This document shows positions 1-64,000 of a stretch of 64,000 nt of DNA, in pieces; positions within the stretch are counted from its first letter, which is position 1, and every line of letters starts with the position of its first letter. This stretch comes from Blastococcus sp. DSM 46786 (GTDB lineage Bacteria > Actinomycetota > Actinomycetes > Mycobacteriales > Geodermatophilaceae): contig NZ_FOAO01000014.1 of the NCBI RefSeq assembly GCF_900109665.1, positions 62,001 through 126,000 of the forward strand, written 5' to 3'. A program made the position numbers and the translations under genes. Below the pieces are notes generated by a model, which ran no database searches, was not told the DNA's origin, and worked only from the letters and a program-made list of their open reading frames with translations.

Positions 1-324
1 ATCGCCGCCGACCCGGCAGCGGCGCGGCCCGCTGACATCGTGATCCTGCACCGCGTCGTGTGCTGCTACCCCGACCACCCGGCGCTCCTCGCGGCGGCCG
101 CCCGGCACGCCCGCGACCAGCTGGTGTTCAGCTTCCCGCCGCGCACCCCGGTCTCCCGGGCGTTCGTCGCCGTCCAGAACCGGCTGCTCGGCTGGGGCGG
201 ACGCCGGTTCCGCACCTTCGCGCACCCGCCGGCGGAGATGCTCGCGGTCCTCGCCGAGCACGGGATGCACGCCGCCGTCGCGCACCGGGGTGCGGTGTGG
301 CAGGTCGCCCACGCGAGGCGCTGA
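1..324 (+). CDS. SAM-dependent methyltransferase, C-terminal part (cut by window edge)
   Basis: The frame is open from the first base, so the gene begins before the window; 107 residues are visible. The segment IVILHRVVCCYPD followed by a helix-rich stretch with FSFPP matches the late strands of a class I SAM methyltransferase fold, as in small-molecule or ubiquinone/protoporphyrin-type enzymes. The SAM-binding GxGxG motif would lie upstream and cannot be seen, so the substrate cannot be named. It is followed by a degraded MerR fragment. Confidence 0.6.
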   Translation: MAADPAAARPADIVILHRVVCCYPDHPALLAAAARHARDQLVFSFPPRTPVSRAFVAVQNRLLGWGGRRFRTFAHPPAEMLAVLAEHGMHAAVAHRGAVWQVAHARR

Positions 325-345
325 GTGCCCACGGGGTCTCCCTCG

Positions 346-523
346 ATCGGCCCGGTGGCCGACCTCGACCGGGCTGGTCCTGCGCTCGATCCGCTGGCGC
401 GAGGACAGTCGGCTGGTCGTCCCCACTGCCCGCACCAAGGGCGGCTTCCCCCTCTACAACGACGGCGACTTCGCCCGCCTGCACGAGCGGGTTCACGCTG
501 CTAGCGGGGCTGGTCGGTGGTGA
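346..523 (+). pseudogene. MerR-family regulator remnant, frameshifted and truncated
   Basis: From 346 the sequence reads IGPVAD in one frame, then after about one extra base continues from 368 in another frame as TGLVLRSIRW and on through LVVPTARTKGGFPLY to FARL. This matches the winged-helix domain of the intact MerR regulator at 6656 (TGLSLRTIRWYEEEGLVVP). By hand, 25 of 38 residues are identical from TGL to ARL. The dimerization helix is missing and the remnant runs into the 3' end of the opposite-strand sigma factor gene. There is no start codon or ribosome binding site in frame. It is a dead duplicate or relic of a related regulator. Confidence 0.75.
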
Positions 524-1715
524 GCTCCGTCTGCCGCTGGGTGAGGAAGGCGGTGTCGGCGTCGATCCGCGCCAGCGCGGCCGCCCGGCCGTAGGCGGCA
601 GCGGCCTCGTCGCGTCGCCCCAGCCGCTCCAGCATCGACCCACGCGAAGCGTGCAGCAGGTGGTAGCCGGCCAGGTCCTCCTCCAGATCCTGCAGAAGCC
701 GAAGGCCGGCCGCCGGGCCGTCGGTCTCGGCGACCGCTACCGCCCGGTTCAACGCCACCACCGGCGTCGGCAGCACCGCGAACAGCCGGTCGTAGAACCG
801 GACGATCGCCGCCCAGTCGGTCTGCTCGTACCGGGGTGCGGCGCAGTGGAGGGCCTGGATCGCTGCCTGGAGCTGGAACGGACCCAGCTGGCCGCGGCGC
901 AGGCACGCGAGCACCAGTTCCTGCCCCTCGGCAATCAGTGAGCGGTCCCACAGCAACCGGTCCTGGTCCCCGAGCTGCACGACCTGGGCTGCATCGGAGC
1001 GGGCCGGCATCCGGGCGTCGTTGAGCAGCATCAGGGCCAGCAGACCCGCAACCTCGGGTTCATCGGGCATCAGCCCGACCAGCACCCGGGTCAGCCAGAT
1101 CGCCTCGCCACGTAGGCCCCGCCGCTCGACGTCGTCGGCGCCGGCGTTGTAGATGAGGTACAGCACCGTCAGCACGGCCCGCAGCCGGCGCGGCAGGTCG
1201 GCGTCGGGGATGCGGTAGGGGATGCTCGCCGCCCTGATCTTGTACTTGGCGCGCACCAGCCGCTTCGCCATGGTCTCGTCGCTGACCAGGAAGGCGGCAG
1301 CGACCTCCGCGGGGGTCAGCCCGGCGACCAACCGCAGGGTCAGCGCCACCTGGTGCTCGACCCGCAGGGCGGGGTGGCAGCAGGTGAAGATGAGCCGCAG
1401 CTGGTCGTCGGGCCGCGGCGCCGGGACGTCGGGGCCCGGAGGTGGCTCTGACCGGAGGCGATCGGTCACGACCTGCTCGGTCAGCTGACGGCCCCGCCGC
1501 TCCCGGCGGACGACGTCGGTAGCCCGGTTCCGCGCGGTGGTGACGATCCAGCCGGCGGGGTTGTCCGGGGCACCGTCCCTCGGCCACCGGCTCATGGCGA
1601 TGACGAACGCGTCCTGGACGGCGTCTTCGGCGAGCGTGAGGTCACCGAAGAGCCGGGCCAGGGTCGCCACCGCCTGACCGTGCGCGGCCCGGAACGTCCG
1701 CTCGACGTCGTCCAC
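501..1715 (-). CDS. ECF RNA polymerase sigma factor, ECF42 type
   Basis: 404 residues with GTG start and a GGAG upstream. Region 2 covers about residues 8-75 ([18 protein letters not shown], then [20 protein letters not shown]). Region 4 covers about 115-165 ([19 protein letters not shown] then [13 protein letters not shown]). The remaining 240 residues form the helical, TPR-like extension typical of the ECF42 group, which lacks a classical anti-sigma factor. Known ECF42 genes sit beside one or more DGPF/YCII proteins, and that is so here: the DGPF gene ends 12 bases upstream on the same strand. The extension is thought to control activity in this family. The target promoters are unknown. Confidence 0.85.
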
Positions 1716-1727
1716 TCCCCGGCTCCG

Positions 1728-2111
1728 TCAGTGGCCGCCGGCCGGAACCCGCCCGGTGGCCCGGAACGGCCGCACCTCGATGTCGTGGTCGATCGCCTCG
1801 ACCACCTTCTCCGCCCATGTCAGCGCCTCGTCGAGGTCTGCGGCATTGACGACGTAGAACCCCCCGATGTGCTCCTTCGCCTCCACGAACGGCCCGTCGG
1901 TGGTCACCTTGTCCCGGCCGGTGCCACCCCGCACCACGGTGGCCGCGTCGGGACCGTGCAGCGCACCGCCGAACGCAAACGCTCCGGCCCGGTCCATCTC
2001 CTCCTCCAGGGCGATCACCCGACCCATGAACGCCTGCATCTCCTCGGCCGTGGCAGGCGCTCCGTTCGCCTGTCCTTCAACCGCGTACACCGACAACAGG
2101 TACTGGTTCAT
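1728..2111 (-). CDS. YCII/DGPF-domain protein, ECF42 partner
   Basis: 127 residues. I chose the ATG at 2111 because GAGGAG lies 5-6 bases upstream; a GTG at 2117 would be too close to it. The DGPF signature is visible as TDGPFVEAKEHIGGFYVV, and the N-terminus MNQYLLSVY is typical of the ferredoxin-like YCII fold. Proteins of this group are encoded with ECF42 sigma factors and are presumed to modulate or be part of the same response; no enzymatic role is established. It lies directly upstream of the sigma gene, probably in one transcript. Confidence 0.85.
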   Translation of the reverse strand: MNQYLLSVYAVEGQANGAPATAEEMQAFMGRVIALEEEMDRAGAFAFGGALHGPDAATVVRGGTGRDKVTTDGPFVEAKEHIGGFYVVNAADLDEALTWAEKVVEAIDHDIEVRPFRATGRVPAGGH

Positions 2112-2423
2112 CTGCACTCCTCACGTCCGCGGGAGGATCCCGCTCCGACCTGCTGACGAACAGCACCGGGCGGATCAGGACACTCCGGCACGGGGATCCG
2201 GCAGACAACCACCATCAGCGGCCTCCGTGAAAATCCGGGCGTGCGCGGCCGGGCTCACATCCGGTGGACGACGGCGCGGTGCTCGGCGGTGAGCTCGGCG
2301 CACTCGACCGTGCAGACGTTTCGAGCAGCCGGCGGACTCGTCGGGGTGGGCAACCCCACGGCCTCGGCCACGCCCCTTCCGCCGAGCACGACACCGGCGG
2401 GGCCATGACGTGACTTCCGGCGG
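2112..2423. other. Intergenic region, no gene recognised
   Basis: About 310 bases upstream of the YCII-sigma pair and downstream of the sugar porter. It should hold the promoter of the YCII-sigma transcript. Short open frames on the minus strand look like shadows with arginine- and proline-rich translations. No convincing hairpin or palindrome was found. Confidence 0.5.
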
Positions 2424-3830
2424 CTACTCCATGTCCTCGAGCTGGCGGCCCTTCGTCTCCCGCACGAACTTGGCGACGAAGAGGAAGGAGAGGACGGCGA
2501 ACGCCGTGTAGAGGCCGTACGCCAGCGACAACCCGATGGCGGCCAGCACCGGGAACGTCTGGGAGATGACGAAGTTGCTGATCCACTGCGCGGACGCGGC
2601 CAGCCCGAGGGCGCCGGCGCGGATCCGGTTGTTGAACATCTCACCGAGCAGCACCCAGACCACCGGGCCCCACGACGCCCCGAAGAAGACGACGAAGAGG
2701 TTGGCCGCCACCAGCGCGACGATCCCCGCCGCGTCGCCCAGCACCGGCTCGCCGTCGACGACGGGGGCGGTGCCGAACGTCCAGGCCAGCGTGCCCAGGC
2801 TCAGCGCCATCCCCGCCGAGCCGACGAGCAGCAGGATCCGCCGGCCTACCTTGTCGATGGTGGCGATGGCGACCAGCGTCACCACGATGTTGGTGACCGA
2901 GGTGATGACGGTGATCGTGAGGGCATCGGATTCGCTGAACCCGACCTGCTGCCACAGCGCGGTGCTGTAGTAGAAGATCACGTTGATCCCCACGGCCTGC
3001 TGGAACACCGAGAGCAGGATCCCCACCCAGACGATCGGTTTGAGGCCGAGGACGTGCCCGCGCAGGTCGGCGAAGCCGGCCTTGCGCCGGTCCTCGGCCC
3101 GCACCGTGCGCTGGATCTCCGTGATCCGGTCGTCCACCCCGGCGGTGAGCACCCCGGCGAGCACCCGGCGCGCCTCCTTCGGCTCCCCCTGGGCGACGAG
3201 GTAGCGCGGGGACTCCGGGATGGTCAGGCACATCACCAGGTACACCAGCCCCGGCAGGGCCTCGGCCATGAACATCCAGCGCCAGGCCTCGAGGCCGAAG
3301 GCCAGGTCCTCGGCCGCGCCTCCCGCGAGGTTGGCGAGCAGGGCGTCGACCAGCAGCGCGATGAAGATGCCGGTGACGATCGCCAACTGCTGCAAGGAGC
3401 CCAGCCGGCCGCGGATCGGGGCCGGCGAGATCTCGGCGATGTAGGCCGGAGCGATGACCGACGCCGCGCCGACCGCAACGCCGCCGATCACCCGCCAGAT
3501 CGTCAGGTCGACCGGCCCCATGGCCAGGCCGGAACCGATCGCGCTGCTGATGAACAGCACCGCGGCCCCGAACATCACCCGGATCCGGCCGTACCGGTCG
3601 GCCACCCGGCCCGCGCCCCAGGCGCCGAGCGCCGCACCCAGCAGCGCTGACGCGACGACGAAGCCGGTGACGCCCGCGCTCATCGCGAAGTCCGCGCGCA
3701 GCGCCACGACGGCGCCGTTGATCACGGCGGTGTCGTAGCCGAACAGGAACCCACCGAGGGCGGCGACCGCCGCGAGGTGGATGGCCCGGACGGTGTTGTA
3801 CTGCTCCTGGGTGCCCGTCGTCTCGGCCAT
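2424..3830 (-). CDS. MFS sugar:proton symporter (sugar porter family)
   Basis: 468 residues from the ATG at 3830; upstream in-frame starts would add an arginine- and cysteine-rich tail foreign to the family. The sugar-porter signatures are clear: GFLFGYDTAVINGA in helix 1, GRVADRYGRI in loop 2-3, PAYIAEISPAPIRGRLGS in loop 4-5, ESPRYLV after helix 6, GRRILLL in loop 8-9, and a C-terminal EMFNNRIRAGALG. About twelve membrane helices are expected. The family imports hexoses or pentoses (XylE, GalP, IolT types) with protons; the substrate cannot be told from sequence. No sugar catabolic gene is adjacent. Confidence 0.85.
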   Translation of the reverse strand: MAETTGTQEQYNTVRAIHLAAVAALGGFLFGYDTAVINGAVVALRADFAMSAGVTGFVVASALLGAALGAWGAGRVADRYGRIRVMFGAAVLFISSAIGSGLAMGPVDLTIWRVIGGVAVGAASVIAPAYIAEISPAPIRGRLGSLQQLAIVTGIFIALLVDALLANLAGGAAEDLAFGLEAWRWMFMAEALPGLVYLVMCLTIPESPRYLVAQGEPKEARRVLAGVLTAGVDDRITEIQRTVRAEDRRKAGFADLRGHVLGLKPIVWVGILLSVFQQAVGINVIFYYSTALWQQVGFSESDALTITVITSVTNIVVTLVAIATIDKVGRRILLLVGSAGMALSLGTLAWTFGTAPVVDGEPVLGDAAGIVALVAANLFVVFFGASWGPVVWVLLGEMFNNRIRAGALGLAASAQWISNFVISQTFPVLAAIGLSLAYGLYTAFAVLSFLFVAKFVRETKGRQLEDME

Positions 3831-4125
3831 GTCACGCCCCGCTCCGGAAGTGGTGGGTCGCGCCATGTGACCACACGCACCGACCGGGCGGCATCTCCAC
3901 GGCCCGGCGACGTCGCGGCAGGGCTTCCTCCCCAGGCCCTGGCGGTCCCGCTGCCCCACCGTGCTGGTGCAGATCTTCGACCGGCCGCTCACCGAAGCCC
4001 TCGTCGAGTTCGGCGACCTCGTCGGTCGGGCCGACGAGGCACGGTCGGGGCACGGCGGCTGCTGCGTGCGGAGCGCCGAGTCCCGACCGCGGGCGCCTCC
4101 ACCGGCGGCGCGACGGGCAGCGGGG
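3831..4125. other. Intergenic region, no gene recognised
   Basis: The roughly 295 bases hold the promoter of the sugar porter (minus strand) and the downstream end of the YcnI gene. A 73-codon minus-strand frame from 4053 to 3832 has no ribosome binding site and an implausible translation. I found no RNA gene or strong hairpin. Confidence 0.4.
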
Positions 4126-4860
4126 TCAGCCGGCGCGTCGCCGCGAGCCGAGCGCCAGCACCAGGGCGGCGACGCCGGCGATCAGCCCGAGCCCGCCGAC
4201 GACGAGGGCGGTCACCGCCAGCCCCGAGCCGTCGGCGGTCTCCGCTGCGGCCGCCTCGTCCACCTCCGTCGTCGCCCCGGAGGACGCCGTGCCGGTGCCG
4301 CCACCGTGCGCGGAGTCGGCCGCACCGGTCAGCGTCAGCACCGGGGCGGGGCTCTGCGGCTCGTCCTGGCCCTCCACGGTCGGCTCGATCCAGGCCTGCT
4401 CCGTGCCGTCGTCGTAGGTCTGGATCGCCGGGAAGAAGATCTCGTCCACCTCGGGGATCGGACCGGCGCTGATGGAGAAGGTCTGGTACTGGCCGGGCGC
4501 GATCCCCGCCCCCGGGTCGGCGGTCCAGGTGATCTCGGAGACCGCCTCGGTCACCTCGGTCCCGTGCACCTCGACCGGCGGGTCGACCGGTCCGGTGGTG
4601 GTGGTCGCCGTCCAGCCGGGCACCGGCTTCACGCTGACCGAGGCGAGCGGGGTCTCGGCGGGGATCTGCACCCGCAGGGAGACCGTCGAGGCCGTGTCGC
4701 TCTCGTTCGGCACCCGGAAGGTCATCTCACCGAAGCCGCCCGGGGCGGCATCGTCCGAGGACACCCGGACGTGCGCCGAGGCCGCGCCGGCACCGGCGGC
4801 GAGGACCACCGCCGTGGCGAGAGAGGACGCGGCGAGCGCGCGGAGGGGGCGGACGGGCAC
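4126..4860 (-). CDS. ycnI: YcnI-type (DUF1775) secreted copper-binding protein
   Basis: 244 residues from a GTG at 4860 with AAGGAG 7-8 bases upstream; longer in-frame starts lack this site. Residues 1-29 are a Sec signal peptide (hydrophobic stretch, then AGAASA) and cleavage after Ala29 leaves His30 as the first mature residue. In characterised YcnI the N-terminal histidine is a Cu(II) ligand, so metal binding is likely here. The DUF1775 beta-sandwich spans about 30-165 (FRVPNES, GWTATTTTGP, ITWTADPG). An acidic/Gly-Ser linker leads to one C-terminal membrane helix and the RRR anchor. It is unusual in having no CopC/CopD or PCu(A)C neighbour in view. Confidence 0.85.
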   Translation of the reverse strand: MPVRPLRALAASSLATAVVLAAGAGAASAHVRVSSDDAAPGGFGEMTFRVPNESDTASTVSLRVQIPAETPLASVSVKPVPGWTATTTTGPVDPPVEVHGTEVTEAVSEITWTADPGAGIAPGQYQTFSISAGPIPEVDEIFFPAIQTYDDGTEQAWIEPTVEGQDEPQSPAPVLTLTGAADSAHGGGTGTASSGATTEVDEAAAAETADGSGLAVTALVVGGLGLIAGVAALVLALGSRRRAG

Positions 4861-5165
4861 GGCGGGCTCCTTCGTCGACCGCCGGCTCGGCAGGCTGCCG
4901 GACCGTGCGGTGGTCCAGTAGTCGCTCCGGCTCCCCGCGGAGTTCCCGCGGCGGGTCAGGAGTGACGACGGCCACTCCCCCGGCACGGTGACGAACGACT
5001 CACCGGCCGAACCCTGACGTGAGGGACGAGTTGCCGCAGACTCTGGGTGAGCCCGGCGCCCCAGCGCGCCGTACCGCAGGTGCACCGGCGCACCTCGCAC
5101 CGAGACCCGCACCGCCCGGTGCCGCACCCCCGCGCCCCCGACGGCGCACCAACCGAGACGGACCC
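4861..5165. other. Divergent intergenic region between ycnI and the SulP gene
   Basis: About 305 bases that must carry the promoters for ycnI (minus) and the SulP-MerR pair (plus). A small inverted repeat with CCGCGG arms lies near 4937-4953. No clear -35/-10 pair or coding sequence could be picked out by eye. Confidence 0.4.
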
Positions 5166-6656
5166 ATGTCCTCAGCCACCGCCGCCCCGCCCACGCCCCG
5201 CACCCGCCGGCCGGCGTGGCTCTCGCCGACGACCGCCCGCACCGAGGTGCTCGCCGGCCTCGTCGTCGCCCTCGCCCTCATCCCGGAGGCGATCAGCTTC
5301 TCCATCCTCGCCGGGGTCGACCCGCGCGTGGGCCTGTTCTCCTCGTTCGTGATGGCCGTCGTCATCGCCTTCACCGGCGGCCGCCCGGCGATGATCACCG
5401 CCGCCACCGGCGCGATCGCGCTCGTCGTCGCCCCCCTGGCCCTCGAGCACGGCGTCGAGTACCTGTTCGCCGCCGTCGTCCTCGGCGGGGTCTTCCAGGT
5501 GCTGCTCGCCGCGGCCGGTGTCGCCCGGCTGATGCGCTTCATCCCCCGCAGCGTCATGGTCGGCTTCGTCAACGCCCTGGCGATCCTGATCTTCTCCGCG
5601 CAGCTGCCGCACCTGGTCGACGTCCCCTGGCTGGTCTACCCGCTGGTCGCCGCCGGGCTGGCGATGATCTTCCTGCTGCCCCGGCTGACGGCCGCCGTCC
5701 CCTCGCCGCTGATCTCGATCGTGGTGCTCACCGGTCTCACCATCGCCGCCGGCTGGACCCTGCCGGACGTCGGTGACCAGGGGGAGCTCCCCGACAGCCT
5801 GCCCTTCTTCGGCATCCCGGCGGTCCCGTTCACCTGGGAGACGCTGACGATCATCGCGCCCTTCGCGCTGGGCGTGGCCCTGGTCGGGTTGATGGAGTCG
5901 CTCATGACGGCGAAGCTGGTCGACGACCTCACCGACACAGGCTCGGACAAGATGCGGGAGTCGTGGGGTCAGGGCGTGGCGAACGTGGCGTCCGGCTTCT
6001 TCGGCGGCATGGGCGGTTGCGCGATGATCGGCCAGACGATGATCAACGTGAAGTCCGGCGCCCGGACCCGGCTGTCGACGTTCCTCTCCGGCATCTTCCT
6101 GCTGATCCTCGTCGTGGCGCTCGGCGACGTGGTCGCGATCATCCCGATGGCCGCCCTGGTCGCCGTCATGATCTTCGTGTCGATCGCCACCTTCGACTGG
6201 CACAGCCTGCGCACCATCCACCGGATGCCGCGCAGCGAGACGACGGTGATGCTCACGACCGTCGCCGGCACGCTGATCACCCACAACCTGGCCATCGGGG
6301 TCGGCGTCGGCGTCCTGGTCGCCTGCGTGCTCTTCGCCCGCCGGGTGGCGCACCTCGTCGAGGTCACCAGCGTCCTCGACCCCGACGGCGGGACGCGCGT
6401 CTACTCGGTCCACGGCGCCCTGTTCTTCGCCTCGAGCAACGACCTCGTCTCCCAGTTCGACTACAACGGCGACCCGGAGAGCGTCGTGGTCGACCTGTCC
6501 GACGCGCACGTCTGGGACGCCTCGACCGTCGCCGTGCTCGACGCGATCACGCACAAGTACGGGATGCGCGGGAAGACGGTGGAGTTCGTCGGGCTCACCG
6601 GCCACTCGGCCGACCGGTTCCAGCGGCACACCGGCCGGCTCGCCGGGGCGCACTGA
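5166..6656 (+). CDS. SulP-family anion transporter with STAS domain
   Basis: 496 residues. I start at the ATG at 5166 because the frame upstream is proline/arginine-rich and resembles noncoding DNA. The first transmembrane block has the SulP signature VVALALIPEAISFSILAGVDP, then about ten to twelve helices to residue 390. A STAS domain occupies roughly 400-490 (VHGALFFASSNDLV, VVVDLSDAHVWDASTVAVLD). Family members move sulfate, bicarbonate or other anions, usually with Na+ or H+. This one cannot be assigned a substrate; no cysteine-synthesis or carbonic anhydrase gene is adjacent. The next gene, a MerR regulator, overlaps its stop codon. Confidence 0.88.
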   Translation: MSSATAAPPTPRTRRPAWLSPTTARTEVLAGLVVALALIPEAISFSILAGVDPRVGLFSSFVMAVVIAFTGGRPAMITAATGAIALVVAPLALEHGVEYLFAAVVLGGVFQVLLAAAGVARLMRFIPRSVMVGFVNALAILIFSAQLPHLVDVPWLVYPLVAAGLAMIFLLPRLTAAVPSPLISIVVLTGLTIAAGWTLPDVGDQGELPDSLPFFGIPAVPFTWETLTIIAPFALGVALVGLMESLMTAKLVDDLTDTGSDKMRESWGQGVANVASGFFGGMGGCAMIGQTMINVKSGARTRLSTFLSGIFLLILVVALGDVVAIIPMAALVAVMIFVSIATFDWHSLRTIHRMPRSETTVMLTTVAGTLITHNLAIGVGVGVLVACVLFARRVAHLVEVTSVLDPDGGTRVYSVHGALFFASSNDLVSQFDYNGDPESVVVDLSDAHVWDASTVAVLDAITHKYGMRGKTVEFVGLTGHSADRFQRHTGRLAGAH

Positions 6657-7051
6657 TGCAGGTGACGCGCACGGGGCTGCTGCAGATCGGCCAGGTCGCC
6701 GAGCGCACCGGGCTGAGCCTGCGCACCATCCGCTGGTACGAGGAGGAGGGCCTCGTCGTCCCGACCTCGCGGACCGAGGGCGGCTTCCGGCTGTACAGCG
6801 CCGACGACGTCGCCCGCCTCGAGGTGATCAAGCGGATGAAGCCGCTCGGGTTCGCACTGGAGGAGATGCGCGAGCTGCTGGGCCTGCTCGCCGACCTCGA
6901 CGCCGGCACCGGCGACCCGTCCGCGCTGCTGGACCGGCTGCGGATGTTCCACGAGGCGGCGACCGCCCGGGTCACCGCCCTCCGCGAGCAGCTCGCCGTC
7001 GCCGAGGGGTTCGCCACCGGGCTGGCAGCCCAGCTCGACGCCCGGGACTGA
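6656..7051 (+). CDS. MerR-family transcriptional regulator
   Basis: 131 residues. The ATG shares a base with the SulP stop (TGATG), so the two are translationally coupled. Residues 10-80 form the winged helix-turn-helix (IGQVAERTGLSLRTIRWYEE, GGFRLYSADDVARL), followed by a dimerization helix rich in Leu, Ala and Glu. There are no cysteines at all, which excludes a mercury/copper/zinc thiol sensor of the MerR, CueR or ZntR type. It probably controls its own operon, perhaps sensing an anion-linked signal. A broken relative lies at 346-523. Confidence 0.85.
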   Translation: MQVTRTGLLQIGQVAERTGLSLRTIRWYEEEGLVVPTSRTEGGFRLYSADDVARLEVIKRMKPLGFALEEMRELLGLLADLDAGTGDPSALLDRLRMFHEAATARVTALREQLAVAEGFATGLAAQLDARD

Positions 7052-7098
7052 CCCGCCCGCCGGGGCGGCCGGTCACCCGGAACCGGCCGCTCCCGCGA

Positions 7099-7254
7099 TC
7101 ACACCCTGGTGTTGCGCTTGGTCCACCCCCAGGCCGCGGTGGCCAGGAACAGCACCACGCCGATGACGAGCAGCCAGAACAACCCCTCGACGATGGCTCC
7201 TAGGACGGCGAGCGCCAGCCACACGACCAGCAGCAGTCCGATCAGTCCGAGCAC
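7099..7254 (-). CDS. Small two-helix membrane protein
   Basis: 51 residues starting with GTG at 7254, preceded by a strong GGGAGGAGG purine run 5-6 bases upstream. Nearly the whole chain is hydrophobic: one helix at about 2-19 and a second at about 24-43, ending in the basic tail WTKRNTRV. Such tiny integral membrane proteins are common in actinobacteria and have no assigned function. It stands alone between convergent and divergent neighbours. Confidence 0.7.
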   Translation of the reverse strand: MLGLIGLLLVVWLALAVLGAIVEGLFWLLVIGVVLFLATAAWGWTKRNTRV

Positions 7255-7444
7255 GGGATCCTCCTCCCCCTCGGCGCGTGGGCGCTCCGCGACCCGCGCG
7301 CACGTCCGACGTGCCGGTGACCGGGGTCGCGTACCCGACCGGCGCCACCACCATGCGCCGCACCCGCACACGGGACCGGTGGAGGCGTCAGGATGGGCGC
7401 GCGCGCCGGCGCACCGTCGCGGGCAGCGGACGGAGGTGGGGGGC

Positions 7445-8695
7445 ATGACGGGACGGGCGCCGGCCTCCATCGGGGATCCTGCCGCGGCACGACCACGCCG
7501 CGCTCCCGGGACGGCGGCGGGAGCGCACGCCGCCACGTCCCCGCCGACCGGCCGGACCGGGTTCCTCCAGCGCGAGGCGACGATCGCGGGACGGGCACTG
7601 GTGATCGGCCTGGCCGCGCTCGGGCTGGTCTGGCTGGTGCTCCAGGTCCAGTTCGTCGCCGCCGCGGCGATGCTCGGCATCGCTCAGGTCGCCATGCTGT
7701 GGCCGATCGCGAGCTGGCTGCGGCGGCACGGCGTGCCGGCGGTGCTCGCGGCGATCCTCTGCGTCGTCGGCTACCTGGCCTTCTTCGTCAGCGTGCTGAC
7801 CTTCCTGGTCCTGCAGCTCATCGAGGCCTGGCCGGGCCTGGTCGCCGCCGGCGTCGACGCCGTGAACTCCACGACCGCATGGGTGCAGGCGCGGACCGAC
7901 GACCTGGACAACGCCGGGCTGGACCAGGTGCTCGAGCAGCTGGAGTCCTCGGTGGGCACGGCGGCCGCCGGTCTCGGGGGCGCGGCCGCCCAGGGGCTGA
8001 ACGCGGTCGGCACCATCACCACGGTCCTGCTCATCGCGCTCTTCTTCACCCTCTTCGCCCTCACCAGCGGGGACCGGCTGTGGCGGCAGTTCGTCCGCGC
8101 GCTGCCCGTGGAATACCGGTCGCCGACCGACGCCGCCTTCCGCGCCGGCCTGCGCACGGCCGGGGCGTGGTTCTACGCCTCGACCGCCACCGGGCTGGTC
8201 GACGGCGTGCTCATCGGCCTCGGGCTGTGGCTGCTCGACGTCCCGCTGGCCCTCCCGCTCGGCGCGCTGACGTTCCTGCTCGCCTACGTGCCTCTCGTCG
8301 GCGCGACGCTCGCCGGCGCCGTGGCGGTGGCGGTGGCCGGCGTGACCAACGGCTGGAGCACGGCGCTGTGGGCGCTCCTCGTCGTCGTCGTGGTGCAGCA
8401 GATCGAGGGCAACGTGCTCGCGCCGCTCCTGCTGTCGCGGGCGATCAGCTTCCACCCGCTGGTCGTGCTGCTGCTCACCACCGGGGCCGCCTCCGCCTTC
8501 GGCCTGCTGGGTCTGTTCGTCGCGGTGCCGGTGGCCGGCGTGCTCGCAGCGGCCGTGCAGGGCTGGCGGCGGCAGGTCGGCCGGCAGGCGGCGGAGCCAC
8601 CGGACGACGGCGACGCCGTGGCCGGCGGGCGGACCGACGACGAGGTCGACGGCGCAGGCCGTCCACCTGCGCGACCGGGGACGCCGGCGTCCTGA
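7445..8695 (+). CDS. AI-2E family transporter (PerM/TqsA-like permease)
   Basis: 416 residues from the ATG at 7445, which follows CGGAGG. The N-terminal 40 residues are Ala/Pro-rich and variable. Then come paired hydrophobic helices (from RALVIGLAALGLVW) and a cytosolic/periplasmic loop around 140-180. The conserved C-terminal block contains PLVGATLAG and VVQQIEGNVLAPLLLSRAI, the hallmark of this family. Members form oligomeric permeases; some export autoinducer-2, others act in Na+/H+ exchange. The name does not prove quorum-sensing function here, and no luxS-like gene is nearby. Confidence 0.85.
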   Translation: MTGRAPASIGDPAAARPRRAPGTAAGAHAATSPPTGRTGFLQREATIAGRALVIGLAALGLVWLVLQVQFVAAAAMLGIAQVAMLWPIASWLRRHGVPAVLAAILCVVGYLAFFVSVLTFLVLQLIEAWPGLVAAGVDAVNSTTAWVQARTDDLDNAGLDQVLEQLESSVGTAAAGLGGAAAQGLNAVGTITTVLLIALFFTLFALTSGDRLWRQFVRALPVEYRSPTDAAFRAGLRTAGAWFYASTATGLVDGVLIGLGLWLLDVPLALPLGALTFLLAYVPLVGATLAGAVAVAVAGVTNGWSTALWALLVVVVVQQIEGNVLAPLLLSRAISFHPLVVLLLTTGAASAFGLLGLFVAVPVAGVLAAAVQGWRRQVGRQAAEPPDDGDAVAGGRTDDEVDGAGRPPARPGTPAS

Positions 8696-8784
8696 CCGTG
8701 GCACGGGGCGCGCGCGCTCGACCTGCCGACCGGCGCGATCACCGCTAGCGTTCGCCCGATCATCTTCTCCGCCGGAGGTGGGCC

Positions 8785-9222
8785 GTGCCCGAATCCATCC
8801 TGGTAGGCCTCGACGGCAGCGAGGCGAGCGGTCGCGCCGCGGACGCGGCGGCCGACGCGGCCCGTCGCCACGACCTGCGGCTGGTCCTCGCCTGCGTCGT
8901 CCCCTGGTCGCCCTACTCCTTCACCACCGCGGAGGAGAACGAACGCCGCTCCGTGGAGAAGGAGCGGGAGGCCACCTCGGCGCGCGAACGCGTGCTCGAA
9001 CCGGTGATCGCCCGGCTCTCCGAGCCCGGGGACCTCGCGATCGAGGGTGCCGTCCGGCACGGGCACCCCGCCGAGACGCTGGTGCGGCTGGCCCGCGAGC
9101 ACGACGCCGCCTGGATCACCGTCGGCCGCGTCGGGCAGAGCCGGGTGCGCACCCTGCTGTTCGGCTCGACGCCGAGCAGCCTCATCCAGCTCTCCCCCGT
9201 CCCCGTCCTGGTGGTGCCGTGA
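8785..9222 (+). CDS. Universal stress protein, ATP-binding type
   Basis: 145 residues, GTG start with GGAGG 7-8 bases upstream. A single USP domain starts ILVGLDGSEASGRA. The C-terminal nucleotide motif GxxG-(9 residues)-GS is intact (GRVGQSRVRTLLFGS), placing it with ATP-binding UspA-like proteins. Its stop overlaps the start of the AGCS symporter gene, so the two are co-translated. USPs paired with transporters may regulate transport by ATP level; that is inference here. A possible -10 (TAGCGT) lies at 8746-8751. Confidence 0.9.
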   Translation: MPESILVGLDGSEASGRAADAAADAARRHDLRLVLACVVPWSPYSFTTAEENERRSVEKEREATSARERVLEPVIARLSEPGDLAIEGAVRHGHPAETLVRLAREHDAAWITVGRVGQSRVRTLLFGSTPSSLIQLSPVPVLVVP

Positions 9223-10724
9223 TGCCCTCCGACTCCGTGCTGGCCGCCAGCTTCGACGAGCAGGTCGACGGCTTCTTCGCACCGGTCTTCGACTGGATCA
9301 CCGCAGTGGTCTTCTACGCCGTCCCCCTCGACTTCATCGACGAGGGCGTGGAACTGCCGCTCATCGTCGTCTGGCTGGTCATCGCGGGCTTCTTCTTCAC
9401 CGTCTACCTGCGCGGCTTCCAGTTCCGCGCGTTCCGGCACGCCATCGAGCTGATCCGCGGCCGGTACGACGACCCGCGCGACGCCGGCGAGGTCACCCAC
9501 TTCCAGGCGCTGGCGACGGCGGTGTCGGGCACCGTCGGCCTCGGCAACATCGCCGGCGTCGCGATCGCGATCTCGCTGGGCGGGCCGGGCGCCACGCTGT
9601 GGATGATCATCGCGGGCCTGCTCGGCATGTGCACCAAGGGCGTCGAGTGCACGCTCGGGGTGAAGTACCGCAACGTGTACCCCGACGGCCGGGTCTCCGG
9701 CGGCCCGATGTACTACCTGACCAAGGGGCTCCGCGAGAAGAACCCGCGGCTGGGGACCCTGGGCAAGGTGCTCGCCGTCCTGTTCTGCATCTTCACCCTC
9801 GGCGGGGCCGTCGGCGGCGGCAACATGTTCCAGGCCAACCAGGCCTTCAACCAGGCGCAGTCGGTCACCGGCGGCGACGACGGCCTGCTCGGGTTCGGCG
9901 CCGCCGGCGCGGTGTTCGGGTTCGTGCTGGCCCTGCTGGTCGGTGCGGTGATCATCGGCGGCATCCGCAGCATCGCCCGGGTCACCGACAAGCTGGTGCC
10001 GTTCATGGCGGTCTTCTACGTGCTCGCCTGCCTGACCGTGCTCCTGGCCAATTTCTCCGACATCCCGGCGGCGCTCTGGGCGATCGTCTCCCAGGCGTTC
10101 TCCCCCGAGGCCGGCTTCGGCGGCATCGTCGGCGTGCTCATCCAGGGCTTCCGCCGGGCGGCGTTCAGCAACGAGGCGGGGCTGGGTTCGGCCGCCATCG
10201 CGCACTCCGCGGTCAAGACGGAGCACCCGGCCACCGAGGGGCACGTCGCCGTCCTCGAGCCGTTCATCGACACCGTCGTCATCTGCACGATGACCGCGCT
10301 GGCCATCGTCATCACCGGCACCTACGCCGACGAGGCGAGCGACGCGGGGGTGGAGACGACGTCGGCGGCGTTCGAGACCGTCGTCGGCTGGTTCCCCATC
10401 GTGCTGGCGGTCGCGGTGATCCTCTTCGCGTACTCGACGATGCTGGCCTGGAGCTACTACGGCCTGAAGGCCGCGACCTATCTCTTCGGCGAGTCGATGG
10501 TCGTCGACCGGACGTGGAAGCTGGTCTTCTGCCTCTTCGTCATCATCGGGGCGTCGTCCACGGTCGAGTCGGTGATCGGCTTCTCCGACAGCATGATCTT
10601 CCTGATGTCCCTGCCGAACATCATCGGCCTCTACATCCTGGCCCGGGTGGTGAAGCGGGAGCTCAACGGCTACCGCGCCCGGATCGACAGCGGCGAGATC
10701 CTGCCGGTGGCCGAACGGACCTGA
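9222..10724 (+). CDS. Sodium:alanine/glycine symporter, AGCS family
   Basis: 500 residues. ATG at 9222 overlaps the USP stop codon (TGATG). About eleven membrane helices. The family signatures are present: ATAVSGTVGLGNIAGVAIAI near residue 95, SGGPMYYLTKGL near 155, and the AGCS motif AAFSNEAGLGSAAIAHSAVK near 310. These proteins import alanine or glycine with Na+ (or H+). The N-terminus is longer than usual, with about 40 residues before the first core helix. The gene probably ends the operon; a GC-rich imperfect hairpin follows at about 10730-10765. Confidence 0.9.
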   Translation: MPSDSVLAASFDEQVDGFFAPVFDWITAVVFYAVPLDFIDEGVELPLIVVWLVIAGFFFTVYLRGFQFRAFRHAIELIRGRYDDPRDAGEVTHFQALATAVSGTVGLGNIAGVAIAISLGGPGATLWMIIAGLLGMCTKGVECTLGVKYRNVYPDGRVSGGPMYYLTKGLREKNPRLGTLGKVLAVLFCIFTLGGAVGGGNMFQANQAFNQAQSVTGGDDGLLGFGAAGAVFGFVLALLVGAVIIGGIRSIARVTDKLVPFMAVFYVLACLTVLLANFSDIPAALWAIVSQAFSPEAGFGGIVGVLIQGFRRAAFSNEAGLGSAAIAHSAVKTEHPATEGHVAVLEPFIDTVVICTMTALAIVITGTYADEASDAGVETTSAAFETVVGWFPIVLAVAVILFAYSTMLAWSYYGLKAATYLFGESMVVDRTWKLVFCLFVIIGASSTVESVIGFSDSMIFLMSLPNIIGLYILARVVKRELNGYRARIDSGEILPVAERT

Positions 10725-10945
10725 CCGGCGCCGCTCCGGGCCCGCGAGGAGCCCGGCGCCGTCCGCAGCGCCGGGGTGCCACCACCGGAACCACTGCCGA
10801 CGACGTCGTCGTGGTGAGCCCCGCTCCATACCGGCAGCTCGCACGGGAACGGCCGCCGGCGCAGGCTCGAAGTCACCGGGGCACAGCCGGTGCAGCCGGC
10901 GCCGGAAGGTTGGCGGTGGGTGGCCGGTCGCCGGTCGTCCCCGGG

Positions 10946-11581
10946 TCACTCCCGCTCGCGCCGGGTGCGCAGGGGCGGGAACGGGGCGTGCACGTCGAAG
11001 TGCACCCCGACCATCCGGATGGTGAAGCACAGCGCGGCGGCGCTGATCGAGGCGACCGGGCCGCGGGTGCCGAGCAGATCGGCCAGCACCACGGCGGTGG
11101 CCCCGACCAGCGCCGGGACGGCGTAGAGACCGCTGGTGAGCACCGAGGGCACCTGGCGGATGAGCACGTCCCGGAGGGTGCCGCCGCCCACGCCGGTGAT
11201 CGTGCCGACGATCACCGCCTGCGCGGGGCCGAAGCCGAGGTCGAGCGCCTTGAGGGCGCCGGTGACCGCGAAGAGGCTCAGGCCGGCGGCGTCCAGCACG
11301 TTGATCGTCCCGTTGAGCCGCTCCAGGTACGGGCCGGCGACGAAGGCGATCAGGCCCCCGCCGGCGGCCACGGCGAGGTAGCGCCAGTCGACGAACGTCG
11401 CCGGGGGCAGGCTGTCCAGGAAGACGTCGCGGATGGTGCCGCCCCCGAGCGCGGTGATCATGCCCAGGGTGATCACGCCGACGATGTCGAGCCGGGTGGT
11501 GCGCAGCGCGGTCAGCGCACCGTTGAGCGCGAAGGCGAAGGTGCCGACGAGGTCGAGCACCAGCAGGGCCGTCGTGGCCAC
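10946..11581 (-). CDS. TRIC/UPF0126-type membrane channel protein (YadS/YicG family)
   Basis: 211 residues from GTG 11581, preceded by a G-rich GAGGGG. Two homologous halves of three helices each are visible, with glycine signatures GMITALGGGTIRDVFLDSLP and GTITGVGGGTLRDVLIRQVP at matching places. Characterised relatives form trimeric cation channels (TRIC fold) or transport glycine. It follows a TetR gene with a gap of 34 bases and is convergent with the AGCS gene. The proximity to an alanine/glycine symporter is suggestive, though the two are on opposite strands. Confidence 0.85.
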   Translation of the reverse strand: MATTALLVLDLVGTFAFALNGALTALRTTRLDIVGVITLGMITALGGGTIRDVFLDSLPPATFVDWRYLAVAAGGGLIAFVAGPYLERLNGTINVLDAAGLSLFAVTGALKALDLGFGPAQAVIVGTITGVGGGTLRDVLIRQVPSVLTSGLYAVPALVGATAVVLADLLGTRGPVASISAAALCFTIRMVGVHFDVHAPFPPLRTRRERE

Positions 11582-11615
11582 GGATCCGCCCCCCTCTGCA
11601 GGACTCCGGGAGGCA

Positions 11616-12275
11616 TCAGCTTCCCAGGCGGTCCCCGCGGGCGGTGAAGGCCTCGACGATCGACTGCCAGTGCTCGACGTGCGGGCCGGTGCGGGGGGCG
11701 TCGGGCTGCAGCGCGTAGGTGAGCGCCTGACCCCGCATCGAGGTGAGCAGCACCTGGTAGACCGCCTCGGCCTGCGGGTGCCGCGCCACCTGCTCGCCGA
11801 ACACCTCCATCGCCAGGGTTCGCAGCTGCGCCCCGAGGCGGCGCTCGTGCGGGAGCAGCGCGGCGCGGAGCTCCGGATCGGTCCGGGCCGCACCCCACAG
11901 CTCCATCGCCGCGACGAACAGCTCGCCGTGGAAGCGTTCCCAGATCAGCTCCACGCCGAGCCGGACGCGGGCGGCCGCGTCCGCCGGCAGGTCGGCCGCG
12001 GCCTGGCGCACGCTCGCGCTGAACTCTTCGTAGAGGTGGTCGACGGCGGCCAGCACGAGGTCGGCCTTCGTCGTGAACTGGTGGGTCAGCGCGCCCCGGG
12101 AGACGCCGGCCCGCCGCTGCACCTCCTGGGTGGTCGTGCGCGCGTAGCCGAGCTCGACCAGCGCTCCCACGGTGGCGCGCACCAGCGCCTCGCGGGTGCT
12201 CGCCCGCCGCTCGGCCTGCGTCCGGCGCGCCGTCGGGGCAGCGGTCACCTCGGCGTCCCCGCTCGCCCGTGGCAT
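11616..12275 (-). CDS. TetR-family regulator, downstream of the beta-oxidation operon
   Basis: 219 residues from the ATG at 12275. The N-terminal helix-turn-helix is at about 20-65 (ATVGALVELGYARTTTQEVQ, RRAGVSRGALTHQFTTKADL), and the C-terminal ligand domain has FHGELFVAAMELWGAARTDPEL. Same strand as, and 67 bases after, the FadB-type gene, so it may be co-transcribed with the fatty-acid operon. This makes it a candidate for the protein that binds the palindrome at 16947-16968, perhaps responding to acyl-CoA. That assignment is inference. Confidence 0.85.
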   Translation of the reverse strand: MPRASGDAEVTAAPTARRTQAERRASTREALVRATVGALVELGYARTTTQEVQRRAGVSRGALTHQFTTKADLVLAAVDHLYEEFSASVRQAAADLPADAAARVRLGVELIWERFHGELFVAAMELWGAARTDPELRAALLPHERRLGAQLRTLAMEVFGEQVARHPQAEAVYQVLLTSMRGQALTYALQPDAPRTGPHVEHWQSIVEAFTARGDRLGS

Positions 12276-12342
12276 GCGCTGGATCGTAGGGAGGGCGCGG
12301 GAGCGGGACGCCGCGCGGCGCCCCGCTCCCCCGCCGTCGTGC

Positions 12343-14490
12343 TCAGACCGCCGCGGCAGCGCGCAGGCTGCCGGCCGGCACGGCGCGCTCCAGCAGGATC
12401 GCCGGCGACCGGAACCGCTCGCCGTAGCGGTCGGCCAGCTCGTCGGCCCGGGCGACGAAGCCCGCCACCCCGCCCGGGTACTGGTCGACGTACTGCAGCA
12501 CGCCGCCGTACAGGGGCGGGAAGCCGATGCCCATGATCGAGCCGATGTTGGCGTCCTCGACGGTGCGCAGCACCTGCTCCTCGAGGCAGCGCGCCGTCTC
12601 CACCGCCATGGCGAACAGCAGCCGCTCCTGGGCGTCCCGGAACGGCACGGCACCGGACGGCGGGAACAGCTCGGCGAGCCCCGGCCACACCCGCTTCTCG
12701 GGCTGCCAGTCGAAGAAGCCCTGCCCCGAGGACTTCCCGGTGCGGCCGTGCTCGACCAGCGTCCGCAGCACCGCCACCCCCGGGTGGTCGTCGGTGGCGC
12801 CGGCCCGCGCCGCCTCGTCGCGGATCTTCAGCGGCAGCGTGAGCGTGACCTCGTCGAGCAGGGTCAGCGGCCCGGCCGGGAAGCCGGCCTGCAGCGCGGC
12901 CCGCTCCACGCTCATCGGCGCCAGGCCCTCGGCCAGCAGCGCGGCGCCCTCCATGACCAGCGTGCCGAAGACCCGGCTGGTGAAGAAGCCCCGGCTGTCG
13001 GCGACGACGATCGGCGTCTTGCCGATCTGGCGCACGGCGTCGTAGGCGCGGGCGAGCGCGGTGTCGGACGTCTTCTCCCCCACGATCAGCTCGACCAGCG
13101 GCATCTTGTCCACCGGCGAGAAGAAGTGCATGCCCACGACGTCGGCCTGCCGCTGCACGCCCTCGGCCAGGCTCGTGATCGGCAGCGTGGAGGTGTTCGA
13201 CGCCAGCAGCGCGTCCGGCAGGGCATGGGCCTCGGCCTCGCTGAGCACGCGGTGCTTGAGCGCCTGGTCCTCGAACACCGCCTCGACGATCAGGTCGCAG
13301 CCGGCCAGGTCGGCAGGGTCACCGGTCGGGGTGATCCGTGCGAGGAAGGCGTCGGCCTTCTCCTGGCTCATCCGCCCGCGCTGGACCTGCTTGCCGACCA
13401 GCCCGGCGACGTGCACCTTGCCCTTCTCGGCCGCCTCGGTGCTCACGTCCTTGAGCACCACGTCGACGCCGGCCTCGGCGAAGGCGTGCGCGATGCCGGC
13501 ACCCATCATCCCGGCGCCGAGCACGCCGACCTTGCGCGCCGTGTGCGTCTCCTCGACCACCGGGCGGGAGCCGCCGCCGTTGATGCGGTTCAGGTCGAAC
13601 CACAGCGCCTGGATCATGTTGGTCGACACCTGACTGACGACGAGGTCGACGAAGTAGCGCCCCTCGACGGTGAACGCGGTGTCGACGTCGACCTGCAGGC
13701 TCTCCACCGCGGCGGACAGGATCGCGTAGGGCGCCGGGTAGGGCGCGCCCTTGAGCTGCTTGGTCAGGTTGGCCGGGAAGGCGGGCAGGCTCGACGCCAG
13801 CGACGGCGTGGAGGGGGTCCCGCCGGGCACCTTGTATCCCTTGGTGTCCCACGGCTGGGCGGCGTCCGGGTTGGCGAGCACCCACTGCTTCGCCTTGGCC
13901 AGCAGCTCGTCCGCGCTCGCCAGCTCGTGCACGAGCCTCAGCTCCAGCGCCTTCTCCGGGCGGAGCTGCTGCCCCTGGAGCAGCAGCTCGAGCAGCGCCG
14001 TCGTCAGCCCGAGCAGCCGGATCGACCGGACCACCCCGCCCCCACCGGGCAGCAGACCGAGGGTGACCTCGGGGAAGCCGAGCTTGACCTTCGGGTCGTC
14101 CAGGACGACGCGGTGGTGGGTGGCCAGCGCGATCTCCAGCCCGCCGCCGAGCGCGGCGCCGTTGATCGCTGCGGCGACCGGGACCCCGAGCGTCTCCAGC
14201 CGGCGCAGCTGGCGCTTCACCAGCGTGACCTGGGCGAGGACCTGGTCGCGGGTCTCGGGTGTGGCCTGGATCAGGCTGCCCAGGTTGCCGCCGGCGAAGA
14301 AGGTCTTCTTCGCGCTGGTCAGGACGACGCCGCGGACGGACTCCTTCTCGCGTTCCAGCCGGTCGATCGTCTCGCCCATCGAGGCCACGTACGCGTCGTT
14401 CATCGTGTTCGCCGACGACGCGGGGTCGTCGAGGGTGAGGACGACGACGCCGTCGGCGTCCTGCTCCCAGCGGATGGTGCTGTTGCTCAT
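12343..14490 (-). CDS. fadB: Fatty acid oxidation fusion: enoyl-CoA hydratase/3-hydroxyacyl-CoA dehydrogenase
   Basis: 715 residues; ATG at 14490 with GAGGAG upstream. The crotonase domain (1 to about 200) shows FAGGNLGSL and the oxyanion-hole region NGAALGGGLEIALATH, with catalytic-site FPEVTLGLLPGGGG. The NAD-binding 3-hydroxyacyl-CoA dehydrogenase domain begins near 335 with VGVLGAGMMGAGIAHAFAEA and includes MHFFSPVDKMPLVELI. A C-terminal helical domain (500-715) completes the FadB/FadJ layout. It converts trans-2-enoyl-CoA through 3-hydroxyacyl-CoA to 3-ketoacyl-CoA. It begins 11 bases after the thiolase stop, so the two enzymes likely form the usual complex. Confidence 0.93.
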   Translation of the reverse strand: MSNSTIRWEQDADGVVVLTLDDPASSANTMNDAYVASMGETIDRLEREKESVRGVVLTSAKKTFFAGGNLGSLIQATPETRDQVLAQVTLVKRQLRRLETLGVPVAAAINGAALGGGLEIALATHHRVVLDDPKVKLGFPEVTLGLLPGGGGVVRSIRLLGLTTALLELLLQGQQLRPEKALELRLVHELASADELLAKAKQWVLANPDAAQPWDTKGYKVPGGTPSTPSLASSLPAFPANLTKQLKGAPYPAPYAILSAAVESLQVDVDTAFTVEGRYFVDLVVSQVSTNMIQALWFDLNRINGGGSRPVVEETHTARKVGVLGAGMMGAGIAHAFAEAGVDVVLKDVSTEAAEKGKVHVAGLVGKQVQRGRMSQEKADAFLARITPTGDPADLAGCDLIVEAVFEDQALKHRVLSEAEAHALPDALLASNTSTLPITSLAEGVQRQADVVGMHFFSPVDKMPLVELIVGEKTSDTALARAYDAVRQIGKTPIVVADSRGFFTSRVFGTLVMEGAALLAEGLAPMSVERAALQAGFPAGPLTLLDEVTLTLPLKIRDEAARAGATDDHPGVAVLRTLVEHGRTGKSSGQGFFDWQPEKRVWPGLAELFPPSGAVPFRDAQERLLFAMAVETARCLEEQVLRTVEDANIGSIMGIGFPPLYGGVLQYVDQYPGGVAGFVARADELADRYGERFRSPAILLERAVPAGSLRAAAAV

Positions 14491-14501
14491 CGGTGCGCTC
14501 C

Positions 14502-15716
14502 TCAGACTCGCTCGACGACGGTGGCGATGCCCATGCCGCCGCCGACGCACAGGGTGGCCAGGCCGTAGCGCAGGTCGCGCCGCTCGAGCTCGTCGACGAG
14601 CGAGCCCAGGATCATCGCGCCGGTGGCGCCCAGCGGGTGCCCCATGGAGATGGCGCCGCCGTTGACGTTGACCTGCTCGTGGTCGAAGCCGGTGTCGGCC
14701 ATGAACCGCAGGACGACGGCGGCGAACGCCTCGTTCATCTCGACCAGGTCGATGTCGTCGACGGTCAGCCGGGCCTTGGCCAGCGCCTTGTGCGTGGCCG
14801 GCGCCGGGCCGGTCAGCATGATCACCGGGTCGGAGCCGGAGACGGCGGTGCTCACGATGCGGGCGCGCGGGGTGAGCCCGTTGCGGGTGCCCGCCTCCTC
14901 GGTGCCGACGACGACCAGCGCGGCGCCGTCGACGATGCCGGACGAGTTGCCGGCGGTGTGCACGTGGTCGATCCGCTCGACCCAGTGGTACTTGTTCAAG
15001 GCGACGGCGTCGAAGCCACCCATGTCGCCGATGCCGGCGAACGCCGAGGGCAGCGCGGCCAGCGACTCGACGGTGGTGCCGGGACGGACGAGCTCGTCGG
15101 CGTCGAGGACGACGGTGCCGTTCCGGTCCGTCACCGGGACGACGGAGCGCTCGAAGTACCCGTTGGACCACGCCTTGGCGGCGCGTGCGTGCGACTCGGC
15201 GGCGTACGCGTCGACGTCCTCCCGGCTCCAGCCGGCCAGGGTGGCGATGAGGTCGGCGCCGATGCCCTGGGGCACGAAGCCGGTGCGGGCGGCGGTCTCG
15301 GGGTCCATCGGCCAGGCGCCGCCGTCGGAACCCATCGGCACGCGGGACATCGACTCCACGCCGCCGGCGAGCACCAGGTCCTCGAAGCCGGAGCGGACCT
15401 TCTGCGCAGCGAGGTTGACCGCCTCGAGGCCGCTGGCGCAGAACCGGTTGATCTGCACGCCGGCCACCGTGTCGGGCAGCCCCGCCGCCAGCGCGGCGGT
15501 GCGCGCGATGACCGCGCCCTGCTCGCCGACCGGGGAGACGACGCCGAGGACGACGTCGTCGACCAGCGACGGGTCCAGCCCGGGATTCCGACGTCGGACC
15601 TCGTCGATCAGGCCGGTGGTCAGGCTGATCGGCTTCACCGAGTGCAGCCCACCGGTCTTCTTGCCCTTGCCGCGCGGGGTGCGCACGGCGTCGTAGATGA
15701 ACGCCTCGGCGGTCAT
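14502..15716 (-). CDS. fadA: Acetyl-CoA C-acyltransferase (3-ketoacyl-CoA thiolase)
   Basis: 404 residues from ATG 15716. All thiolase residues are visible: nucleophilic Cys in [11 protein letters not shown] (about 93), NEAFA, the His motif [15 protein letters not shown], and the second Cys in CVGGGMGIA near the C-terminus. It cleaves 3-ketoacyl-CoA with CoA, the last beta-oxidation step. Gaps of 32 bases from the acyl-CoA dehydrogenase and 11 bases to fadB indicate one transcript. An acetoacetyl-CoA thiolase role cannot be excluded, but the context favours fatty-acid degradation. Confidence 0.93.
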
Positions 15717-15748
15717 GCGTGGTCCTCTCGTCTCGCTTCGGATGGGGG

Positions 15749-16891
<1,143 letters not shown>

Positions 16892-16943
16892 ACCGACCTC
16901 CGGGAAGTCCTGGATCTCCGGCGGTCCCCGCGCCGGGAACCCG

Positions 16944-16971
16944 AACATACAGACCGCTCGTTCTGTATCTT
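16944..16971. promoter_or_regulatory. Divergent promoters sharing one palindromic operator
   Basis: A perfect inverted repeat, arms ATACAGA at 16947-16953 and TCTGTAT at 16962-16968 with 8 bases between, lies between the acyl-CoA dehydrogenase and acyl-CoA synthetase genes. Each outer edge runs into a TAnnnT -10 box: TATGTT on the minus strand (16949-16944) and TATCTT on the plus strand (16966-16971). A repressor bound here would block both promoters. The size and symmetry suit a TetR dimer. Predicted 5' leaders are about 40-47 bases. Confidence 0.7.
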
Positions 16972-17018
16972 CGCGAGCCACGTCACAACGCCGTGCCGTC
17001 ACCCCGAGGAGCCCACCC

Positions 17019-18809
17019 GTGCAGGAGTACTCCAGCCCCACCGCTTTCGAGGTCCCGTCCACCGCCGCGCTGCCCGACGCGGTGACCACCCACGCCCGCG
17101 AGAACCCCGACCGGGTGGCGCTGAGCCGCAACGTCGGCGGCAGCTGGGTACCGGTCACCAGCCGCGAGTTCGCCGAGCAGGTCGCAGCGCTCGCCCGCGG
17201 CATGATCGCGGCCGGGGTCGGACCGGGCGACCGGGTCGGGATCCTCGGCCGGACGAGCTACGAGTGGACGCTGGCCGACTACGCCGTCTGGACCGCCGGC
17301 GGCGTCGGCGTCCCCATCTACGAGACCTCCTCGGCCGAGCAGGCGCAGTGGATCCTGTCGGACTCCGGCGCGGTCGCCGTCGTCGTCGAGACCGCCGCGC
17401 ACCGGGCGCTGGTGGAGTCGGTGCGGGCCGACCTGCCCGACCTGCGCGAGGTCTGGGCGATCGAGGCCGGCGACCTCGACGCCGTGGCCGCGCGGGCCGG
17501 CGAGGTGCCGGAGGAGGTGCTGGCCGAGCGCCGGGCGGCGCTGTCCACCGACACCCTCGCCACGATCATCTACACGTCGGGGACGACCGGGCGCCCCAAG
17601 GGCTGCGAGCTCACCCACGGCAACCTGCTCTACGTCGCCGAGCTCGCCCCCAGGGTGATCCCGGCGATGGTGGCCGAGGGCGCGAGTTCGCTGCTCTTCC
17701 TGCCGCTGGCGCACGTCTTCGCCCGGATCATCGAGGTCGGCTGCATCCAGAACGGCGCCCGGCTCGGCCACACCGCCGACCTCGCCTCGCTGCTGGCCGA
17801 CCTCGGCACCTTCCGGCCGACCTTCCTCGTCGCCGTCCCACGCGTCTTCGAGAAGGTCTACAACGGCGCCCGGCAGAAGGCGCACGCCGGCGGCAAGGGT
17901 GCGATCTTCGATCGCGCCGAGCGGGTCGCCGTCGCCTGGTCGAAGGGGCAGGACACCGGCGGCCCGTCGCTCGGGGTGGCGCTGCAGCACGCGCTGTTCG
18001 ACCGGCTGGTCTACGGCAAGCTGCGGGCGGCGATGGGCGGTCAGGTGGAGTACGCGCTCTCCGGCGGCGCCCCGCTCGGCGAGCGCCTGGGCCACTTCTT
18101 CCGCGGCATCGGCGTCACCATCCTCGAGGGCTACGGCCTCACCGAGACCGCCGGGCCGAGCACCGTCAGCGGCCCGGATGCGTTGAAGGTGGGCACCGTG
18201 GGCCGCCCCGCTCCCGGCTCGGCGGTGCGCATCGACGAGCACGGCGAGATCCTCGTGCGCGGGCCCCAGGTGTTCCGCGGCTACTGGCACAACTCGGAGG
18301 CGACCGCCGAGGCGATGCGCGACGGCTGGTTCCGCACCGGTGACATCGGGGTGCTCGACGACGAGGGCTACGTGACGATCACCGGCCGGATCAAGGAGCT
18401 GATCGTGACCTCGGCCGGGAAGAACGTCTCCCCCGCGGTGCTCGAGGACAGGATCCGCGCCCACCCGCTGGTCAGCCAGTGCATCGTCGTCGGCGACAAC
18501 CGGCCGTTCATCGGCGCGCTGATCACCCTGGACGCGGAGGCGCTGCCCGGGTGGCTGGAGGCCAAGGGGCGCCCGGCCGGCACCCCGCTGGCCGAACTGG
18601 TCGACGACCCGGAGGTCCTCGCCGAGCTCCAGGCGGCGGTGGACGCGGCGAACAGGCAGGTGTCGAAGGCCGAGTCGATCCGCTCCTTCGCCGTCCTGCC
18701 GGTCGAGTGGACGGTGGAGGGCGGGCAGCTGACCCCCTCACTGAAGCTCAAGCGCTCGGTGGTCATGAAGGAGTTCGCCGCCGAGGTGGAGAAGATCTAC
18801 GCCTCCTGA
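17019..18809 (+). CDS. Long-chain fatty-acid-CoA ligase (FadD15-like, AMP-forming)
   Basis: 596 residues, GTG start with GAGGA upstream. The AMP-binding P-loop TSGTTGRPKGCELTHGN is near 187, the adenine motif EGYGLTETAG near 369, GWFRTGDIG near 440, and the C-terminal catalytic lysine region TPSLKLKR near 578. It activates fatty acids to acyl-CoA for the divergent beta-oxidation genes. The length and the split between N- and C-terminal motifs fit the FadD15/long-chain synthetase class. A long hairpin terminator follows 10 bases after the stop. Confidence 0.93.
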   Translation: MQEYSSPTAFEVPSTAALPDAVTTHARENPDRVALSRNVGGSWVPVTSREFAEQVAALARGMIAAGVGPGDRVGILGRTSYEWTLADYAVWTAGGVGVPIYETSSAEQAQWILSDSGAVAVVVETAAHRALVESVRADLPDLREVWAIEAGDLDAVAARAGEVPEEVLAERRAALSTDTLATIIYTSGTTGRPKGCELTHGNLLYVAELAPRVIPAMVAEGASSLLFLPLAHVFARIIEVGCIQNGARLGHTADLASLLADLGTFRPTFLVAVPRVFEKVYNGARQKAHAGGKGAIFDRAERVAVAWSKGQDTGGPSLGVALQHALFDRLVYGKLRAAMGGQVEYALSGGAPLGERLGHFFRGIGVTILEGYGLTETAGPSTVSGPDALKVGTVGRPAPGSAVRIDEHGEILVRGPQVFRGYWHNSEATAEAMRDGWFRTGDIGVLDDEGYVTITGRIKELIVTSAGKNVSPAVLEDRIRAHPLVSQCIVVGDNRPFIGALITLDAEALPGWLEAKGRPAGTPLAELVDDPEVLAELQAAVDAANRQVSKAESIRSFAVLPVEWTVEGGQLTPSLKLKRSVVMKEFAAEVEKIYAS

Positions 18810-18818
18810 ACGTCGCTC

Positions 18819-18859
18819 CCCGCGTGCCTCCGGCCCCCTGCGGGCCGGGGGCACGCGGG
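18819..18859 (+). terminator. Intrinsic-type terminator hairpin after the acyl-CoA ligase
   Basis: An 18-base-pair stem (left arm 18819-18836, right arm 18842-18859) with a 5-base CCTGC loop and a single T-G wobble, beginning 10 bases after the stop codon. No U-tract follows, as is common for hairpin terminators in high-GC actinobacteria. Confidence 0.75.
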
Positions 18860-18985
18860 CGTCCGGGGGGCCGTCGCGGCCGTTCGCATCCCGATTCCGG
18901 AACGGGTGGGACCGGTGTGACGGGTGCGGCCGACACGTGCCCGGCGGTGGTGGCGCAACCGGCGGCGGGCTCGGACTCTGGGCGC

Positions 18986-19228
18986 ATGACGAGCGTCTAC
19001 GCGTACGGCACGGCACACGCGGTCGTCATGGTCGGCTCCTTCGGCGCCGAGGGCCTCACCCCGCGCCAGATCGGCCCGGCGCACGCGACGATCGGCCGGG
19101 TGAACGGTCAGAGCCGCAAGGCGCTCTGCGGCGCCTACGTCTCCATCGACGAGCAGCTGCCCTGGCCGCCGGAGGGCTACGACGAAGCCCAGCTCTGCCC
19201 GAACTGCGCCACCCTCGCGGCCCTCTGA
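18986..19228 (+). CDS. Small conserved-looking protein with CPNC motif
   Basis: 80 residues from ATG 18986. It begins MTSVYAYGTAHAVVMVGSFG, has a central KALCGAYV, and ends QLCPNCATLAAL. Three cysteines, two as CxxC, could hold a metal or form a disulfide, though a fourth ligand is not obvious. No known domain is recognised. It ends 10 bases before the palindromic element at 19238, which probably terminates it. Confidence 0.6.
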   Translation: MTSVYAYGTAHAVVMVGSFGAEGLTPRQIGPAHATIGRVNGQSRKALCGAYVSIDEQLPWPPEGYDEAQLCPNCATLAAL

Positions 19229-19237
19229 CCCCCTCAG

Positions 19238-19297
19238 GGCATAGGAAGCTTTACCTGCGGGTTCGGCCACCAAGACGCAGGTAAAGCTTCCTATGCC
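19238..19297. repeat. 60-base palindromic intergenic element, copy 1
   Basis: Perfect 22-base inverted arms (19238-19259 and 19276-19297), starting GGCATAGGAAGCTTTACC, separated by 16 bases. It sits between convergent genes and can act as a bidirectional terminator. A second 60-base copy with the same outer arms lies at 52747-52806, so this is more than a local terminator. Confidence 0.85.
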
Positions 19298-19300
19298 CCC

Positions 19301-19586
19301 TCAGCTGCCGCCGGCGACCGACGGCAGCACCTGCACCACCGCGCCGTCGCGAACCGCCGTCGCCAGACCGCCCTGCCAGCGCACGTCCTCCCCGTCGACG
19401 TAGACGTTGACGAAGCGCCGCACCGCGCCCGCCTCGTCCCGGATGCGCCGGCCGAGCACCGGGTGCCGGGCGGCCACCGCGTCGAGCACCGCACCCAGCG
19501 TGGCGCCGTCCGCATCGACCTGCAGGTGCCGCGCCCCCCCCGGCGAGGTCGGCCAGCGACCCGGGCAGCACCACCTCGACGCGCAT
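19301..19586 (-). pseudogene. MoaD/ThiS-like ubiquitin-fold protein, frameshifted in a G8 run
   Basis: Reading from ATG 19586 gives MRVEVVLPGSLADLAGG, then the frame fails at a run of eight C on the plus strand (19534-19541). Removing one base restores ARHLQVDADGATLGAVLDAV, then RFVNVYVDGEDVRWQGGLAT and the C-terminal VLPSVAGGS. This is a beta-grasp sulfur-carrier-like chain with the near-terminal GG, followed by one extra Ser. The length, 286 bases, is one more than a multiple of three. It lies 11 bases after the Asp-box protein gene, in the pairing seen for such small MoaD-like proteins. A sequencing error, a true mutation or programmed slippage are all possible. Confidence 0.75.
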
Positions 19587-19597
19587 GCCGTCCCCCG

Positions 19598-20677
19598 TCA
19601 CGGCAGCCGGGCCGCCCGCACGACGAGCACGTCGGGCAGGTGCTCGGCCACCAGGGTGAAGGTCTCCCCCTCGTCGGCGCTGGCGTAGACGCAGCCGTCG
19701 CGGGTGCCGACGTACAGACCGGTGGTCTCGTGGTCGTCGGTGCAGAACGCGTCGCGCAGCACCGCGGTCCAGGCGCCGTCGGGAAGCCCCGCGCCGACCT
19801 CGGTCCAGCTGCCGCCGGCGTCTTGGGTGCGGTGCACGCGGAGCCGGCCGTCCGGCGGCACGCGCTGCACGTCGGCGACCAGCGGGACGACCCACGCGGT
19901 GCCGGGCACGGTGGGCGAGGCGGCGATCGGGAAGCCGAAGTCGGCCGGCAGCCCGTCGGCGATCGACGTCCACGACCCGCCGCCGTCGTCGGTGCGGAAG
20001 ACGCCGAAGTGGTTCTGCGCGTACATCCGGGCGGTGTCACCGGCATCCACGGCGACCTTGTGCACGCACTGCCCGTACTCCGGTGGCTCGGGCAGGAAGA
20101 CGGCGCTGATCCCCCGGTTGTGCGGCGTCCACCCGGTGGCCCCGTCGTCGCTGACGTAGACCCCGCCGGTGCTCATCGCGACGGTCACCCGGTCGGAGGC
20201 CGGGTCGGGCAGCACGGTGTGCACCGCGCCGCCACCGGCCCCGGGCTCCCAGGTGGGCCGGTGCGGGTGGTCCCACAGCCCGCGCACCAGCGTGAAGCTG
20301 CACCCGCCGTCGGTGCTGCGCCAGAGGGACTGCGGCTCGCAGCCGGCCCAGACCAGGTCGGGGCGGTCGGCGGAGTCGGGCCGCAGCTGCCACACCCGGC
20401 CGAGCGCGGCGCCGGTGCCCTCCGGGAAGCGGATGGCCCCGTGGTCGGTCTCCTCCCAGCTGCGGCCCAGGTCGTCCGACCACGTGACCGACGGCCCCCA
20501 GTGCCCGTACTGGACCCCCGCCAGCACCCGCGGCGTCGGGCGCCGGGTGTCCACCGAGACAGCCGCCACCTCCTGGGCCAGCAGGTGCGGCCCCTCCAGG
20601 GACCACGTGCGGCGGTCGTCGTCACTGCGGGCCAGCCACAGCCCCTTGCGCGTCCCGATGGCCAGCAGATCGGTCAT
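19598..20677 (-). CDS. Asp-box (BNR/sialidase-like) repeat beta-propeller protein
   Basis: 359 residues from ATG 20677. At least six Asp-box repeats (S/T-x-D-x-G-x-x-W/F) are visible: SDDLGRSW, STDGGCSF, SDDGATGW, TDDGGGSW, TQDAGGSW and SADEGETF. This indicates a six- or seven-bladed propeller. There is no signal peptide, so the protein is probably cytoplasmic, and the sialidase catalytic arginine triad cannot be confirmed, so I do not call it a sialidase. The first blade begins LLAIGTRKGLWLARSDD. It is followed after 11 bases by the MoaD-like gene, which suggests a joint function. Confidence 0.8.
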   Translation of the reverse strand: MTDLLAIGTRKGLWLARSDDDRRTWSLEGPHLLAQEVAAVSVDTRRPTPRVLAGVQYGHWGPSVTWSDDLGRSWEETDHGAIRFPEGTGAALGRVWQLRPDSADRPDLVWAGCEPQSLWRSTDGGCSFTLVRGLWDHPHRPTWEPGAGGGAVHTVLPDPASDRVTVAMSTGGVYVSDDGATGWTPHNRGISAVFLPEPPEYGQCVHKVAVDAGDTARMYAQNHFGVFRTDDGGGSWTSIADGLPADFGFPIAASPTVPGTAWVVPLVADVQRVPPDGRLRVHRTQDAGGSWTEVGAGLPDGAWTAVLRDAFCTDDHETTGLYVGTRDGCVYASADEGETFTLVAEHLPDVLVVRAARLP

Positions 20678-20746
20678 GGCACCCCTCCGGTTCGACGGTC
20701 CTCGCGATGGGGACCGCCGCGGGGGCGGGAACTGAGCGGTGACGCC

Positions 20747-21148
20747 TCAGATCCGCGTGGCGCCGCCCTCGGGGTGCGGCTGCCGGCCGTCGGAGGAGAC
20801 GTCGGGGGCCAGGCGCTGCGCCTCCGCGCGCAGCTGCTCGGCGGCGGTGCGGTCCTCGTCGGCGCGGGCGGCGCGCTGGCGGGCCTCCTGCTCGGCGAGC
20901 GCGGCGCGCTCCTGCACCTCGGCGAGCTCCCGGCGGGCGCGGGCCGCCTGCTCCTCGGCGAGCGCCTGCTCCTTCTCGGCGCGGGCGCCGCGGATCTCGG
21001 CCTCGCGCAGGTGGTCGCGGGCCTCCTCACGCTGCTGCGCCCGCTTGCGGGCCCCCGTGGTCCGCGAGCGCCTGGTCAGCGCGAACGCCACCAACGCCAG
21101 CAGCACCAGCGCCACCACGATCAGCACGACGATCAACCACGGCTCCAC
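20747..21148 (-). CDS. Membrane-anchored coiled-coil protein
   Basis: 133 residues from GTG 21148, after GAGGAGGGGG. One N-terminal membrane helix (about 4-27, LIVVLIVVALVLLALVAFAL) is followed by RRSR and a long helix of Ala, Glu, Arg and Gln (about 35-115) with heptad-like spacing, such as AEIRGARAEKEQALAEEQAA. This topology places the coiled coil in the cytosol. The family has no assigned function and resembles many actinobacterial stress-envelope proteins. The C-terminus is polar and probably disordered. Confidence 0.7.
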   Translation of the reverse strand: MEPWLIVVLIVVALVLLALVAFALTRRSRTTGARKRAQQREEARDHLREAEIRGARAEKEQALAEEQAARARRELAEVQERAALAEQEARQRAARADEDRTAAEQLRAEAQRLAPDVSSDGRQPHPEGGATRI

Positions 21149-21213
21149 GACGGACCCCCTCCTCGGATGCGTCGTCGTGGTGCCCCCCGGGGGTGCCCGG
21201 GAAACGCCCTGTC

Positions 21214-22401
21214 CTACGCCAGCGCGCTGCCGGCGACCCACTCCTCCCACGGGATCGCCCAGTCGTAGATGGCCCCGTCGGCGGCCGAGAGCGTCGGGCC
21301 GATCGAGTTCACGATCTCCACGACGTCGCCGGGCTGCGAGAAGTCGAAGAACCAGGCGGCGCGCTCGGTCGAGAGGTTGATGCAGCCGTGCGAGACGTTC
21401 TCACTCCCCTGCTGCGCCACCGACCAGGGCGCAGCATGCACGAACTCGCCGTTGTCGTTGAGCCGGACCGCGTACTCCACCGGCGTGCGGTAGCCGTCCG
21501 GGCTGTCCACCGGCGTGCCGTAGGTGCTGGAGTCCATGACCCGGTTCCGGTTCAGCTCGGTGACCACGTGCGGGCCGTTGCGGCTCGGGAACTCGGGGCC
21601 GCCGGCGCTCATCGGGAAGGTCTGCACCAGCTCGTCGCCGTCGTAGACGCGCATGGTGTGGGCGGCGGCGTCGGCCACGGAGACGTGCCGCTCGCCGATG
21701 GAGAAGGAGATCGAGCGGTCCTTCTCCCCCCACACGCCGTCGCCGAAGTCGACGCCGTAGAGGTTCGCGTCCAGGGTGACGTCGGTGTCCGCGGGCCAGT
21801 ACGTGGACGGGCGGAAGTGCACCTCGGTGTCGCTGAACCAGCTCCAGACGCCGTCGGTGGGCGTCGAGCTCGTGACCACGAGGTTGCGCTCGACCGCGGC
21901 CTTGTCCACCACCGGCTCGGAGAAGTAGACGCGGATCGGCATCCCGACACCCACCGTCTGGCCGTCGAGCGGGCCGATGCCCGGGGTCACCACCGACACC
22001 GGGTCCACGGTCGTGAAGGACGACGTCGCCGTCGTCGGCTCCGCCGCGTCGCCCGAGGCGGTCGCGGTCACCGTGTAGCCGGTGTCGTAGGCCAGCGGCG
22101 TCTCCGGTGCCCAGAGCGCCGTGCCGTCGTCGTCCGCGTCGTCCTCGACCGCACCGGCGACCGGAGCTCCGCCCGCATCGGTGACGGTGACCCCGTCGAG
22201 TTCGCCGCCGGTCACCGAGATCTCCAGCGGGACCACGGGCGAGACGTCCACCGCCCCGTCGGCGACCGCCAGCTCGATCGTCGCCGGCTCGATCGTCGCC
22301 GCCTCGGCCGTGGGCCCGCCCGCCTCCTCGGCATCCGACCCGTTGCAGCCGGCCAGCAGCACCAGCGCCCCGGTCGCGATCATCGTGGCTGTGCGTCGCA
22401 C
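21214..22401 (-). CDS. L,D-transpeptidase lipoprotein (Ig-like domains + YkuD)
   Basis: 395 residues from GTG 22401. A lipoprotein signal ends in the lipobox LAGC (Cys about 18). Two Ig-like beta domains follow (to about 250), with PIRVYFSEPVVDKAAVERNL in the second. The YkuD catalytic domain contains the invariant SHGCINLS with the nucleophilic Cys, and a downstream aromatic WFFDF. This is the layout of mycobacterial LdtMt2-type enzymes that form 3-3 cross-links in peptidoglycan and can resist beta-lactams other than carbapenems. It is predicted to be anchored on the outer face of the membrane. Confidence 0.92.
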   Translation of the reverse strand: MRRTATMIATGALVLLAGCNGSDAEEAGGPTAEAATIEPATIELAVADGAVDVSPVVPLEISVTGGELDGVTVTDAGGAPVAGAVEDDADDDGTALWAPETPLAYDTGYTVTATASGDAAEPTTATSSFTTVDPVSVVTPGIGPLDGQTVGVGMPIRVYFSEPVVDKAAVERNLVVTSSTPTDGVWSWFSDTEVHFRPSTYWPADTDVTLDANLYGVDFGDGVWGEKDRSISFSIGERHVSVADAAAHTMRVYDGDELVQTFPMSAGGPEFPSRNGPHVVTELNRNRVMDSSTYGTPVDSPDGYRTPVEYAVRLNDNGEFVHAAPWSVAQQGSENVSHGCINLSTERAAWFFDFSQPGDVVEIVNSIGPTLSAADGAIYDWAIPWEEWVAGSALA

Positions 22402-22611
22402 CTCGTCCGACTCCCTCCCCCACCCCGCCCGGATCCGGGCGGGAGCACTCGTCCCAGTGTCCACGGCGGGACGACAGCCGGGGGTGGGATGCGCCACGGG
22501 CACGCCGTGGCGCGCGGTCGCCGGGACGTGGCGGAGAGCACCCGCCCCCGGCGACGGGCAGGGGGTGGTCGCTGGTATGGTTCTCTCTCGTGCCCGGCCG
22601 CCGGGTGCACC

Positions 22612-22684
<73 letters not shown>

Positions 22685-22814
22685 CCACGCAGGACACCGA
22701 GCAGCGGCGATGCCTCCCGGCGTCGCCGCTGACTGCTTTCCCGGTCCTGCGATCTCTTCTTCCGCCCCGAGCATCCCGGCAGCACGGCGGGCGTCGACGC
22801 CCCTGATCCACCGA

Positions 22815-22837
22815 GGTCGGGGGTCGAGTCCCCGACC
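22815..22837 (+). terminator. T-arm-like hairpin downstream of tRNA-Lys
   Basis: An 8-base-pair stem GGTCGGGG/CCCCGACC with loop GTCGAGT, 130 bases after the tRNA. The loop resembles a T loop (GTTCGAGTC) missing one base, and there is no acceptor or anticodon arm beside it. It could terminate the tRNA transcript or be a relic of a lost tRNA gene. Confidence 0.5.
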
Positions 22838-22874
22838 CGCCCGTGACAACAGCGGGCCGGACGCGGCGGCACCG

Positions 22875-22880
22875 TAGGGT
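22875..22880 (+). promoter_or_regulatory. -10 box for a leaderless MFS transcript
   Basis: TAGGGT ends 6 bases before the GTG at 22887. Transcription would begin at or next to the start codon, and no ribosome binding site is present. Confidence 0.55.
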
Positions 22881-22886
22881 GCGCCG

Positions 22887-24044
22887 GTGACCTGGAAGCG
22901 CGCCGTGTTCGCGCTGTTCGCCGTCGCGGCGGGCACCAACGTCCCCACCCCGCTGCTGCTGGTCTACCAAGAACGTCTGGACCTGTCCGCCGAGGTCCTC
23001 ACGGCGCTGTTCGGCTGCTACGCGGCCGGGCTGGTGCCGGCCCTCATGCTCGCCGGCCCGCTGTCGGACCGGCTGGGCCGCCGGCGGGTGGCGATCCCGG
23101 GCATCGTCCTGTCGGGCCTGGCGTCACTCGCCTTCGCCGCGGCCGGGGGCTCCCTGCTCCTGCTGTTCGCCGCCCGCTTCGCGCAGGGCGTGGTCAGCGG
23201 GATCGTCTTCAGCGTCGGCAGCGCCTGGGTCGGCGAGCTGTCGAAGGCCTCCGGGGAGGGGGCCGGGGGGCGGCGCGCCGCCGTCGCCATGACCGCCGGC
23301 TTCTCGCTCGGGCCGCTGACCAGCGGCCTGCTCGGCCAGTACGCCCCGGCGCCCACCGTGCTGCCCTACCTCGTGCACACCGTGCTCGTCGCGGTGGGGC
23401 TGGCGTTCGCGGTGCGGTTGCCCGAGACGGTCGACCTGTCCCCCGGCCGGCGCGGCGGCACGGAGGCGACGCCGGCCGCGCCGCTGGTCCGCCCCGGCGA
23501 CGGCCTGCTCGTGCTGAGCGTGCTGGCCCCGGTGGCCGTCTGCGTCTACGCGTTCCCGTCGACGATCATCAGCGCCGTCCCGTTGCTGGTGGAGCTGCCC
23601 TACGGCGGGGTCGCGGTCACCGGCGTGCTGGCCGGGGTGACGCTCGGCGCCGGCACCGTGGTCGCCGGCCTGCAGCGCCGCCTGGGCTCGTGGACGGCCG
23701 TCGTCGGGACCGGGGCGGGAACGGTCGGGTTCGGGTGCGCCGCCGCGTTCGCGTCGACCGGGGCGCTGCCCTGGCTGGTCCTCGCCGCCCCGCTGCTCGG
23801 CGCGGGCGGCGGCCTCTGCCTGGCGGCCGGGCTGACGCTGACCGCCCGGTTGGCCGCCCCGTCCCGGTTGGGCGCGCTGACCTCGCTGTTCCTCTCCTTC
23901 GCCTACCTCGGCTTCGCCGCACCGTTCGCGATGGCCGTGGCGGCCGGGGCGACGACGGCGACCCTGCCCCTGGCCGCGGCCGCCGCGCTCGCCGCGATGC
24001 TCGCCCTCCGGCTGGTGCCGGTCGCCCGCGCCGGGCAGCTGTAG
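22887..24044 (+). CDS. MFS transporter (drug/metabolite exporter type)
   Basis: 385 residues, GTG start, probably leaderless (TAGGGT 6 bases upstream). Twelve helices are expected. Loop 2-3 carries the MFS motif AGPLSDRLGRRRVAIPG, and helix 5 carries GFSLGPLTSGLLGQYAP, similar to the antiporter motif C (gxxxGPxxGG) of exporters. The substrate is unknown. It is convergent with the branched-chain amino-acid operon, and the two are separated by a strong hairpin. Confidence 0.82.
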   Translation: MTWKRAVFALFAVAAGTNVPTPLLLVYQERLDLSAEVLTALFGCYAAGLVPALMLAGPLSDRLGRRRVAIPGIVLSGLASLAFAAAGGSLLLLFAARFAQGVVSGIVFSVGSAWVGELSKASGEGAGGRRAAVAMTAGFSLGPLTSGLLGQYAPAPTVLPYLVHTVLVAVGLAFAVRLPETVDLSPGRRGGTEATPAAPLVRPGDGLLVLSVLAPVAVCVYAFPSTIISAVPLLVELPYGGVAVTGVLAGVTLGAGTVVAGLQRRLGSWTAVVGTGAGTVGFGCAAAFASTGALPWLVLAAPLLGAGGGLCLAAGLTLTARLAAPSRLGALTSLFLSFAYLGFAAPFAMAVAAGATTATLPLAAAAALAAMLALRLVPVARAGQL

Positions 24045-24056
24045 GCGGACGCGACG

Positions 24057-24090
24057 GCGCCCCCTCCCCGGGTGGGCGGGGAGGGGGCGC
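24057..24090. terminator. Bidirectional terminator hairpin between convergent genes
   Basis: A perfect 13-base-pair stem (GCGCCCCCTCCCC at 24057-24069 pairing with 24078-24090) and an 8-base loop. It lies 12 bases after the MFS stop and 18 bases beyond the stop of the opposite-strand substrate-binding protein. Confidence 0.75.
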
Positions 24091-24108
24091 GGTCAGCAGG
24101 GGCTGCGG

Positions 24109-25362
24109 TCAGTCGGCGGGCGCGAGGTCAGCGGCGAACTCACCCTCGAACGCGTCGGCCGCGACGGTGGCACCGCCGGGCACGTCCGCGGGACGGAGGA
24201 CGAAGGACTGCAGGCTCGGGGATTCGCCCTGCTGGAAGCTCTCGATCGGGACGAGGACGCCACCGGTGTCCACCGACTCGAGCTCGTTGAAGGCTTCCAG
24301 CACGCCGGCGCGGGTCAGGTCGCCGTTCTCGCACGCCTGGTCGAGGACCGTGTCCATGACCGCCGACATACCGTAACCGACGAGGACGCCGAGGCTGGGC
24401 GCGGAGCCGGGATAGGCCGCCTCGTAGGCCTCCAGGAGCTCAGGGTTCGCGTCGAACGACGAGACCGGCGAGGCGACGTACAGGTCGTCCTTGAGCTTCT
24501 GGGCGGCAGCGCCCTGGAGCAGGCCCGGCGCGAAGACCGGGTTGCTGCCCAGGAGGGGCACGTCGAGGCCCTGGGCCTGCGCTGCCGCGGCGACCGACGC
24601 GGTCTGGGTCGGGGCCACGGTCAGGGCGATCGCGTTCACCCCTTCGGCGGCGAACTGGCTGACGATCGCGCTCATGTCCTGCTCCTGCGGGGTGATCTCC
24701 CGCTCGATCAGGGTGAGGCCCCTCGCCTCGGCGACGGCCTGGCTGCCCTCCAGGCCGTTGGCCCCGTACTCGCCCTCGAAGTAGATGTGGCCGACCGTGT
24801 CGCCCTCGGCGAGCAGCCCCTGGTCGAACGCGTAGTCGTAGAGGTTGGAGATCTCCACGTCGTACGTCGCGCCGGGGACCCCGGTGCCGGGGATCAGGGT
24901 CAGCGTCTCCGACCAGGCCGACGGGTAGCTGTTCATCTCGTCGGCTTCCAGCTCGGGAGCCAGGGCGGTGTTGATCGGCGACCCGAGCAGCTGCTGCATC
25001 GCCAGGATCTCGGGCTCCATCGAGCTGTACAGCTGGACGGCCCGCTGCACGTTGTAGCCGGCGTCCTGGACGTTGAGCTCGACGTTGTACTGGCCGCAGA
25101 CGTCGTTCTCCATCCAGTACAGCTCGTTGGCGTTCGTGATGTCCCGGCCCAGAGCGGCGAAGACGCCGGTCAGGTCGGTGAGTGCACCGAGGGTGATCGT
25201 GTCCCCCTCGATGCCCACGTCGGTCTGGACCTCCCCGCCTCCCTCACCGCCCCCGGCGGCTGCGCCGTCGTCCTCGGCCCTCGTGCTGCAGCCGGCGGCG
25301 GTGGCGAACACGAGGGCGGCGGCCAGCGCCGTTGCGACTCTGGTGGTCGGTCGTGATGTCAT
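24109..25362 (-). CDS. Branched-chain amino-acid-type ABC transporter substrate-binding lipoprotein
   Basis: 417 residues from ATG 25362 with AAGGAGC upstream. The lipobox TAAGC gives a lipid-anchored Cys at about 25, then a Gly/Glu-rich linker. The periplasmic-binding type 1 fold (Peripla_BP_6) starts DTITLGALTDLTGVFAALGR. Such proteins bind Leu/Ile/Val, or amides, urea or aromatic acids in relatives. It is the last gene of the five-gene importer operon, 29 bases after livM, an order that can raise binding-protein mRNA after processing. The ligand cannot be settled from sequence. Confidence 0.9.
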   Translation of the reverse strand: MTSRPTTRVATALAAALVFATAAGCSTRAEDDGAAAGGGEGGGEVQTDVGIEGDTITLGALTDLTGVFAALGRDITNANELYWMENDVCGQYNVELNVQDAGYNVQRAVQLYSSMEPEILAMQQLLGSPINTALAPELEADEMNSYPSAWSETLTLIPGTGVPGATYDVEISNLYDYAFDQGLLAEGDTVGHIYFEGEYGANGLEGSQAVAEARGLTLIEREITPQEQDMSAIVSQFAAEGVNAIALTVAPTQTASVAAAAQAQGLDVPLLGSNPVFAPGLLQGAAAQKLKDDLYVASPVSSFDANPELLEAYEAAYPGSAPSLGVLVGYGMSAVMDTVLDQACENGDLTRAGVLEAFNELESVDTGGVLVPIESFQQGESPSLQSFVLRPADVPGGATVAADAFEGEFAADLAPAD

Positions 25363-25391
25363 GTCGTGCTGCTCCTTCGGGTTGGCGATTC

Positions 25392-26600
25392 TCACGTGGA
25401 CGGGTCGGTAGCGGGGTTGCCCGGCGGGCTCGGGGGACGGGTCACCTTGCCGCCGGGACGGCGGGCGCGGCCGAACCGGGAGTTGATCCGGCGGGCGAGG
25501 CCGGCCAGTCCGGCGGGCTCGAAGATGATGACCAGGACGATCGCCAGCCCGTACAGGTAGAGCGCCGCCTCGCCCGCGGCGATCCCGCCCTGCCCGGCGT
25601 CGCTGACGAACGGGAGTGCGTCGGCGTACTGCTGGAAGAGCAGTGGCAGCGCGGTGACGAACAGCGCCCCCAGCGCCGCGCCGGCCACCGAGCCCAGCCC
25701 GCCCAACACGATCATGGCGAGGTAGGAGACCGACAGGAGCAACCCGAAGGACTCCGGCGCGATGCTCCCGATGGACAGCGCGTACAGGACCCCCGCCAGG
25801 CCCGCGTACGCGGAGCTCAGCATGAAGGCCCGGGCCTTGTAGGCCTGCACGTTCACGCCCATCACCGCCGCGGCGGTCTCGCTGTCCCGCAGGGTCTGGA
25901 TGGCCCTCCCCGGCCGGCTGCGCAGCACGTTGCGGGCGAAGAGGTAGGCGCCGACGGCGATGAAGAGGCCCAGGTACCACAGCCGCTCGCTCTCGCGGAA
26001 GGGAACACCCATCACGAAGAGCTCGGGGTCGTCGTTGCCGAAGCTGAAGCCGAACAGCTGGAACTCGGGCACCGACCGGCCGTTGAAGCCGCCGGTGACC
26101 GACGTCCAGCTGTTGAACACGTGCTGACCGATGAAGACGAGCCCCAGCGAGGCGACGCCGAGGTAGATGCCGCCCAACCGCGCCGAGATGGGGCTGAACA
26201 GCAGACCGGCCAGTGCGGCGACGAGCACGCCGGCGATCATCCCGACGACCGGCGGCAACCCGAGCCCGGCCAGGTCGGTCACCCCCAGGCCCCCCTCGTC
26301 GGTGGCCGACACGTAGGTGTAGGTCACCGCGCCGACGGCGAGGAAGAAGGCGTGGGCGAGGGAGAGCTGGCCGGTGTTGCCGACCAGCAGGTTCAGCCCG
26401 ATCGCCCCCACCACGGCGGCGAACACCGCGAACCCGGTCCGCAGCCAGAACTCGTCGAAGTACAGCGGGAAGACGAGCAGGAAGAGCAGCAGCGCGGCCA
26501 GCAGCAGCGGCTTGACCACCGAGCGGCGTCGCCGTGGAGGATCGGCGGGCGCGCCGACCCTGGTGGCGCCGGTGTCGGCGGTGGCGGTCGCCTCAGACAC
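25392..26600 (-). CDS. livM: Branched-chain amino-acid ABC transporter permease LivM
   Basis: 402 residues, GTG start overlapping the livH stop by 8 bases. About ten membrane helices. The core signature GLNLLVGNTGQLSLAHAFF is near 70, and the EAA-like cytoplasmic loop appears as RDSETAAAVMGVNVQAYKARAF near 250. The C-terminus ARRINSRFGRARRPGGK is basic and extended. It pairs with LivH to form the membrane channel. Confidence 0.92.
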   Translation of the reverse strand: MSEATATADTGATRVGAPADPPRRRRSVVKPLLLAALLLFLLVFPLYFDEFWLRTGFAVFAAVVGAIGLNLLVGNTGQLSLAHAFFLAVGAVTYTYVSATDEGGLGVTDLAGLGLPPVVGMIAGVLVAALAGLLFSPISARLGGIYLGVASLGLVFIGQHVFNSWTSVTGGFNGRSVPEFQLFGFSFGNDDPELFVMGVPFRESERLWYLGLFIAVGAYLFARNVLRSRPGRAIQTLRDSETAAAVMGVNVQAYKARAFMLSSAYAGLAGVLYALSIGSIAPESFGLLLSVSYLAMIVLGGLGSVAGAALGALFVTALPLLFQQYADALPFVSDAGQGGIAAGEAALYLYGLAIVLVIIFEPAGLAGLARRINSRFGRARRPGGKVTRPPSPPGNPATDPST

Positions 26601-27483
26601 GGGTCAACTCCTTCGTGCCGAACAGACCGGAGGGCCGCACCAGCAGGACGGCGAGCATCACGACGTAGGGGATGACGCTGCCGAAGCCGCGGCCGAGGAA
26701 GAGGATCTGGTCCTGGTAACCGGCCGCCATGGCCTCGGCGACCCCGATGAGCAAGCCACCCACGAGGGCGCCGCCGGTGGAGTCCAGCCCGCCGAGGATC
26801 GCGGCCGGCAGCGCGCCGAGCGCCACGGTGTAGACCGTCGGGCTCACGCCGGGGGTCGGTGCACCGACGAGGAACAGCGCGGCCACCGCGGCGAGCACCC
26901 CGGCCACGATCCAGGCCACCGCGGAGACCCGGCCCTGCCGGATCCCCATCAGCGCGGCCGCCTCGCCGTCCTCGGCCGAGGCGCGCATCGCCACGCCCCA
27001 GCTGGAGTACTTGAAGGCGAGGAAGAACAGGCCGATGAGCCCGGCGGCCACCGCCAGGGAGATGACGCGGTTGAGGCTGAGCCCGGTGCTGCCGATCCGG
27101 ATCGACTCGCCGGCCCACGGATGGGGCACGTTCAGGATGTCCGAGCCGATCCGCCGGATCATCTCGGTGAGGATGATGATGTCCACGCCGATGGTGACGA
27201 TGGCGAGGCTGATCACCGCCGCGCCGCGGATCCGGTTGATGATCAGCCGCTCGATCAGCAGCGCCACGACCGCGGTGAGCGCGACACCGGCCAGCACGGC
27301 CGGCACGAACCCGATCGAGTCGCTGAACCTGGCGATGGAGTAGGCGCCCAGCAGCAGCAGCGAGCCGTGGGTGAAGCTGACCACTTCGCTGGACTTGAAG
27401 ATGATCACGAAGCCGAGCGCGATCAGCGCGTAGAGGGCGCCGAGCGAGACTCCGTTGAGCAGCAGTGCTAAGAACTGGGTCAC
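26593..27483 (-). CDS. livH: Branched-chain amino-acid ABC transporter permease LivH
   Basis: 296 residues; the GTG at 27483 overlaps the livG stop by 4 bases (GTGA). Typical LivH features: NGVSLGALYALIALGFVIIF at the start, FTHGSLLLLGAY, the RASAEDGEAAALMGI loop that contacts the ATPase, and the end VRPSGLFGTKE. About eight helices. It is the partner of LivM. Confidence 0.92.
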   Translation of the reverse strand: MTQFLALLLNGVSLGALYALIALGFVIIFKSSEVVSFTHGSLLLLGAYSIARFSDSIGFVPAVLAGVALTAVVALLIERLIINRIRGAAVISLAIVTIGVDIIILTEMIRRIGSDILNVPHPWAGESIRIGSTGLSLNRVISLAVAAGLIGLFFLAFKYSSWGVAMRASAEDGEAAALMGIRQGRVSAVAWIVAGVLAAVAALFLVGAPTPGVSPTVYTVALGALPAAILGGLDSTGGALVGGLLIGVAEAMAAGYQDQILFLGRGFGSVIPYVVMLAVLLVRPSGLFGTKELTRV

Positions 27484-28445
27484 GATCTCGTCCCGGGCGT
27501 CTCGGTGGATGGTGGGGCGGCGGTGGCGCCGCTGTCGTCGGCGGCCCCGGCGGGGGCCGGGGCGGCGGAGTGGTGCGCGGTGTAGGACTCCGACGGGCTC
27601 TCCTCGTCCCCGGAACCGAGGTAGGCGCGGATGACCTCCGGGTCGTTCTGCACCTCGGCGGGGGTGCCGTCGGCGATCCGGCGGCCGAAGTCGAGCACCG
27701 TGACCCGGTCGGCCAGGGACATGACCATCCCCATGTCGTGCTCGACGAGGACGATCGAGATCCCGAGCGCCGCCCGGATCTCCCGGATTGCCCCGGCCAT
27801 CCGGGCGGTCTCCTCGGCGTTCATGCCGGCGACCGGCTCGTCGAGCAGCAGCAGCCGCGGCTCGGTGCAGAGGGCCCGGGCCACCTCCACCCGCTTCTGG
27901 TCGCCGTAGGAGAGCACCCCGACCGGCGTGTGCAGCTTGTCGCCCAGGTCCAGGAACTCGGCGATCTCGTGGACCCGCTCCCCGTGCCGCTTGCCCTCCC
28001 GGGTCGCCCTCGGCAGCCGCAGCCCGGCGGCGATGAACCCGGCCTTGGTCAGGTGGTGGCGGCCCAGCATGAGGTTCTCGCCCACGGTCTGGGTGCCCGA
28101 CAGGGCGATGTTCTGGAACGCCCGGGCCACGCCGACGTCGGCGATCTTGTGCGGGACCATCTGGTCGAGCCGGACGTCGCCGAAGTGGACCTGCCCCTCA
28201 GCGGCCTTGTAGACCCCCGACAGGACGTTGAACATCGTCGACTTGCCCGCACCGTTGGGCCCGATGATCGCGTGGATCGCCCCGGGGACGACGGTGAACG
28301 AGACGTCGGAGAGCGCCTTGATGGCCCCGAACCGCACGCTGACGTTCTCGACCTCCAGGGCCGGGATCTCCGGTCCGGCAGCCGTTCCGTCCGCCGCCGG
28401 CGCGGCCGCGGAAGCTCCGGCCGCGGAGGCTCCGGCCGCGGTCAT
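27480..28445 (-). CDS. livG: Branched-chain amino-acid ABC transporter ATPase LivG
   Basis: 321 residues. I use the ATG at 28445, which overlaps the livF stop as ATGA; a GTG 9 bases further upstream is also in frame. The first 30 residues are an Ala-rich linker. Walker A is GPNGAGKST (about 60-68), the signature is LSYGDQKRVEVARAL, which has Tyr-Gly-Asp in place of the usual SGGQ, and Walker B is LLLLDEPVAGMN. The LivG-type VEHDMGMVMSLADRVTVLDFG follows. A C-terminal tail of about 45 residues is Ala/Ser/Pro-rich and unusual. Confidence 0.92.
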   Translation of the reverse strand: MTAAGASAAGASAAAPAADGTAAGPEIPALEVENVSVRFGAIKALSDVSFTVVPGAIHAIIGPNGAGKSTMFNVLSGVYKAAEGQVHFGDVRLDQMVPHKIADVGVARAFQNIALSGTQTVGENLMLGRHHLTKAGFIAAGLRLPRATREGKRHGERVHEIAEFLDLGDKLHTPVGVLSYGDQKRVEVARALCTEPRLLLLDEPVAGMNAEETARMAGAIREIRAALGISIVLVEHDMGMVMSLADRVTVLDFGRRIADGTPAEVQNDPEVIRAYLGSGDEESPSESYTAHHSAAPAPAGAADDSGATAAPPSTETPGTRS

Positions 28446-29239
28446 GCCGTCCACCGGGACAGCGTCTTGCGGGTCACCACGGGGCTGAACTCATCGGCCT
28501 GCTCGCTCTCGTGGCCGAGGTAGAGCCGCTGCACCTCGTCGGTCCGGGAGAGCTCCTGCGCGTCGCCGGAGAGCGACACCTGCCCCACCTCCAGGACGTA
28601 GGCCAGGTCGGCGACCCCGAGCGCCATGGTCGCGTTCTGCTCGACGAGCAGGACCGACGTGCCCTGCCGGTTGATCTCGGCGATCACCTCGCCGATCTGG
28701 CCGATGATCCGCGGCGCCAGCCCCAGGGACGGCTCGTCGAGGAGGAGCACCTTCGGGCTGGCCATCAGTGCGCGGCCGATGGCGAGCATCTGCTGCTCAC
28801 CACCGGAGAGCAGGCCTGCCCTCTGCGTGCGGCGCTCCTGGAGCACGGGGAACATGTCGTAGACACGGTCCTGGGCCTTGCCCTTGGCCGTCTTGTCCTT
28901 GTTGCCCATCCCCCCGGCCCGCAGGTTCTCCTCGACCGTGAGCCGGCCGAAGATGCGCCGCCCCTCGGGCACCTGCACGAGGCCGAGGTGGACCGCCTGG
29001 GCCGGGTCGCGGGAGCCGATGTCGGTGCCGTCGAAGGTCACGCTCCCCGAATCGATCTTCCCCCGGTGCAGCCGCAGCGTTCCGGAGATGGTGCGCAGCA
29101 GCGTCGTCTTCCCGGCGCCGTTGCTGCCGAGGACGGCCACGACCTTGCCGTCGGGTACCTCCATGGACACCCCGCGCACGGCCTGCACTGCGCCGCCGTA
29201 GGTGACGTGCAACGACTCGATGCTCAGCACGGCGAGCAC
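28442..29239 (-). CDS. livF: Branched-chain amino-acid ABC transporter ATPase LivF
   Basis: 265 residues from GTG 29239, with GGAG 5 bases upstream; a second GTG lies at 29230. Walker A GSNGAGKTT, Q-loop region VQVPEGRRIFGRLTVEENL, signature LSGGEQQMLAIGRAL, Walker B VLLLDEPSLGLAP and switch His region LVEQNATMALGVAD match LivF. It is the first gene of the operon livF-livG-livH-livM-binding protein, each overlapping or nearly touching the next. Confidence 0.92.
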   Translation of the reverse strand: MLAVLSIESLHVTYGGAVQAVRGVSMEVPDGKVVAVLGSNGAGKTTLLRTISGTLRLHRGKIDSGSVTFDGTDIGSRDPAQAVHLGLVQVPEGRRIFGRLTVEENLRAGGMGNKDKTAKGKAQDRVYDMFPVLQERRTQRAGLLSGGEQQMLAIGRALMASPKVLLLDEPSLGLAPRIIGQIGEVIAEINRQGTSVLLVEQNATMALGVADLAYVLEVGQVSLSGDAQELSRTDEVQRLYLGHESEQADEFSPVVTRKTLSRWTA

Positions 29240-29626
29240 CTCGTCTCCGCGCCGCCGGACGGCGCTGGACCGAGCGGGCGACGGAGGGTGGCCGGCGACG
29301 TCGCGGGGGCCGTGGTGCCGGGCCGGGCGGTGGCCGCGGGCGCTGCCGCCGGTCGCCGCCCGGCACGGCGACGACGGCGCATGCGCCCCGATCGGAGGGT
29401 GCGGCTCGTGCCGGACGCACGACCGGTGAGTGAACTGGCACACATGGGCCGTGACTCTAGGGGTAGATCAGGTGATCGAGATCACCCGAACGGTCACGGA
29501 TCGGTCACCTTGCTGCCGAGCGCCCCCGGATCGTCGTCCGGTGTGCCCGGACCACACCCGCAGGCCGGGAGCCGCGTGCGGTGAGCACGTTGCGCCGGTC
29601 GGCCCGGTACGGCCTGCCGGCGCGGG
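29240..29626. other. Promoter region of the liv operon
   Basis: About 390 bases without a gene. A perfect palindrome, GGTGATC-GA-GATCACC at 29471-29486, lies just upstream of a minus-strand TAGAGT -10 box (29459-29454), placing it over the -35 region. Two GGTCAC half-repeats follow at about 29495-29510. I see no coding frame of merit. Confidence 0.55.
29471..29486. promoter_or_regulatory. Candidate operator of the liv operon
   Basis: Perfect inverted repeat, 7-base arms GGTGATC/GATCACC with 2 bases between, positioned about 235 bases before livF and next to the TAGAGT -10 box. The symmetry suggests a dimeric repressor or activator, unidentified. No regulator gene is adjacent to the operon. 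Confidence 0.5.
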
Positions 29627-31024
29627 TCAGGGGGTTCGCATCCCGGGGTCCCGGCGGCGCGCCGCGATCGGCGACCCGGTCCCGTTCTCGGGGGTGCGGA
29701 CGCCCGGCCGCTCCACGGGCGGGACGGGGTCGACGTCGTCGACACCCACGTGGATGGCGTCGAGCACGGCGGCGGCCCGGCGCCGCGACTGCTCGGGGGT
29801 CTCCCCCACGGTCATGACCTGCGCGAGACGCTCCGCCGGGCCGGTCGTGCGCCCCACGTCGGTGAGGACCTCGGCCACCACCAGACCGGGGATCGCGCCC
29901 GTGTCGCGGACGCCGGCCACCGCGCGCACCCGGCCGATCGCGTGGGCGGTCAGGTTCATCTGCGTGCACGCGCCCGCGACGCCGGCGCGTGCGGGGCCGG
30001 CAGGGGGCTCGCCGAGGAGCCGGGCCACCACGAGGTCGGCGGTGTCGATGCCGCTCACCTGGTCGACGCAGGTGTGCGCGCCGTCGCCGGCGAGACCGGT
30101 CGCGACATCGGCCAGCCGCGGACCGGCGGGGCCGAGGACGAACTCCAGGTGGAACGGCCCGGTGTCGTGGCCGACCGCCGCGAGCCAGCAGCGGACCCAG
30201 CCGACGGCGTGCGGTACGGGCGGCCGCGTCGTCGCGGTGCTGACCAGGTGGTCGTGCTGCGGCGGCGGGGTGGTGACGATCTCCGACCAGGCGAGGACGA
30301 CGTGGTCCCCGTCGCCGGAGAAACCGTCCGCCCCGAACCTGGGGCCGGGAACGTGCTCCTCGACGACCAGCCGAAGGCGGGGCAGCCCTTCCCACCTCCG
30401 GTCCGACCGCGCCAGGTGCCGGGCCGCCACCTCCCGCAGCTCCCGGTCGTCGGAGACGAGTGCGGCATCCCCCCCGCCGCCGCCCGCGACCGGCCGCACC
30501 ACGCAGGGGTACCCGACGGGAGAGGTCAGGTCTGGGGCGTCCGCGGCCACCTCCGCCCAGCGCACGTCGGCCAGGCCGGCCGCGGCGAGCGCCCGGCGCA
30601 GGGCGCCGCGGTTCCCGGCCAGCGTCGGCGACCCGGGCGTCGGACCGCGCAGCCCCAGCGTGCGAGCGGCGACGGCGGCCGGACCGGAGAACCGGGCGAC
30701 CGTGCTGGTCACCGCGGCCACCGTCCCCCCGAGCGGGTGCACCGCGCCGATGATCGCGAGGGCGTCCGCGGTGTCGCAGTCGACCCAGCGGTCGACCGCC
30801 CAGTCGAGGTCCTCGCCGTAGCCCTCGCGGTCCCGCGTCAGCACCGCCGTCCGCAAGCCCCGGGAGCGCGCCCGCTCGAGCACCGCCACTCCCGCCGCGT
30901 CCAGCCGCTCCCCTGCCGCGAGCTCCGGCCGCGCTGCCGTCGCGCGCACCTGCACCTCGACGGAGACGAACCATCGCTCGGCCACGACCCCGGCGGACCG
31001 GTCGCCGGGCACGGGCTCGGTCAT
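29627..31024 (-). CDS. ATP-grasp protein of unknown substrate
   Basis: 465 residues from ATG 31024. The fold order matches ATP-grasp amino-acid/peptide ligases (carnosine synthase or L-amino-acid ligase type): a Rossmann-like N-terminal part (30-150), then VGYPCVVRPVAGGGGGDAAL at about 165-190 as the ATP-binding loop, LRLVVEEHVPGPRFGADGF near 225, and HLEFVLGPAGPRLADVATGL near 310. In the last block the family ExNxR metal motif (EINPRxGG) is absent: the chain reads DVATGLAGD. It may therefore be inactive or use altered metal ligands. It is divergent from a flavoprotein; the substrate is unknown. Confidence 0.7.
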   Translation of the reverse strand: MTEPVPGDRSAGVVAERWFVSVEVQVRATAARPELAAGERLDAAGVAVLERARSRGLRTAVLTRDREGYGEDLDWAVDRWVDCDTADALAIIGAVHPLGGTVAAVTSTVARFSGPAAVAARTLGLRGPTPGSPTLAGNRGALRRALAAAGLADVRWAEVAADAPDLTSPVGYPCVVRPVAGGGGGDAALVSDDRELREVAARHLARSDRRWEGLPRLRLVVEEHVPGPRFGADGFSGDGDHVVLAWSEIVTTPPPQHDHLVSTATTRPPVPHAVGWVRCWLAAVGHDTGPFHLEFVLGPAGPRLADVATGLAGDGAHTCVDQVSGIDTADLVVARLLGEPPAGPARAGVAGACTQMNLTAHAIGRVRAVAGVRDTGAIPGLVVAEVLTDVGRTTGPAERLAQVMTVGETPEQSRRRAAAVLDAIHVGVDDVDPVPPVERPGVRTPENGTGSPIAARRRDPGMRTP

Positions 31025-31157
31025 GGCGCCTCCCCCCGTCGGCCGTTCGTTGCTCGGTGCACCGTACCGGCCGGTCGGTTTTCACGGAACGGCTTCGGCT
31101 GCGCCACCTCGGACGGCGGACGGGAAGCAGCGGCCTCGGCGGCCCGTTGCCGGTGAG

Positions 31158-32246
31158 GTGACCCCCGCTCCGCACGCCCGCGACGTCGTCGTCGTCGGCG
31201 CGGGGCAGGCCGGCCTCTCGACGGCCTGGGCGCTGGCCCGCCAGGGGTTCGAGCGGAGCATCGGGTTCGTCGTGCTCGACGGCGAGGACGGCCCCGGTGG
31301 CGCCTGGCGGCACCGCTGGCCCTCGCTGACGCTGGGCACCACCCACCGGGTGCACGAACTGCCGGGCCTGCCGTTCCGGCCCGGGGACGAGGCGGCGCCC
31401 GCAGTCGAGTCCGTTCCCGCCTACTTCGCCGAGTACGAGCGGCGCTTCGAGCTGCCCGTGGTCCGGCCGGTGCGCGTCACCGCCGTCGACCGGACCGACG
31501 ACGGCCGGTTCTCCGTCGTCACCGACCGGGGCACCTGGACCGCCCGCGCCGTCGTGAACGCCACCGGCACCTGGACCCGGCCGTTCGTGCCGCGCTACCC
31601 CGGGCAGGAGCTGTTCCGCGGGCGCCAGCTGCACACCGTGGACTACCGCTCCGCGGAGGAGTTCCGCGGGCAGCACGTCGTCGTGGTCGGCGGCGGCGCC
31701 TCGGCCACCCAGCTGCTCGCGGAGATATCCCGCGTCACCGGAACGACCTGGGTCACCCGCCGCCCGCCGGTCTGGCGCGAGGGCCCGTTCGACGAGCACG
31801 TCGGCCGCGCGGTGGTCGCCGAGGTGGAGAAGGCGGTGCGCGAGGGACGGCGGCCCGGCAGCGTCGTCGGGCTGACCGGGCTGCTCGTCAGCACGCCGTA
31901 CGTCCGGGAGGGGCTGGAGCGCGGGGTGCTCGAGCGGCTGCCGGTGTTCGACCGCATCACCCCCGAGGGCGTGGTGTGGGAGGACGGCCGCTCCCTCCGC
32001 GCCGACGTGATCCTCTGGGCCACCGGGTTCCGGGCGGCGGTCGGCCACCTCGCGCCGCTGCGGCTGCGCGAACCGGGCGGGGGATTCCGCGTGGAGAGCA
32101 CGCAGGTCGTCGGCGAACCACGCATCCACCTCGTCGGGTACGGCCCGTCCGCCAGCACGATCGGCGCCAACCGCGCCGGCCAGGCCGCCGCGCGCGCCCT
32201 GCGCCGGGAGCTGCACCCGGGGATGCCCCTGCCCCGCACGGCCTGA
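31158..32246 (+). CDS. FAD-dependent monooxygenase-like oxidoreductase
   Basis: 362 residues if started at GTG 31158, just before the first strand VVVVGAGQAGLSTAWALA. An ATG at 31023 would add 45 Pro/Arg-rich residues and overlap the opposite-strand ATP-grasp start codon. Two Rossmann motifs are seen: FAD-binding GAGQAG near the N-terminus, and VVVVGGGASATQLLAEIS near 175 for NADPH. The late ATGFR motif of flavin monooxygenases is present (WATGFRAA). Substrates of this group include amines, sulfides and ketones; none can be assigned. No clear ribosome binding site supports either start. Confidence 0.75.
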   Translation: MTPAPHARDVVVVGAGQAGLSTAWALARQGFERSIGFVVLDGEDGPGGAWRHRWPSLTLGTTHRVHELPGLPFRPGDEAAPAVESVPAYFAEYERRFELPVVRPVRVTAVDRTDDGRFSVVTDRGTWTARAVVNATGTWTRPFVPRYPGQELFRGRQLHTVDYRSAEEFRGQHVVVVGGGASATQLLAEISRVTGTTWVTRRPPVWREGPFDEHVGRAVVAEVEKAVREGRRPGSVVGLTGLLVSTPYVREGLERGVLERLPVFDRITPEGVVWEDGRSLRADVILWATGFRAAVGHLAPLRLREPGGGFRVESTQVVGEPRIHLVGYGPSASTIGANRAGQAAARALRRELHPGMPLPRTA

Positions 32247-32356
32247 CCTCCCAGGGACCTTTCAGGGTCCGATCAGGGCGCTCCCCGATGTGCCCGCACC
32301 CCCGCGGACGACAGGCTCCGGGGCATGACTTCCCGACCGCTCCCCGGAGGCCCGCG

Positions 32357-33283
32357 ATGATCGAGGCGCGGGGCCTGACCAAGAAGTACGGCGACCGCAC
32401 CGCCGTCGACGGCATCTCCTTCACCGTGCACCCGGGCCGGGTCACCGGCTTCCTCGGGCCCAACGGTGCCGGCAAGTCCACGACGATGCGCATGCTGCTG
32501 GGCCTGGACCGGCCCACCGCCGGCAGCATCACCGTGCACGGGCGCAGCTACGCCGACTTCCCCGCACCGCTGCGGCAGGTCGGCGCGCTGCTGGAGGCCC
32601 GCGCCCTGCACCCCGGGCGTTCGGCCCGCGACCACCTGCGCTGGATGGCGGCGAGCAACGGGCTGCCGGTGCGCCGCGTGGACGAGGTGCTCGACCTGGT
32701 CGGGCTCACCGACGTCGCCGGGCAGCGGGTGGGCCGCTTCTCCCTCGGCATGGGCCAGCGCCTCGGCATCGCCGTCGCCCTGTTGGGCGACCCGCCGGTC
32801 GTCGTGCTCGACGAGCCGGTCAACGGCCTGGACCCCGAGGGCATCCGCTGGGTGCGCACGCTGACCCGGCAGCTGGCCGCCGAGGGCCGCACCGTCTTCC
32901 TGTCCAGCCACCTGATGAGCGAGATGGCGCTCACCGCCGACCACCTCGTGGTCATCGGGCGGGGCCGGGTGCTGGCCGACTGCTCGATGCCCGACTTCAT
33001 CGCCGAGCACGCGGCCTCCTTCGTGCGGGTGCGCAGCCCGCAGCGGGCCGAGGTGGCCGAGCTGCTGCGCCGCGACGGCCTGGAGGTCACCGCCGTCGAC
33101 GACGAGCTGCGGGTGCAGGGCCGCGACGCCGCCGGCATCGGCGAGCTGGTCGGCCGGCAGGGGCACCTCCTGCACGAGCTCACCCTCGTCAGCTCCTCCC
33201 TCGAGGACGCCTTCATGACCCTCACCGCCGCGAGCGTCGAGTACACCGCGCGCGACCGGACCCCCGCAGGAGCCACCCGATGA
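32357..33283 (+). CDS. ABC-2 type exporter ATPase (CcmA/DrrA-like)
   Basis: 308 residues, ATG 32357 with GGAGG 8 bases upstream. Walker A GPNGAGKST near 39, a signature FSLGMGQRLGIAVALLG near 134 and Walker B VVVLDEPVNGLDP near 153 are intact, with the switch His in VFLSSHLMSEM. The C-terminal 90 residues are the extra domain seen in DrrA/BcrA-type ATPases. It is translationally coupled to a permease (ATGA overlap) and together they likely export a lipid or antibiotic, or act in bacitracin-like resistance. Confidence 0.9.
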   Translation: MIEARGLTKKYGDRTAVDGISFTVHPGRVTGFLGPNGAGKSTTMRMLLGLDRPTAGSITVHGRSYADFPAPLRQVGALLEARALHPGRSARDHLRWMAASNGLPVRRVDEVLDLVGLTDVAGQRVGRFSLGMGQRLGIAVALLGDPPVVVLDEPVNGLDPEGIRWVRTLTRQLAAEGRTVFLSSHLMSEMALTADHLVVIGRGRVLADCSMPDFIAEHAASFVRVRSPQRAEVAELLRRDGLEVTAVDDELRVQGRDAAGIGELVGRQGHLLHELTLVSSSLEDAFMTLTAASVEYTARDRTPAGATR

Positions 33284-34122
33284 CCGGAACCCTGAGCACT
33301 CCGGTGCCCGACACCGTCGCCCTGGACCCGAACCGGCACGTGCCCGGAGCCCGGGACCCCGGCTTCGCGCAGACCCTCCGCGCGGAGTGGGTCAAGTTCT
33401 GGTCGGTGCGCTCGACACCGTGGTCGATCGGCGCGCTGGTGGCCCTGGGCGCCGGGCTGACCGTGCTGGTGTGCGCGGTCAGCGCCGCGGACCTCGCGGA
33501 GGGCACCACCGGCGAGGCCGCGGGCTCCTTCATCACGTGGGGCATGACGGTCGCGCAGATCACCGCGATCGTGCTCGGCGCGCTCGTCGTCACCAGCGAG
33601 TACGGCACCGGCATGATCCGGGCGACGCTGACCGCGACCCCGCACCGCGGCCGGGTGCTGGCGGCCAAGGCGCTGGTCCTCACCGGGACGCTGTTCGTCG
33701 CCGGCACGGTCACCGCCGTCCTCGGCTACCTCGGTGGCAACTGGTTCCTCGAGCGGGAGGGCATCGGCCTGGCCCTCGGCGACGACGGGATCCTCCGCTC
33801 GCTGCTCGGCAGCGGTCTCTACATGGCCGGCATCGGCCTGTTCGCCGCCGCCGTCGGGCTGCTCGTGCGGCACACCGCCGCGGCGCTGTCGATCGTGCTG
33901 GCCCTGCTGCTGGTGGTCGGCAACATGGTGATGCTGCTGCCAGGGGCCTGGGGCGAGTGGGCCACGAAGCTGATGCCGGGCAACGCGGGCTCCGTCGTCG
34001 CCACGCCGGTGTCGTTCAACCCGGACCTGCTCGACCCGTGGACCGGGTTCGCCGTGTTCTGCGCCGAGGTGGCCGCCGTCCTGCTCGCCGGCTACCTGGT
34101 GCTGCGCCGGCGCGACGCCTGA
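33280..34122 (+). CDS. ABC-2 type exporter permease
   Basis: 280 residues from ATG 33280 overlapping the ATPase stop. About six helices: an initial cytosolic segment (to 45), then ALVALGAGLTVLVCAV, and a central EYGTGMIRATLTATPHRGRV that is typical of ABC-2 permeases of the DUF/NosY-like class. It ends RRRDA. The substrate is unknown. A 13-bp hairpin begins 15 bases after its stop. Confidence 0.85.
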   Translation: MTGTLSTPVPDTVALDPNRHVPGARDPGFAQTLRAEWVKFWSVRSTPWSIGALVALGAGLTVLVCAVSAADLAEGTTGEAAGSFITWGMTVAQITAIVLGALVVTSEYGTGMIRATLTATPHRGRVLAAKALVLTGTLFVAGTVTAVLGYLGGNWFLEREGIGLALGDDGILRSLLGSGLYMAGIGLFAAAVGLLVRHTAAALSIVLALLLVVGNMVMLLPGAWGEWATKLMPGNAGSVVATPVSFNPDLLDPWTGFAVFCAEVAAVLLAGYLVLRRRDA

Positions 34123-34136
34123 GCCCTGCGCACCCG

Positions 34137-34167
34137 CTGTGCCCCGGCCCCCGCGGCCGGGGCACAG
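34137..34167 (+). terminator. Hairpin after the ABC exporter, overlapping the next promoter
   Basis: A perfect 13-base-pair stem (CTGTGCCCCGGCC, 34137-34149, with 34155-34167) and a 5-base loop. It ends 8 bases before the GTG of the following small gene, so termination and the next gene's initiation share the same DNA. Confidence 0.75.
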
Positions 34168-34174
34168 TGGTGCG

Positions 34175-34513
34175 GTGACCACGCCCGACCCGGCCGCCGA
34201 GGGCCGCCGCCGCGCCGACGAACTCCTGACCGCCCTGACCGCGGGCGACGACGCCGCCGCCGAGCGGCTGCTCGCCGACCTGGACGAGATCCGCGACCTC
34301 GTGTTCGTGGGCGCCGGGCTCACCACGATCGCCCGCGCCGAGGGCCGGGCGCTGCCCACGGCCCAGCGCGCGCAGGCCAGCACCCGCCAGCTCAAGCTCG
34401 GGCAGGTACGCGACGCCAACCGCGACGACCCCGACGGGCTGCGCACCTGGCTGCGGCGCTCGGCCGAGGAGATCCTCTTCCTCCGCTCGCTGCACGCCGC
34501 CCGGCAGGGCTGA
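34175..34513 (+). CDS. Hypothetical helical protein
   Basis: 112 residues from GTG 34175. A rather acidic and Ala-rich helical chain: ADELLTALTAGDDAAAERLLADLDEI, then VFVGAGLTTIARAEGRALPT and a C-terminal EEILFLRSLHAAR. No cysteine, no membrane helix, no known domain. The start is 8 bases after a hairpin and lacks a ribosome binding site; it may be leaderless. It is convergent with, and 2 bases from, the next MFS gene. Confidence 0.55.
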   Translation: MTTPDPAAEGRRRADELLTALTAGDDAAAERLLADLDEIRDLVFVGAGLTTIARAEGRALPTAQRAQASTRQLKLGQVRDANRDDPDGLRTWLRRSAEEILFLRSLHAARQG

Positions 34514-34515
34514 GC

Positions 34516-35721
34516 TCAGCCGCGGGTGAGCGGGGCGCGGGCGGCCGCCTGCGCCAGCGGCAGCACCGCGGCCAGCACGACGGCGGACACGACGAACGTC
34601 CAGGGCAGGCCGGCCGCGCCGTAGGCGAACCCGAGCAGCAGCGCCCCGGCCGCCGTGCCGGCGTCGAAGGAGGCGTTCCACAGCGCGCTGGCCGCCGTCG
34701 TCCCCCGCTCCCCGGCCCGGGCGAAGGCCCGCAGCAGGGTCAGGTTCTGCACCGCGCCGAAGCCGGCGCCGAACAGCGCCGCGCCCAGCAGCACCCAGCC
34801 TGCGCCCCACCACAGCCCGGCGCCGGTGACCGCGAGCCCCACCGCGCCGACCAGCACCGACAGGGGCAGCAGCAGCGCGGTGCCCAGGCGGTCGGCCAGC
34901 ACGCCGGCCCGCCAGCGGGTCAGCGCACCGGTCAGCCCCCACAGCAGCAGGGCGGCGGTGGCCAGCAGCCCGCCGGGGCGGTCGATGGGCAGGAAGGTCA
35001 CGAAGCCGCCGCCGGCCGTCGTCACCACGAACAGCACCAGCGACGGCGCGAGGGCGGCGCGCACGGCGGCCCGCGCGTTGCCGGCCGGGGCGGGTTCCTC
35101 GCGGCCACCCGCCGCGCGCAGCAGCGCGGGCAGGAAGACCAGGCCCAGCACCGGTGCGGCCGCCAGCCAGGACAGCACCCCGATGTGCCCGCTCAGCACC
35201 AGCGCCACGCCCACGGGGACAGCGGCCATGTTCGGCAGCGCGATGGCCAGCCCGTACAGGCCGATGGATTCCCCGCGCCGCTCCGGTGGCGCCACCCGCG
35301 CCGCCAGGGTCGCGCCGAGGACGGTGATGACCGCGAACCCGGCGCCGCGCACGGCCGACAGCGCCGAGATCCAGGCGACGCCGTCGTCCAGCACGTAGAA
35401 CGGCGCCGGCACCCCCAGCGCGAGCAACCCCGCCACGAACACCGGGCCGGTGCCGAAGCGGTTCACGAACGCGGGCACGACCGACTGCACCGCGATGGTG
35501 ACGACGAGGAAGACCGCGGTCACCACCCCGGCCGTGCTCTCCGCCGCGCCGCCGGCCACCGCGTAGGCCGGGAGCGAGGCGAGCGTCAGGAAGTAGCTGA
35601 CGAAGCCCAGCGCCGTGACGCCGACCAGCGACTGCACCCCGCGCGACCGCCACAGGGGGGCCTGCACCTCCACCGCTCCCCCGCTCGCCGCTCCGTCGTC
35701 GATCCCGTGCCCGCCGATCAT
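34516..35721 (-). CDS. MFS transporter
   Basis: 401 residues from ATG 35721. Twelve helices. Recognisable segments are GVVTAVFLVVTIAVQSVVPAF (helix 2), the loop EFGTGPVF-like NRFGTGPVFVAGLL, GAGFAVITVLGATLAARVAPP and ERRGESIGLYGLAIALPNMA of helices 4-5, and a long central loop around 200. Similar proteins are predicted sugar or drug exporters, but no motif allows a substrate call. It lies 43 bases from the divergent DUF488 gene. Confidence 0.8.
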   Translation of the reverse strand: MIGGHGIDDGAASGGAVEVQAPLWRSRGVQSLVGVTALGFVSYFLTLASLPAYAVAGGAAESTAGVVTAVFLVVTIAVQSVVPAFVNRFGTGPVFVAGLLALGVPAPFYVLDDGVAWISALSAVRGAGFAVITVLGATLAARVAPPERRGESIGLYGLAIALPNMAAVPVGVALVLSGHIGVLSWLAAAPVLGLVFLPALLRAAGGREEPAPAGNARAAVRAALAPSLVLFVVTTAGGGFVTFLPIDRPGGLLATAALLLWGLTGALTRWRAGVLADRLGTALLLPLSVLVGAVGLAVTGAGLWWGAGWVLLGAALFGAGFGAVQNLTLLRAFARAGERGTTAASALWNASFDAGTAAGALLLGFAYGAAGLPWTFVVSAVVLAAVLPLAQAAARAPLTRG

Positions 35722-35764
35722 GACCCGCCGGGCGCCGCCGGCCGCGCCCGGGTAGGGAGGACAC

Positions 35765-36333
35765 GTGGGGTTGCTGACCGTGGGCCACGGGTCCGACGAC
35801 CGCGTCGCGCTGGGCACCCGGCTCACCGCGGCGGGGATCGACCTGCTGGTCGACGTGCGGCGGTTCCCCGGCAGCCGCGCCAACCCCGACGTGCGGCGGG
35901 AGGCGCTCGCCGGGTGGCTGCCCGAGGCGGGGATCGGTTACCGGTGGGAGGAGCGCCTCGGCGGCCGCCGCCGGTTGGCGCGCGACGAGCCGGTCGCCGA
36001 CGGGTGGTGGACCGTCGCCCAGTTCGCCGCGTACGCCGGCCACACCCGGACGCCGGAGTTCGCTGCCGCGCTGGACGAGGTGCTCGCCGCGGCGGCGGGC
36101 GCCACGGTGGCGGTGCTGTGCAGCGAGTACGTGTGGTGGCGCTGCCACCGGCGGCTGATCGCCGACGTCGCCGTCCTGGGCCGCGGCGTGGCCGTCGGGC
36201 ACCTGATGCCCGACGGCCGGGTGGCAGCCCACCGCCCGGCCGACGGCGCGAGGCCCGGCGACGACGGCCTCGTCCACTGGCCGGCTCCCCGTGTTGATCA
36301 GGTCACCTGGTCAACACGGACCCCAGCCGGGGG

Positions 36334-36352
<19 letters not shown>
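35765..36352 (+). CDS. DUF488 family protein
   Basis: 195 residues, GTG start after GGGAGG. The family motifs are clear: TVGHGSDD at the start, LVDVRRFPGSRANPDVRRE, then GYRWEERLGGRR, and the late LCSEYVWWRCHRRLIADVAV with a Cys and two His. The function is not established; some members resemble a nuclease-like fold. The last 20 residues cross a 31-base inverted repeat and overlap the stop of the opposite-strand P5C dehydrogenase gene by 19 bases, so the true protein may end sooner in relatives. Confidence 0.85.
36289..36319. repeat. 31-base inverted repeat inside the 3' end of the DUF488 gene
   Basis: Arms of 15 bases (36289-36303 and 36305-36319, beginning CCGTGTTGATCAGGT) around one central base, with one wobble pair. 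Located at the convergence of two genes, it can serve as a terminator for both. Confidence 0.75.
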
Positions 36353-37959
<1,607 letters not shown>

Positions 37960-37975
37960 GAGAAGACCTCTCGGT

Positions 37976-38908
37976 TCAGGAGCGGGTGGCCAGGGAGCGG
38001 AGGAAGAAGGCGACGTTCGCCGGGCGCTCGGCCAGCCGGCGCACGAAGTAGCCGTACCAGTCGGCGCCGTAGGGCACGTAGGCCCGCACGCGGGTGCCGG
38101 CGGCGGCCAGCCGGCGCTGCTCGTCGGGACGGATGCCGTAGAGCATCTGCACCTCCCAGGAGTCGGCGGCCCGCGAGTGCTGCGCCGCCAGCTCGTGCGC
38201 CCGCTGCAGCATCGCGGGGTCGTGCGAGCCCACCATGGGGTACCCGGGCCCGCTCATGAGGATCTCCAGGCACCGGCGGTAGGCGGCGTCGACGTCCCGC
38301 TTGCGCTGGTGGGCGACCTGCTCCGGCTCGTCGTAGGCGCCCTTGACCAGCCGCACCCGGGAGCCGCTCACCGCGAGCGCCTTGGCGTCGTCCACGGTGC
38401 GGTGCAGCATCGACTGCAGGACGGCGCCGGTCGCCGGGTGCTCCTTCCGCAGCTCGGCGACGGCGGCGAGCGTGGAGTCGACCGTGCGGTGGTCCTCCAT
38501 GTCGAGGGTGACCGTGGTCCCCGCGGCGGAGGCGGCCTCGACGACCGGGCGGACCAGCTCGAGCGCGAGGTCGTGCCCGCCGTCGGGCAACGCCTGGCCG
38601 AACGCGGAGAGCTTCACCGACACCTCGGCCGCCGGCCCCAGCCCCAGCGGGGCCAGCGCCTCGAGGGCGGCGAGGTAGGCGTCGCGGGTGCGCCGCGCCT
38701 GCGCCCGGTCGGTGACGTCCTCGCCCAGGTGGTCGAGGGTGACCGCGATGCCGTCGGGGGCCAGCGCGCGCACCGCCGCGATGGCGTCGTCCAGCGACTC
38801 ACCCGCGACGAAGCGGTCGACCACCCGGCGGGTGGCCGGCGTGCCGGTGACCGCCCGGCGCAGGGCCGGCCGGCGGGAGGCGGCCAGCAAGGCCTTCTGC
38901 AGCACCAC
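37976..38908 (-). CDS. pruB: Proline dehydrogenase
   Basis: 310 residues if started at GTG 38908; a second GTG at 38905 is equally plausible, both following GGAGGAGG. Family motifs: SVKLSAFGQAL, TLDMEDHRTVDSTL, VRLVKGAYDEP, and the C-terminal RAYVPYGADWYGYFVRRLAE with the substrate-binding Arg pair. It oxidises proline to P5C with FAD. It is the first gene of the pruB-pruA operon, divergent from a PucR regulator across 137 bases. Confidence 0.92.
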   Translation of the reverse strand: MVLQKALLAASRRPALRRAVTGTPATRRVVDRFVAGESLDDAIAAVRALAPDGIAVTLDHLGEDVTDRAQARRTRDAYLAALEALAPLGLGPAAEVSVKLSAFGQALPDGGHDLALELVRPVVEAASAAGTTVTLDMEDHRTVDSTLAAVAELRKEHPATGAVLQSMLHRTVDDAKALAVSGSRVRLVKGAYDEPEQVAHQRKRDVDAAYRRCLEILMSGPGYPMVGSHDPAMLQRAHELAAQHSRAADSWEVQMLYGIRPDEQRRLAAAGTRVRAYVPYGADWYGYFVRRLAERPANVAFFLRSLATRS

Positions 38909-39003
38909 GGGTCCTCCTCCAGCCGACGCCACGTGCCCCTCGAACGCTAGGTACCCCCAACCCGTCCGGACCAGCGACAGATGTCGGGAATCCTCGGATC
39001 TGC

Positions 39004-39023
39004 TCTCATACAGCTGTACGAGA
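39004..39023. promoter_or_regulatory. Candidate operator in the proline operon promoter
   Basis: A 20-base palindrome, TCTCaTACAGCTGTAcGAGA, with only one mismatched pair. The perfect core TACAGCTGTA spans 39009-39018. It lies between pruB and the PucR gene, 22 bases before the PucR start, and could be the site through which PucR controls both genes. Confidence 0.6.
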
Positions 39024-39045
39024 CCCGGCACGGAGGGGGACGGCG

Positions 39046-40176
39046 GTGCGCGACGAGCTGCAGGAGCTGGTCGACGAGGTGTCCCGGGTGCTCGGCGCCC
39101 CCGCCACGCTGGAGGACGCCGGCTTCACGCTGCTGGCCTTCTGCGCGCACGACGACAGCGGGGCCGATCCCATGGACGCCGTCCGCACCCGATCGATCCT
39201 CACCCGCGGCTCCACCCCCGAGACCCGGCGCTGGTTCGAGGACTTCGGCATCGCCTCGGCGACCCGGCCGATGCGGACACCGGCCGACCCCGCGGCCGGC
39301 GTGCTCACCCGGCTGGTGCTGCCCGTCCGCCACGAGGACCGCACCCGCGGCTACCTCTGGCTGCTCGACGACGGGCGCATCGACCCCGACGACGACGCCG
39401 ACCCGGCGCTGCGCCGCGCGCTGGACCTGGCCGCCGACGCCGGCCGCACGCTGGCCGGCCGGCCCGCCGACGACCTCGGGCAGGTGCTCGCCGACGCGCT
39501 GACCGGCCGGCCGGCGGCACGGGCGCAGGCCGCCCTGCGGCTCGGCGACCGGCTGCCCGCCGGGGGTGCCCAGGTGCTGGTCGCCCTCTGCCCCGCCGAC
39601 GGCTCGCCGGCGCCGGGCCGGCCGCTGCCCGGGGCAGGCGCGGTGGCCACGCTCCTCGACGACGGGATCGCCGTGCTCGTCCCGCTGCCGTCGCCCGCGG
39701 ACCTGCGCCCGGCGGGTGCGCTCGCCGCGGCGTCCCTGGCCGCCCTGCCGGCCGGCAGCACCGCCGGCGTCTCGTCGGCCCGCCGCGGCACCGGCGATCT
39801 GCCCGGCCAGTGGGCCGAGGCCCGGGCGGCGGCACGGGTGGCCGCGGCGGTCGGCCGGTTCTACCCCGTCGCCCGCTGGGGGGAGCTCGGCGGGTGGCGG
39901 GCGGCCACGGCGCTGCCCGGACCCGACCCGGTGCTGGCCCCGCTGCTCGCCGACCCGGTCCTCACGACGACGGCGGAGACGTTCCTCGACTGCGCCGGCA
40001 GCGCGGCCCGGACGGCGGCGGCGCTGCACGTCCACCGGCAGACCCTGTACTACCGACTGGGCCGCATCGCGGCGCTGACCGGACTGGACCTCGCCGACGG
40101 CGACGCACGCCTGCTCCTGCACGCCGGTCTGCGCGCCGCCCGGCTCTCCGGAGGGCCCCGGCTCGACCGCCCGTGA
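39046..40176 (+). CDS. PucR/CdaR-family regulator, likely proline-responsive
   Basis: 376 residues, GTG start with GGAGGGGG 7-8 bases upstream. The N-terminal half holds a sensor-like region (1-120). The C-terminal PucR helix-turn-helix is plain: FLDCAGSAARTAAALHVHRQ then TLYYRLGRIAALTGLDL at about 320-360. PucR-type regulators activate catabolic genes in response to the substrate; position next to pruBA makes proline the likely inducer. This is inference from context. Confidence 0.85.
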   Translation: MRDELQELVDEVSRVLGAPATLEDAGFTLLAFCAHDDSGADPMDAVRTRSILTRGSTPETRRWFEDFGIASATRPMRTPADPAAGVLTRLVLPVRHEDRTRGYLWLLDDGRIDPDDDADPALRRALDLAADAGRTLAGRPADDLGQVLADALTGRPAARAQAALRLGDRLPAGGAQVLVALCPADGSPAPGRPLPGAGAVATLLDDGIAVLVPLPSPADLRPAGALAAASLAALPAGSTAGVSSARRGTGDLPGQWAEARAAARVAAAVGRFYPVARWGELGGWRAATALPGPDPVLAPLLADPVLTTTAETFLDCAGSAARTAAALHVHRQTLYYRLGRIAALTGLDLADGDARLLLHAGLRAARLSGGPRLDRP

Positions 40177-40191
40177 TCACCGACCGTCACC

Positions 40192-40197
40192 TACTCT
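40192..40197 (+). promoter_or_regulatory. -10 box for the heme oxygenase transcript
   Basis: TACTCT, 8 bases before the ATG at 40206. It suggests the heme oxygenase-phytochrome pair has its own leaderless transcript as well as any read-through from the PucR gene. Confidence 0.4.
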
Positions 40198-40205
40198 CCA
40201 TCTCG

Positions 40206-40847
40206 ATGGCTGCGGGAGACATGGCTGCGCAGGTGGAGCACCCCCGCAGCGGGCACGACGACGTCCTGCGCGCGCTGCGCACCGGGACGGCCGGGGAGCA
40301 CCAGCTCCTCGAGGACACCCTGGACCTGCTCGACCCGGAGCTGGACCGGGCACGGCTGGCGCACGTGCTCGGCCTGATGCACGGCTTCTGGACGGCGGCC
40401 GAGCGCGGGCTGGACGAGTGGGCCGCCCACCACCCCGCCGACGCCGCGCGGGTGGACTGGGCCCACCGCCGCCGGGCCGGGCTGTTCGCCGCGGACCTCG
40501 CGACGCTGGGCGCCCCCGTGCCCGGCGCGGCACCCGAGCTGCCGGCGGTCCCCGGCACCGACGAGGCGCTGGGCCGGCTCTACGTGCTTGAGGGCTCCAC
40601 CCTCGGCGGCACGTTCATCGACCGGCACCTCGCCGCGCTGCCCCGCCTGGCCGGCGTCCGCCTCCGGGCCTTCTCGCCCTACGGCGGCGAGACCGGCGCG
40701 ATGTGGGCCGCCTACCGCCGGGTCGCCCGGGCGCACGTGGCCGCGGGTGGGGACGCCGAGCGCGTCCTCGGCGCGGCGCGCGACGCGTTCCGCGCGCTCA
40801 CCGGGTGGTGCCGGCCCGCCGCGCGGGCGCAGGCGGTCGGGGCGTGA
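40206..40847 (+). CDS. bphO: Biliverdin-forming heme oxygenase
   Basis: 213 residues from ATG 40206. A GTG at 40173 overlapping the PucR stop is also in frame. The chain is all-helical, with the likely proximal heme ligand His32 in AGEHQLLEDTLDLL, and EGSTLGGTFIDRHLA and FSPYGGETGAMWAAYRRVA near the distal helix, as in bacterial BphO enzymes. It opens heme to biliverdin, iron and CO. Its stop overlaps the GTG of the bacteriophytochrome gene, so the chromophore maker and its user are translated together. Confidence 0.88.
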   Translation: MAAGDMAAQVEHPRSGHDDVLRALRTGTAGEHQLLEDTLDLLDPELDRARLAHVLGLMHGFWTAAERGLDEWAAHHPADAARVDWAHRRRAGLFAADLATLGAPVPGAAPELPAVPGTDEALGRLYVLEGSTLGGTFIDRHLAALPRLAGVRLRAFSPYGGETGAMWAAYRRVARAHVAAGGDAERVLGAARDAFRALTGWCRPAARAQAVGA

Positions 40848-43210
40848 TCGAGGCCGGGCAGGAGGTCGGGTTCCTGGCCCCGGGCGAACCGGTGGACCTC
40901 ACCAACTGCGAGCGCGAACCCATCCACGTCCCGGGCAGCATCCAGCCGCGGGGCGTGCTGATCGCGGTGCGCGACCCCGACTGGATCGTCCAGCAGGTGT
41001 CGGAGAACCTCGAAGACCTCACCGGCGTGGACTGGCGGCAGGCGCTGGGCCGGCCGCTGACCGAGGTCATCGGCGTCGCGCCGGCCGATGCGGTGGTCCG
41101 CTCGGCGAGCGCCTTCGGCGACCTGCGCGAGCGCAACCCGGTGGAGATCACCCTCGACGTCGCCGGCGAGCCGGTGCCCGTCGACGCCCTCCTGCACCGC
41201 ACCGTGGTCGACCCCGGCCCGGTGCGCCCGGTGCACGGCGAGCCCGTCGCCGTCCCCGAGGAGTCGGCGCCGGTCACCACCCTCGTCGTCGAGCTGGAGC
41301 CGGCGCGCGGGCCGCGGCCGTTCTCCTTCCCGAACACGTACCAGGCGGTGCGCAGCACCGTCGCCGCCCTGGACCGGGCCACCGGCCTCCAGGAGCTCTA
41401 CGACATCACCGCCCGGGCCGTGCGCGCCCTGACCGGGTTCGACCGGGTGATGGTCTACCGCTACGACGCCGACTACAACGGCGAGGTGGTGGCCGAGGCG
41501 AAGGCGCCGCACCTCAACTCGTTCCTCGGCCTGCACTACCCGGCCTCGGACATCCCCGCCCAGGCGCGGGCGTTGTACGAGAAGAACTGGATCCGGCTGA
41601 TCTCCGACGTCGACTACGCGCCGGTGCCGATCCGGCCGGCGGACCACCCGGCCAGCGGCCGGCCGCTGGACCTCACCTACTCCGCCCTGCGCAGCGTCTC
41701 CCCCGTCCACGTGGAGTACCTGCACAACATGGGCGTGCGGTCCTCGATGTCGATCTCCCTGCTGCGCGGCGACACGCTGTGGGGCCTCATCGCGTGCCAC
41801 CACTACGACGGTCCGCACGCGCCGCCCTACGCCACCCGGGCCGCGGCCGAGTTCCTGGGGTCGACGCTGTCGGTGCGGCTGATCGACCGGGCGCAGGAGG
41901 ACGAGTTCGACCGGGCGCTGCGCGCACGCTCCACGCTGGCGTGGCTGACCGCCGCCGCCATGGACGAGGAGCGCCCGCTCACCGAGACGCTGCTCGGCTC
42001 GCCCAGCCTGCTCGACCTGCTCGACGCCGACGGGGTCGTGCTGTGCCTGCAGGGCGCCCGGGGGGCTGCCGGCGCCGGGATCCCGCCTGCCCTGGCCGAC
42101 GCGATCGCCGCATGGGCCGCGGCCCGCGCCGAGGACGTCGTCGCCACCGACGCGCTGGCCGCGGCCGCGCCCGGGATCGGCGCGGTGGACCCGGCGTGCG
42201 GGGTGCTGGTGCTGCCGCTGCCGGAGGGCCAGTACGTGCTGTGGTTCCGCGGCGAGGCCGTGCGGCACGTCGACTGGGGCGGGGATCCGCACAACAAGGC
42301 GATCGCCGAGCGCGAGGGCGCGGACGTCCGGCTCAGCCCCCGCAGGTCCTTCGAGCGCTGGCGCGAGACCGTCCGCGGCCGCTCCGAGCCGTGGACGGCG
42401 CAGGAGACCCGCGAGGCCGCCGAGCTGCGCACCCACCTGCTGGAGGCGCTGTACGCGCGTTCGCGCAGCATCGTGCGCGCCGCCGAGACCCTGCAGCGCA
42501 GCCTGCTGTCCGACCCGCCGGAGCCCGACCACCTGGAGGTGGCGGTGCGCTACGTGCCGGCCGCGCGGGAGGCCCAGGTGGGCGGCGACTGGTACGACGT
42601 CTTCGAGCAGCCCGACGGCTCGACGGTGCTCGTCATCGGCGACGTCGTCGGCCACGACACCCAGGCCGCGGCGACGATGGCCCAGCTGCGCGGCCTGCTG
42701 CGCGGCATCGCCTACGACAGCGCGGCCGGCCCGGCCACCGTGCTGTCCCGGCTGGACGCGGCGATCGAGGGGCTCGGGCTCGGCGCCATGGCGACCGTGC
42801 TGGTCGGCCGCCTGGACCGGCCGGCGGGTTCGGCCGACGACCGCAGCCGGCTGCGCTGGGCCACCGCCGGGCACCTGCCGCCGCTGCTGGTCGCGCCCGA
42901 CGGCTCCCAGCAGCTGCTGGTGCCCGACCGCCCCGGCCTGCTGCTGGGCGTGGATCCCTCGCTGCCCCGCGCCGAGCACGAGACGGACGTCCCCGGCGGC
43001 TCGACGCTGCTGCTCTACACCGACGGGCTGGTAGAGCGCCGTGACCAGGTGTTCGACGACGGCGTCGACCTGCTGGCCCGGGCGTTCGCCGGGCTGCGCC
43101 ACCTGCCGGTGCCCGAGATGTGCGACGCGCTCATCGAGCGGCTGCTGCCCGAGGGCGGGGAGGACGACGTCGCGCTCGTCGCCGTCCGGCTGCGGTCGCC
43201 GCACGGCTGA
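40844..43210 (+). CDS. bphP: Bacteriophytochrome with PP2C/SpoIIE phosphatase output
   Basis: 788 residues from GTG 40844, overlapping the bphO stop (GTGA). The N-terminal Cys22 in TNCEREPIHVPGSIQPRG matches the biliverdin-attaching Cys of DrBphP. A PAS domain spans about 20-125. A GAF domain spans about 155-330, with PASDIPAQARALYEKNWIRL and the chromophore-pocket His region PVHVEYLHNMG. A PHY domain spans about 335-520, with the tongue motif PRRSFERW. The output is a PP2C phosphatase (about 555-788) with the metal motif GGDWYDVF, then VVGHDTQAAATM and a late GGEDDVALVAVRL. There is no histidine kinase domain. Red/far-red light may thus gate dephosphorylation of a Ser/Thr-phosphorylated partner. 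Confidence 0.92.
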   Translation: MIEAGQEVGFLAPGEPVDLTNCEREPIHVPGSIQPRGVLIAVRDPDWIVQQVSENLEDLTGVDWRQALGRPLTEVIGVAPADAVVRSASAFGDLRERNPVEITLDVAGEPVPVDALLHRTVVDPGPVRPVHGEPVAVPEESAPVTTLVVELEPARGPRPFSFPNTYQAVRSTVAALDRATGLQELYDITARAVRALTGFDRVMVYRYDADYNGEVVAEAKAPHLNSFLGLHYPASDIPAQARALYEKNWIRLISDVDYAPVPIRPADHPASGRPLDLTYSALRSVSPVHVEYLHNMGVRSSMSISLLRGDTLWGLIACHHYDGPHAPPYATRAAAEFLGSTLSVRLIDRAQEDEFDRALRARSTLAWLTAAAMDEERPLTETLLGSPSLLDLLDADGVVLCLQGARGAAGAGIPPALADAIAAWAAARAEDVVATDALAAAAPGIGAVDPACGVLVLPLPEGQYVLWFRGEAVRHVDWGGDPHNKAIAEREGADVRLSPRRSFERWRETVRGRSEPWTAQETREAAELRTHLLEALYARSRSIVRAAETLQRSLLSDPPEPDHLEVAVRYVPAAREAQVGGDWYDVFEQPDGSTVLVIGDVVGHDTQAAATMAQLRGLLRGIAYDSAAGPATVLSRLDAAIEGLGLGAMATVLVGRLDRPAGSADDRSRLRWATAGHLPPLLVAPDGSQQLLVPDRPGLLLGVDPSLPRAEHETDVPGGSTLLLYTDGLVERRDQVFDDGVDLLARAFAGLRHLPVPEMCDALIERLLPEGGEDDVALVAVRLRSPHG

Positions 43211-43230
43211 GTCCGCCGTCCGGCCGCCGA

Positions 43231-43503
43231 TCAGCCGCCCGGCGCGGTGAACCGGGGGGTCAGCCCGTCGTCGGGCGGGCCGCCCCGGCCGGGCAGCGGG
43301 CGCTCGTCCTCCGCCGCGCGGACCACGGCGATGGTGTCCAGCGGGTCCGGCGGCCCGGCGGAGCGCCCGCCGCGCTCGAGCGCGGCGAGCAGCCGCTCCT
43401 CGTCGGGCGCGAGGTCACCGGGGCCCAGCCGCCCGCCGGGGCTGCCCGCGTCGGAGCCCGACGCCATCGCGGTGTCGGGCGTCGGGTCGTCCGGGGCGCT
43501 CAT
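43231..43503 (-). CDS. Small hypothetical, probably disordered protein
   Basis: 90 residues from ATG 43503, with GAGGAA upstream. It is rich in Gly, Pro, Asp and Ser (MSAPDDPTPDTAMASG), with one helix-like segment APDEERLLAALERGG. No domain is recognised. It lies 21 bases after the SDR gene on the same strand and may be co-transcribed with it. Confidence 0.5.
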   Translation of the reverse strand: MSAPDDPTPDTAMASGSDAGSPGGRLGPGDLAPDEERLLAALERGGRSAGPPDPLDTIAVVRAAEDERPLPGRGGPPDDGLTPRFTAPGG

Positions 43504-43524
43504 GCGGGAGTTCCTCATGGTCGG

Positions 43525-44298
43525 TCAGCGGGGGAAGTTCGGCTCGAGCCGCGGGACGACCTGCATCTCGGGGACGAACGCCGCCGGGTGCAGGAGCAGC
43601 AGCGTGCGGATCGCCTCGGCGACCGCCGATGGCGGCATCATCAGGTGCCCCGGGATCCCCCACTGCTCCATCATCGGGGTGTCCATGGCGGCGGGGATGA
43701 CGCTCTGCACCCGGCACGGGAACGGCCGCTCGCTGCCGTCGTCGAGCCGCACCGCCTTCTCCCGCAGTTCGCGCTGGATGCACCGGGTCGCGTTGAGGAA
43801 GCCGGCCTTGGAGCCGTTGTAGGCGATCGCCCCGCTGCCCGAGGTGATCGCCGACAGCGAGACGACGTGCACGACGTCGGCGGTGCGCCCCTCCGGCAGG
43901 TGCTGCACCCGCTTCATGAACTCGCTGGTGAGGAAGACCGGCCCCTCGCAGTTCACCGCCTGCACCCGCTGGTAGTCGGCGAGGTCGATGTCGGTGATGT
44001 AGCCGGGCCGGTCGATGCCGGCGACGTTGACCAGCACGTCGAACGCGTCGCCGTGCCGGTCGAACAGGTCGGCGACGACGGCGCGCCGGCTCTCGTCCCG
44101 GGTCACGTCGAGGGCGGCGACCTCTGCGGAACCACCCGCGGCGGTCACCCGGGACAGGGTCTCCTCGCTGCCCGCCGCGTCGATGTCGGCGATCGCCACG
44201 TGGGCCCCGCCCTCGGCCAGAGCGAGCGCGGTGGCCCGGCCGAGCCCGCTGGCCCCGCCCGTCACGAGTGCGACCCGGCCCTTCAGCGACGCCTCCAC
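43525..44298 (-). CDS. Short-chain dehydrogenase/reductase
   Basis: 257 residues, GTG start with GGAGGAG upstream. NAD(P)-binding TGGASGLGRA is near 15. The catalytic Ser-Tyr-Lys is in the classical spacing: Ser in VSLSAITSGSG and YNGSK. The substrate is unknown. It differs from simple SDRs in a long C-terminal part after IPAAMDTPMM. The enzyme may belong to fatty-acid, steroid or polyol metabolism. Confidence 0.88.
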   Translation of the reverse strand: MEASLKGRVALVTGGASGLGRATALALAEGGAHVAIADIDAAGSEETLSRVTAAGGSAEVAALDVTRDESRRAVVADLFDRHGDAFDVLVNVAGIDRPGYITDIDLADYQRVQAVNCEGPVFLTSEFMKRVQHLPEGRTADVVHVVSLSAITSGSGAIAYNGSKAGFLNATRCIQRELREKAVRLDDGSERPFPCRVQSVIPAAMDTPMMEQWGIPGHLMMPPSAVAEAIRTLLLLHPAAFVPEMQVVPRLEPNFPR

Positions 44299-44374
44299 AG
44301 CTGCTCCTCCGTCGTCCGTGCGTGTCCGTCGCGCACAGCCTCGCCGAAAGCCGCCGGGGCCGCAGGTCGGGCCG

Positions 44375-45193
44375 CTACCGCCGGTCGGACCAGACGTCGG
44401 CGAGGGTCACCGTGCGCAGGCCGCGCTCGGCGATCAGCTCCAGGAGCTGCCCGTACACGGTGGTGACGGTGGGGTGGTTGGCGTGGCCGACGACGATCGT
44501 CCGGGCGCTGAACCAGCGCCGGGCCGCGGCCACGAGCTCCTCGGCGGTGAGCACCCGGTAGTCCTCGAAGGTGCCGTTCCACATGACGGTGGTCGGGTGC
44601 CCGAGGTCGGCGGCGATCCGGTCGGTGCGCTCGTCGTGGGCACCGAAGGGCGGGCGGAAGAAGGGGCTGTCCGCCACCCCGAAGGTGGCGCGCAGGAAGT
44701 CGCGGTTGCGCCGGATCTCCTCGGCCACCTCCCGGTCGCCGAGCGTGGTGAGGTCGGGGTGGGACCAGGTGTGGTTGCCCAGGGCCACCTGCCCGGAGTC
44801 GACGAGCGGGCGCAGCAGCGCGGCGTTCTCCTCCCAGGCGCGGTACCGGCCGTTCGGGAAGAAGGTCATGCGGGTGCCGCTGTCGGCGGCGAACCGCGCG
44901 AACGCCGCGACCACCTCGACGCTGGTGCCGTCGTCGATGGTGAGCGCGAGCAGGTTCCCCTCCCCCGGCAACGCGTCGACCACGCCGGTGGGCGGCGCCT
45001 GCGGCTCCACCCCGGGGACACCGCGGTGCACCTGCTTCCAGCGCCCGGCGGGGTTCCCGGCCGGTCCGGGCGGGGGCGCCGCCGCGGGTTCACCCAGCGC
45101 GGCCGCGGGCTCGCCGAGCCCGGCCGCGCCGCGTGCCACCGCCGTGCCCGCCACCCCGGCGGCGAGGGCGAGCAGGAACCGTCGACGGTCCAT
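44375..45193 (-). CDS. Polysaccharide deacetylase (NodB homology), secreted
   Basis: 272 residues from ATG 45193. An N-terminal twin-arginine-like signal (MDRRRFLLALAAGVAG) ends near residue 25. The NodB domain motifs are TIDDG (motif 1, metal Asp), HTWSHPDLT (His pair), RPPFGAHDERTD, and a final VVGHANHP. Such enzymes remove acetyl groups from peptidoglycan, chitin or other glycans. There is no lipobox. The upstream 33 nucleotides include an alternative start at 45226. Confidence 0.88.
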   Translation of the reverse strand: MDRRRFLLALAAGVAGTAVARGAAGLGEPAAALGEPAAAPPPGPAGNPAGRWKQVHRGVPGVEPQAPPTGVVDALPGEGNLLALTIDDGTSVEVVAAFARFAADSGTRMTFFPNGRYRAWEENAALLRPLVDSGQVALGNHTWSHPDLTTLGDREVAEEIRRNRDFLRATFGVADSPFFRPPFGAHDERTDRIAADLGHPTTVMWNGTFEDYRVLTAEELVAAARRWFSARTIVVGHANHPTVTTVYGQLLELIAERGLRTVTLADVWSDRR

Positions 45194-45301
45194 GCCCGGC
45201 ACGCTAGCCAGGGCCGCGCACCACACCGCGGAGGCCGGTCGACGGCGCGCCGGACCTCGCGGCGGTGCACCCGGCGGCCCGCGTGCCGTGACGGGGAGTG
45301 G

Positions 45302-45841
45302 TCAGCGGCGGTGCAGGCCGGCTTCCTCGATCAGCCGCGTCTGCTCCCGGCACCACGGCGACCAGGCGTCGCCCTCGGTCTCCTGCCGGCGGCGGAACGC
45401 GGCCCAGTCCAGCAGCTCCCAGTCACCCACCTCGGTGGGCTCGGGCGCGGGCGAGCCGGTGAAGCGCCCGACGTAGACCGGGCACACCTCGTTCTCCACG
45501 ATCCCGCGGAACTCCGCGCGGTAGCGGTAGCCCGGCAGCGCGGGGCGGACGTCGGAGACGCCGAGCCCCAGCTCGAAGCCGGCGCGGCGGGCGATCGCCT
45601 CGCCGTCGTCCTCACCGGGGCCCGGGTGGCCGCAGACGGTGTTGGTCCACATGCCGGGGAAGGTCGCCTTGTCCTCGGCCCGGCGGGTGACCAGCAGCCG
45701 GCCGTCGTCGGCGAAGAGGTAGGCCGAGAACGCGCGGTGCAGCGGCGTCTCGCCGTGGTGCACCTCCGGCTTGGGCATGGTGCCGATCGCCTGCCCGTCC
45801 TCGTCTACCAGCACGATGAGCTCGAGAGGTGAGGCGGTCAC
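45302..45841 (-). CDS. idi: Isopentenyl-diphosphate delta-isomerase, type I
   Basis: 179 residues, GTG start. Nudix-related isomerase residues are all present: the metal His pair in HHGETPLHRAFSAYLF, catalytic Cys in TNTVCGHP, and catalytic Glu in VENEVCPVYVG. It interconverts IPP and DMAPP for isoprenoid (carotenoid, quinone, lipid carrier) synthesis. It stands alone; the closest neighbours are unrelated. Confidence 0.95.
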   Translation of the reverse strand: MTASPLELIVLVDEDGQAIGTMPKPEVHHGETPLHRAFSAYLFADDGRLLVTRRAEDKATFPGMWTNTVCGHPGPGEDDGEAIARRAGFELGLGVSDVRPALPGYRYRAEFRGIVENEVCPVYVGRFTGSPAPEPTEVGDWELLDWAAFRRRQETEGDAWSPWCREQTRLIEEAGLHRR

Positions 45842-45924
45842 CGGGTCATCGTCCCCGATCGGTCGCGGAGCCGCCCGTCCCGGGCGTCCCCCGTGCGGAC
45901 CGCTGGTGCACGGGGCACAGTTCC

Positions 45925-46755
45925 GTGGTGGACAGCTTCCGGCGGAACGGCCTCACCTTCGACGTCCGGGACGCCGGGCCGGCCGACGGCGACCCCGTCG
46001 TCCTCCTGCACGGCTTCCCCCAGGACTCCACCGCCTGGGACCGGGTCGCCCCGGCCCTGCACCAGCACGGCCTCCGCACGCTGGCGCCGGACCAGCGGGG
46101 CTACTCCCCCGCGGCCCGCCCGCGCGGCCGCGCGCCCTACCGGCTGCGCGAGACGGCGGACGACGTCCTCGCCCTGCTGGACGCCGCCGGGCTGGAGTCC
46201 GCGCACGTGGTCGGGCACGACTGGGGCGGCATCGTCGGCTGGGCGCTCGGCGCCTGGCACCCGGAGCGCGTCCGCACGCTCACCGCCCTCTCCGTGCCGC
46301 ACCCGGGGGCCATGGCCCGCGCCATGGGGACCAGCGACCAGGCGCTGCGCTCGTACTACGTGGGGCTCTTCCAGCTGCCGCTGCTGCCCGAGCGGCTGCT
46401 GCTCGCCGGGGACGGCGCCGTGCTGCGCCGGGTGCTGCGGCACGGCGGGCTGCCCGACGACGCCGTCGACCGCTACGTCCGGCGGATGCGCGAGCCGGCG
46501 GCGCTGACGGCGGCCATCAACTGGTACCGCGCCCTGCCCTGGAGCGGGCGCGACCCGGTCGGGAAGGTGCGGGTGCCCACCCTGCACGTGTGGAGCACCG
46601 GCGACGCCTTCCTCGGCCGGGCCGCGACCGAGGACACCGCCCGCTTCGTCGACGCGCCCTACCGGCTCGACGTCCTCGACGACGTGACGCACTGGATCCC
46701 GGAGCTCGCCGCGGAGCGGACCGCCGATCTGGTCACCGCCCACGTCCGCGGCTGA
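45925..46755 (+). CDS. Alpha/beta hydrolase, epoxide hydrolase-like
   Basis: 276 residues from GTG 45925 (a second GTG 3 bases later). Oxyanion motif HGFPQDST, nucleophile elbow VGHDWGG with Asp as nucleophile, acid in STGDAFLG and base His in DDVTHWIPE. An Asp nucleophile with a following Trp fits epoxide hydrolases and haloalkane dehalogenases; the cap region (130-210) has the Tyr pair candidates SYYVGLF and WYRALPW that favour epoxide hydrolase. Physiological substrate unknown. Confidence 0.85.
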   Translation: MVDSFRRNGLTFDVRDAGPADGDPVVLLHGFPQDSTAWDRVAPALHQHGLRTLAPDQRGYSPAARPRGRAPYRLRETADDVLALLDAAGLESAHVVGHDWGGIVGWALGAWHPERVRTLTALSVPHPGAMARAMGTSDQALRSYYVGLFQLPLLPERLLLAGDGAVLRRVLRHGGLPDDAVDRYVRRMREPAALTAAINWYRALPWSGRDPVGKVRVPTLHVWSTGDAFLGRAATEDTARFVDAPYRLDVLDDVTHWIPELAAERTADLVTAHVRG

Positions 46756-46781
46756 GCCCGGGTGTTGCGAGACTGCACGGC

Positions 46782-48146
46782 ATGAACGAGACGACGTCGC
46801 CGCTGACCCGCGCCGAGCGGCTCGACCGGCTGCCCGTCAACCGGGAGCACCACCGGCTGGTCGTGGGCTCGGGCATCGGATGGGCGCTGGACGCGATGGA
46901 CGTCGGGCTCATCTCGTTCGTGATGACGGCGCTGGTCGCGCAGTGGGGGCTGTCGAACGGCGAGGTGTCGTGGATCGGGTCGATCGGTTTCGTCGGCATG
47001 GCGCTGGGCGCCACGCTCGGCGGGCTGCTCGCCGACCGGTTCGGCCGCCGCCAGGTGTTCGCGCTGACCCTGCTGGTGTTCGGGCTGGCGACCGGTGCGG
47101 CGGCGCTGTCGTGGTCGGTGGGCGCGCTGCTGGTCTTCCGCTTCCTCATCGGCCTCGGGCTGGGTGCCGAGCTGCCGGTCGCCTCCACGCTGGTCAGCGA
47201 GTTCGCCCCCGCGCGGGTGCGCGGCCGGGTGGTGGTGCTGCTCGAGGCGTTCTGGGCGGTCGGCTGGACGCTGGCCGCGCTGATCGGCTACTTCGTGGTG
47301 CCCGCCGGCGACGACGGGTGGCGCTGGGCGCTGGCCCTGGGCGCGGTGCCGGCGCTGTACGCGGTGGTCGTGCGCCGGGGGCTGCCCGAGTCGGTGCGCT
47401 TCCTCGAGCTGCGCGGGCGCACCGACGAGGCCGAGGCCACGGTGCGCCGCTTCGAGCGGGCCGCCGATGTCGCTCCCGTGCCGTCCCCCGCGCCGGCCCC
47501 GCCCACGGCCCCGCCGGGCGCCCGGGCGCTGTGGACCGGTGGCGCCGCCCGGCGGACCGCCGCCCTCTGGATCGTCTGGTTCAGCATCAACTTCGCCTAC
47601 TACGGCGCCTTCATCTGGCTGCCGACGCTGCTGTTCAACGACGGCTTCTCGCTGGTCAAGTCCTTCGAGTACACGCTGTACATCACGCTCGCCCAGCTGC
47701 CCGGGTACGCGGTGGCGGCCTACCTGATCGAGAAGTGGGGGCGGCGCCCCACCCTGGCGACGTTCCTCCTCGGCTCGGCTCTGGGAGCCGGGCTCTTCGC
47801 GGCCGCCGACGCCGACACCGCGGTGCTGCTCACCGGCATGGTGCTGTCGTTCTTCAACCTCGGCGCCTGGGGCGCGCTCTACGCGGTGACGCCGGAGATC
47901 TACCCGACGGCCCTGCGGGCCACCGGCGCCGGCGCCGCGGCCGGGTTCGGCCGGCTCGCGTCCATCGCCGCCCCGCTGTGCGTGCCGCTGCTGGTCGACG
48001 CCGGGGGCACCGGCCTGGTCTTCGCCACGTTCGCCGCCTTCTTCCTGGTCGCCTCGCTCGCCGCTCTGGCGCTGCCCGAGCTGCGGGGGCGGTCGCTCGA
48101 CGCGGACACCGCGCGCGGGGTGACGCCGTCGGGGCTGCGGGGCTGA
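46782..48146 (+). CDS. MFS transporter, metabolite:H+ symporter type (AAHS/NiaP-like)
   Basis: 454 residues from ATG 46782. Twelve helices with the motifs DAMDVGLISF (helix 1), GGLLADRFGRRQVF (loop 2-3), RFLIGLGLGAELPVASTLVSE (helix 4), the EFAPARVRGRVV loop and EKWGRRP in loop 8-9. The central loop (215-240) is Pro-rich. The pattern resembles aromatic-acid and nicotinate transporters. It lies 26 bases after the hydrolase and may share its transcript. Confidence 0.83.
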   Translation: MNETTSPLTRAERLDRLPVNREHHRLVVGSGIGWALDAMDVGLISFVMTALVAQWGLSNGEVSWIGSIGFVGMALGATLGGLLADRFGRRQVFALTLLVFGLATGAAALSWSVGALLVFRFLIGLGLGAELPVASTLVSEFAPARVRGRVVVLLEAFWAVGWTLAALIGYFVVPAGDDGWRWALALGAVPALYAVVVRRGLPESVRFLELRGRTDEAEATVRRFERAADVAPVPSPAPAPPTAPPGARALWTGGAARRTAALWIVWFSINFAYYGAFIWLPTLLFNDGFSLVKSFEYTLYITLAQLPGYAVAAYLIEKWGRRPTLATFLLGSALGAGLFAAADADTAVLLTGMVLSFFNLGAWGALYAVTPEIYPTALRATGAGAAAGFGRLASIAAPLCVPLLVDAGGTGLVFATFAAFFLVASLAALALPELRGRSLDADTARGVTPSGLRG

Positions 48147-48193
48147 CCCGCACCGTGCCGGTTGGCCGGAGGACGGGCGGGTAGCGGCAGGTC

Positions 48194-49312
48194 ATGCCGA
48201 ACCTCTCCCCCGGCCAGCTGCGCGGCCGCACGATCGCCGTCACCGGTGCCAGCGGCAACGTCGGCACCGCCCTCCTGCGCCGGCTGACCGACCCGTCGGC
48301 CGGCGTCGCCGAGGTCCGCGGGCTGGCCCGCCGGCGCCCGCCGTCGACCGCGCCCTACGACGGCGTCCGCTGGCACCTGGCCGACCTGGGCGAGGCCGCG
48401 AGCGAGCGGGAGATCGCCGAGTTCGTCGACGGCGCCGACGCCGTCGTCCACCTGGCCTGGGCGCTGCAGCCGGGCCGGCAGCCCGAGCGGCTCCGCGAGG
48501 TGAACGTCGGGGGCACCCGGCGGGTGGCCCGCGCCGCGGCCGCCGCCGGCGTCGACCAGTTCGTGCACATGAGCTCCATCGGCGCCTACGCCGGTGGCGC
48601 GCGCGGGCTCCGGGTGACGGAGGACTGGCCGACCACCGGCATCCCGAGCGCGCAGTACAGCCGCGACAAGTCGCGGGCCGAGAGCGTGGTCCGCGACGTG
48701 TTCGGCCGCCACCGGGACACCACGCTCACCGTCGTCCGGCCCACCCTGGTGCTGCAGCCGCAGGCCGGCAGCGAGATCGGCCGCTACTTCCTGGGCCCGC
48801 TGCTGTTCGGCGCCGCGCGCATGCTGCCCGGCGCGGTCGCCCGGCTGCTGCCGCTGCCGCTGCCCGCGCTGGCGATCGCCTTCGTGCACGCCGACGACGT
48901 CGCCGACGCGATCACGCGGATGCTCGACCGCCGCGCGCCGGGCCCGTTCAACCTGGCGGCCGAGCCGCTGATGGACGCCGACGCGCTGGCGAAGGCCCTC
49001 GGCTCGCGGCGGGTGCCCACCCCGGCGGTCGCACTGCGCGCCGGGCTGCACGCCGCCTTCGCCGCGCACCTGGTGCCCACCGAGCCCGGGTGGCTCGACA
49101 TCGGCACGCAGGTGCCCGCGCTGGACACCGCCCGGGCGCGCAAGCTGCTCGACTGGGCCCCGTTCCACACCGGGGACGACGTGCTCCGGCAGTTCGTCGC
49201 CGCGCTCGGCAGCGGTGCGGGCGGGGCGGGAGCACTGCTGCGCCCGGCGGGTGGCCCGGCGATGGACCCCGCCGGCGACCCGGCCAACGCGCCCGGCCCT
49301 CGGGCCGACTGA
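48194..49312 (+). CDS. NAD-dependent epimerase/dehydratase family protein
   Basis: 372 residues from ATG 48194. Extended SDR: N-terminal VTGASGNVGTALLRRL, then VVHLAWALQPGR, and the active-site Tyr-Lys in YSRDKSRAE with the preceding HMSSIGAYAG. The ligand domain carries VVRPTLVLQPQAGSEIG. The C-terminal 40 residues are Gly/Ala/Pro-rich and extend beyond the usual family end. A sugar-nucleotide substrate is possible, but the group is broad. Confidence 0.83.
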   Translation: MPNLSPGQLRGRTIAVTGASGNVGTALLRRLTDPSAGVAEVRGLARRRPPSTAPYDGVRWHLADLGEAASEREIAEFVDGADAVVHLAWALQPGRQPERLREVNVGGTRRVARAAAAAGVDQFVHMSSIGAYAGGARGLRVTEDWPTTGIPSAQYSRDKSRAESVVRDVFGRHRDTTLTVVRPTLVLQPQAGSEIGRYFLGPLLFGAARMLPGAVARLLPLPLPALAIAFVHADDVADAITRMLDRRAPGPFNLAAEPLMDADALAKALGSRRVPTPAVALRAGLHAAFAAHLVPTEPGWLDIGTQVPALDTARARKLLDWAPFHTGDDVLRQFVAALGSGAGGAGALLRPAGGPAMDPAGDPANAPGPRAD

Positions 49313-49313
49313 C

Positions 49314-50789
49314 TCAGCCGGGGACGCTGCCCAGCAGGGTGCGGGTCATCGCGTTGCGGGTGTCGAGCAGCTCGTCCAGCGCCGCGGTCAGGTCGCCGGC
49401 CGACACCGCGAGCGCGCCGCCGTCCGGGCTCCGTGACGCGGCGACCAGCGCAGCCCGTCGGAGCAGCTCCTTCAGGAAGGACGCCGTCACGCCCTCGGTG
49501 CGGGCGAGCACGTCGTCCAGGCCGCTGGTGTCCACCTCCAGCTCGCCGCGGTAGAGCTCGAACAGCGCCCGCCGTGCCACGGCATCGGGCAGGTCCAGCG
49601 CCACCGCCTGGTCCACCCGGCCCGGGCGGGCGGCGAGCGCCGGCTCCAGCAGGTCGGCCCGGTTGGTGGTCAGCACGAAGACGACGTCGGCGTCCTCGGC
49701 GAGCCCGTCCATCTCGTTGAGCAGCTGGAACAGCAGCGGGTGCTGGCCGGGGTGCATGCCGCGGTCCTCGGCGATGAGGTCGACGTCCTCCACCACGAGC
49801 ATCGCCGGCTGCAGCGCCCGCGCCACCGAGCACGCCTCGGCGATGAGGTGCAGGGCGTTGCCGGTGAGCTGGATGACCGTGGTGCCGTGCAGGCTGCTCA
49901 CCAGGTACCGGACGGTGTGGGTCTTGCCCACACCTGGCGGGCCGTAGAGCAGCACCCCGCGCTTGAGGTGCTGCCCGGCGGCGAGCAACCGCTCCTTGTG
50001 CCGGGCGACGTCGACCACCTGTCGCTGGATCTCGGCGAGGGTGGCCGGTGCGAGGACCAGCTGGTCGGCCCGCAGCTGCGGACGGCGGTGGAACTGCAGG
50101 AGCGTCTGCCCGTGCCCGAACACCTCCTGCCCGAAGGAGAGCACCTGGCCGCGGAAGACGTTGTGCTCGACGCTGGCGGCGCGGATCTCGGCCGCGGCCC
50201 CGGCCACGCCGGCCAGGTCGGTGCCGACCAGCTGCACCGACACCTGCGTCATGCCCATCTCCGGCGACGCGCCGCGCAGCAGCAGCGCGGCGCGGCCCCC
50301 GTCCGGCTCGGTGACCAGGTAGATCGCGCAGCGCTGGCAGGCCCGCACCTCGCCGTCGGGGCCGCAGGCGAGGTTGACCGTGGCCGGGTTCCCGGGCCGC
50401 GGGCCGTGCGGGTGCTCCCCCGCCGACCCCAGCAGGTCGCCGAGCCCGAAGTGCATGTGCTGGAAGCCGGCGACGCCGACCAGCTCGTGCCGCCGCCCCG
50501 GCCGGCCCAGCCAGGCGTCGACGCCGGCCTGGACGTTGACGTGCTCGTAGCCCGGCCAGGTCTCCTCGACCACGTCCAGCCCCTCGGCGGCGTTCCCGAG
50601 GTGCGCGGCCAGCACCTGGGACAGCTGCGGCCGCTCCCCCGCCCGCGCCGCGCCCACCAGCGCCCGCACGCCGCGGCGGGCCAGCCGGCCGACGTCGGCC
50701 AGCTCCGGTCGCAGTTCGTCGGGCGCCGCGGCGGACGGCGCGGTGAGCGGCTGGTAGGAGCCGCTGTAGCTGACCTGGGTGCGTCGCAC
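49314..50789 (-). CDS. AAA+ ATPase with a unique N-terminal domain
   Basis: 491 residues from GTG 50789 after AGGAGG. The AAA core starts near 270: Walker A GPPGVGKT at 283-290, Walker B written as LVVEDVDLI (ED instead of DE, as in BCS1-type proteins), and sensor 1 LTTNRADLLEPALAARPGRVD. The N-terminal 250 residues are not a known domain to me; they include a single CxxC in RACQRCAIYLV and HMHFGLGDLL. BCS1-like AAA proteins remodel proteins, and this may be a chaperone or unfoldase. No operon partner is obvious. Confidence 0.8.
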   Translation of the reverse strand: MRRTQVSYSGSYQPLTAPSAAAPDELRPELADVGRLARRGVRALVGAARAGERPQLSQVLAAHLGNAAEGLDVVEETWPGYEHVNVQAGVDAWLGRPGRRHELVGVAGFQHMHFGLGDLLGSAGEHPHGPRPGNPATVNLACGPDGEVRACQRCAIYLVTEPDGGRAALLLRGASPEMGMTQVSVQLVGTDLAGVAGAAAEIRAASVEHNVFRGQVLSFGQEVFGHGQTLLQFHRRPQLRADQLVLAPATLAEIQRQVVDVARHKERLLAAGQHLKRGVLLYGPPGVGKTHTVRYLVSSLHGTTVIQLTGNALHLIAEACSVARALQPAMLVVEDVDLIAEDRGMHPGQHPLLFQLLNEMDGLAEDADVVFVLTTNRADLLEPALAARPGRVDQAVALDLPDAVARRALFELYRGELEVDTSGLDDVLARTEGVTASFLKELLRRAALVAASRSPDGGALAVSAGDLTAALDELLDTRNAMTRTLLGSVPG

Positions 50790-50854
50790 GGGCCCTCCTG
50801 GTGCCTGGGTGGAGGGCGGACGCTACCGGGTACCGAGCGGTTCCCGAACCGGTT

Positions 50855-51532
50855 TCAGCTGCGACTGGTCCAGGCGCCGACGTTCCGGCCGGTGCGCGCG
50901 AAGACCTCCGACGCCCGCTCGGCCCGGAGGGCGACCAGCAGCGCCTCGCCCTCGGCGAGCGTGGTGCCCGGGTCGTCCGCGGCGACCAGCCGGGCGGTGG
51001 CGGTGGCGCGCCGTCCCTCGGCGGAGACCAGCCGGCCGGTCACCACGAGCGGGATGCCCAGGTGCACCGGCCGCCGGTAGGTGACCGTCAGCGTCGCGGT
51101 GAGGCCGCCGTGCCCGGCCCCGCGCGCCGAGCGCGCGAGCACGTGGTCCAGCAGCGTGGCCACGACCCCGCCGTGCACCAGACCCGGCGGCCCCTCCAGC
51201 GACTTGGCGACGGTCACGTGGCCGACGCACCGGCCCTCGTCCGGGAAGTCGTCGACCACCATCGGCGGGGCGACCGGGCTGCCCGGCCCGTACACCGGGC
51301 TGTACCAGCGCTGCCCGCTGTCCGGGTCGTCCACCGAGGCGATCTCGTGCACCTCGCGCAGGTCGGCCGAGAGCAGCGCGGTCAGCTCCCGCGCCGCGCT
51401 GGCCGCCCCGGCCAGCCGGTCGAGCGGCACCTCGGTGCGGACGGCGGCGTCGACGAGCTCGCGCAGCGCCGCGCCGAGTTCGCCGACCGCCTCCCGGCGG
51501 ACCTCCCGCTCCTCGGGGGTCAGCTCAGGCAC
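50855..51532 (-). CDS. PaaI/hotdog thioesterase
   Basis: 225 residues. GTG 51532 overlaps the stop of the upstream acyl-CoA dehydrogenase by 8 bases. The hotdog core holds the active-site segment LVHGGVVATLLDHVLARS and the strand TATLTVTYRRPVHLG. The N-terminal 75 residues (helices such as ALRELVDAAVRTEVPLDRLAG) are longer than in simple PaaI. Coupling to an acyl-CoA dehydrogenase suggests it releases CoA from an intermediate or product. Confidence 0.87.
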   Translation of the reverse strand: MPELTPEEREVRREAVGELGAALRELVDAAVRTEVPLDRLAGAASAARELTALLSADLREVHEIASVDDPDSGQRWYSPVYGPGSPVAPPMVVDDFPDEGRCVGHVTVAKSLEGPPGLVHGGVVATLLDHVLARSARGAGHGGLTATLTVTYRRPVHLGIPLVVTGRLVSAEGRRATATARLVAADDPGTTLAEGEALLVALRAERASEVFARTGRNVGAWTSRS

Positions 51533-52688
51533 GGGGCATGCCGGCCTCGCGCAGCAGCGCGCCACCGACGATGACCCGCTGCACCTCGCTGGTGCCCTCG
51601 TAGAGCCGGAACAGGCGGGCGTCGCGGTAGAAGCGCTCCACCGGCGTCGTCCGCAGGTATCCCATGCCGCCGTGCACCTGCACGGCCTTGTCGACGGCGC
51701 GCCCGACCATCTCGGTGCAGAACAGCTTGGCCGACGACGGGCCGACGGAGGTGTCCTCGCCGGAGTCGTAGCGGGCCGCGACGTCGCGCACCATGCTCCG
51801 GCCGGCGAGCAGCTCGGCGTGCATGTCGGCGAGCATCGCCTGCACCAGCTGGAAGCGGCCGATCGGGGCCCCGCCCTGCTTGGCGGTGGCGGCATAGGCG
51901 ACCGACTCGTCGAGCACCCGCTGCGCCATGCCGACGCAGAGCGCCGCGATGTGCAGCCTGCCGCGGGAGAGCACGGTGAGCGCCTTCGAGTAGCCCCGCC
52001 CCTCCTCGCCGATCAGGGCCTCGGCGGGCACCCGCACGTCGTCGAAGTACACCTCGGAGGTCCAGGCGCCGGCCTGGCCCATCTTCTTGTCGCGGGGGCC
52101 GACGGTGACACCCGGCGTCGTCGTCTCCACCACGAAGCTGGAGATGCCGCGGCCGCCCTTCTGCTCGGGGTCGGTCCGGGCGAAGACGACGAACAGGTCG
52201 GCGATCGGTGCGTTGGTGATGTAGCGCTTGCTGCCGTTGATCACCCATTCGTCGCCGTCCCGGCGGGCGCTGGTGCGCAGCGCGGAAGGATCGGAGCCGG
52301 CCTCGGCCTCGGTGAGCGCGAAGGAGCCGATCAGCTCGCCCGCGGAGAGGCGTGGCAGGTACTTCTTCTTCTGCTCCTCGTTCCCGAACTTGGCGATCAC
52401 CTGGCCGGAGATGCCGTTGTTGGTGCCGAACAGCGAGCGGAAGGCCGGCGTCGTGTAGCCGAACTCCATGGCCAGCTCGACGTCCTCGCTCATGGTGACG
52501 CCCAGCCCGCCGTAGTCCTCGGGCAGCGCGTAGCCGAAGAGCCCCATCTCGGCGGCCTGCGCGCGCAGGTCGTCGGGGATGCGGTCCTCCTCCTCGATCT
52601 GCTCCTCGCGGGGCAGCACCGATTCGCGGATCAGCTGGCGAACGGCGTCCTTGACCTGGCGGAAGTCCTCGGCGTCCACGCAGCCCAT
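51525..52688 (-). CDS. Acyl-CoA dehydrogenase
   Basis: 387 residues from ATG 52688 (other in-frame starts at 52679 and 52751 exist). Flavin-binding motif ALTEAEAGSDPSALRTSAR, helix motif WVINGSKRYITNA, and catalytic Glu in LYEGTSEVQRVIVGG. N-terminal half begins EDFRQVKDAVRQLIRESV. It is separate from the fadBA locus and is coupled to the thioesterase; a branched-chain or short-chain substrate is possible. Confidence 0.9.
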   Translation of the reverse strand: MGCVDAEDFRQVKDAVRQLIRESVLPREEQIEEEDRIPDDLRAQAAEMGLFGYALPEDYGGLGVTMSEDVELAMEFGYTTPAFRSLFGTNNGISGQVIAKFGNEEQKKKYLPRLSAGELIGSFALTEAEAGSDPSALRTSARRDGDEWVINGSKRYITNAPIADLFVVFARTDPEQKGGRGISSFVVETTTPGVTVGPRDKKMGQAGAWTSEVYFDDVRVPAEALIGEEGRGYSKALTVLSRGRLHIAALCVGMAQRVLDESVAYAATAKQGGAPIGRFQLVQAMLADMHAELLAGRSMVRDVAARYDSGEDTSVGPSSAKLFCTEMVGRAVDKAVQVHGGMGYLRTTPVERFYRDARLFRLYEGTSEVQRVIVGGALLREAGMPRA

Positions 52689-52746
52689 GGTGACGCGTGC
52701 CGCACCCGGCCGTCGAGCCGGGGTCCGGAGCGCCCGTCGCCCTTGG

Positions 52747-52806
52747 GGCATAGGAAGCTCTACCGGCGTCCGGGGGCTGCTCGACGCAGGTGAAGCTTCC
52801 TATGCC
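52747..52806. repeat. 60-base palindromic intergenic element, copy 2
   Basis: Same length and outer arms as the element at 19238. GGCATAGGAAGCT opens it and AGCTTCCTATGCC closes it, with three mismatches between the inner arms and a 16-base centre. It lies between the aldo/keto reductase stop and the acyl-CoA dehydrogenase start, where it would terminate read-through toward or from the reductase. Confidence 0.82.
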
Positions 52807-52841
52807 TCCGCGACCGTGCCCAACGGCGCCGAAGTCCCTCG

Positions 52842-53696
52842 TCAGGCCAGCGCGTCCAGGCGGGCCATGTCCTCGGCCGAGAGCGTCAGCCGCGCCGCAC
52901 CCAGGTTCTCGGTCAGGTGGTCGACCGACTTGGTGCCCGGGATCGGCAGCATCACCGGCGACTTCTGCAGCAGCCACGCCAGCGCCACCTGCGAGGGGGT
53001 GGCGTCCAGCTCGCGGGCGATGTCGGCCACCGGGCTGTCCGGGGCGGCCAGGTTCCCGGTCGCGATCGGGAACCACGGGATGAAGGCGATGCCGCGCTCG
53101 GTGGCGAAGTCCAGGACGTCCTGGCTCTGCCGGGTGGTCAGGTTGTAGAGGTTCTGCACGCTGACGATCTCGGTGATCTCACGGGCGGCCTGCAGCTCCT
53201 CCACCGACACCTCCGAGACGCCGATGTGCCGCACCTTGCCCTGCTCCTTGAGCTCCACGAAGGCACCCAGCTGGTCGGCCAGCGGCACCTCGGAGTCGAT
53301 CCGGTGCAGCTGGATGAGGTCGATGCGCTCGACCTTCAGGTGCCGCAGCGAGAGCTCGACCTGCTGCTTGAGGTAGGCGGGGCGCCCGACCGGAGTCCAG
53401 ACGTCCGGGCCCTGCCGCGTGAGCCCGGCCTTGGTCGCGATGACGAGGTCCTCCGGGTACGGGTGCAGCGCCTCGGCGATGATCTGCTCGCTGATCTCGG
53501 GGCCGTAGGAGTCGGCGGTGTCGATGAAGTCGACGCCCTGCTCGACGGCGGCCTGCACGACGCGGACGGCGGCGGCGCGGTCGGCCGGCTCGCCCCAGAC
53601 ACCGGGGCCGGGCAGCTGCATGGCGCCGTAGCCGAGGCGGTGCACGGGGAGGTCGCCGCCGATGGAGAAGGTGTCGCTCAGTTCAGCAGTCGTCAT
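52842..53696 (-). CDS. Aldo/keto reductase
   Basis: 284 residues from ATG 53696. The catalytic tetrad is visible: Asp and Tyr in DFIDTADSYGPE, Lys in LVIATKAGL, and His in LIQLHRID. A (beta/alpha)8 barrel. NADPH-binding end region LPIPGTKSVDHLTENL is present. Resembles YghZ/IolS-type reductases. The gene ends 36 bases from the 60-base repeat. Confidence 0.92.
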   Translation of the reverse strand: MTTAELSDTFSIGGDLPVHRLGYGAMQLPGPGVWGEPADRAAAVRVVQAAVEQGVDFIDTADSYGPEISEQIIAEALHPYPEDLVIATKAGLTRQGPDVWTPVGRPAYLKQQVELSLRHLKVERIDLIQLHRIDSEVPLADQLGAFVELKEQGKVRHIGVSEVSVEELQAAREITEIVSVQNLYNLTTRQSQDVLDFATERGIAFIPWFPIATGNLAAPDSPVADIARELDATPSQVALAWLLQKSPVMLPIPGTKSVDHLTENLGAARLTLSAEDMARLDALA

Positions 53697-53748
53697 GGCC
53701 CTGGCCAGCGCGTCGGCGGGCGCGCGTGTTCCCGCGTCGGCGTGTTCG

Positions 53749-54486
53749 ATGGGTTGCGTGGGCGGCAACGGCGGCGGGCGGACGGGCGAGGTGGTCGTGC
53801 TGCGGCACGGGCAGACCGAGTGGAGCCGCACCGGCCAGCACACCGGCGCCACCGACCTGCCGCTGCTGCCCGAGGGCGAGGAGCAGGCTCGCGGGCTGCG
53901 CGAGGCGCTGGGTCGCCGGGAGTTCGCCGAGGTGCGGGTCAGCCCGCTGCAGCGGGCGCGGCGCACCGCGGAGCTCGCCGGCATCACCCCCACGGCCGTC
54001 GACCGGGACCTGGTCGAGCTCGGCTACGGGGGCTACGAGGGCCGCACGACCGCCGAGATCAGCGAGGAGCTGGGCCGGGAGTGGTCCATCTGGCGGGACG
54101 GCACGGTGGATGCCGAGGTCCCCGGTGAGTCGCTGGCCGACGTCGGTGCGCGCGTCGACCGGGTGCTCGACCGGGTGCGCGCCCGGCTCCCCGACGGCGA
54201 CGTCGCGCTCGTCGCCCACGGCCACGTGCTGCGCGTGCTGACGGCCCGGTGGCTCGGGCTGGCTCCCGAGGCCGGGGCGCTGTTCGCGTTGCCCGCCGGC
54301 CGCTACGGCGTCCTGGGGCACGAGCACGGCCGCCCCGTGCTCAGCGGCTGGGCGCTGGGCTGCGCCTGCCTCAGCGGGTGCGCTCCACCGGCTGCCAGCG
54401 CCCCTCGCGCTCCGCCGCCGGGGGCTCGGGGCGCACCGGCCGGCCGAACAACCACCCCTGGCCCATGTCGGCGCCCAACGCAGTGA
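53749..54486 (+). CDS. Histidine phosphatase (phosphoglycerate mutase-like)
   Basis: 245 residues from ATG 53749; the start is uncertain. Motif VVVLRHGQTEWSRTGQ carries the phosphorylated His, and LVAHGHVLRVLTA the second His. Together they fit CobC/GpmB-like phosphatases. The family-like part ends near LSGWALGCACLS; the remaining 36 residues are Pro/Ala/Arg-rich and lie antisense to the end of the EAL gene. The stop may have been displaced. Confidence 0.8.
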   Translation: MGCVGGNGGGRTGEVVVLRHGQTEWSRTGQHTGATDLPLLPEGEEQARGLREALGRREFAEVRVSPLQRARRTAELAGITPTAVDRDLVELGYGGYEGRTTAEISEELGREWSIWRDGTVDAEVPGESLADVGARVDRVLDRVRARLPDGDVALVAHGHVLRVLTARWLGLAPEAGALFALPAGRYGVLGHEHGRPVLSGWALGCACLSGCAPPAASAPRAPPPGARGAPAGRTTTPGPCRRPTQ

Positions 54487-55558
54487 CCTCCTCGGCCAGC
54501 TGCTCGGTCTCGATCCCCTCGGCCACGACGACCGCCCCCAGCTGGTGGGCCAGGTCGGTCACCGCCTTCAGCACCGTGCGGGCGCCGTCGTCGGGCAGCT
54601 CCTGCACCAGCCCCTTGTCCAGCTTGACCACCTCGGGCCGGACCGCGGCCAGCAGCGACAGGCTGGGCCAGCCGGCGCCGACGTCGTCGAGCGCGACCCG
54701 CCAGCCCAGCGATCGGTAGTGCTCGAGCACCGACACCAGGTGCCCGCGGTCGGCGATCGCGTGGGACTCCACCACCTCGAAGACCAGCTGGGACGGGTCG
54801 ACGCCGGCGTCGTGCGCGACCCGCTCGGTGCTGGCCAGGCAGACCTGCGGCCGGTAGATGGAGGTCGGGTTGAAGTTGACGAACAGGTCGTCCGCGCCCA
54901 GCCACGGCACCGCGCCGGCGATGGCGGACTCCCGGCCGATGCGGTCCAGCCGGTGCAGCCAGCCGGCGGACTCGGCGACGAAGAACAGGTCCCCACCCCC
55001 GACCTCCCGGCCGTCGACCAGCCCGCGCAGCAGCGCCTCGTGCGCGACGACCGAGCGGTCGGCCAGCGAGACGATCGGCTGGTAGACCGACCAGAACTCC
55101 GCCTCGGCGAGGACGCCGACCTCCACGGTCACCCCGCGCCGGGCGAGCTCGACGGCGAGCGTGGGCGCGGTGAGCAGCCGGGCGGTGAGCGCGGCGCCGT
55201 CGTCCGGCGGGTCGGTGGCCACCCGCACGGCCTCGGTCTCCGCGCCGGTCAGTTCCCGGGCCAGCTTCTGGAACAGCCGCTCCAGGCCCCGGCCGCCCCG
55301 GTCGTCGACGACGTCGACCACCTGGGGCGCCGAGTGCACGGTGAGGCCCAGCGCCTTCGCGGTGCGGGCCACGTGCGGCAGCACGTGCCCGATCGAGGTG
55401 GCCAGCAGCGCGCGACCGGCCCGGCCGGGTACCTCCCAGTTCTGGCGGCACCCGCAGACCCCGCCGCAGATGGTTCCCACGACGACAGGGTGACCCACCG
55501 GTCGGGGTGTGCGGGACAGGCGCGCGGCGGTATCGGAACGCTCTTCCGGGGTACTCAC
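54371..55558 (-). CDS. EAL-domain cyclic-di-GMP phosphodiesterase with Cys-rich N-terminus
   Basis: 395 residues, GTG start. The EAL domain covers about 160-380: EALLRG for the EAL metal Glu, NFNPTSI with its Asn, EVVESHAI, LDDVGAG for the DDFGxG pair, KLDKG and AEGIET, then QGWLFGRP. All key residues appear present, so it could hydrolyse c-di-GMP. The first 155 residues are not a recognised sensor; Cys31, Cys35 and Cys37 with His23 form a compact cluster that could hold a metal or heme. Confidence 0.87.
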   Translation of the reverse strand: MSTPEERSDTAARLSRTPRPVGHPVVVGTICGGVCGCRQNWEVPGRAGRALLATSIGHVLPHVARTAKALGLTVHSAPQVVDVVDDRGGRGLERLFQKLARELTGAETEAVRVATDPPDDGAALTARLLTAPTLAVELARRGVTVEVGVLAEAEFWSVYQPIVSLADRSVVAHEALLRGLVDGREVGGGDLFFVAESAGWLHRLDRIGRESAIAGAVPWLGADDLFVNFNPTSIYRPQVCLASTERVAHDAGVDPSQLVFEVVESHAIADRGHLVSVLEHYRSLGWRVALDDVGAGWPSLSLLAAVRPEVVKLDKGLVQELPDDGARTVLKAVTDLAHQLGAVVVAEGIETEQLAEEVTALGADMGQGWLFGRPVRPEPPAAEREGRWQPVERTR

Positions 55559-55592
55559 AGAGGACTTCCAGCACTTTCACAACTTGAATGTC

Positions 55593-55598
55593 TAAGGT
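55593..55598 (+). promoter_or_regulatory. -10 box for a leaderless TetR transcript
   Basis: TAAGGT lies 6 bases before the ATG at 55605, with no ribosome binding site, the same spacing as at 22875. Confidence 0.55.
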
Positions 55599-55604
55599 TT
55601 GCCC

Positions 55605-56219
55605 ATGGCCGCTCTCCCCACCGCAGAAGCCGCCCGTCCGAGTCGCGGCGGCCGCCCGCGCGACCCCAGCCGGGACGGCGTGATCCGCGCCGCGATCCTC
55701 CGGCTGCTCGCCGACGTGGGTTACGGCGCGCTGACCATGGACGCGGTCGCCGCGGAGGCCGGCGTCGGCAAGGCCACGATCTACCGCCGCTGGCGCACCA
55801 AGCAGGACCTGGTCGTCGACACCATCGCCGACCTCAACCGCGACGAGGTGCACAGCCCGGACACCGGCTCCCTCGAGGGGGACCTGCGGCAGATCATGCA
55901 CAGGTTCGTCGGCGTGGTGAACGGCCCGACCGGCGCGGCCACCCTGTCCCTGCTGTCGACCATGCCCCGGCATCCGGCCCTGGCCGAGGCGTTCCGGAAC
56001 GGCCCACTCACGGTGTGGAACCACACCTTCGAGCAGATGTGGGACAAGGCCGAGGCGCGCGGGGAGATCGGCCCGGCCTTTCGCCACTCGGTCGCCGCCG
56101 AGAGCATCAGCGCGCTGATCGTGCAGCGCTGGCTCCTCACCGGTCTCCCGGTCGACGAGGCCTACGCCGACGAGGTGCTGCAGACCGTCGTCATGCCCTT
56201 GGTGCGCAGCCAGGCCTGA
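55605..56219 (+). CDS. TetR-family regulator
   Basis: 204 residues from ATG 55605, leaderless (TAAGGT upstream). The helix-turn-helix is MDAVAAEAGVGKATIYRRW and the following TKQDLVVDTIADLNR. The C-terminal domain has TMPRHPALAEAFRNGPLTVW, close to the TetR_C_16 type used by many drug-pump repressors. Divergent from the EAL gene with 46 bases between them, so it may regulate both itself and that gene. Confidence 0.85.
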   Translation: MAALPTAEAARPSRGGRPRDPSRDGVIRAAILRLLADVGYGALTMDAVAAEAGVGKATIYRRWRTKQDLVVDTIADLNRDEVHSPDTGSLEGDLRQIMHRFVGVVNGPTGAATLSLLSTMPRHPALAEAFRNGPLTVWNHTFEQMWDKAEARGEIGPAFRHSVAAESISALIVQRWLLTGLPVDEAYADEVLQTVVMPLVRSQA

Positions 56220-56225
56220 GGCCGC

Positions 56226-56714
56226 TCACCAGCCGAGGGAGCCGGGCCCGCCCTTGACGGGCCCGGCGATCTCGTCGGTGATCCACCCGCCGTAGAAGCC
56301 GCCGGGCTGCGACCGCGCCTGCTCGCCGTCGACCAGCGCCCGGTCGACCCTGCCGGGGTAGAAGGCGATCGCCGAGCGCAGGCGCTCGTAGCCGGGGGCG
56401 GGGTCCTCGTAGGACCACCCGATCTCGGCGGTCCGCCGGCCGTCGACGACGGCGTCCCAGCAGGTCGCCGCGCCCTTCCACTCGCACACCGAGCGGCCCG
56501 GCGCCCGCTCCAGCAGATCGACGGCGACGTCCTCGCGCGGGACGTAGTACACCGGCGGGTGGCTGGTCTCGCAGACCCGCACCGCCCGCCGGGTGTCGGC
56601 GAGCACCCGCCCGGCCACCTCGACGACGACGTGGCGGTCGCTCACCCGCGCCGACGGCGGGCGCGGGTAGTCCCAGACCGACTCCTGGCCCGGGCCGACC
56701 GGGTCGCGACGCAC
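56226..56714 (-). CDS. DUF427 family protein
   Basis: 162 residues, GTG start. DUF427 beta-roll motifs: VEVAGRVLADTRRAVRVCET, PPVYYVPREDVAVDLL, CEWKGAATCWDAVV and AEIGWSYEDPAPGYERLR. The function is unknown in most members; some bind small ligands in a beta-barrel. It is 4 bases downstream of the DUF3618 gene. Confidence 0.87.
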   Translation of the reverse strand: MRRDPVGPGQESVWDYPRPPSARVSDRHVVVEVAGRVLADTRRAVRVCETSHPPVYYVPREDVAVDLLERAPGRSVCEWKGAATCWDAVVDGRRTAEIGWSYEDPAPGYERLRSAIAFYPGRVDRALVDGEQARSQPGGFYGGWITDEIAGPVKGGPGSLGW

Positions 56715-56718
56715 CGGA

Positions 56719-57009
56719 TCAGCGCGTGCGGTGGCCCTTGTCGACCACGACCATGCGGCGGCCGAGCACCTGGACCTCGTCCTTGCGGCGGTGCCGGACC
56801 TTCCGGACGACGACCAGGGTCACCAGCAGGCCGACGGCGCCGACCGTGGCCTGGCCCGCCGGGGTCCCCAGGAAGCGCTGGACGGCGTCCCGGCCCTGCG
56901 CCTTCAGGCGGGTCGGGCTGCTCCGGTAGGCGATCTGGTCCAGGGTGGCGGCCAGCGACTCGCGGGCCGCATCGATCTCGAGCTGGATCTGTCGTGGGTC
57001 GCGGGGCAC
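56719..57009 (-). CDS. DUF3618 family membrane protein
   Basis: 96 residues from GTG 57009. The family opening PRDPRQIQLEIDAARESLAATL, then a Tyr/Ser-rich turn and one membrane helix (GAVGLLVTLVVVRKV) near residue 58. The protein often joins actinobacterial envelope-stress clusters and lacks any known activity. Confidence 0.85.
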   Translation of the reverse strand: MPRDPRQIQLEIDAARESLAATLDQIAYRSSPTRLKAQGRDAVQRFLGTPAGQATVGAVGLLVTLVVVRKVRHRRKDEVQVLGRRMVVVDKGHRTR

Positions 57010-57097
57010 GGCGACAGCCTGCCAGACGTGCCGCAGGTCAGCGCGGCGACGGTCCTCCGCGGCCACCCGCCCGGGTGCTCCTAGACTCCGGGGCCAC

Positions 57098-57178
57098 GCG
57101 GGAGTGGTGTAACGGCAGCCACGCCAGACTTAGGATCTGGTGCCTTCGGGCGTGGGGGTTCGACTCCCCCCTCCCGCA
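57098..57178 (+). tRNA. tRNA-Leu (anticodon TAG)
   Basis: 81-base class II cloverleaf. Acceptor arm GCGGGAG/CTCCCGC with discriminator A, anticodon stem CCAGA/TCTGG with loop CTTAGGA, a variable arm TGCCTTCGGGCGT and T arm GGGGGTTCGACTCCCCC. No CCA is encoded. It decodes CTA. Confidence 0.93.
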
Positions 57179-57262
57179 CTCGCCCGAGCCGGGACCGTGC
57201 GGCGTCCCCCGACCGGGTGACGGGGAGCGCGGCGCCCGGGCGCGACCCCGCAGGCTTCCCCG

Positions 57263-57781
57263 GTGAACGCGTGGTTGCTCCGAGCGCCCTGGTGGCAGGT
57301 CGGCATCGTGATGGGGGCGCTCCTCGCGCCGTTCTCCGTGCTCGTCTTCAGGCTGGCGGGCGACCGCAGCTGGACGGCGGCCGTGCTCATGGGCGTCGGC
57401 GTGATGGTCGTCTGCGCTCCCGTCCTCGGCTTCGTCACCGCGACCACCATCCGTGACTCGATGGCGGCCGTCGAGGAGGTACCCGAGCACCAGCGCGCCG
57501 CGGTGGAACGGGCGGCCCGCCGGGGCCCGGTGCCGGAGGACGACGCCCTGCGGGAGGCCGCGCTGCACCTCGTGGAGGACCGCCTGCTCACCATCTACGC
57601 GACGCGGACCCGCGCGCTCGCGCTCCCCGCCGTCCTGGCCCTGGTCACCGGCTTCCTCGCGGTCGCGCAGTCCCCCTGGTGGTGGGTCGGGGTCGCGGTG
57701 GCTGCGGCGCTGGCCGTGCTCGTCCTCGTCGCCCCCCGGCGGCTCGAGCGCAGGGCCGAACTGCTCCACGGGGCCGGCTGA
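57263..57781 (+). CDS. Membrane protein of unknown function
   Basis: 172 residues from GTG 57263. Four membrane helices: about 12-30 (VGIVMGALLAPFSVLVF), 38-58 (AVLMGVGVMVVCAPVLGFV), 120-138 and 142-158 (WWWVGVAVAAALAVLVLV). The middle cytosolic loop is charged (EEVPEHQRAAVERAAR). It lies after tRNA-Leu. No family is recognised. Confidence 0.6.
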   Translation: MNAWLLRAPWWQVGIVMGALLAPFSVLVFRLAGDRSWTAAVLMGVGVMVVCAPVLGFVTATTIRDSMAAVEEVPEHQRAAVERAARRGPVPEDDALREAALHLVEDRLLTIYATRTRALALPAVLALVTGFLAVAQSPWWWVGVAVAAALAVLVLVAPRRLERRAELLHGAG

Positions 57782-57790
57782 CCGCGGCGG

Positions 57791-58711
57791 TCAGCCCAGG
57801 ACGACGCGCAGCTCCAGCTCGGCCGACGGGGTGTCCGGGTCGTCGTCGTCCACGACGGCCAGCAGGTGCACCGTGTCGCCGTCGACCCCGCAGAGCGCCA
57901 GACCCTCCACCTTGTGCACGTGACCGTCCACCTCAGGGATGGGCGCGACCGCCTGCACGGTGTCGCCGTCCAGCAGCGCGATCGCGGTCGCGACCACGGG
58001 ACCGTCGTCCACGGCGTTCGGGGTGTCCTCGGCGGCCGCGCTCAGCAGCACCCGGCCGTCGGGCAGGGCGACCGCGTCGGTGATCGCGAGGCCCACGCCC
58101 TCGACCTTCCCCAGCTCGTACCGCCGGGGCCGGTCCACCCGGACGGCGGCGGGGTCCGCCCGGCCCAGGACGGCGGCGACGAGGTCCTGCAGCGGCACGT
58201 CGACGCTCGCCGAGCGGACGCCGGCCATCAGGTTCCCCCGGTTGAACCACCGCACCACGTCGCCGTGGCGGCTCGCCCCCTCCAGGTTCACGTGGTCCAT
58301 CGGCAGTTCCAGCAACTCGGCCACCCGCCGGTACACCGGGCCGAGCTGCGCCGAGCGCACCACCGGCCGCCCGTCCTCGAGCCGCACCAGCACCCCGCGC
58401 ATGCGCCGGGGCGAGGAGCCCGACCCCAGGAGGAGCACCGCCGGTTCCCCGTCCACCTCCGCCGGGCAGGCCACCTCCAGGTCGGGCTTGAGGTGCTTGG
58501 TGCCCTCGGCCTCCCGGAACGTGCGCAGCCCCTCGACGGGCGGGAGCACCTCGACCGCCACCACCTCGTCCGGCCGGCGCCAGGCGGCGACCGTCGAGTC
58601 GTCCTGCACGACCAGCCAGCCGTCCCCGAGCGGGGCCACGCCCGAGGCCGCGGTCACCGGGGTGCCGTCGGCGAACCACAGCGTCCGGGCGGCGTCCACG
58701 AAGACCTGCAT
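57791..58711 (-). CDS. Hypothetical beta-propeller-like protein
   Basis: 306 residues from ATG 58711 (another start at 58744). Repeated turns such as SGVAPLGDGWLVVQDDST, VLLLGSGSSPRRM and VEGLALCGVDGDTVHLLAVVDDDDPD suggest a beta-propeller similar to esterase-like or DUF6929-type proteins. No signal peptide, no known catalytic motif. It is convergent with the membrane protein. Confidence 0.55.
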   Translation of the reverse strand: MQVFVDAARTLWFADGTPVTAASGVAPLGDGWLVVQDDSTVAAWRRPDEVVAVEVLPPVEGLRTFREAEGTKHLKPDLEVACPAEVDGEPAVLLLGSGSSPRRMRGVLVRLEDGRPVVRSAQLGPVYRRVAELLELPMDHVNLEGASRHGDVVRWFNRGNLMAGVRSASVDVPLQDLVAAVLGRADPAAVRVDRPRRYELGKVEGVGLAITDAVALPDGRVLLSAAAEDTPNAVDDGPVVATAIALLDGDTVQAVAPIPEVDGHVHKVEGLALCGVDGDTVHLLAVVDDDDPDTPSAELELRVVLG

Positions 58712-58832
58712 CGCCCCGGGATGCCCCGCCCGGTGGAAGGTCACGCACCGGTCAGCCCCGGTCGGTCACCCGGCCGGGTGGCGCGGGGATCCCACCCCTG
58801 CGCCGCGGCGGATCGGCAGCCGATGGGTGGTC

Positions 58833-59063
58833 ATGACCTCCAGCGCCACCTCGACCGCGACCTGGCTCCCGGCCGCCCTGGTGCGCGCCGCCGTCGTCCA
58901 CCCCACCGCCGCCGTGCCCGCCCGCGGCCGGCACCGCGCCCGGGAGGCGGACGCCCCCGTCCCGGTCGGCGACGGCGAGCAGCCGGCGCGCCCCGGCCGG
59001 CACGTCGAGCCCGAGGAGCAGGACTCCCTGGCCTGGCTGGGCTTCTCGCTGCGCCGGGACTGA
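58833..59063 (+). CDS. Possible small hypothetical protein
   Basis: 76 residues from ATG 58833. The only protein-like part is the C-terminal EEQDSLAWLGFSLRRD. The rest is Ala/Arg/Pro-rich and could be noncoding; a 251-base frame on the other strand covers the same bases. Weak ribosome binding site. Confidence 0.3.
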   Translation: MTSSATSTATWLPAALVRAAVVHPTAAVPARGRHRAREADAPVPVGDGEQPARPGRHVEPEEQDSLAWLGFSLRRD

Positions 59064-59076
59064 CCGGACGAGGGGC

Positions 59077-59688
59077 TCACCGCGGCGTCAGCACCTCGGC
59101 CAGGACCGGCACCAGCGCCGCGAACGCCTGGCCCCGGTGGCTGCGGGCGTCCTTCTCCGCCGGTTCCAGCTCCGCGGAGGTCACCTCCAGACCGTCCGGG
59201 ACGAAGACCGGGTCGTAGCCGAAGCCGTTGGTGCCCCGCTTCTCGCGCATCACCTGCCCGCGCCACTCCCGCTCCAGCACCCGCTCGGTGCCGTCGGGGG
59301 TGACCAGCGCGGCGGCGCAGACGAACGCCGCACCCCGCCGCTCGTCGGGCACGTCGGCGAGCTGGCCGAGCAGCAGCGCGGTGTTGGCGTCGTCGTCGCC
59401 GTGCCGGCCCGACCAGCGCGCCGACAGCATCCCGGGCATGCCGTTGAGCGCGTCGACCACGAGCCCGGAGTCGTCGGCCACCGCGGGCAGGCCGGTGTAA
59501 CGCACCGCCTCGCGTGCCTTCAGCAGCGCATTGTCGGCGAAGGTCGCACCGGTCTCCGGCGCCTCGGGGTACTCCTCGACGTCGCGCAGGCCGACGACCT
59601 CGACACCGGGCACCGCGGACTCCAGGAGCCGCTGCAGCTCGGCGAGCTTGCCGGCGTTGCGGGTGGCCAGCAGCAGGCGGGTGCTCAT
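59077..59688 (-). CDS. rdgB: Non-canonical purine NTP pyrophosphatase (RdgB/HAM1)
   Basis: 203 residues. ATG 59688 overlaps the rph stop (ATGA). Family motifs: [11 protein letters not shown] at the start, [20 protein letters not shown], and [18 protein letters not shown]. It hydrolyses dITP and XTP to monophosphates and keeps deaminated purines out of DNA. Its pairing with rph is common in actinobacteria. Confidence 0.95.
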
Positions 59689-60440
59689 CGGCCGACCGGC
59701 TCCCGCGACAGCGCCTCGGCCTGCAGGCGGGTGAGCTCGGCGCAGCCGGCGACCGCCAGGTCGAGCAGCGCGTCGAGGGTCGGCCGGTCGAAGACCGCGC
59801 CCTCCGCGGTGCCCTGCACCTCGACGAAACCGCCGTCCCCGGTGCAGACCACGTTCATGTCGGTGCCGGCGCGCACGTCTTCCTCGTAGGCGAGGTCCAG
59901 CCGCGGCTCGCCGTCGATGACGCCGACGCTGACCGCGGCGACCGACTGCGCCAGCGGCTCGTTCTTCGCCAGCTTCCCGCGCTCGCCGAGCCACGAGACG
60001 GCGTCGGCCAGCGCGACGTAGGCACCGGTGATGGCCGCGGTCCGGGTGCCGCCGTCGGCCTGGAGGACGTCGCAGTCGATGGCGATGCTGTTCTCCCCCA
60101 GCGCCCCCAGGTCGATCGAGGCGCGCAGCGAGCGGCCGATCAGCCGGCTGATCTCGTGCGTGCGGCCGCCGATCTTGCCCCGGACCGATTCGCGGTCGCT
60201 GCGGGTGTGCGTCGCGCGCGGCAGCATCGAGTACTCGGCGGTCACCCAGCCCAGGCCCGAGCCCTTGCGCCACCGCGGCACGCCCTCGGTGACGCTCGCC
60301 GCGCAGAGCACGCGGGTGCGGCCGAACTCGACGAGCACCGAGCCCTCGGCGTGGTCGAGCCAGTTGCGGGTGATGGTCACCGGGCGGAGCTGGTCGGCCC
60401 ATCGGCCGTCGGCACGGGGCGTGGATCGAGGCTGCGTCAC
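59685..60440 (-). CDS. rph: Ribonuclease PH
   Basis: 251 residues from GTG 60440. RADGR opening, [39 protein letters not shown] and the active-site [15 protein letters not shown]. Phosphorolytic 3'-to-5' trimming of tRNA precursors. It precedes rdgB with a 4-base overlap. Confidence 0.95.
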
Positions 60441-60526
60441 GGGTGCCGACAGTAGTGCGCGCCCGCCGCGGCACCACGTCCAGCGGGAGGGGACGGGCGA
60501 CCGGATCTCCGGCAGGATCACCGGTC

Positions 60527-60931
60527 ATGAGATCGGAGCTGCGTGCCGTCCGGACCGGCGGCGTCCCCGTCGTCGTCGACCTCACCGACGACTGCGCCGA
60601 GTTCGTGCAGCAGGAGGGCGACGGCCTGCTGCACGTCTTCGTCCCGCACGCCACCGCCGGGCTGGCGATCCTGGAGACCGGCTCGGGCAGCGACGACGAC
60701 CTCCTGGCCCAGCTCGAGGAGCTGCTGCCCCGCGACGACCGGTGGCGCCACCGGCACGGCAGCCCGGGGCACGGCCGGGACCACGTGCTGCCGGCGTTCG
60801 TCCCGCCGCACGCGAGCGTGCCGGTGCTGGAGGGCCGGTTGATGCTGGGCACGTGGCAGCGCATCTGCCTGGTGGACACCAACACCGACAACCACCAGCG
60901 GCAGGTGCGCTTCTCCTTCCTGCCCGGCTGA
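60527..60931 (+). CDS. YjbQ family (UPF0047) protein
   Basis: 134 residues from ATG 60527. Characteristic HATAGLAILE and HxxxxVPVLEGRLMLGTWQRI with the end NHQRQVRFSFLPG. Homologues have weak thiamin phosphate synthase activity; the real function is unclear. A 4-base spacing leaves it divergent from rph. Confidence 0.9.
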   Translation: MRSELRAVRTGGVPVVVDLTDDCAEFVQQEGDGLLHVFVPHATAGLAILETGSGSDDDLLAQLEELLPRDDRWRHRHGSPGHGRDHVLPAFVPPHASVPVLEGRLMLGTWQRICLVDTNTDNHQRQVRFSFLPG

Positions 60932-60976
60932 CGCCCGCGTGCGACTTCCTCCTCGGGGCACGGCAGGATGCGCGGC

Positions 60977-61465
60977 ATGACCGAGACCGACGCCGCCCCC
61001 GTCCGCCTGGCCCCCGGCGACCCGGCGCCGGACTTCACGCTGCCCGACGCCGACGGGACCCCGGTGTCGTTGTCGGCCTACCGCGGCCGGCGCGTGATCG
61101 TCTACTGCTACCCGGCCGCGCTGACCCCCGGCTGCACCACCCAGGCCGTCGACTTCACGGCGGCGGCCGGCGACCTCGCCGAGGCGGGGCTGGAGATCAT
61201 CGGCATCTCCCCCGACCCGGTCGAGAAGCTCGCCCGCTTCCGCGAGAAGGAGGACCTGCGCATCACGCTGGTCTCGGACCCCGGCAAGCAGGTGATGCAG
61301 GCCTACGGCGCGTACGGCCCGAAGAAGCTGTACGGCAAGGAGGTGGTCGGCGTGATCCGCTCGACGTTCGTCATCGACGCCGAGGGCCGGGTGGAGCGCG
61401 CCTCCTACAACGTCAAGGCCACCGGGCACGTGGCCAAGCTGCGCCGCGACCTCGGGCTCGACTGA
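60977..61465 (+). CDS. bcp: Peroxiredoxin, BCP/PrxQ type
   Basis: 162 residues from ATG 60977 (another ATG at 60968). Peroxidatic Cys in LTPGCTTQAVDF. In most BCP proteins a resolving Cys comes five residues later; here that place is Ala, and no second Cys lies nearby. So it is a one-Cys peroxiredoxin that needs an external thiol to recycle. It scavenges peroxides. Confidence 0.9.
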   Translation: MTETDAAPVRLAPGDPAPDFTLPDADGTPVSLSAYRGRRVIVYCYPAALTPGCTTQAVDFTAAAGDLAEAGLEIIGISPDPVEKLARFREKEDLRITLVSDPGKQVMQAYGAYGPKKLYGKEVVGVIRSTFVIDAEGRVERASYNVKATGHVAKLRRDLGLD

Positions 61466-61470
61466 CCCGG

Positions 61471-61953
61471 TCAGGCGCGCCACGTGCCCGGCCGGGGCTG
61501 GCACTCCGGCGGGCAGGGGTAGCCCGGGTCCCAGGGGAAGCCGCCGTCCCGGTGCGCCCAGGTGAGCTGGTAGGCGGGCACGGAGAACTCGTCCGGACGC
61601 TGGTAGAAGCGGTTGGCGGTGTACAGCACCTCTCCGGGATTGGGCAGCTCCTCCACCACCAGCGGCTCGGCCCTGCCGTGGGTGATCACCTCGCCGGGCA
61701 CCAGGTCCCGGCCGGCGAGCACCAGCCCGGCGACGTGGTTCAGCAGGCCGCACGCCGACTCGTGGCCGGTACCCACCACGACCAGTTCGGGGTGCCCGAC
61801 CCCGAACAGGCCCACGGTGTAGCCGAACGGCGGCTCGTCGGACTCCTCGCCGCGCATCACGTACTGCACGGCGACCCGGTGGGCACGGATCGTCTGCGCC
61901 AGCCGGCTGTCCTCCTGGTCGAGCCAGGCGAGCGTCTGCGGATCGGTCGTCAT
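61471..61953 (-). CDS. DUF4262 family protein
   Basis: 160 residues from ATG 61953. Begins with a short helix ([16 protein letters not shown]), then [17 protein letters not shown] as in the DUF4262 family, and a C-terminal Trp/Pro-rich segment ([18 protein letters not shown]). Function unknown. Convergent with bcp. Confidence 0.85.
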
Positions 61954-62104
61954 GCCGGACAGCCTGCGGCCGGCCACCGACAGCCGGTGCGCCCGCGCGG
62001 TGGTCTGTGGACGGGCACGCCCCCTGGGGACGACGCACCCCTCCGGCGATGAGTTCTCCCGGCTCGGGCGGTCCAACCGTCGTCGACCACCCAGGAGGAG
62101 CCCC

Positions 62105-62749
62105 GTGGACCAGCTGCTGAGAGTCCAGAACTTCACCGTCTCGAGGGACGGCTTCGGTGCCGGCGAGGGGCAGAGCCTGGAGCGGCCGTTCGGCCATGCC
62201 GACCCCATGGAGCTGATGGCCTGGGCCGTGGCGACCGCGAGCTTCCCGAACCGCACCGGACCCGGCGGCAGCCGCGGCCTCGACGACTACTTCACGCGCG
62301 ACTTCGCGCACGGCATCGGCGCCGAGATCATGGGCCGCAACAAGTTCGGCCCCCAGCGCGGTCCGTGGCAGGACCACGAGTGGGAGGGGTGGTGGGGCGC
62401 CGAGCCACCGTTCCACACCCCCGTGTTCGTCCTGACCCACCACCCGCGGCCGTCGTTCACGCTGTCGGACACCACGTTCCACTTCGTCGACGGCGACCCG
62501 ACCACGGTCCTCGGACTGGCACGGGAGGCGGCGCAGGGCCGCGACGTCAGGCTCGGCGGCGGGGCCACCACCGTCCGGCAGTTCCTGGACGCCGACCTCG
62601 TGGACACCCTGCACGTCGCGGTGGCACCGCTGGAGCTGGGTTCCGGGACGCGGCTCTGGAGCTCACCCGACGAGCTGCTCGACCGGTACCACCGCGACGT
62701 GGTACCCAGCCCGAGCGGGGTGGTCCACCACCTCTTCTGGCGCCGGTGA
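62105..62749 (+). CDS. Dihydrofolate reductase-like (RibD C-terminal) protein
   Basis: 214 residues from GTG 62105, with AGGAGGAG upstream. RibD-like fold: [50 protein letters not shown] and [10 protein letters not shown]. Members of this family reduce various small molecules with NADPH; this one has no known substrate. It is upstream of a TetR gene on the other strand. Confidence 0.88.
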
Positions 62750-62770
62750 CCGGACCACGAGAGCCGGCCG

Positions 62771-63361
62771 TCAGCTCCCCTCGATGCCGAGGACGCTGGT
62801 GATCAGCGCGTCGAGCACCGTCGTCGCCGCCTTGAGGTCCGGCGCCCGGGCGGCCAGCACGTCGGAGTAGAGGAAGGATTCCCCCAGCCGCACCACCGCC
62901 AGCGCGAGCAACGGCACGGGGATCTGCGGCACGAGCCCGTGGTCGTCGACGTCGCGCTGGAACAGCTCGGTGTAGGCCTCGACCACCCGTGGCTGCACCC
63001 GGCCCTGCGGATCGGTGAGCACCCGGATCGCGGTCGCCGGTTCCTCGTCGAGCAGCCGGCGGACGGGGAGGGCGGTGCTGAGGGCGTAGCGGAAGTCCTC
63101 GCTCACGGCCAGCGAGCGCAGCCGGGTCGCCGGACCGTCCCCGGTCGGCCGGGCGTCGTGCTCGCGCTGGATGGCGGCCAGCGTGCGCCGCCCGAGGAAG
63201 GCCAGGGCGTCGCCGAGGATCGCGTCGCGGTTGCCGGCCCGGCGGAACAGCGTCGCGCGGGAGATGCCGAGCTCGGCCGCCAGGGTGCCGGTGTCCAGTC
63301 GGCGGCCGCTCATCAGCGTCCGCGCCGCGTGGCGCACGATCTCCTCGGGGGCGCCGGTCAC
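62771..63361 (-). CDS. TetR-family regulator (QsdR-like)
   Basis: 196 residues from GTG 63361. The helix-turn-helix is atypically short: LAAELGISRATLFRRAGNRDAI. The C-terminal domain has LGRRTLAAIQREHDA and FRYALSTALPVRRLLDEEP, close to QsdR-type repressors. It is convergent with the DHFR-like gene, 21 bases apart. Confidence 0.8.
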   Translation of the reverse strand: MTGAPEEIVRHAARTLMSGRRLDTGTLAAELGISRATLFRRAGNRDAILGDALAFLGRRTLAAIQREHDARPTGDGPATRLRSLAVSEDFRYALSTALPVRRLLDEEPATAIRVLTDPQGRVQPRVVEAYTELFQRDVDDHGLVPQIPVPLLALAVVRLGESFLYSDVLAARAPDLKAATTVLDALITSVLGIEGS

Positions 63362-63416
63362 GGGTGGCAGCGTAGGCCAGGAGGGTCGGGCCCCGACGCC
63401 GTCGGAACCCGCCCCG

Positions 63417-64000
63417 TCACCCTCCCTCGGAGGCCCGCCGGAGACGGGCCCGCCGCTTCCCCTCGTGCATGGCCTGCACCCGGGCCACCGGGATCGTGTG
63501 GCCCTCGGCGACGAGGTCGGCCGGGAGCTCCTGCGGCTCCGGCAGCAGGGCCGCCCAGTCGGGCAGCGGTGCCGAGGAGGTGACAGTGACGTCACCCGGC
63601 CGGACTGCGTCCAGGTCGGCCCAGTCCACGGGCGCGGACACCGGGAGCCCCGGCCGCACGCGCGGGCTGTAGGCGGCGACGACCGTGCCGGTGCCCGACC
63701 GGGTGGAGTCCACGAAGACACGCCCCTCGCGCTCCTCCTTGAGGAACGCCGTCGTCGCGACGGCGGGGTCCAGCTGCGACGTCCGCCGGGCGAGCGCCCG
63801 CGTGGCCGCGGCGACGTCCTCGACCGGCGAGCCGTGCACCGGGACGACGACGTGCAGCCCCGAGGAGCCACTGGTCTTCACCGCGCCGGCGAGCCCGACC
63901 TCCTCCAGCACCCGGCGGGCGAGCCGGGCGACGGCCACGACGGCGGGGAAGTCGGCGCCGTCGGGCGGGTCGAGGTCGAGCACCAGCCCGGTGGGCTCGC
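63417..64000 (-). CDS. LigD-type DNA polymerase/primase domain, C-terminal part
   Basis: The frame is open to the window edge, so the N-terminus is beyond 64000; 193 residues plus stop are visible. The catalytic metal motif VLDLDPP is near the beginning, followed by VKTSGSSGLHVVVPV, AFLKEEREGRVFVDSTRSGT and AAYSPRVRPGLPVSAPVDW. This is the AEP-family polymerase of bacterial NHEJ, as a stand-alone or fused LigD module. A Ku or ligase gene may lie outside the window. Confidence 0.9.
   Translation of the reverse strand, partial: EPTGLVLDLDPPDGADFPAVVAVARLARRVLEEVGLAGAVKTSGSSGLHVVVPVHGSPVEDVAAATRALARRTSQLDPAVATTAFLKEEREGRVFVDSTRSGTGTVVAAYSPRVRPGLPVSAPVDWADLDAVRPGDVTVTSSAPLPDWAALLPEPQELPADLVAEGHTIPVARVQAMHEGKRRARLRRASEGG

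Follow-up and report, generated by a model that had tools for sequence, protein, structure and literature searches.

How could a bacteriophytochrome whose output is a PP2C phosphatase, and beside which no partner is encoded, convey light to the rest of the cell? This question is raised by bphO and bphP, two genes of Blastococcus sp. DSM 46786 located in the window, i.e., the whole 64-kb stretch of DNA that was analysed. The features needed for the answer are the following:

39046 to 40176, plus strand: context, PucR-type (HTH_30) regulator according to Pfam, upstream of bphO and divergent from proline dehydrogenase
40192 to 40197, plus strand: TACTCT, a -10-like hexamer 8 nt upstream of the bphO ATG
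40206 to 40847, plus strand: bphO, ATG start, TGA stop, 213 aa, PF01126
40844 to 40847, plus strand: GTGA, the bases common to the bphO stop and the bphP start (4-bp overlap)
40844 to 43210, plus strand: bphP, GTG start, TGA stop, 788 aa, bacteriophytochrome with SpoIIE/PP2C output
40907 to 40909, plus strand: codon of Cys22, predicted biliverdin attachment site (conservation; alignment to 6bap)
40907 to 42460, plus strand: photosensory module PAS_2-GAF-PHY, residues 22-539 (Pfam; Foldseek)
42398 to 42505, plus strand: single predicted helix joining PHY to PP2C, residues 519-554 (AlphaFold2 model)
42611 to 43192, plus strand: SpoIIE/PP2C domain per Pfam, residues 590-783, with D600, D727 and D774/D775 inside and D582 and D585 just upstream
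43231 to 43518, minus strand: context, small ORF of 95 aa lacking a Pfam match, with a relative in 41 of 52 Geodermatophilaceae loci

The original prediction held that the bphO stop overlaps the bphP start, and the overlap is indeed exactly 4 bp long. Among the 80 relatives fetched (81 sequences with the window), 47 have bphO beside bphP, and the overlap is again exactly 4 bp in 45 of them, the exceptions being locus L129 (gap 73) and locus L142 (gap 7). Recurring in 46 of 48 loci when the window is counted, the overlap is more than chance. Scanned without its first Met, BphO is recognized as a heme oxygenase by Pfam Heme_oxygenase (PF01126; E 3.4e-07, 30.7 bits, cut-off 23), and 1sk7 and 1j77, the two relatives of solved structure that the search retrieved, are heme oxygenases as well. 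BphO is thus the presumed source of biliverdin. This Pfam model is weak for the clade, as it matches in 14 of 23 Blastococcus genomes, while the BphO homologue itself occurs in 23/23. Since PF01126 misses bphO in 9 of these 23 genomes, its missing match in two mycobacterial genomes is no evidence against a heme oxygenase there. A gene adjoining eight mycobacterial loci was considered as a substitute heme oxygenase, a role that is unsupported; it carries an ABM domain, gave two weak PDB matches and hit an isomerase model below the cut-off.

The gene caller placed the bphO start at GTG 40173, overlapping the regulator stop. This start was rejected because it is absent from most relatives and because a conserved -10-like hexamer lies just before ATG 40206. 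Of the 48 loci, 42 carry a TANNNT hexamer 4-12 nt upstream of a possible bphO start, against a background of 188 in 29,384 ATG/GTG triplets (0.64%; one strand, all 81 sequences), the per-locus chance being a few times above 0.64% as several candidate starts were allowed per locus. Judging from these sequence patterns, bphO appears to possess a promoter of its own, and the bphO-bphP mRNA appears to be leaderless. The PucR-type regulator was rejected as a third member of the operon, since its distance to bphO varies among relatives from an overlap to more than 1 kb and the regulator is not found or remote in several of them; it is probably a separate unit.

Bacteriophytochromes are marked by a Cys residue before the PAS domain, a DIP motif and a PRxSF tongue. 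BphP possesses all three, along with PAS_2 (residues 22-120), GAF (182-340) and PHY (370-539) in this order, followed by SpoIIE (590-783), all four above the Pfam cut-offs. Cys22 aligns with the Cys of VDLTNC in 6bap, a phytochrome of known structure (E 3.1e-110), and the two motifs read PASDIP (residues 233-238) and PRRSF (499-503). In an alignment of 40 members (the window and 39 of the 80 fetched relatives, locus L133 being left out), Cys22, D236, H289, P499, R500, S502 and F503 are invariant (40/40), and variation within the motifs falls on A234, S235, I237 and R501. The chromophore-related residues that had been claimed for this protein are present and conserved, and BphP is predicted to bind biliverdin. 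Foldseek returned phytochrome structures throughout among the matches listed (best 50), which do not inform on the PP2C half. BphP scores 326.4 bits against the NCBIfam equivalog NF041576, ‘bacteriophytochrome BphP’ (622 positions, cut-off 1040), and this match spans BphP residues 15-534 and profile positions 6-507, so that the common ground is the photosensory part only.

The second half of the protein is, as anticipated, a complete PP2C/SpoIIE output and not a histidine kinase. The SpoIIE match covers profile positions 1-191 of 192, the metal aspartates D582, D585, D600 and D727 are invariant in 40/40 members, and D774/D775 are invariant in the 30/30 rows that reach them, the other ten ending earlier. 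These traits, which are those of a group II PP2C, support an intact-looking domain and a predicted phosphatase, whose closest solved PP2C relative is Rv1364c (3ke6, E 1.5e-23). Because the ‘GHG’ at residue 605 is replaced by ‘GHD’ in 18/18 Geodermatophilaceae rows, the catalytic behaviour of the enzymes of this clade may differ. In an AlphaFold2 monomer model, whose pTM is only 0.49, residues 519-554 form one continuous helix, and the spacing from Trp517 to the LQRSLL motif column is 32 residues in 40/40 members and also in 10/10 paralogues. Both the fixed spacing and the continuous helix would fit a mechanism such as the one reported for RsbU, which works through a coiled-coil linker (PMC12143880). 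Light would control the phosphatase, in one direction or the other.

If light alters a phosphatase, which protein is its substrate? No match to PF13581 (anti-sigma-type ATPase) was found within the window, and only one of the PF01740 (STAS) matches of the genome falls in it, at 6387-6626. This STAS domain was not accepted as an RsbV-like partner, being part of a 554-aa open frame which we take to be a SulP-type transporter. The claim that no partner adjoins the phosphatase is thus correct here, as neither STAS nor anti-sigma genes are encoded beside bphP, and fails as a general rule. Indeed, 12 of the 26 loci from mycobacteria have a STAS gene at most 1 kb away, the other 14 having no STAS neighbour, and the remaining 233 kb of flank sequence gave no STAS match. 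A chance of 1e-9 for 12/12 matches falling near bphP would hold only for independent loci; as the 12 neighbours represent two arrangements and not 12 events, this figure carries little weight. A Sanguibacter relative also has an adjoining STAS gene, and altogether STAS genes adjoin phytochrome-SpoIIE relatives in four different gene arrangements. Flanks of up to 6 kb around the 52 Geodermatophilaceae relatives contain no STAS match at the cut-off used. HATPase_c_2-type matches in these flanks are confined to eleven Modestobacter/Goekera-type loci, where the genes lie about 2-6 kb downstream; one of these genes proved to be a MEDS-HATPase upon Pfam scanning.

Within the genus, window-type bphP occurs in 20 of 23 genomes, the 19 copies besides the window's own being 74-90% identical to it. 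A second phytochrome-SpoIIE protein, the paralogue, adjoins a STAS gene in 22/22 genomes where it was seen. The neighbours of the paralogue and of the mycobacterial relatives lend some support to the proposal that an anti-anti-sigma (STAS) protein is the likeliest target. The search of the host genome for RsbV/RsbW-like partners, which the original prediction had suggested, located a partner-switch cluster at C2, composed of SigBFG (the one above-cut-off SigBFG sigma factor of the genome), HATPase_c_2, a SpoIIE-HATPase-STAS fusion and a STAS gene:

G000:C2:7882-8274: RsbV-like STAS in the SigBFG cluster, preferred target

RsbV-, RsbW- and SigB/F-like genes are therefore present in the genome. 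The C2 STAS passes TIGR00377 and is found in 23/23 genus genomes at 93-99%; the C2 and C7 kinases score far below the RsbW equivalog cut-offs. The C2 STAS is the best host match for 13/13 STAS proteins beside window-type relatives, with margins of 1.5 to about 28 bits, some of them small, and may be so simply as the most typical STAS. The STAS neighbours of the paralogue best match the C7 STAS (5/5, one being the C7 gene itself). Sequence comparison hence points to the C2 STAS as the preferred candidate target of the BphP phosphatase.

Collectively, these data make it probable that bphO and bphP form a light-sensing unit whose phosphatase acts on an RsbV-like STAS protein, preferably that of C2, to free a SigB/F-type sigma factor. 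BphO would convert heme to biliverdin, which BphP would bind via Cys22, toggling between a red-absorbing and a far-red-absorbing form. The dimeric photosensory module would then alter the linker helix (about residues 519-554), thereby changing PP2C activity, as proposed for RsbU-type phosphatases. PP2C would strip the phosphate from the conserved serine of the STAS protein which, once dephosphorylated, would bind the RsbW-like anti-sigma kinase and cause release of the sigma factor.

The same device could instead act on the C7 STAS of the paralogue or on another serine-bearing STAS (C14, C7:25.8 kb), with an output other than general stress. By eye, the [G/D/N]-S-[A/S]-G motif is kept in four of the nine PF01740 matches (C2, C14, C7:77.7 kb and C7:25.8 kb), and C13 and the C2 fusion have the serine without the glycine; together with the identical linker spacing of the two phytochromes and a heme oxygenase probably common to both, this gives such targets some appeal. 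However, the C7 STAS travels with the paralogue (22/22), and genome G008 has window-type bphP and no close C7 STAS relative, so the STAS target there, if any, must be another one; that G008 lacks the paralogue is read from this missing STAS and from a listing able to miss broken copies, a broken copy in G011 having first been missed. We regard this alternative as rather unlikely.

It is improbable that PP2C, while still responding to light, dephosphorylates a non-STAS substrate such as a target of Ser/Thr kinases. The GHD change and the loci devoid of STAS neighbours, in Geodermatophilaceae and in 14 of 26 mycobacterial cases, would fit such a substrate, whereas the recurrence of STAS genes beside relatives in four arrangements speaks against it, as does the association of the SpoIIE family and of Rv1364c with partner-switching phosphatases. 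A constitutive phosphatase or a domain acting mainly as a scaffold, with a photosensor responding to redox or temperature and not to light, is very improbable given the invariance of the chromophore residues in 40/40 members and the bphO/bphP overlap in 46 of the 48 loci having bphO.

The favoured reading, a phosphatase acting on the C2 STAS, can be extended to the paralogue. As each of the 23 genus genomes has a single nearly full-length bphO, including the three without window-type bphP, bphO probably serves both phytochromes. We tentatively consider a two-channel red/far-red switch in which both phytochrome phosphatases use this one heme oxygenase, the paralogue acting on its own C7 STAS/anti-sigma pair and the window BphP on the core C2 RsbV, general stress resistance possibly being set by light without histidine kinase or response regulator.

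These actinobacteria live on stone and in soil, and such proteins would, if the favoured reading is true, be their red-light-controlled equivalents of RsbU. They would also offer a ready test of sensor exchange among kinases, cyclases and PP2C phosphatases via a common helical linker, and phytochrome-PP2C proteins could be usable as red-light tools. The literature search, in the portions of text it covered, retrieved no assay of any phytochrome-PP2C protein.

The wiring of BphP had been put forward as novel, a view that does not hold. The SpoIIE/PPM phosphatase is already listed among phytochrome effectors in a 2022 paper (Fig. 2 legend, PMC9587094), and BphP, with PAS-GAF-PHY followed by this phosphatase, falls in that recorded class. 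The text consulted is silent, for this class, on neighbouring genes, on linkage to a heme oxygenase, on partners and on assays. Rv1364c, listed among the documented general-stress phosphatases (PMC12143880), has the solved PP2C domain closest to that of BphP but is a PAS-PP2C-RsbW-RsbV fusion, with a PAS sensor and its partners in one chain, whereas the partners of BphP, a phytochrome, would be separate and remote; in layout, the C2 fusion is nearer to Rv1364c than BphP is. In Bacillus subtilis, the general stress response is likewise switched on by PP2C phosphatases, RsbP/RsbQ and RsbU, although no phytochrome is involved. In this organism, red light acts via RsbP/Q, RsbP itself being only proposed as the light sensor in the text consulted (PMC3019169). 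HltA of Synechococcus, a phosphatase combining GAF with PP2C, is linked to the tolerance of high light, and its proposed RsbV-like target is speculative; it is described with a single GAF domain, PAS and PHY going unmentioned in the text consulted (PMC9430166). Finally, PadC and other phytochrome diguanylate cyclases, as presented in the same 2022 source (PMC9587094), resemble BphP in that a coiled-coil linker, defined in its length, couples the output to the phytochrome, and differ in having a GGDEF output in place of PP2C.

The bphO-bphP region of the window comprises the following features, of which the first two, judging from their sequences, form a real and conserved unit that is probably functional.

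40206-40847, plus strand: bphO, predicted heme oxygenase gene
40844-43210, plus strand: bphP, bacteriophytochrome gene, GTGA being common to the bphO end and the bphP start
43231-43518: small open reading frame of 95 aa, no Pfam match, with a relative in 41/52 Geodermatophilaceae loci (among the best 80 of 173 relatives)

Relatives of the 95-aa protein usually adjoin a short-chain dehydrogenase gene. In BphP, the domain order is PAS_2-GAF-PHY-SpoIIE, each domain scoring above its Pfam cut-off; the best known-structure match of the photosensory part is a bacteriophytochrome (6bap, 3.1e-110) and, among solved structures, the phosphatase part is closest to Rv1364c (3ke6, 1.5e-23). In genome contigs, 173 relatives of bphP were found and the best 80 kept (by title, 52 Geodermatophilaceae, 26 Mycobacterium/Mycolicibacterium, 1 Motilibacter and 1 Sanguibacter), 39 of which were aligned with the window BphP, leaving out L133, whose translation contains a stop. 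Cys22, D236, H289, W478-G480, P499/R500/S502/F503, D582, D585, D600 and D727 are invariant in 40/40 rows, and D774/D775 in all 30 rows extending that far. The retention of Cys22 put forward in the original prediction is thus borne out, as is a PP2C/SpoIIE output, supported by the Pfam match and the four invariant aspartates D582 to D727. In the PP2C motif, whose usual form is GHG, residue 605 is D in all 18 Geodermatophilaceae rows, giving GHD, while the 22 remaining rows have G.

Among the best 80 of 173 relatives, bphO adjoins bphP in 47, all from Geodermatophilaceae, and the predicted overlap of bphO stop and bphP start recurs, being exactly 4 bp (ATGA or GTGA) in 46/48 loci, window included (exceptions, L129 and L142). 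The gene is not present beside bphP in four Modestobacter loci (L138, L144, L145, L154); L181, incomplete at this position, is outside the 47. No bphO-type gene was found by tblastn in the available flanks of mycobacterial, Motilibacter and Sanguibacter loci. A different, strongly scoring heme oxygenase is encoded elsewhere in both of the bphO-less Modestobacter genomes that were searched, out of four (199.3 and 195.1 bits), and away from bphP in the Motilibacter and Sanguibacter genomes, and a PF01126 search of two mycobacterial genomes returned no match. In Motilibacter, a GGDEF-EAL gene lies directly 3' of the phytochrome-PP2C gene (L165:6508-8748).

A TANNNT hexamer is located 4-12 nt 5' of a candidate bphO start in 42/48 loci, with a distance of 7, 8 or 10 nt for 35 of the 42; by comparison, 0.64% of ATG/GTG triplets have such a hexamer in the 81 sequences searched. 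Hexamer spacing of this kind accompanies leaderless starts in actinobacteria. Because this hexamer recurs near the start and the distance from the upstream PucR-type regulator varies among relatives, from overlap to >1 kb, bphO seems to have its own promoter and a leaderless message.

The window's own genome, G000 (4.59 Mb, 47 contigs), contains two PHY domains, each followed by SpoIIE sequence, and one PF01126 match. Among 23 genus genomes, window-type bphP occurs in 20, the window's included (not in G001, G004 and G021), and the paralogue, 43-46% identical, in 22, that is 21 listed and a broken copy in G011 that the listing missed; G008, by this same listing, has no paralogue, and its STAS gene was not found there either, though window-type bphP is present. 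One nearly full-length bphO, with residues 17-206 or more of the 213 covered, occurs in 23/23 genomes, G013 having an additional weak partial match. PF01126 matches just 14/23 genomes whereas a BphO homologue occurs in 23/23; therefore, domain scans undercount this family. G001 has bphO without any bphP match, and G004 and G021 keep bphO and its neighbours with 3'-end remnants alone of bphP, matching residues 758-784 and 756-784.

L224:4982-5062: bphP remnant adjoining bphO, 27 residues
L225:5095-5181: bphP remnant adjoining bphO, 29 residues

Since bphO is retained where its coupled receptor is gone, a single heme oxygenase probably serves both phytochromes as a common biliverdin supply. The paralogue is split across frames in G000 (contig C7, L083:7490-9797) and G011 (L232:7047-9322), reflecting either decay or sequencing error; of ten other paralogues, nine are open throughout and L079 has a stop in the matched region.

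A STAS gene lies 5' of the paralogue, together with a divergent RsbW-like HATPase_c_2 gene. Among 12 neighbourhoods examined, STAS was present in 12 and HATPase in 11 (exception, G021), and match coordinates place STAS next to the paralogue in 22/22 genomes. For window-type relatives, no STAS match was found in the available flanks of 52 Geodermatophilaceae loci, in line with the earlier statement that no partner is encoded beside bphP. Among the best 80 of 173 relatives, STAS lies within 1 kb of bphP in 12/26 mycobacterial loci, eight genes being upstream and divergent and four downstream and convergent with an HATPase_c_2 gene behind; in Sanguibacter, STAS is downstream. All 12 mycobacterial matches fall within the 51 kb located ≤1 kb from bphP and none across the other 233 kb, the STAS-adjacent loci representing few independent events. 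The eight loci with divergent STAS are also those with a 97-aa ABM-domain gene directly 3' of the phytochrome-PP2C gene (L173:8238-8531; same position in L158, L161, L163, L167, L169, L172 and L180). An HATPase_c_2-type gene is further located ~2-6 kb 3' of bphP in eleven Modestobacter/Goekera-type loci.

L136:11620-12636: MEDS-HATPase_c_2 (Pfam), possibly encoding an anti-sigma-like protein
L131, L137, L138, L140, L141, L144, L145, L146, L151, L154: HATPase_c_2-type gene

The genome check for RsbV/RsbW-like partners, suggested with the original prediction, led to a cluster on contig C2 of G000.

L198:3138-8274 (G000:C2): SigBFG sigma factor, HATPase_c_2, SpoIIE-HATPase-STAS fusion (585 aa), topoisomerase IB and separate STAS

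The SigBFG factor (298 bits, cut-off 234) is the only one in G000 above cut-off, and its gene is overlapped by the HATPase_c_2 gene. Among nine STAS matches of G000, C2 STAS is the best match for 13/13 STAS proteins adjoining window-type relatives, with margins from 1.5 bits (Sanguibacter) to ~28 bits, and C7 STAS for 5/5 tested paralogue-adjacent proteins, one being the C7 gene itself. C2 STAS occurs in 23/23 genus genomes, 93-99% conserved. On visual inspection, the motif around the serine that is phosphorylated in RsbV/SpoIIAA is retained in four of these proteins, those of C2 and C14 and the two of C7.

Light would most likely alter the linker of the BphP dimer; this change would alter the PP2C domain, which would in turn dephosphorylate an RsbV-like STAS protein. 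The spacing from Trp517 to the LQRSLL column is 32 residues in 40/40 window-type members and 10/10 paralogues, and an AlphaFold2 model built from the 40-row alignment (mean pLDDT 77.1, pTM 0.49) has one helix, residues 519-554, spanning the PHY-PP2C junction. RsbU is reported to be switched via a coiled-coil linker, and sensor exchange among PP2C, kinase and GGDEF outputs has been proposed, in a study whose main text lacks the word phytochrome (PMC12143880).

No assayed phytochrome-PP2C protein was recognised in the literature covered, most subscription papers and all preprints lying outside this coverage, so one may exist. SigB of B. subtilis is activated by red light via RsbP/Q (as told in PMC3019169), a speculative light-GAF-PP2C-RsbV model exists for a cyanobacterium (PMC9430166), and possible contacts of a photocobilin with STAS and SpoIIE proteins have been suggested from interaction networks (PMC10979010). 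The phytochrome-SpoIIE arrangement, originally presented as a different wiring, is not new: SpoIIE/PPM phosphatases are one listed effector class of PAS-GAF-PHY proteins in PMC9587094, and BphP has the same domain combination. To this known combination, our data add the linkage evidence and a heme oxygenase that is probably shared.
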